Shown here: positions 1 through 11,606 of the stretch, piece after piece
How positions within the stretch are numbered: the stretch's first letter is position 1
Layout: every line of letters begins with the position of its first letter
NCBI GenBank assembly: GCA_019136325.1
Contig: JAGVUJ010000052.1
Span: 1-11,606 of the forward strand
DNA length: 11,606 nucleotides
Direction: 5' to 3'
From: Deltaproteobacteria bacterium
GTDB taxonomy: Bacteria > Desulfobacterota > Syntrophia > Syntrophales > Smithellaceae
Notes under the pieces: model-generated
What the model saw: the letters and a program-made list of their open reading frames with translations, nothing else
Database searches by the model: none
What the model was told of the DNA's origin: nothing
Translations under genes and position numbers: made by a program

Positions 1-2
1 CC

Positions 3-338
3 CCGACAGCACAAACCGGTTGGGAAGGAGAGTGGGTCGTTTATTTGCAGCAAGATGGCAGGTATATCACCGGGACCTTGACCTTGACGCTCAATGAGGG
101 AGGAGTGGTCGCAAGCTCTGACTTTGATGGGGCTGCTTATACTTTTAATGGGATAACCTTCGCAGAGGGCATGCAAATAACCGGTTCCTGGCAATCAGAT
201 AATAGTAATGGCTATTTCTGGTGGGGTTTTATCTCTGAGAATCAATTTGGCGGCAACCTGGACTTAAAAAACGCTTTCTGCGGATCGAGGTCAGGGGGCG
301 GGATGCCCACGCCTTGCTTTATTGAATCTTCCCGATGA
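3..338 (+). CDS. 3' part of a beta-rich protein of unknown function (5' end outside window)
   Basis: The frame is already open at base 3 and runs to a TGA at 336-338, giving 111 visible residues. The TTG at 45 is only an internal Leu codon, so the true start lies upstream of the window. The visible part begins PTAQTGWEGEWVVYL and continues with alternating short beta-strand-like segments (ITGTLTLTL, GITFAEGMQITGSWQ, GYFWWGFISENQFGGNLDL). It ends with FCGSRSGG...PTPC, which leaves two Cys close to the C-terminus. The pattern of W-G-W, repeated GxW and a final Cys pair resembles small secreted or lipoprotein beta-sandwich domains common in Chloroflexota; this is recollection of a pattern, not a named family. 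Any signal peptide would be upstream and cannot be seen. Function unknown. Confidence 0.7.
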   Translation, partial: PTAQTGWEGEWVVYLQQDGRYITGTLTLTLNEGGVVASSDFDGAAYTFNGITFAEGMQITGSWQSDNSNGYFWWGFISENQFGGNLDLKNAFCGSRSGGGMPTPCFIESSR

Positions 339-384
339 CCAAAAGGGGGCATATTATAGAAAGTAAAGGGAATGAAATTTCACG

Positions 385-408
385 AAAACCCCATTCAAAA
401 CCCCATTC
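385..408. repeat. two perfect tandem copies of a 12-base unit
   Basis: The unit AAAACCCCATTC occurs at 385-396 and again, without a gap, at 397-408. It lies about 90 bases upstream of the secreted-protein gene at 498. Its AACCCCAT core is shared with the 14-base tandem repeat at 10705-10746. Function unknown. Confidence 0.8.
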
Positions 409-414
409 AAGGGA

Positions 415-489
415 TTGCAGTTTTCCTTTTTTTATGATAATATTTGCACAGAATGTATATTTTGATTTTTTCGGATTAGTGTAAGGAGG
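415..489 (+). promoter_or_regulatory. putative promoter and strong ribosome binding site of the secreted-protein gene
   Basis: An AT-rich stretch follows TTGCAG (415-420). Candidate -10 hexamers are GATAAT (436-441, 15-base spacer) and TAATAT (438-443, 17-base spacer). Both pairings are weak, so the exact promoter is uncertain. The Shine-Dalgarno sequence AAGGAGG at 483-489 is strong and lies 8 bases before the ATG at 498, which fixes that start. Confidence 0.3.
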
Positions 490-497
490 GCTTTGCC

Positions 498-2177
498 ATG
501 TTAAAGAAATTCGCGTTGACTACAGCACTTTCGTTTTCAGTATTATTGCTTTTATTTTCAAGCGCATCCGCAGCGATCAGTTTTTCCTATTCTGAAGGAG
601 TCTGGGGGCGGGTGGATGACGGTTATGATGGCATTGTGTTTGATGTCGTGGGTGTTATTGGTGTCGACCCAGGAACCGCGTGGACGGGTACTAGTGGTCA
701 AACAACCGCTGGAGCATTGATACGCAATTCAACTGTCTGCACCCATGATTCAAATGGTGATGCAAATTTGAGTGAGTGGACTGCTTCTACGACTTCGAAT
801 CTGGGTTTGCACACTTTTGATCCAGATTGTGACTACCAGGGTTTATTCATCTCTGAGTATCGTCAAGGTACGACTGATGCCATTGAAATCTACAACAATA
901 TGGGGCAGGATGTGGACTTGTCGGATTTCTCCATTCAGATTTACAATAGCGGCAGCGAAACCCCTAGCGTGAATATTCCTTTGAGCGGCATGATTACTGG
1001 AGATATTCTAGCCGAAAATGCAACCTTGGTTATCTCAAGCGCGGCTATTGCTGGGGTGACTGGTGAAATTGTAAGAACTGCGCTTAGCTTCTCCGGAGAT
1101 GACGCGGTGGCATTGGTGCGGGACTATATAGATGATACTAATGCAGGTTGGTGGGACAACAACGGTCCGGACGGTGAAAATGACGGCGCCGAAAGTCTTC
1201 TTTATACGAGCGGTCCAACAGGATTAAATCCCCAATTAATTACTCATACATATGTTACAAGCACCAATCCATCCATTCAAAATACCACGATAGGGGATTG
1301 GAACCAGGTGCGATATGGTGATCCAGCTGGTAATCCTGATACCTTTTATTATCAAAGCGGTTTGGCTTTCCAGGGGATAACCACTGCCGAAAATGCGGAA
1401 TTTGAAGAAGACCAGGCCTTTCTTGCGGGCAAATTCTGCCATATCAATAATCCCATTTATGCAGATGACGCTTTCACTTACAGCAATTTGACCCTTGACC
1501 TTTACGAGGTCGACTGCGGTACCGGCGCGGTTGCGCCGTACCCTCCTCAAAGGATGACTTTTGTCTACCCTGTCACACTGGAAGAGACAAACAATGGTGG
1601 AACGTGTGTTTATCCCTCCACGACACCTTGCGCTGACGCAGTGGAATTTGGCGCAGCCGATGCAGAATTTACCTGTTTTTATGAGGGCAATGTTGAGAAC
1701 ACCTATAAAGTTGTCATTGTGGGTTTCATTCCGGTGGAACCAGATGGGAATTGCTCGGATGTTACTTATCCACCGAATGGGGCGGGTTCAACTGGCATAT
1801 TTATCAGCGACGAAGGTTCTACCAACTGCGGTTGTCTTTTCGCCATGGTGACAGAATCAAACCCAACAGCCGTGGAATTGATTTCATTCACTGCTGAGAG
1901 CGTCCCTGAGGGCGTGAGAGTGTCCTGGGAAACCGCCACCGAAACGGATAATTTGGGCTTCAATTTGTATCGTGCCGATTCGTTGATCTCAGATAAGGTC
2001 CAACTGAACGACACCCTGATCCCGCCCAACGTGCCGCCAGGCAGCCCCTTTGGCGCAACATACGAGTTTGTCGACACGGGCGCGACAGCCTTCCAGACCT
2101 ACTTCTACTGGCTTGAGGACATTGACGCTTCCGGGGAGATCACCTTGCACGGCCCTGCAATTGTGACCCGCCCGTAA
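498..2177 (+). CDS. secreted protein with lamin-tail-like, choice-of-anchor-K-like and FnIII-like domains
   Basis: A 559-residue exported protein. Residues 1-25 form a signal peptide (MLKK, hydrophobic core to about 20, SSASA cleavage site). Residues about 36-107 resemble the C-terminal half of a lamin-tail (LTD) domain (FDVVGVIGVDPGTAW, then ALIRNSTVCTHDSNGD and a SEW/LGLHT end). Residues 115-208 resemble the N-terminal half (LFISEYRQGTTDAIEIYN, then LSFSGDDAVALVRD). The two halves are therefore in swapped order. Residues about 286-452 resemble choice-of-anchor K domains (FLAGKFCHINNPI, ET-N near 362-366, GIFISDE). Residues 457-559 are an FnIII-like module of the type with SWETATETDNLGFNLYRA. 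No catalytic motif is visible; an adhesive or surface role is an inference. The start is set by AAGGAGG 8 bases upstream. A 164-base gap separates it from the RiPP genes, so membership in that operon is unproven. Confidence 0.85.
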   Translation: MLKKFALTTALSFSVLLLLFSSASAAISFSYSEGVWGRVDDGYDGIVFDVVGVIGVDPGTAWTGTSGQTTAGALIRNSTVCTHDSNGDANLSEWTASTTSNLGLHTFDPDCDYQGLFISEYRQGTTDAIEIYNNMGQDVDLSDFSIQIYNSGSETPSVNIPLSGMITGDILAENATLVISSAAIAGVTGEIVRTALSFSGDDAVALVRDYIDDTNAGWWDNNGPDGENDGAESLLYTSGPTGLNPQLITHTYVTSTNPSIQNTTIGDWNQVRYGDPAGNPDTFYYQSGLAFQGITTAENAEFEEDQAFLAGKFCHINNPIYADDAFTYSNLTLDLYEVDCGTGAVAPYPPQRMTFVYPVTLEETNNGGTCVYPSTTPCADAVEFGAADAEFTCFYEGNVENTYKVVIVGFIPVEPDGNCSDVTYPPNGAGSTGIFISDEGSTNCGCLFAMVTESNPTAVELISFTAESVPEGVRVSWETATETDNLGFNLYRADSLISDKVQLNDTLIPPNVPPGSPFGATYEFVDTGATAFQTYFYWLEDIDASGEITLHGPAIVTRP

Positions 2178-2341
2178 AGCAAGGGATAAAAATGATTGGG
2201 GTTTAGTTGCCGCAGCCTTGAAATCTGTGCAGAGACCCTGAAGGTTTCAATCACGATTGCGTGACACCTGAAAGCCTTGTGGCAAGTAAGTTTTAGGATG
2301 CGGATATATCTGTAAATACCGATTAATGGAGAAATAAGACC
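2178..2341 (+). promoter_or_regulatory. gap ahead of the RiPP-like operon with a small hairpin and the SD of the PqqD-like gene
   Basis: This 164-base gap is the likely place for the operon promoter, but no convincing -35/-10 pair stands out. It contains a small inverted repeat: TCACG (2251-2255), loop ATTG, CGTGA (2260-2264), with an outer AGGT (2242-2245)/ACCT (2266-2269) pairing across an asymmetric internal loop. No T-run follows, so it is not a convincing terminator; it could be an operator. GGAG at 2328-2331, 10 bases before the TTG at 2342, is the ribosome binding site. Confidence 0.3.
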
Positions 2342-2626
2342 TTGAAAGAACAGCTTTTCAAACGGAATCCAGATTTCATCTTTCGCAAAATCGTCGACGA
2401 AATGGTGTTGGTACCCATTCATCTGAATGTTGCCGATATGGAAAGTATCTATACGCTTAATGAAGTAGGCGCTTCGATTTGGGAACGCCTGGAAGAACCG
2501 GCAAGCCTGGAGCAGTTGTCTTCAGCACTGCTTAGTGAATATGATTCTGATCTGGATACGATTTCTCAAGACCTGATCGCATTCCTGCAGGAACTGCAGG
2601 AATGCGGTGCTGTACTGGAGGCCTGA
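2342..2626 (+). CDS. PqqD-like RiPP precursor recognition protein
   Basis: A 94-residue protein of the size and pattern of stand-alone PqqD-family (RRE) proteins. FRKIVDEMVLVPI at residues 14-26 and YTLNEVGASIWERL at about 37-50 are the typical beta-strand plus helix signature, and the rest is helical and acidic (LEQLSSALLSEYDSDLDTIS). In known systems such proteins bind the leader of a precursor peptide and present it to a modifying enzyme, often a radical SAM protein, in the cytoplasm. It starts at a TTG (GGAG 10 bases upstream; no better ATG in frame). Only 5 bases separate its stop from the radical SAM start, and the SD of that gene lies in its last codons, so the two are probably translationally coupled. 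The likely client is the 59-residue peptide encoded at 3741. Confidence 0.88.
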   Translation: MKEQLFKRNPDFIFRKIVDEMVLVPIHLNVADMESIYTLNEVGASIWERLEEPASLEQLSSALLSEYDSDLDTISQDLIAFLQELQECGAVLEA

Positions 2627-2631
2627 ATTTA

Positions 2632-3738
2632 ATGAACTGTTCTTTTGAACCCGACCTGGCGCTGGATGAGTTTACCGAGCGCATGTTGGTACCATTAGGA
2701 AATGGCAGGTACCCGTTAAGTGCCTCCATTGAGCTGACTGAGCGCTGCAATCTCAACTGTTTGCACTGCTTTATCAACCAGCCGGCTGGGGATCCTGCGG
2801 CCAGGTCTAAAGAACTCAGTACCAATTCATGGCTGAGGGTCTTAGATCAGATGGCGGAAGCCGGCACACTCTTTTTACTTATCACGGGTGGAGAGCCGCT
2901 TCTGCGAGATGATTTTGAGGAAATATTTATTCACACCCGCAAGCGGGGTATGCTGGTCTCTTTATTCAGCAATGCTGCCATGTTGACCCCACGAATCGCA
3001 GATGTTTTGGCAGACTGGGGTTTGCATTCGCTTGAAGTCTCCCTGTACGGGGCTACGCCCGAAACTTATGAAAGGGTGACCCGCCAACCAGGCTCATTTG
3101 AGCGCTGCCTGCGCGGGATCGAACTGGCACTCACCAAGAACTTCAAATTCAGCCTGAAAACAGTGCTGCTGACCGCAAATCAGCACGAATTAGAGGCTAT
3201 GAGAGCGCTGACTGAAAGCTATGGGCTTGAGTTCCGTTATGACAGCACACTCTGGCCGCGCCTGGATGGTACAACTGCCAATATGCAATATCAGCTCTCC
3301 AACCAGGAGATGCTTGAATTTGACCTTTACGACCCGGAACGCCGAGAAGGTTGGGAAGAAACAGCACAATCATTTGAAGGTCAGTTGTTGAGGGCGGGAA
3401 ACGTTTTCACGTGCGGGGCTGGCTACCGAGCATGTCATATTGATTCCGGGGGCAGGATGAGCCCCTGTATGATGGTTCGGAAACCGCAATACGAGGTCCT
3501 GAGTGATGGTTTTTCCAGGGCATGGGAGAATTTGGGGAAGGTGCGCGGTTATAAACGCAGTATGCACACTGCTTGTGAAACCTGCCTCGCTGCCGCGCTC
3601 TGCACCATGTGCCCGGGTTGGTCCCTTACCATTGCTGGAGATTTTGAAAGTATATATCCCCCGGTCTGCGAGATAGGACTGGTGCGATATTCTCACTTTG
3701 GCAAACAATTAGCGTATAATAGAAACAGGAAGGATTAA
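2632..3738 (+). CDS. radical SAM/SPASM peptide-modifying enzyme
   Basis: A 368-residue protein using the ATG at 2632, which has GGAGG (2617-2621) at a suitable distance. An in-frame ATG at 2602 would overlap the PqqD-like gene and has no SD. The radical SAM cluster motif is CNLNCLHC (C39, C43, C46). GGEP follows at 86-89, and EVSLYG at about 135-140 fits a later barrel strand. The C-terminal SPASM region carries C261, C268, C279, C315, C318, C324, C327 and C346, enough for auxiliary iron-sulfur clusters. This architecture is that of PqqE- or sactisynthase-type peptide maturases, which make C-C, thioether or other radical-derived bonds in a leader-bound peptide. Position between a PqqD-like gene and a small Cys-bearing peptide supports a RiPP role. 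The exact reaction cannot be read from the sequence. Confidence 0.93.
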   Translation: MNCSFEPDLALDEFTERMLVPLGNGRYPLSASIELTERCNLNCLHCFINQPAGDPAARSKELSTNSWLRVLDQMAEAGTLFLLITGGEPLLRDDFEEIFIHTRKRGMLVSLFSNAAMLTPRIADVLADWGLHSLEVSLYGATPETYERVTRQPGSFERCLRGIELALTKNFKFSLKTVLLTANQHELEAMRALTESYGLEFRYDSTLWPRLDGTTANMQYQLSNQEMLEFDLYDPERREGWEETAQSFEGQLLRAGNVFTCGAGYRACHIDSGGRMSPCMMVRKPQYEVLSDGFSRAWENLGKVRGYKRSMHTACETCLAAALCTMCPGWSLTIAGDFESIYPPVCEIGLVRYSHFGKQLAYNRNRKD

Positions 3739-3740
3739 TT

Positions 3741-3920
3741 ATGGATACTAATAAAAAGGTTTATTCAACTCCTAAGTTAACCAAGGTCAGATTGGTTGTG
3801 AAGAACTCAGTCCTCGGCACCTGCCATTCGAGCCCCGTGATGACTCCCAAGGTGGGTAGTTTAGGCTGCGCGAGTGTGTATCAACAATCCAAGACGTGTT
3901 GGGTAGGCGTTATTCCCTAA
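3741..3920 (+). CDS. candidate RiPP precursor peptide, 59 residues, three Cys
   Basis: A short reading frame with an excellent SD (AGGAAGGA, 3727-3734, 6 bases before ATG) and a start only 2 bases after the radical SAM stop. The N-terminal part is basic and leader-like: MDTNKKVYSTPKLTKVRLVV. It contains Y8-x-x-P11-x-L13, the motif bound by PqqD-like RRE proteins in lasso-peptide leaders. A NSVLG segment (22-26) follows. The C-terminal part is rich in Ser, Thr, Gly and Val with Cys at 28, 43 and 53 (TCHSSPVM; GSLGCASVYQQ; KTCWVGVIP). No signal peptide or double-Gly site is present; the VLGT-C28 region is a possible leader/core boundary. Cys and Ser residues are plausible sites for the radical SAM enzyme and the kinase-like protein. 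The peptide family is not one I can name. Confidence 0.8.
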   Translation: MDTNKKVYSTPKLTKVRLVVKNSVLGTCHSSPVMTPKVGSLGCASVYQQSKTCWVGVIP

Positions 3921-3985
3921 CCTGGTGGAGAACTTTCTGGTCATAAATCGCGCTGTTGTCCAGTAATTAAGAATTCATTATTATT

Positions 3986-4894
3986 ATGGAAATGATTAAC
4001 GCGCAAAGAAATGACCATATCCCAGGGGTTGAGGTTGCTTTTTTTAGACTGCATATTTCTACCGTAGAAAATCGGTTTAATTTGGAAGATCCCCCCTGGC
4101 ACAAGGGTTTTCAAGTTGCTGACAATACCGCCGAGGTTCACCAAACCTCGGCTTTTTATGCTGATATTACCCTGACACTTGAAAATCAAGACTTAACTGC
4201 AGATATTTCTCCAGAACCGGTTCTGTGCCAGACAAAGATCTGGCAATTGAACCTTGATCCGCAAAGCCAGTACGTCTTCACCAACCCCATGCAATCTTTG
4301 AGGCGTAAGTTAGTGGTTGACGAAGGTTTTACAAAAGGACGTTTGCTTGGAGACTTCAAGAATCCCAGTCAGTTTGGAAATTATCCAATGCCGCAGGACC
4401 TTGAAATCGTGTTTTATGCGAATTGGCTGGGTACCTATGGGGATTTAATCTTGCATGCCTCAGGGTTTGCCCTGGATGGCAAAGGCTATGCCTTTGCGGG
4501 TCCATCTGGCGTGGGCAAGTCAACTTTGGCTGGCTTGCTAAAAGATGAGCCAGGTGTCACCGTTCTGGGGGAAGATCAATTGGTCTTGAGATTACTGGGA
4601 GATACCTTTTGGATTTTTGGCACACCCTGGCATGAAAACAGATCCTTGTGCTCCCCAATGGGAGTCCCATTGGAAAAGCTGTTTATTCTTGAGAAGAACG
4701 GCGATAATTCCTTGAACCAGATGTCCCCCCTGCAAGGAGTGACTAATCTTCTCCAAACTGCCTTTATCCCGTATTATCGTCCTGAAGTTGTTAAAAAAAT
4801 CCTGGACAGGTTATGTTTACTGTCTCAAGCCATTCCTATAAACCAAATTAGTTATGTAATCGGTGACGATGTGTTGTCCAGGATCCTGGCATAG
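3986..4894 (+). CDS. HPr-kinase-like protein, putative RiPP-tailoring kinase
   Basis: A 302-residue protein. The C-terminal half is an HprK-like kinase core: HASG (157-160), the P-loop GPSGVGKST (172-180), an acidic pair E196-D197 where classical HprK has two Asp, and GTPWHENR (212-219). The N-terminal half (1-140) is not the usual HprK N-terminal domain and I do not recognise it. HprK-like proteins of this kind occur in RiPP loci; in some lasso-peptide clusters they phosphorylate a Ser of the precursor. Its place directly after the candidate precursor suggests that job or a structural nucleotide-binding role here. The start is uncertain: ATGs at 3986 and 3992 are both in frame, no clear SD precedes either, and an in-frame TAA lies at 3968-3970. 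An intrinsic terminator is embedded in codons 49-58, so expression is probably lower than that of the precursor. Confidence 0.85.
   Translation: MEMINAQRNDHIPGVEVAFFRLHISTVENRFNLEDPPWHKGFQVADNTAEVHQTSAFYADITLTLENQDLTADISPEPVLCQTKIWQLNLDPQSQYVFTNPMQSLRRKLVVDEGFTKGRLLGDFKNPSQFGNYPMPQDLEIVFYANWLGTYGDLILHASGFALDGKGYAFAGPSGVGKSTLAGLLKDEPGVTVLGEDQLVLRLLGDTFWIFGTPWHENRSLCSPMGVPLEKLFILEKNGDNSLNQMSPLQGVTNLLQTAFIPYYRPEVVKKILDRLCLLSQAIPINQISYVIGDDVLSRILA
4130..4157 (+). terminator. intrinsic terminator embedded in the kinase-like coding sequence
   Basis: A perfect 9-bp stem, GCCGAGGTT (4130-4138) and AACCTCGGC (4144-4152), has a 5-base loop CACCA and is followed at once by five T (4153-4157). On the opposite strand no T-run follows, so it acts only rightward. 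It lies 144 bases inside the kinase-like gene and about 210 bases after the precursor stop. It would end most transcripts just past the precursor gene unless read through or suppressed by ribosomes. Confidence 0.75.
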
Positions 4895-4937
4895 TCATCA
4901 ATACGCAAAATATTACTAATTCATAAGGAAGTATTTT

Positions 4938-7928
4938 ATGAAGAACCTATTTTTTCGAATATCATTGATCTTTGTTTCAATACTTCTGTTAGGTTCGACT
5001 TTGCCTCATTCCCAGGTGGCAAGCTCTTTTGGCGAGAGTGTTCAGTTAACAAAATCTGATTCAACAGGCATTCATTTTGAGGTTCGGGTACCCTGGAGTT
5101 TGTTAAGCCTTGAGACTATCAGCCATGAGGGGCAAACTTTTACAAAGGTTAGTCTGCCGCAGACTGCTGACACCGCAGAGCCAGGTGCGCCTAAACTCCC
5201 TTTGATGAGTTATATGCTGGCAGTCCCCTTTGGTGTCGAATTTGATCTAAAAATCCAACCTGGCGGGTCGAGAAGTATCAGCCTGGATAGCCCTGTGCTT
5301 CCGGTGCCAACAGAGAAAGTTGATTGGTCTCTGAAAGAGGATCACGGAGCATTGTCAGGTGAACAACAAACACGATTACTCTATGAGCCTAATCCCGATA
5401 TTTACGCCATGGATATCCACTATCCGGGGATTTTGGGTGAGATTGCCAATGAGGGTACCATTCGGCAACAGCGGGTGGTCAGCATTGCTGTGTATCCCGT
5501 TCAGTATCTCCCATCGAGATCAAGCCTGGTTCTATATGAGAATTTTACGGTATCGCTCTCTTTCAGGGGTCAGATGAAAACAGCGGAAGTTCCAGAGGAG
5601 ACTGAGTCCCTGGCATATGAAGAGCTTTTCAAGCAAAAATTGTTAAACTACTCGTCCTCATCAGCCTGGCGTTTGCCAGTCAGCCAACAGGCAGCGGCAA
5701 GCCTGGAGCAGGTGGGGTCATCGAAATTGAATACGCTGCCCTGGACACCTCCCGATCCTGCATGGCGTATCCAAGTGAGAGAAGAGGGAATTCATCGAAT
5801 AACGTATACTAACTTGTCTGAGGCAGGTCTGGATGTTGACAACCTTGACCCCCGTACCTTCCAAATGTTTTACAGGGGACAGGAGATAGCAATCTGGGTG
5901 GAAGGCGAAGCAGACGCTGAGTTTAACACAACCGATGGGATCCTCTTTTTTGCAGTACCACTGGAGGATAAGTACTCGTTGGACAATGTGTACTGGTTGA
6001 CTTATGGCTCTGCGGATGGATCACGAATGCAAACCCGCTCATCTCAGGTTCCGACCAACCCGGCGGAAACTCACTTTGTTGACATAATGAGTTTTGAAGA
6101 GAATAATTTCTATGTAACCAATTCAAGCGGCGATGACGATTTTGAGCGTTTCCTGTGGGGCTATTTCTATGCCATCGGTCAGAATCCGGGAACCTGGAAT
6201 CATTCCTTCTCATTGAATCAATCCGTAAATGGACATGAAGGTGATTGCGTCCTGGATTTGGATCTTTTGGGATTCTCGGTTCTCCCCCAAAACCACCATG
6301 CAAAGATTTTTATGAATGATCATCTGATTGGTGAATTGTTTTGGCAAGGCAGATCCTGGTCACATTCATCTATAACATTTTCTAATGAAATCCTGCTGCC
6401 TGTCAACACGCTAAGAATAACCCTGCCCAATGACCAGGGAGCTTCGCTGGATTGGATCTACGTGGATCGCTTTTCAGTAACCTATCCTTCGAATTTCAAA
6501 GCGCAGAACAATACCCTTGAATTTGATTTCGACCTGGAGGGTGGAAATCGATTTGACCTGGAAGGGTTCAGTACCGATTCGGTTTACCTCTTTGACACCA
6601 GTGATCCGGAAAACCCTCAATTTATAACAGATTTCCAGATGCAGCCTGCCGGAGCAGAAGAATATTCGTTATCCTTCCAGGAAGGGGTTGCACTGGGCGG
6701 CAGCCATGCCTATGCGGCAGTTGGAACTGAAGCTTTGCACCAGGTTCATGCAATTGAGCAGGACACTTCCTCTTTCGAAGATCCAATAAACGGTGCTGAT
6801 TATGTGATCATTACGCATCAGGATTTTCTTGTTCCAGCGCAAACGCTTGCGGACCACAGGCAAAGCCAGGGGTTGCGGACAGCGGTGGTGAAGATCCAGG
6901 ATATTTACGACCAATTTGGATATGGTATCGTGGGAAAAGATCCAATCCATGCCTTTCTGTCTTATGCATATCAGAACTGGGAAGCACCCGCGCCGTCTTA
7001 TGTGGTTCTGATGGGGGATGGTCACTATAACCCCAAAGGCTATAACTCAGGTTATTATGGTACCTGGCGGGAGAGTTTTATTCCGCCTTACCTGACTTAT
7101 GCCGATCCATATCTTGGAGAAACAGTGACTGACAACCGCTATGTGGACATAACGGGGGATGACCCCTTACCCGATATGATGTTGGGCAGAATGGCGGTCA
7201 TGACTGAAGAACAAGCTGCAGCTTTCGTAAACAAGATCATCTCTTATGAGCAGAATCCCTCATCCATTGATTGGCAATCTCCAGTTTTAGCAGTAGCGGA
7301 TAATTCTGATTCTGGTGGGAACTTCCCCGCTATATCGCAATTTCTGCTCTCCAGCAGTTTGCCGGAGGAATACCAAGCCCAGCGGGTTTATCTTGGAGTG
7401 ACACATTCTACGATAGCTGATGCTAAAGCAGCGATACTTGCTGCGATCAATGATGGGAAATTCCTGGTGAATTACATAGGGCATGGAGCAACTTACCAGT
7501 GGGCTGATGGTGCAGGAGGGTTGCTTGCAGCTGATGATGTTGTTGGCTTGACTAACCTCAACAAGTATCCAATTATCTCCGCTATGACCTGTAAAGAAGG
7601 TTATTACATCAATCCTGACCTTACAGCAGGTGACGCCGAATCTTTGGCTGAAGTGATCACCAGGGCGGAGAATAAAGGGGCAATAGCCAGCTGGTCACCG
7701 ACTGGTATGAGCGTCGCTACCGGGCATGACATCATCAACCGTGAGTTGTTTGTGGCTATTTTTTCTGATTTGGTGCCAAGAATAGGACAAGCCACTCAGC
7801 AATCCCTTCTGGATTTATGGGCGAGCGGCACTTACTTGGATCTGATTGATACTTACCTTTTGTTTGGCGACCCCGCTACCATGATCAAGCGCGAGCTGAG
7901 AGCATTCCTACCTCTTATTCTTAGGTAA
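4938..7928 (+). CDS. secreted gingipain-type (C25 family) cysteine peptidase
   Basis: A 996-residue exported protein with a clear SD (AAGGAAG, 4925-4931). Residues 1-23 are a signal peptide or N-terminal anchor (MKNLFF, hydrophobic to about 19). Residues about 45-210 match the gingipain propeptide style (EPGAPKLPLMSYMLAVP; VYPVQYLP). A beta-rich middle part runs to about 610. The peptidase domain, about 620-985, opens with DYVIITHQDFLVPAQTLADH and carries VLMGDGHYN (690-698), the catalytic-type NYIGHGA with H849 and SAMTCKEGYY with C885, then YLLFGDPA near the end. H849 and C885 are the expected C25 dyad, so the enzyme looks intact. It ends in FLPLILR with no type IX sorting domain. It sits 43 bases after the kinase-like gene, so it is probably in the same operon and might process the peptide product outside the cytoplasm. 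Its cleavage specificity is not known. Confidence 0.9.
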   Translation: MKNLFFRISLIFVSILLLGSTLPHSQVASSFGESVQLTKSDSTGIHFEVRVPWSLLSLETISHEGQTFTKVSLPQTADTAEPGAPKLPLMSYMLAVPFGVEFDLKIQPGGSRSISLDSPVLPVPTEKVDWSLKEDHGALSGEQQTRLLYEPNPDIYAMDIHYPGILGEIANEGTIRQQRVVSIAVYPVQYLPSRSSLVLYENFTVSLSFRGQMKTAEVPEETESLAYEELFKQKLLNYSSSSAWRLPVSQQAAASLEQVGSSKLNTLPWTPPDPAWRIQVREEGIHRITYTNLSEAGLDVDNLDPRTFQMFYRGQEIAIWVEGEADAEFNTTDGILFFAVPLEDKYSLDNVYWLTYGSADGSRMQTRSSQVPTNPAETHFVDIMSFEENNFYVTNSSGDDDFERFLWGYFYAIGQNPGTWNHSFSLNQSVNGHEGDCVLDLDLLGFSVLPQNHHAKIFMNDHLIGELFWQGRSWSHSSITFSNEILLPVNTLRITLPNDQGASLDWIYVDRFSVTYPSNFKAQNNTLEFDFDLEGGNRFDLEGFSTDSVYLFDTSDPENPQFITDFQMQPAGAEEYSLSFQEGVALGGSHAYAAVGTEALHQVHAIEQDTSSFEDPINGADYVIITHQDFLVPAQTLADHRQSQGLRTAVVKIQDIYDQFGYGIVGKDPIHAFLSYAYQNWEAPAPSYVVLMGDGHYNPKGYNSGYYGTWRESFIPPYLTYADPYLGETVTDNRYVDITGDDPLPDMMLGRMAVMTEEQAAAFVNKIISYEQNPSSIDWQSPVLAVADNSDSGGNFPAISQFLLSSSLPEEYQAQRVYLGVTHSTIADAKAAILAAINDGKFLVNYIGHGATYQWADGAGGLLAADDVVGLTNLNKYPIISAMTCKEGYYINPDLTAGDAESLAEVITRAENKGAIASWSPTGMSVATGHDIINRELFVAIFSDLVPRIGQATQQSLLDLWASGTYLDLIDTYLLFGDPATMIKRELRAFLPLILR

Positions 7929-8036
7929 GTATTGAAAGTGACAGCAAGGTTAAAGGGAGGTCTTCATTTTTCTGCTAAGTGACTGTATTACCAGCGAATA
8001 AGGGTATTGAATGTAGGATTAATTCCTTCAGAATGG

Positions 8037-8064
8037 CTGGTATTCGGAGGAAAAACGAATCCAG
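8037..8064. terminator. hairpin between convergent genes, possible terminator
   Basis: CTGG-T-ATTCG (8037-8046) pairs with CGAAT-CCAG (8056-8064) with one bulged base and a 9-base loop GAGGAAAAA. It lies in the 159-base gap between the end of the C25 peptidase gene and the end of the phosphatase gene. No T-run follows on either strand, so terminator activity is uncertain. The rest of the gap holds nothing else I can name. Confidence 0.3.
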
Positions 8065-8087
8065 AGATAAAACTACAAATGATAGAC

Positions 8088-8552
8088 CTATTTGTGGCTG
8101 CCTAAGGTCACGATTAAATCTAAGCTGCTTTTGATGAGACTCTCGATCTCAAAGGCGATATCGCCAAAAGGTTCTTTGGAAACATAGGGGTCCGGGATGC
8201 TGTACGGCGTGCCTGAAAGCTCGGTCAGGAGGAATATCCTGCCAGTTATGCCTGGGAAATCCAGGAGGATCGATTCCTTTTGCCCTTGTTCCATGACGAG
8301 CAGCAGGTCGATAGAGTCAATATCCATGCTTTCTATCCCTTGCGCAACGTGGGCAGACAGGTCAAGCGAGCGTTTCTCTGCTTCGGCGAAGGCTTCGGGC
8401 GTGGGGGGCATCTGTTCCTCCACCCAGGAACCCGTGCTCTCAATGATCCAATCTCCCGGGACCTTTTTTATCATTAACTCACGGCGCAGCATTGCCGCTG
8501 CCAGAGGAGAGCGGAAGCGGTTTTTTGTGCACACAAAAACGATCTTTGGCAT
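8088..8552 (-). CDS. low-molecular-weight protein tyrosine phosphatase
   Basis: A 154-residue cytoplasmic enzyme of normal family length. The P-loop is C8-TKNRF-R14-S15, a valid CX5R(S/T) active site at the N-terminus after the strand MPKIVFV. The general-acid loop is D121-P122 in YSIPDPYVS. MEQGQ at 87-91 corresponds to the usual M-E/D strand end. The P-loop lacks the common CxGNxCRS form: Lys replaces the Gly and Phe replaces the second Cys. Such enzymes remove phosphate from the Tyr cluster of BY-kinases and so reset exopolysaccharide chain-length control. The gene follows the BY-kinase gene by 26 bases on the same strand, which supports a Wzb-Wzc-like pair. Its SD (AAGAGAAG) is moderate. 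Confidence 0.92.
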   Translation of the reverse strand: MPKIVFVCTKNRFRSPLAAAMLRRELMIKKVPGDWIIESTGSWVEEQMPPTPEAFAEAEKRSLDLSAHVAQGIESMDIDSIDLLLVMEQGQKESILLDFPGITGRIFLLTELSGTPYSIPDPYVSKEPFGDIAFEIESLIKSSLDLIVTLGSHK

Positions 8553-8578
8553 TGTCTTCTCTTACGTGTCGGAATCGA

Positions 8579-10456
8579 TTAACTCTTACGATTGACCTTA
8601 TTGAAAAACGAAGCGACGGTCGATTTTGGTTCTTCTTTCGCTTCCTTTTCTGTTGACTCCTCTTCACTTATGTACCGATTACCGTATGGTGAGTAATAAT
8701 TGTATCCGCCATAGTAATAATCGCGGTTCTTGGGAATCTTATTGGCAACCACTCCCAGAATATGGGCATTGATGCGGTGAAGTTCTTCAATCGGACGAAG
8801 GGCTCTGATAGCCCGGGTTTGCCCGGGAATTACAACAAAAATGATCCCGTCCACTTTTCCTGAAAGGATTTGAGTGTCCGAAACTACCATTGGCGGAGAG
8901 TCAACGATGACAAGATCAAAACGCCCTTCGAGCTCCTTGATGAATTGTGACATCCTCTCGCTGCCCAGAAGCTCTGACGGGTTGGGAGGGATCGTCCCGC
9001 AGGTGATGATGGATAAGTTCTCCACCTGGTCATAGGTTTTTAACACGTCATCAATGCTGAGTTTGCCCGTAATCACATCGCTGAGCCCTTTTCGATTGGA
9101 CTTATTAAATTGTACGTGTACTTTAGGGCGGCGCATATCGGCGTCAATAATGACCACGTTTTTGCCGCTTTGCGCTTCAACAATGGCGAGATTGGCTGCG
9201 ATAGTCGATTTTCCTTCAGATTCCCCAGAGCTTGTCACCAGCATGGTTTTTACCGGATCATCGACAGATGAATACTCCAGGTTGGTGCGCAAGGACCGAA
9301 AAGCTTCCGTGACAGGGGAACGCGGATTTTTGGCGACGAAAACACCGAGTGAATCACCGTTCTGCCTTGGGTTATACTTTAGATCACCAATAAAACCGAT
9401 CACTGGACTGCCCAATACTTCTTTGATTTCGTCGGGTGTTTTGAGTGTGTCGTCCAGGTATTCAACCAGGAAGATAATGGCAGCAGTCACGAACAGTCCA
9501 ATAGCCCCTCCCATCACGGCGCTCTGAATGGGTTTCGGAGAAATCGGAACTGCGGGTTTGGTAGCGGTTTCGACCTGCATCACAGTAGGCGTGGATTGTG
9601 CCTTGGAGAGGCGCAGGGTTTCAAGGCTGTTGATACTGCTGATATAAATCTGCTGGTAAAGCTGGAGGGTGGTCTTGAGGCGTTCAAGATCCGTTGAGCT
9701 TGCGGACGCGGTATCGGGGGTTTTGCCCAAAACAACAAGCTGGGTATAAATTTCCTGGTAAAGTGCCAGAATTGGGCTCAACTCGTTGATTTTTGCCTGG
9801 GAGTTCACAAGTCTTGCTTGGTCAATCTCGGATTCAGAATAGGGATCAATGCTCTCCATATCGAGTTTAATGGCATTGATTTGGGATTGGACATCAGTAA
9901 TTTGCGCTTGAACGTTTTCTATCTGCTTTTGTATTATCTCAGTAGAGAGAGTGGTGATTTGGTTTTCGATGGTTGTGATCTGGTCTTCGGCTTGATCCAC
10001 CCGTGCCTGGAGGTTCCGCTCCGCTGATTCAAACTGGACTGTCTGGAGTTTTATATTCTGATCGATCAATATGTTGACCAGACCATTGGCAATCACTGCT
10101 GCCTTATATGGATCGGTATCCTTGACCGTGAGGATGACAAATTTTGTTTCCCCAACCTGCGTGGCTGTTGCCTGACCTTTCGTTACCGGAAAACCAAGCC
10201 GATTGGAAGCCTCATACAAAAAATCCTCGGTTGTAAGCAGTTCGGTGTAGGTATTGATGATGTTTTGGTTGTTTAAGTAGGAATAGTAATCATAAGATGT
10301 TTGGGCGGCTGGCAGAATCACAAACTTGGCTTGAGCTTGGTAAACAGGGGTTTGTCGGACACTCAGATAATAAGCGAGAGACCCCCCCATAACAGTTCCT
10401 AATGCCACAAGCCATAGCCAACGCTTGAAAGTTGAAAACAGTTGATTAATATCCAT
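8579..10456 (-). CDS. Wzz/BY-kinase fusion, exopolysaccharide co-polymerase and tyrosine autokinase
   Basis: A 625-residue inner-membrane protein of the single-chain Wzc type. TM1 is at about 13-31 and TM2 at 313-331, with an extracytoplasmic Wzz region between them that includes a long coiled coil (about 138-200, Gln/Ile/Glu-rich). TEAFRSLRTNLEY (383-395) is the conserved lead-in to the kinase. The kinase has Walker A SGESEGKST (410-418), Walker A' VVIIDADMRRP (434-444) and Walker B DLVIVDSPP (514-522). The Tyr cluster at 580-595 (DYYYGGYNYYSPYGNRY) is the autophosphorylation tail, followed by a charged end. These proteins control polysaccharide chain length and export and are reset by the phosphatase encoded next. 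The start at 10456 has AGAGGTAGGA directly upstream. No polysaccharide glycosyltransferases lie in the window. Confidence 0.95.
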   Translation of the reverse strand: MDINQLFSTFKRWLWLVALGTVMGGSLAYYLSVRQTPVYQAQAKFVILPAAQTSYDYYSYLNNQNIINTYTELLTTEDFLYEASNRLGFPVTKGQATATQVGETKFVILTVKDTDPYKAAVIANGLVNILIDQNIKLQTVQFESAERNLQARVDQAEDQITTIENQITTLSTEIIQKQIENVQAQITDVQSQINAIKLDMESIDPYSESEIDQARLVNSQAKINELSPILALYQEIYTQLVVLGKTPDTASASSTDLERLKTTLQLYQQIYISSINSLETLRLSKAQSTPTVMQVETATKPAVPISPKPIQSAVMGGAIGLFVTAAIIFLVEYLDDTLKTPDEIKEVLGSPVIGFIGDLKYNPRQNGDSLGVFVAKNPRSPVTEAFRSLRTNLEYSSVDDPVKTMLVTSSGESEGKSTIAANLAIVEAQSGKNVVIIDADMRRPKVHVQFNKSNRKGLSDVITGKLSIDDVLKTYDQVENLSIITCGTIPPNPSELLGSERMSQFIKELEGRFDLVIVDSPPMVVSDTQILSGKVDGIIFVVIPGQTRAIRALRPIEELHRINAHILGVVANKIPKNRDYYYGGYNYYSPYGNRYISEEESTEKEAKEEPKSTVASFFNKVNRKS

Positions 10457-10518
10457 TCCTACCTCTTAACTGCTAACCAGAAAGGCGTTCTAAACCTATA
10501 GGATACCATAAGCTTATG
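10457..10518 (-). promoter_or_regulatory. probable promoter/operator region of the BY-kinase gene, with a 12-bp palindrome
   Basis: CATAAGCTTATG at 10507-10518 is a perfect 12-bp palindrome and CCTATAGG at 10495-10502 is a perfect 8-bp one, separated by 4 bases. On the minus strand they are followed by AT-rich sequence with TATCCT as a possible -10 and then the ribosome binding site AGAGGTAGGA next to the ATG. A repressor or activator site overlapping the promoter is plausible. No -35 is convincing. Confidence 0.35.
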
Positions 10519-10704
10519 AAAAATGAAAATCCGCGTTTTTGCAGGGCAAACGCATCTTATTCGTTTATTCTCCTAACAAATGGTCTCTCAGATAATAAGC
10601 CCTCCTGGAAGATGGGTTGGCGTCATTCGGGGGGCAGGTCAGGTCAGGCTGCAAAGCCTTATTCCAAATTGGGAATAATTAATCGTTTGTTCGCGGATGG
10701 AGTG

Positions 10705-10746
10705 AACCCCATCCGTACAACCCCATCCGTACAACCCCATCCGTAC
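10705..10746. repeat. three perfect tandem copies of a 14-base unit
   Basis: The unit AACCCCATCCGTAC occurs at 10705-10718, 10719-10732 and 10733-10746 with no change. The first copy also forms the right arm of a 7-bp hairpin with CGGATGG at 10694-10700 (loop of 8). On the minus strand each unit carries GG-AT-GGGG, so three G4 runs are spaced 10 bases apart. The unit length is not a multiple of three, which argues against a coding repeat. Confidence 0.9.
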
Positions 10747-10752
10747 AGCAGG

Positions 10753-10772
10753 GCTTCGAGTGCACGCGAAGC
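10753..10772. promoter_or_regulatory. 20-bp near-perfect palindrome
   Basis: GCTTCGAGTGCACGCGAAGC reads the same on both strands except for one mismatched pair (positions 7 and 14). It starts 6 bases after the tandem repeat. The symmetry suits a dimeric DNA-binding protein, but it could equally be an RNA hairpin. No regulator gene lies nearby. Confidence 0.4.
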
Positions 10773-10932
10773 AGGGTATCAGTCCCGCCGAGTCTCCCAG
10801 TTGTGCGATAGTGTAGAAGAATCGACCTGATGGACCGGAAACCTTCGTTCAGGATCTATTAGTTGCAATTGCCTTGAAAACCTGCGTTTTAGGGTGTGTT
10901 TTTGGATGTTGTGTTTTGCAGAATCTACCGAC

Positions 10933-11279
10933 TCACTCGCCTTGAGCCACGGCAATTGCCGCAGCCATCCCGCCTTCGTGTGTGATGGAGACCGCCCACT
11001 TGCTGAGCCCCCTGGCTTGCGCGGCTTCCAACGCAGCGCCGCGGAGGGTCACGACAGGCTCACCGCTGGGGGCGTGCAGGAAACCCTCCCGATGCCTGTG
11101 CCGAGCGCCTTTGATACAGCTTCCTTGGCGGCGAAAATCCCGGAAAGGGCTTCGTTGTCATCGCCAGCCTGGTTGATCTCGGCGGGCGTGTAGACACGCC
11201 AGATAAAACGCGCCCGGATGGCGGGATTGACTTCCGCCATCCGGGAAATTCGCAAGAGGTCGATGCCGCACTTAATCAT
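10933..11279 (-). pseudogene. acpS: holo-[acyl-carrier-protein] synthase, frameshifted and internally shortened
   Basis: AcpS moves phosphopantetheine from CoA to acyl carrier protein. The N-terminal two thirds are clear from the ATG at 11279: MIKCGIDLLRISRM with the metal-binding Asp, RFIWRVYTPAEI, then GIFAAKEAVSKALGTGIGRVS with the catalytic Glu. This frame then ends early at 11049. The other frame gives a normal C-terminus to a TGA at 10933-10935: HAPSGEPVVTL, RGAALEAAQARGLSKW and AVSITHEGGMAAAIAVA. The switch falls near 11076-11079 in TCCTGCAC. The family usually has about 15 residues between GTGI and GEP; here about eight remain, so about 19 bases seem to be missing as well as the frame. 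AcpS is normally essential, so a second copy, another PPTase or a sequence error are the alternatives. Its ATG overlaps the upstream stop (ATGA), a sign of translational coupling. Confidence 0.85.
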
Positions 11280-11606
11280 GCGAGCGCCTTTCCCGCGGAG
11301 GTGATAATCAGTTTGTCCATTTCCCAATATCGCCCGGCGGCAGTCTGGATTTCTTCGATGCTGACGCTTTCAATGATGGCAGGCAACTGGCGCAAGTGGT
11401 CCAGCCCATAGCCATAGCGCTCGATGCTCACCAAAATTGAGGCGATACCCGCGTTGGCTTCGAGCGAGAGGGGCAGCCTGCCCAATGCCTGGGTCTTGAC
11501 GTCCTGCAGTTCCTGGGCGGTGACCGGTTCATCGCGGAAGCGCGATAGTTCCGCGCAAAGCAGGGCGATGGCTTTGTCGAGGTTGTCTGGGTTGACCCCT
11601 GCGGCG
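11276..11606 (-). CDS. M16-family (insulinase/processing-peptidase-like) protein, C-terminal part
   Basis: The frame is open from the right edge of the window (first codon at 11603-11605) to a TGA at 11276-11278, giving 109 visible residues; the gene start is outside. A TTG at 11483-11485 is an internal Leu, not a start. The sequence AGVNPDNLDKAIALL, EPVTAQELQDVKTQALGRLP, LSLEANAGIASILVSIERYG and IIESVSIEEIQTAAGRYW is the standard end of the M16 C-terminal domain, including the VT-x-EL-x-x-K and S-x-E-x-I-x-x-A-x-x-Y motifs. It ends with DKLIITSAGK. The zinc site HxxEH belongs to the N-terminal domain and may be in this or a partner protein, so peptidase activity cannot be judged. It shares ATGA (11276-11279) with the acpS start and so heads the same transcript. 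Confidence 0.88.
   Translation of the reverse strand, partial: AAGVNPDNLDKAIALLCAELSRFRDEPVTAQELQDVKTQALGRLPLSLEANAGIASILVSIERYGYGLDHLRQLPAIIESVSIEEIQTAAGRYWEMDKLIITSAGKALA

Follow-up and report, generated by a model that had tools for sequence, protein, structure and literature searches.

The window, by which we mean the whole analysed stretch of 11,606 nucleotides, contains a one-strand operon that very probably yields a small chemically modified peptide (a RiPP cassette) and that ends in a gene encoding a gingipain-type C25 protease. We consider it probable that the protease is functionally coupled to the cassette; linkage of the two was found in several phyla, with differing gene order. 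Our preferred reading, put forward tentatively and falling somewhat short of an even chance, is that this PorU/gingipain-type zymogen, together with a partner surface protein encoded at 498..2177, acts extracellularly to process or activate the product.

The operon and its proteins

The genes encode, in order on the plus strand, a PqqD-type RRE, a radical SAM/SPASM enzyme, a 59-residue peptide, an HprK/PEPCK-fold kinase and the C25 protease. The intergenic gaps are 5, 2, 65 and 43 bases, and the positions and gaps given for the five genes in an earlier note on this DNA were all correct. The view taken there of a peptide-modification (RiPP-type) system was borne out by the conserved small peptide gene and by the non-random linkage of C25 and radical SAM genes, and the PqqD, radical SAM, C25 and Walker A motifs it had listed are present, whereas its HprK-like call proved weak by sequence. 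The locus has the features of RRE-dependent radical SAM RiPPs: a precursor with a leader beside its maturase, a PqqD-type RRE and a radical SAM protein with SPASM cysteines. No exporter, asparagine-synthetase-like cyclase or B2 peptidase was found among the eight window proteins scanned, and the window lacks S24/S26-type peptidase and nucleotidyltransferase genes.

The PqqD-type RRE, a leader-binding protein (2342..2626, TTG start), matched PF05402 (E 9.7e-18; 64.7 bits, cut-off 23.4), and its top NCBIfam match was a lasso PqqD chaperone (43.6 bits, cut-off 80). The 368-residue maturase (2632..3738, ATG at 2632) matched PF04055 (E 1.2e-23; 84.5 bits), and in an alignment of 58 rows the radical SAM CxxxCxxC motif and the SPASM cysteines were fully or almost fully conserved. 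The maturase did not reach the cut-off of the Pfam SPASM model (14.1 vs 21.5); the closest solved structure by profile was SkfB (6efn, E 4.7e-26).

The precursor gene (3741..3920) has eight homologues encoding peptides of 59-60 residues with 69-98% identity, and 50 of the best 80 related genome loci allowed a comparable precursor to be picked; hence, the peptide gene is real. The leader motif YSTPKL (3762..3779) has the form YxxPxL, which is named as a motif of lasso leaders in excerpts of PMC10368454, and Y8, P11 and L13 were invariant in nine aligned sequences, as were the cysteines of the core stretch (Cys28, Cys43 and Cys53; 3822..3899) and the basic residue Lys21 (3801..3803), which lies seven residues before the first core Cys and is a candidate C25 cut site. 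A YxxPxL-like leader is common to the members of the wider precursor family and most have a three-Cys core (47 of 71 precursors), and 62 of the 71 end in Ser or Thr, counts that may be biased in that the peptides were hand-picked from motif matches with the C-terminus in view and that the L162 pick is doubtful. No motif-bearing peptide was found in the examined intervals of loci L050, L051 and L135, and at L015 a 29-residue fragment was the sole motif peptide recovered and was left out of the counts. The earlier note would have abandoned its reading were there no conserved small peptide gene between the radical SAM and kinase genes; such a gene is conserved, and mostly at that place. A cofactor made from the peptide, as with PQQ and mycofactocin, was considered as the product and set aside: the cores vary, carry Cys and mostly end in Ser or Thr.

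The 302-residue kinase (3986..4894) scored 25.6 bits (E 6e-6) with the HprK-related kinase B model TIGR04355, below the cut-off of 200, and its structure model (pLDDT 87) matched PEPCK and HPr kinase folds. Its HprK-like identity is thus weakly suggested by sequence but supported by the fold of the model. The protein carries a Walker A motif (GPSGVGKST, 4499..4525) and the acidic motif of HprK-like kinases, here altered to GEDQ (4568..4579), in place of which DDR following N, S or C is most frequent elsewhere. Among the aligned kinases GED[QT] was limited to the window and loci L001, L002, L003, L018 and L143-L146, and in the window clade the C-terminal Ser/Thr of the peptide was lost along with this motif change. 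Lasso-peptide HPr-type kinases target a C-terminal Ser/Thr (excerpts of PMC8498205), and the prevalence of this terminus in the precursors predicts phosphorylated radical SAM peptides; the rule for lasso kinases would then hold for another chemistry as well.

The C25 protease (4938..7928) matched PF01364 (E 7.1e-85; 285.9 bits, cut-off 23) and the gingipain propeptide model Propeptide_C25 (PF08126, E 1.2e-14). Both catalytic residues of peptidase C25 are present and were invariant in 10 aligned sequences: His849 (7482..7484), which aligns with the gingipain GHG, and Cys885 (7590..7592), which aligns with the gingipain Cys. The N-terminus is secreted-looking and the protein is PorU-like overall with latent PorU (6za2) as top fold match, although it scored 251.9 with the T9SS sortase PorU model NF033707, short of the cut-off of 420.

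Directly upstream of the operon, and overlooked in the earlier note, lies a plus-strand gene (498..2177) for a protein with a secreted-looking N-terminus, an LTD domain that did not reach the Pfam cut-off (32 bits vs 34.3) and a C-terminal module (residues 457-559; 1866..2174), the fold of which we take to be FN3-like. Module proteins also lie upstream in L002, L003, L018 and L143-L146, and in other phyla the module is fused to C25. In most of 20 genomes the module was rare, and at many loci it is paired with or fused to C25. The 498..2177 protein is likely a partner of the C25 protease.

Linkage of C25 genes to the cassette

Genome searches, 1928 genomes in total, included the Chloroflexota neighbourhood and co-occurrence survey that the earlier note had proposed. 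Six of the cassettes came from one close group of Chloroflexota genomes. In counts that include related, non-independent genomes, a radical SAM relative was present in 19 of 400 Chloroflexota genomes, 16 of these 19 also encoded C25, and each of the 16 had a C25 gene within 10 kb, where 0.25 was expected. In Verrucomicrobiota C25 co-occurred in 15/15 genomes and was linked in nine of them (expected 0.24). Desulfobacterota agreed weakly, with C25 in 5 of 22 radical SAM genomes and within 10 kb in two of the five. Hence, the random separation of C25 and radical SAM genes that would have spoken against the proposal was not what we saw in Chloroflexota and Verrucomicrobiota, and pure chance adjacency was rejected. 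Viral spread was also rejected, as a scan of viral contigs gave 18 distant loci, the best of which by E-value had 28% identity.

When the radical SAM protein was the sole query, C25 was found at 17 of the best 80 loci (of at least 564 relatives on at least 590 stretches). C25 was present at 32 of the 60 single-rSAM loci having both kinase and PqqD, a set that omits L135 (found through C25), vs none of 25 multi-rSAM loci. The remaining 28 single-rSAM cassettes had no C25 within 10 kb, although at 18 of these one flank is shorter than 5 kb; C25 is therefore probably dispensable for the chemistry. Conversely, 52 Chloroflexota genomes had C25 and no radical SAM relative.

In the C25 tree the window protein fell in a clade of nine, every member of which lies in a cassette (99/96), and the cassette label required 9 changes vs 25.0 in shuffles. 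The tree is a better guide than the "near" and "far" C25 labels, which lean on a profile built from cassette members. Two lasso clusters also have C25 (L179 and L181), from a C25 clade other than that of the window, and L179 has its own B2-type peptidase.

Possible roles of the C25 protease

The gene set, catalytic residues, leader motif and linkage are results of computation; from these we infer the chemistry, the order of steps, export and the C25 substrate as follows. The PqqD-type RRE would bind the YxxPxL leader of the precursor, and the radical SAM/SPASM enzyme would then modify the three-Cys core, most likely by forming thioether bonds. The kinase would phosphorylate the precursor, at the C-terminal Ser/Thr in most relatives; in the window clade phosphorylation would probably be elsewhere or would not occur. 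A transporter absent from the scanned window proteins would export the product and, extracellularly, the C25 zymogen and its partner protein would make the last cut or otherwise activate it. NisP, LicP and CylA likewise perform the final cut or activation of lanthipeptides outside the cell. Action of C25 on the exported peptide is a tentative proposal that we rate a little below an even chance; if correct, it would give a new job to the protease family of the gingipains and PorU. A basic residue at -7 was found in 14 of 28 C25-linked peptides vs 1 of 23 other single-rSAM peptides. It is restricted to two Chloroflexota groups and L012 and is thus explicable by shared ancestry; with just half of the C25-linked peptides having it, K/R at -7 was rejected as a general cut-site rule and remains a lead.

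A broader and rather doubtful proposal is that a PorU/gingipain-type protease with a surface partner serves kinase-bearing RiPP systems generally as their extracellular arm, was repeatedly acquired, and processes the peptide or attaches it covalently at the cell surface. C25 accompanied lasso clusters in Chloroflexota as well as radical SAM cassettes from several phyla. RiPP maturation would thereby gain a new class in which a caspase-fold protease or sortase stands where subtilisin-type enzymes are known.

Instead of serving as a substrate, the modified peptide might inhibit the co-encoded C25 or keep it latent. Certain compact RiPPs inhibit proteases, C25 occurs with peptides of lasso as well as radical SAM chemistry, and the L179 cluster has its own B2-type leader peptidase; however, the window C25 already has a gingipain-type inhibitory propeptide and the 28 cassettes without nearby C25 also argue against control of the protease, so we think this unlikely. 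Less probable still is that C25 substitutes for the usual leader peptidase, as the earlier note had suggested. The conserved Lys before the core is in keeping with such a role, and no same-strand S24/S26-type gene lies within 5 kb in the window or at 13 of 32 C25-containing loci (including L003 and L018). However, such genes were as frequent with C25 as without it (19/32 vs 15/28 loci, Fisher p 0.80; 13/20 vs 8/12 where flanks were >=4 kb), in counts based on 27 seeds and separated from the NTP_transf_5 nucleotidyltransferase family, genes of which lie near 28 of the best 80 related loci. Moreover, C25 is secreted-looking whereas the precursor and its enzymes are cytosolic-looking, and the L179 lasso cluster retains its B2 peptidase beside C25.

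We give a similarly low probability to C25 and the peptide being independent, that is, chance neighbours or merely co-regulated genes: each is found alone, but linkage in 16/16 and 9/15 genomes, against about 0.25 expected per set, and in several phyla with varied gene order argues otherwise. Least probable is a PorU-like sortase role, in which C25 would attach the modified peptide to the 498..2177 protein and so decorate the cell surface. The latent PorU match (a sortase by NCBIfam name), the C25-module pairing and fusion, and the location of the module, which like sorting domains forms the very C-terminal end of most neighbouring module proteins, could be cited in favour, but the PorU model cut-off was missed, module proteins also pair with C25 where the peptide cassette is absent, and the module is similar to FN3-like domains that are, we presume, widespread in secreted proteins.

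Relation to known systems

Given our preferred reading, extracellular processing by C25, the proposed role resembles that of NisP, LicP and CylA, which we take to be subtilisin-type serine proteases, whereas the window enzyme is a caspase-fold cysteine protease. It shares the catalytic His and Cys, propeptide and overall fold of gingipains R and K and PorU, but is encoded in a peptide-modification operon. The earlier note knew of no described system with this gene set, and we likewise found no description of a C25-RiPP pairing among the open-access papers listed. The system is a testable one that spans several phyla, in many cases uncultured.

Kinase-bearing lasso systems have a PqqD-type B1 protein, an HPr-kinase homologue that acts on the precursor and sometimes a nucleotidyltransferase (excerpts of PMC8498205 and PMC10368454). 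The window resembles the kinase-bearing lasso peptides paeninodin and pseudomycoidin in its YxxPxL leader, PqqD-type protein and HPr-kinase homologue, but it has a radical SAM enzyme instead of the cyclase and B2 peptidase and has no nucleotidyltransferase; membership of the lasso family was rejected on the absence of cyclase and B2 peptidase from the scanned proteins. With the sactipeptides and ranthipeptides (SkfB) the window shares a SPASM maturase and a Cys-bearing core, but it falls below the family cut-offs, its thioethers, which in sactipeptides join Cys to an alpha-carbon, are predicted and the kinase and C25 are additional.

SynChlorMet (ScmC, ScmD, ScmE and ScmF, known here by NCBIfam model names only) also combines PqqD-type, HprK-like and radical SAM/SPASM proteins. 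Membership was rejected on scores relative to cut-offs (ScmD 23.9/100, ScmC 12.9/125, ScmE 97.2/400, ScmF 71.4/400) and on the single radical SAM gene; the window has one such enzyme plus C25, in contrast to the multi-rSAM loci lacking C25. These loci, taken as SynChlorMet-like from gene content alone, have Cys-bearing precursors, 18 of 20 of which end in Ser or Thr.

The window operon

The five same-strand genes that an earlier note had claimed, with gaps of 5, 2, 65 and 43 bases, were all found in the window. These encode a PqqD-type leader-binding protein (2342-2626; Pfam PqqD over cut-off), a radical SAM/SPASM enzyme (2632-3738; Pfam Radical_SAM over cut-off), a precursor peptide of 59 residues (3741-3920) located between the radical SAM and kinase genes, the kinase (3986-4894), and a C25 (gingipain/PorU-type) protease (4938-7928; Pfam Peptidase_C25 and Propeptide_C25, both over cut-off). 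By sequence the HprK-related matches of the kinase were weak, and its assignment also uses a structure model (pLDDT 87.4), the fold matches of which were PEPCK and HPr kinase structures. The C25 model (pLDDT 78) matched latent PorU across 806 alignment columns and also matched gingipains; His849 and Cys885 were invariant in 10 aligned sequences, and the N-terminal sequence reads as a putative signal peptide. Among the matches listed, the closest relatives of the window are from Anaerolineales and other Chloroflexota. The window operon belongs to a known type of RiPP system, and we infer its chemistry and the substrate of its C25 protease. Downstream, on the minus strand, is a low-molecular-weight phosphatase/Wzc-like tyrosine kinase pair (8088-8552 and 8579-10456), which is kept next to the cassette in the related locus L018 (59% and 69%).

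C25 as a cassette partner

A scan of genome contigs by radical SAM alignment, blind to C25, gave at least 564 relatives, and of the best 80 loci, which were kept, 17 contained C25. Four of the 17 (L001, the contig of which begins within the radical SAM gene, L002, L003 and L018), all Chloroflexota, have the window gene order. The other 13 came from delta-type bacteria, Aminicenantes, Planctomycetota, Kiritimatiellae, Verrucomicrobia, Omnitrophota, Bdellovibrionota and unplaced bins; in these C25 is mostly the first gene, and that of L045 is on the opposite strand. When 34 genomes were chosen by locus type from those of the best 80 loci, 22 gave a C25 match, 19 of them with just one or two.

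In 400 Chloroflexota genomes (radical SAM threshold E <= 1e-50; C25 over cut-off) radical SAM matches were found in 19, C25 in 68 and both in 16 (Fisher p 6e-11), C25 not being found in the radical SAM genomes G171, G228 and G235. All 16 genomes with both had C25 within 10 kb of radical SAM (about 8 kb in G045), the chance expectation being 0.25 genomes. Among 240 genomes of Verrucomicrobiota, the phylum of genome G022, C25 was present in 15/15 radical SAM genomes versus 31/225 others (p 2e-12) and lay within 10 kb in 9 of the 15 (0.24 expected), with the linked gene on the opposite strand in G767 and G906. Desulfobacterota (the phylum of G017, 297 genomes) back the co-occurrence only weakly: C25 was present in 5/22 radical SAM genomes versus 26/275 others (p 0.06), with linkage within 10 kb in two of the five (0.03 expected) and within 16 kb on one contig in four. 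Genomes G025, G032, G767 and G824 have multiple C25 genes, and in G025, G767 and G824 some lie within open frames of >3000 residues.

C25 was present in 32 of 60 loci having a single radical SAM gene plus kinase and PqqD (40 loci from the C25-blind scan, best 80 of at least 564 relatives, and 20 from Chloroflexota genomes; L135, found via C25, was omitted) and in none of 25 loci with multiple radical SAM genes. The latter resemble SynChlorMet (Scm) cassettes, known here by NCBIfam names alone. The C25 label required 5 changes on the radical SAM tree versus 16.0 in shuffles, and the cassette label required 9 on the C25 tree versus 25.0; there the window C25 falls in a nine-member clade (99/96), every member of which is in a cassette. 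By these statistics the C25 protease unit is firmly a cassette partner, and as far as searched this partnership is undescribed, no description of C25 paired with a modified-peptide cassette having been found in the open-access literature.

In the window the cassette stands between C25 and an upstream protein (498-2177) ending in an FN3-like module. This module was either fused to C25 or no more than 8 kb away for 24/40 cassette C25 proteins, 14/27 other near-subfamily and 2/14 far C25 proteins, near and far being assigned by a profile made from cassette members. Most of 20 genomes had 1-3 copies (G045 11, G218 6, G122 4, G001 none). In most such proteins the module is at the extreme C-terminus, and it is paired with or fused to C25 even without a peptide cassette. 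Several secreted-looking Chloroflexota proteins, among them C25 proteins and partners, share a tail of about [YF][LIV]P[LIV][IVL]x[RKH] at their very end, which might be a sorting signal; the window C25 ends in FLPLILR, of this form.

Herpetosiphon aurantiacus is a candidate test organism via locus L152 (G144:C1). For this species the genome paper reports three bacteriocin loci, one thiazolylpeptide and two lantibiotics; neither "radical SAM" nor "gingipain" occurs in its main text (PMC3368417). The consulted text of the H. llansteffanense paper does not mention radical SAM, RiPP, C25, lassopeptide or sactipeptide; its table gives numbers of "bacteriocin" clusters with no breakdown, and so one of these could be the same locus (PMC6210107).

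Leader peptidases and a candidate cut site

Of the earlier interpretation, the RiPP-type peptide-modification operon is supported; the proposal that C25 replaces the usual leader peptidase is not. Of the best 80 of at least 564 relatives, 40 had an S24/S26-type peptidase gene on the same strand at up to 5 kb, and 47 had one on either strand at up to 8 kb; its Pfam S24 scores straddle the cut-off (slightly below to slightly above). The gene lies in the kinase-C25 interval in L147 and Herpetosiphon-like loci and ahead of PqqD in L143-L146; a search of the window found none. It was present in 19/32 single-radical SAM loci with C25 versus 15/28 lacking C25 (p 0.80), and, where both flanks reached 4 kb or more, in 13/20 versus 8/12 (p 1.0). 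As the gene is equally frequent with or without C25, C25 is an addition rather than an exchange.

K or R at position -7 from the first core cysteine, a lead to a C25 cut site read from the precursors, occurred in 14/28 C25-linked versus 1/23 other single-radical SAM precursors (p 4e-4). Shared ancestry may explain this, because 13 of the 14 belong to two Chloroflexota groups.

Precursors, kinase and lasso-type neighbors

Picked by motif and position, 71 distinct precursors came from 50 of the 80 scan loci (best 80 of at least 564), the window and further Chloroflexota loci. Common to them is an aromatic residue plus proline near the start (Y/W-x-x-P); most have a VLxxC-like stretch and 47/71 have three cysteines. 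The last residue is Ser (54) or Thr (8) in 62/71, Ser plus Thr making up 18% of the preceding 20 residues (binomial 1e-36 for 71 precursors, relatives not being independent). In lasso clusters, HPr kinase homologues act on the precursor by phosphorylating its C-terminal Ser (PMC8498205), and BsfK phosphorylates a Ser of the ring in a precursor that ends in Asp (PMC10368454). Seven of the nine precursors lacking a Ser/Thr end are those of the window, L001, L002, L003, L018, L143 and L144, the others being L039 and one L049 peptide; those of L145 and L146, also of the window group, end in Thr. Among the kinases aligned, the acidic motif GED[QT] occurs only in the window, L001, L002, L003, L018 and L143-L146, at a position where the others vary but most often have DDR preceded by N, S or C. 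The same nine have GTPWH[E/L/Q/T], GTPWHG being common elsewhere. As these loci coincide with the nine-member C25 clade holding the window, one event is probably behind these changes. Locus L157 (879-1235) has a tandem pair of precursor genes with near-identical leaders and unlike cores.

Of the best 80 of at least 564 relatives, 28 had an NTP_transf_5 nucleotidyltransferase no more than 8 kb away; it was rarer with C25 (5/32 versus 13/28 single-radical SAM loci, p 0.012; wide-flank loci, 4/20 versus 6/12, p 0.12). It was seen near kinase-bearing radical SAM cassettes in L005, L007, L008, L042, L048, L065 and others. As the nucleotidyltransferase of the lasso peptide pseudomycoidin attaches hexoses to the phosphorylated peptide (PMC8498205), the presence of such a gene here fits a lasso-like tail tailoring.

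At L177 (6574-13999) two C25 genes flank PqqD and S24/S26 genes, with neither a radical SAM nor an HprK-like kinase match. Two Chloroflexota loci encountered because C25 was present are lasso clusters: L179 (7922-11623), with C25, Asn synthase, precursor, kinase, PqqD and transglutaminase-like B2 leader peptidase, and L181 (6182-19500), with C25, precursor, Asn synthase, C25 and kinase, PqqD and B2 not being seen at that locus. The C25 proteins adjoining both clusters are giant.
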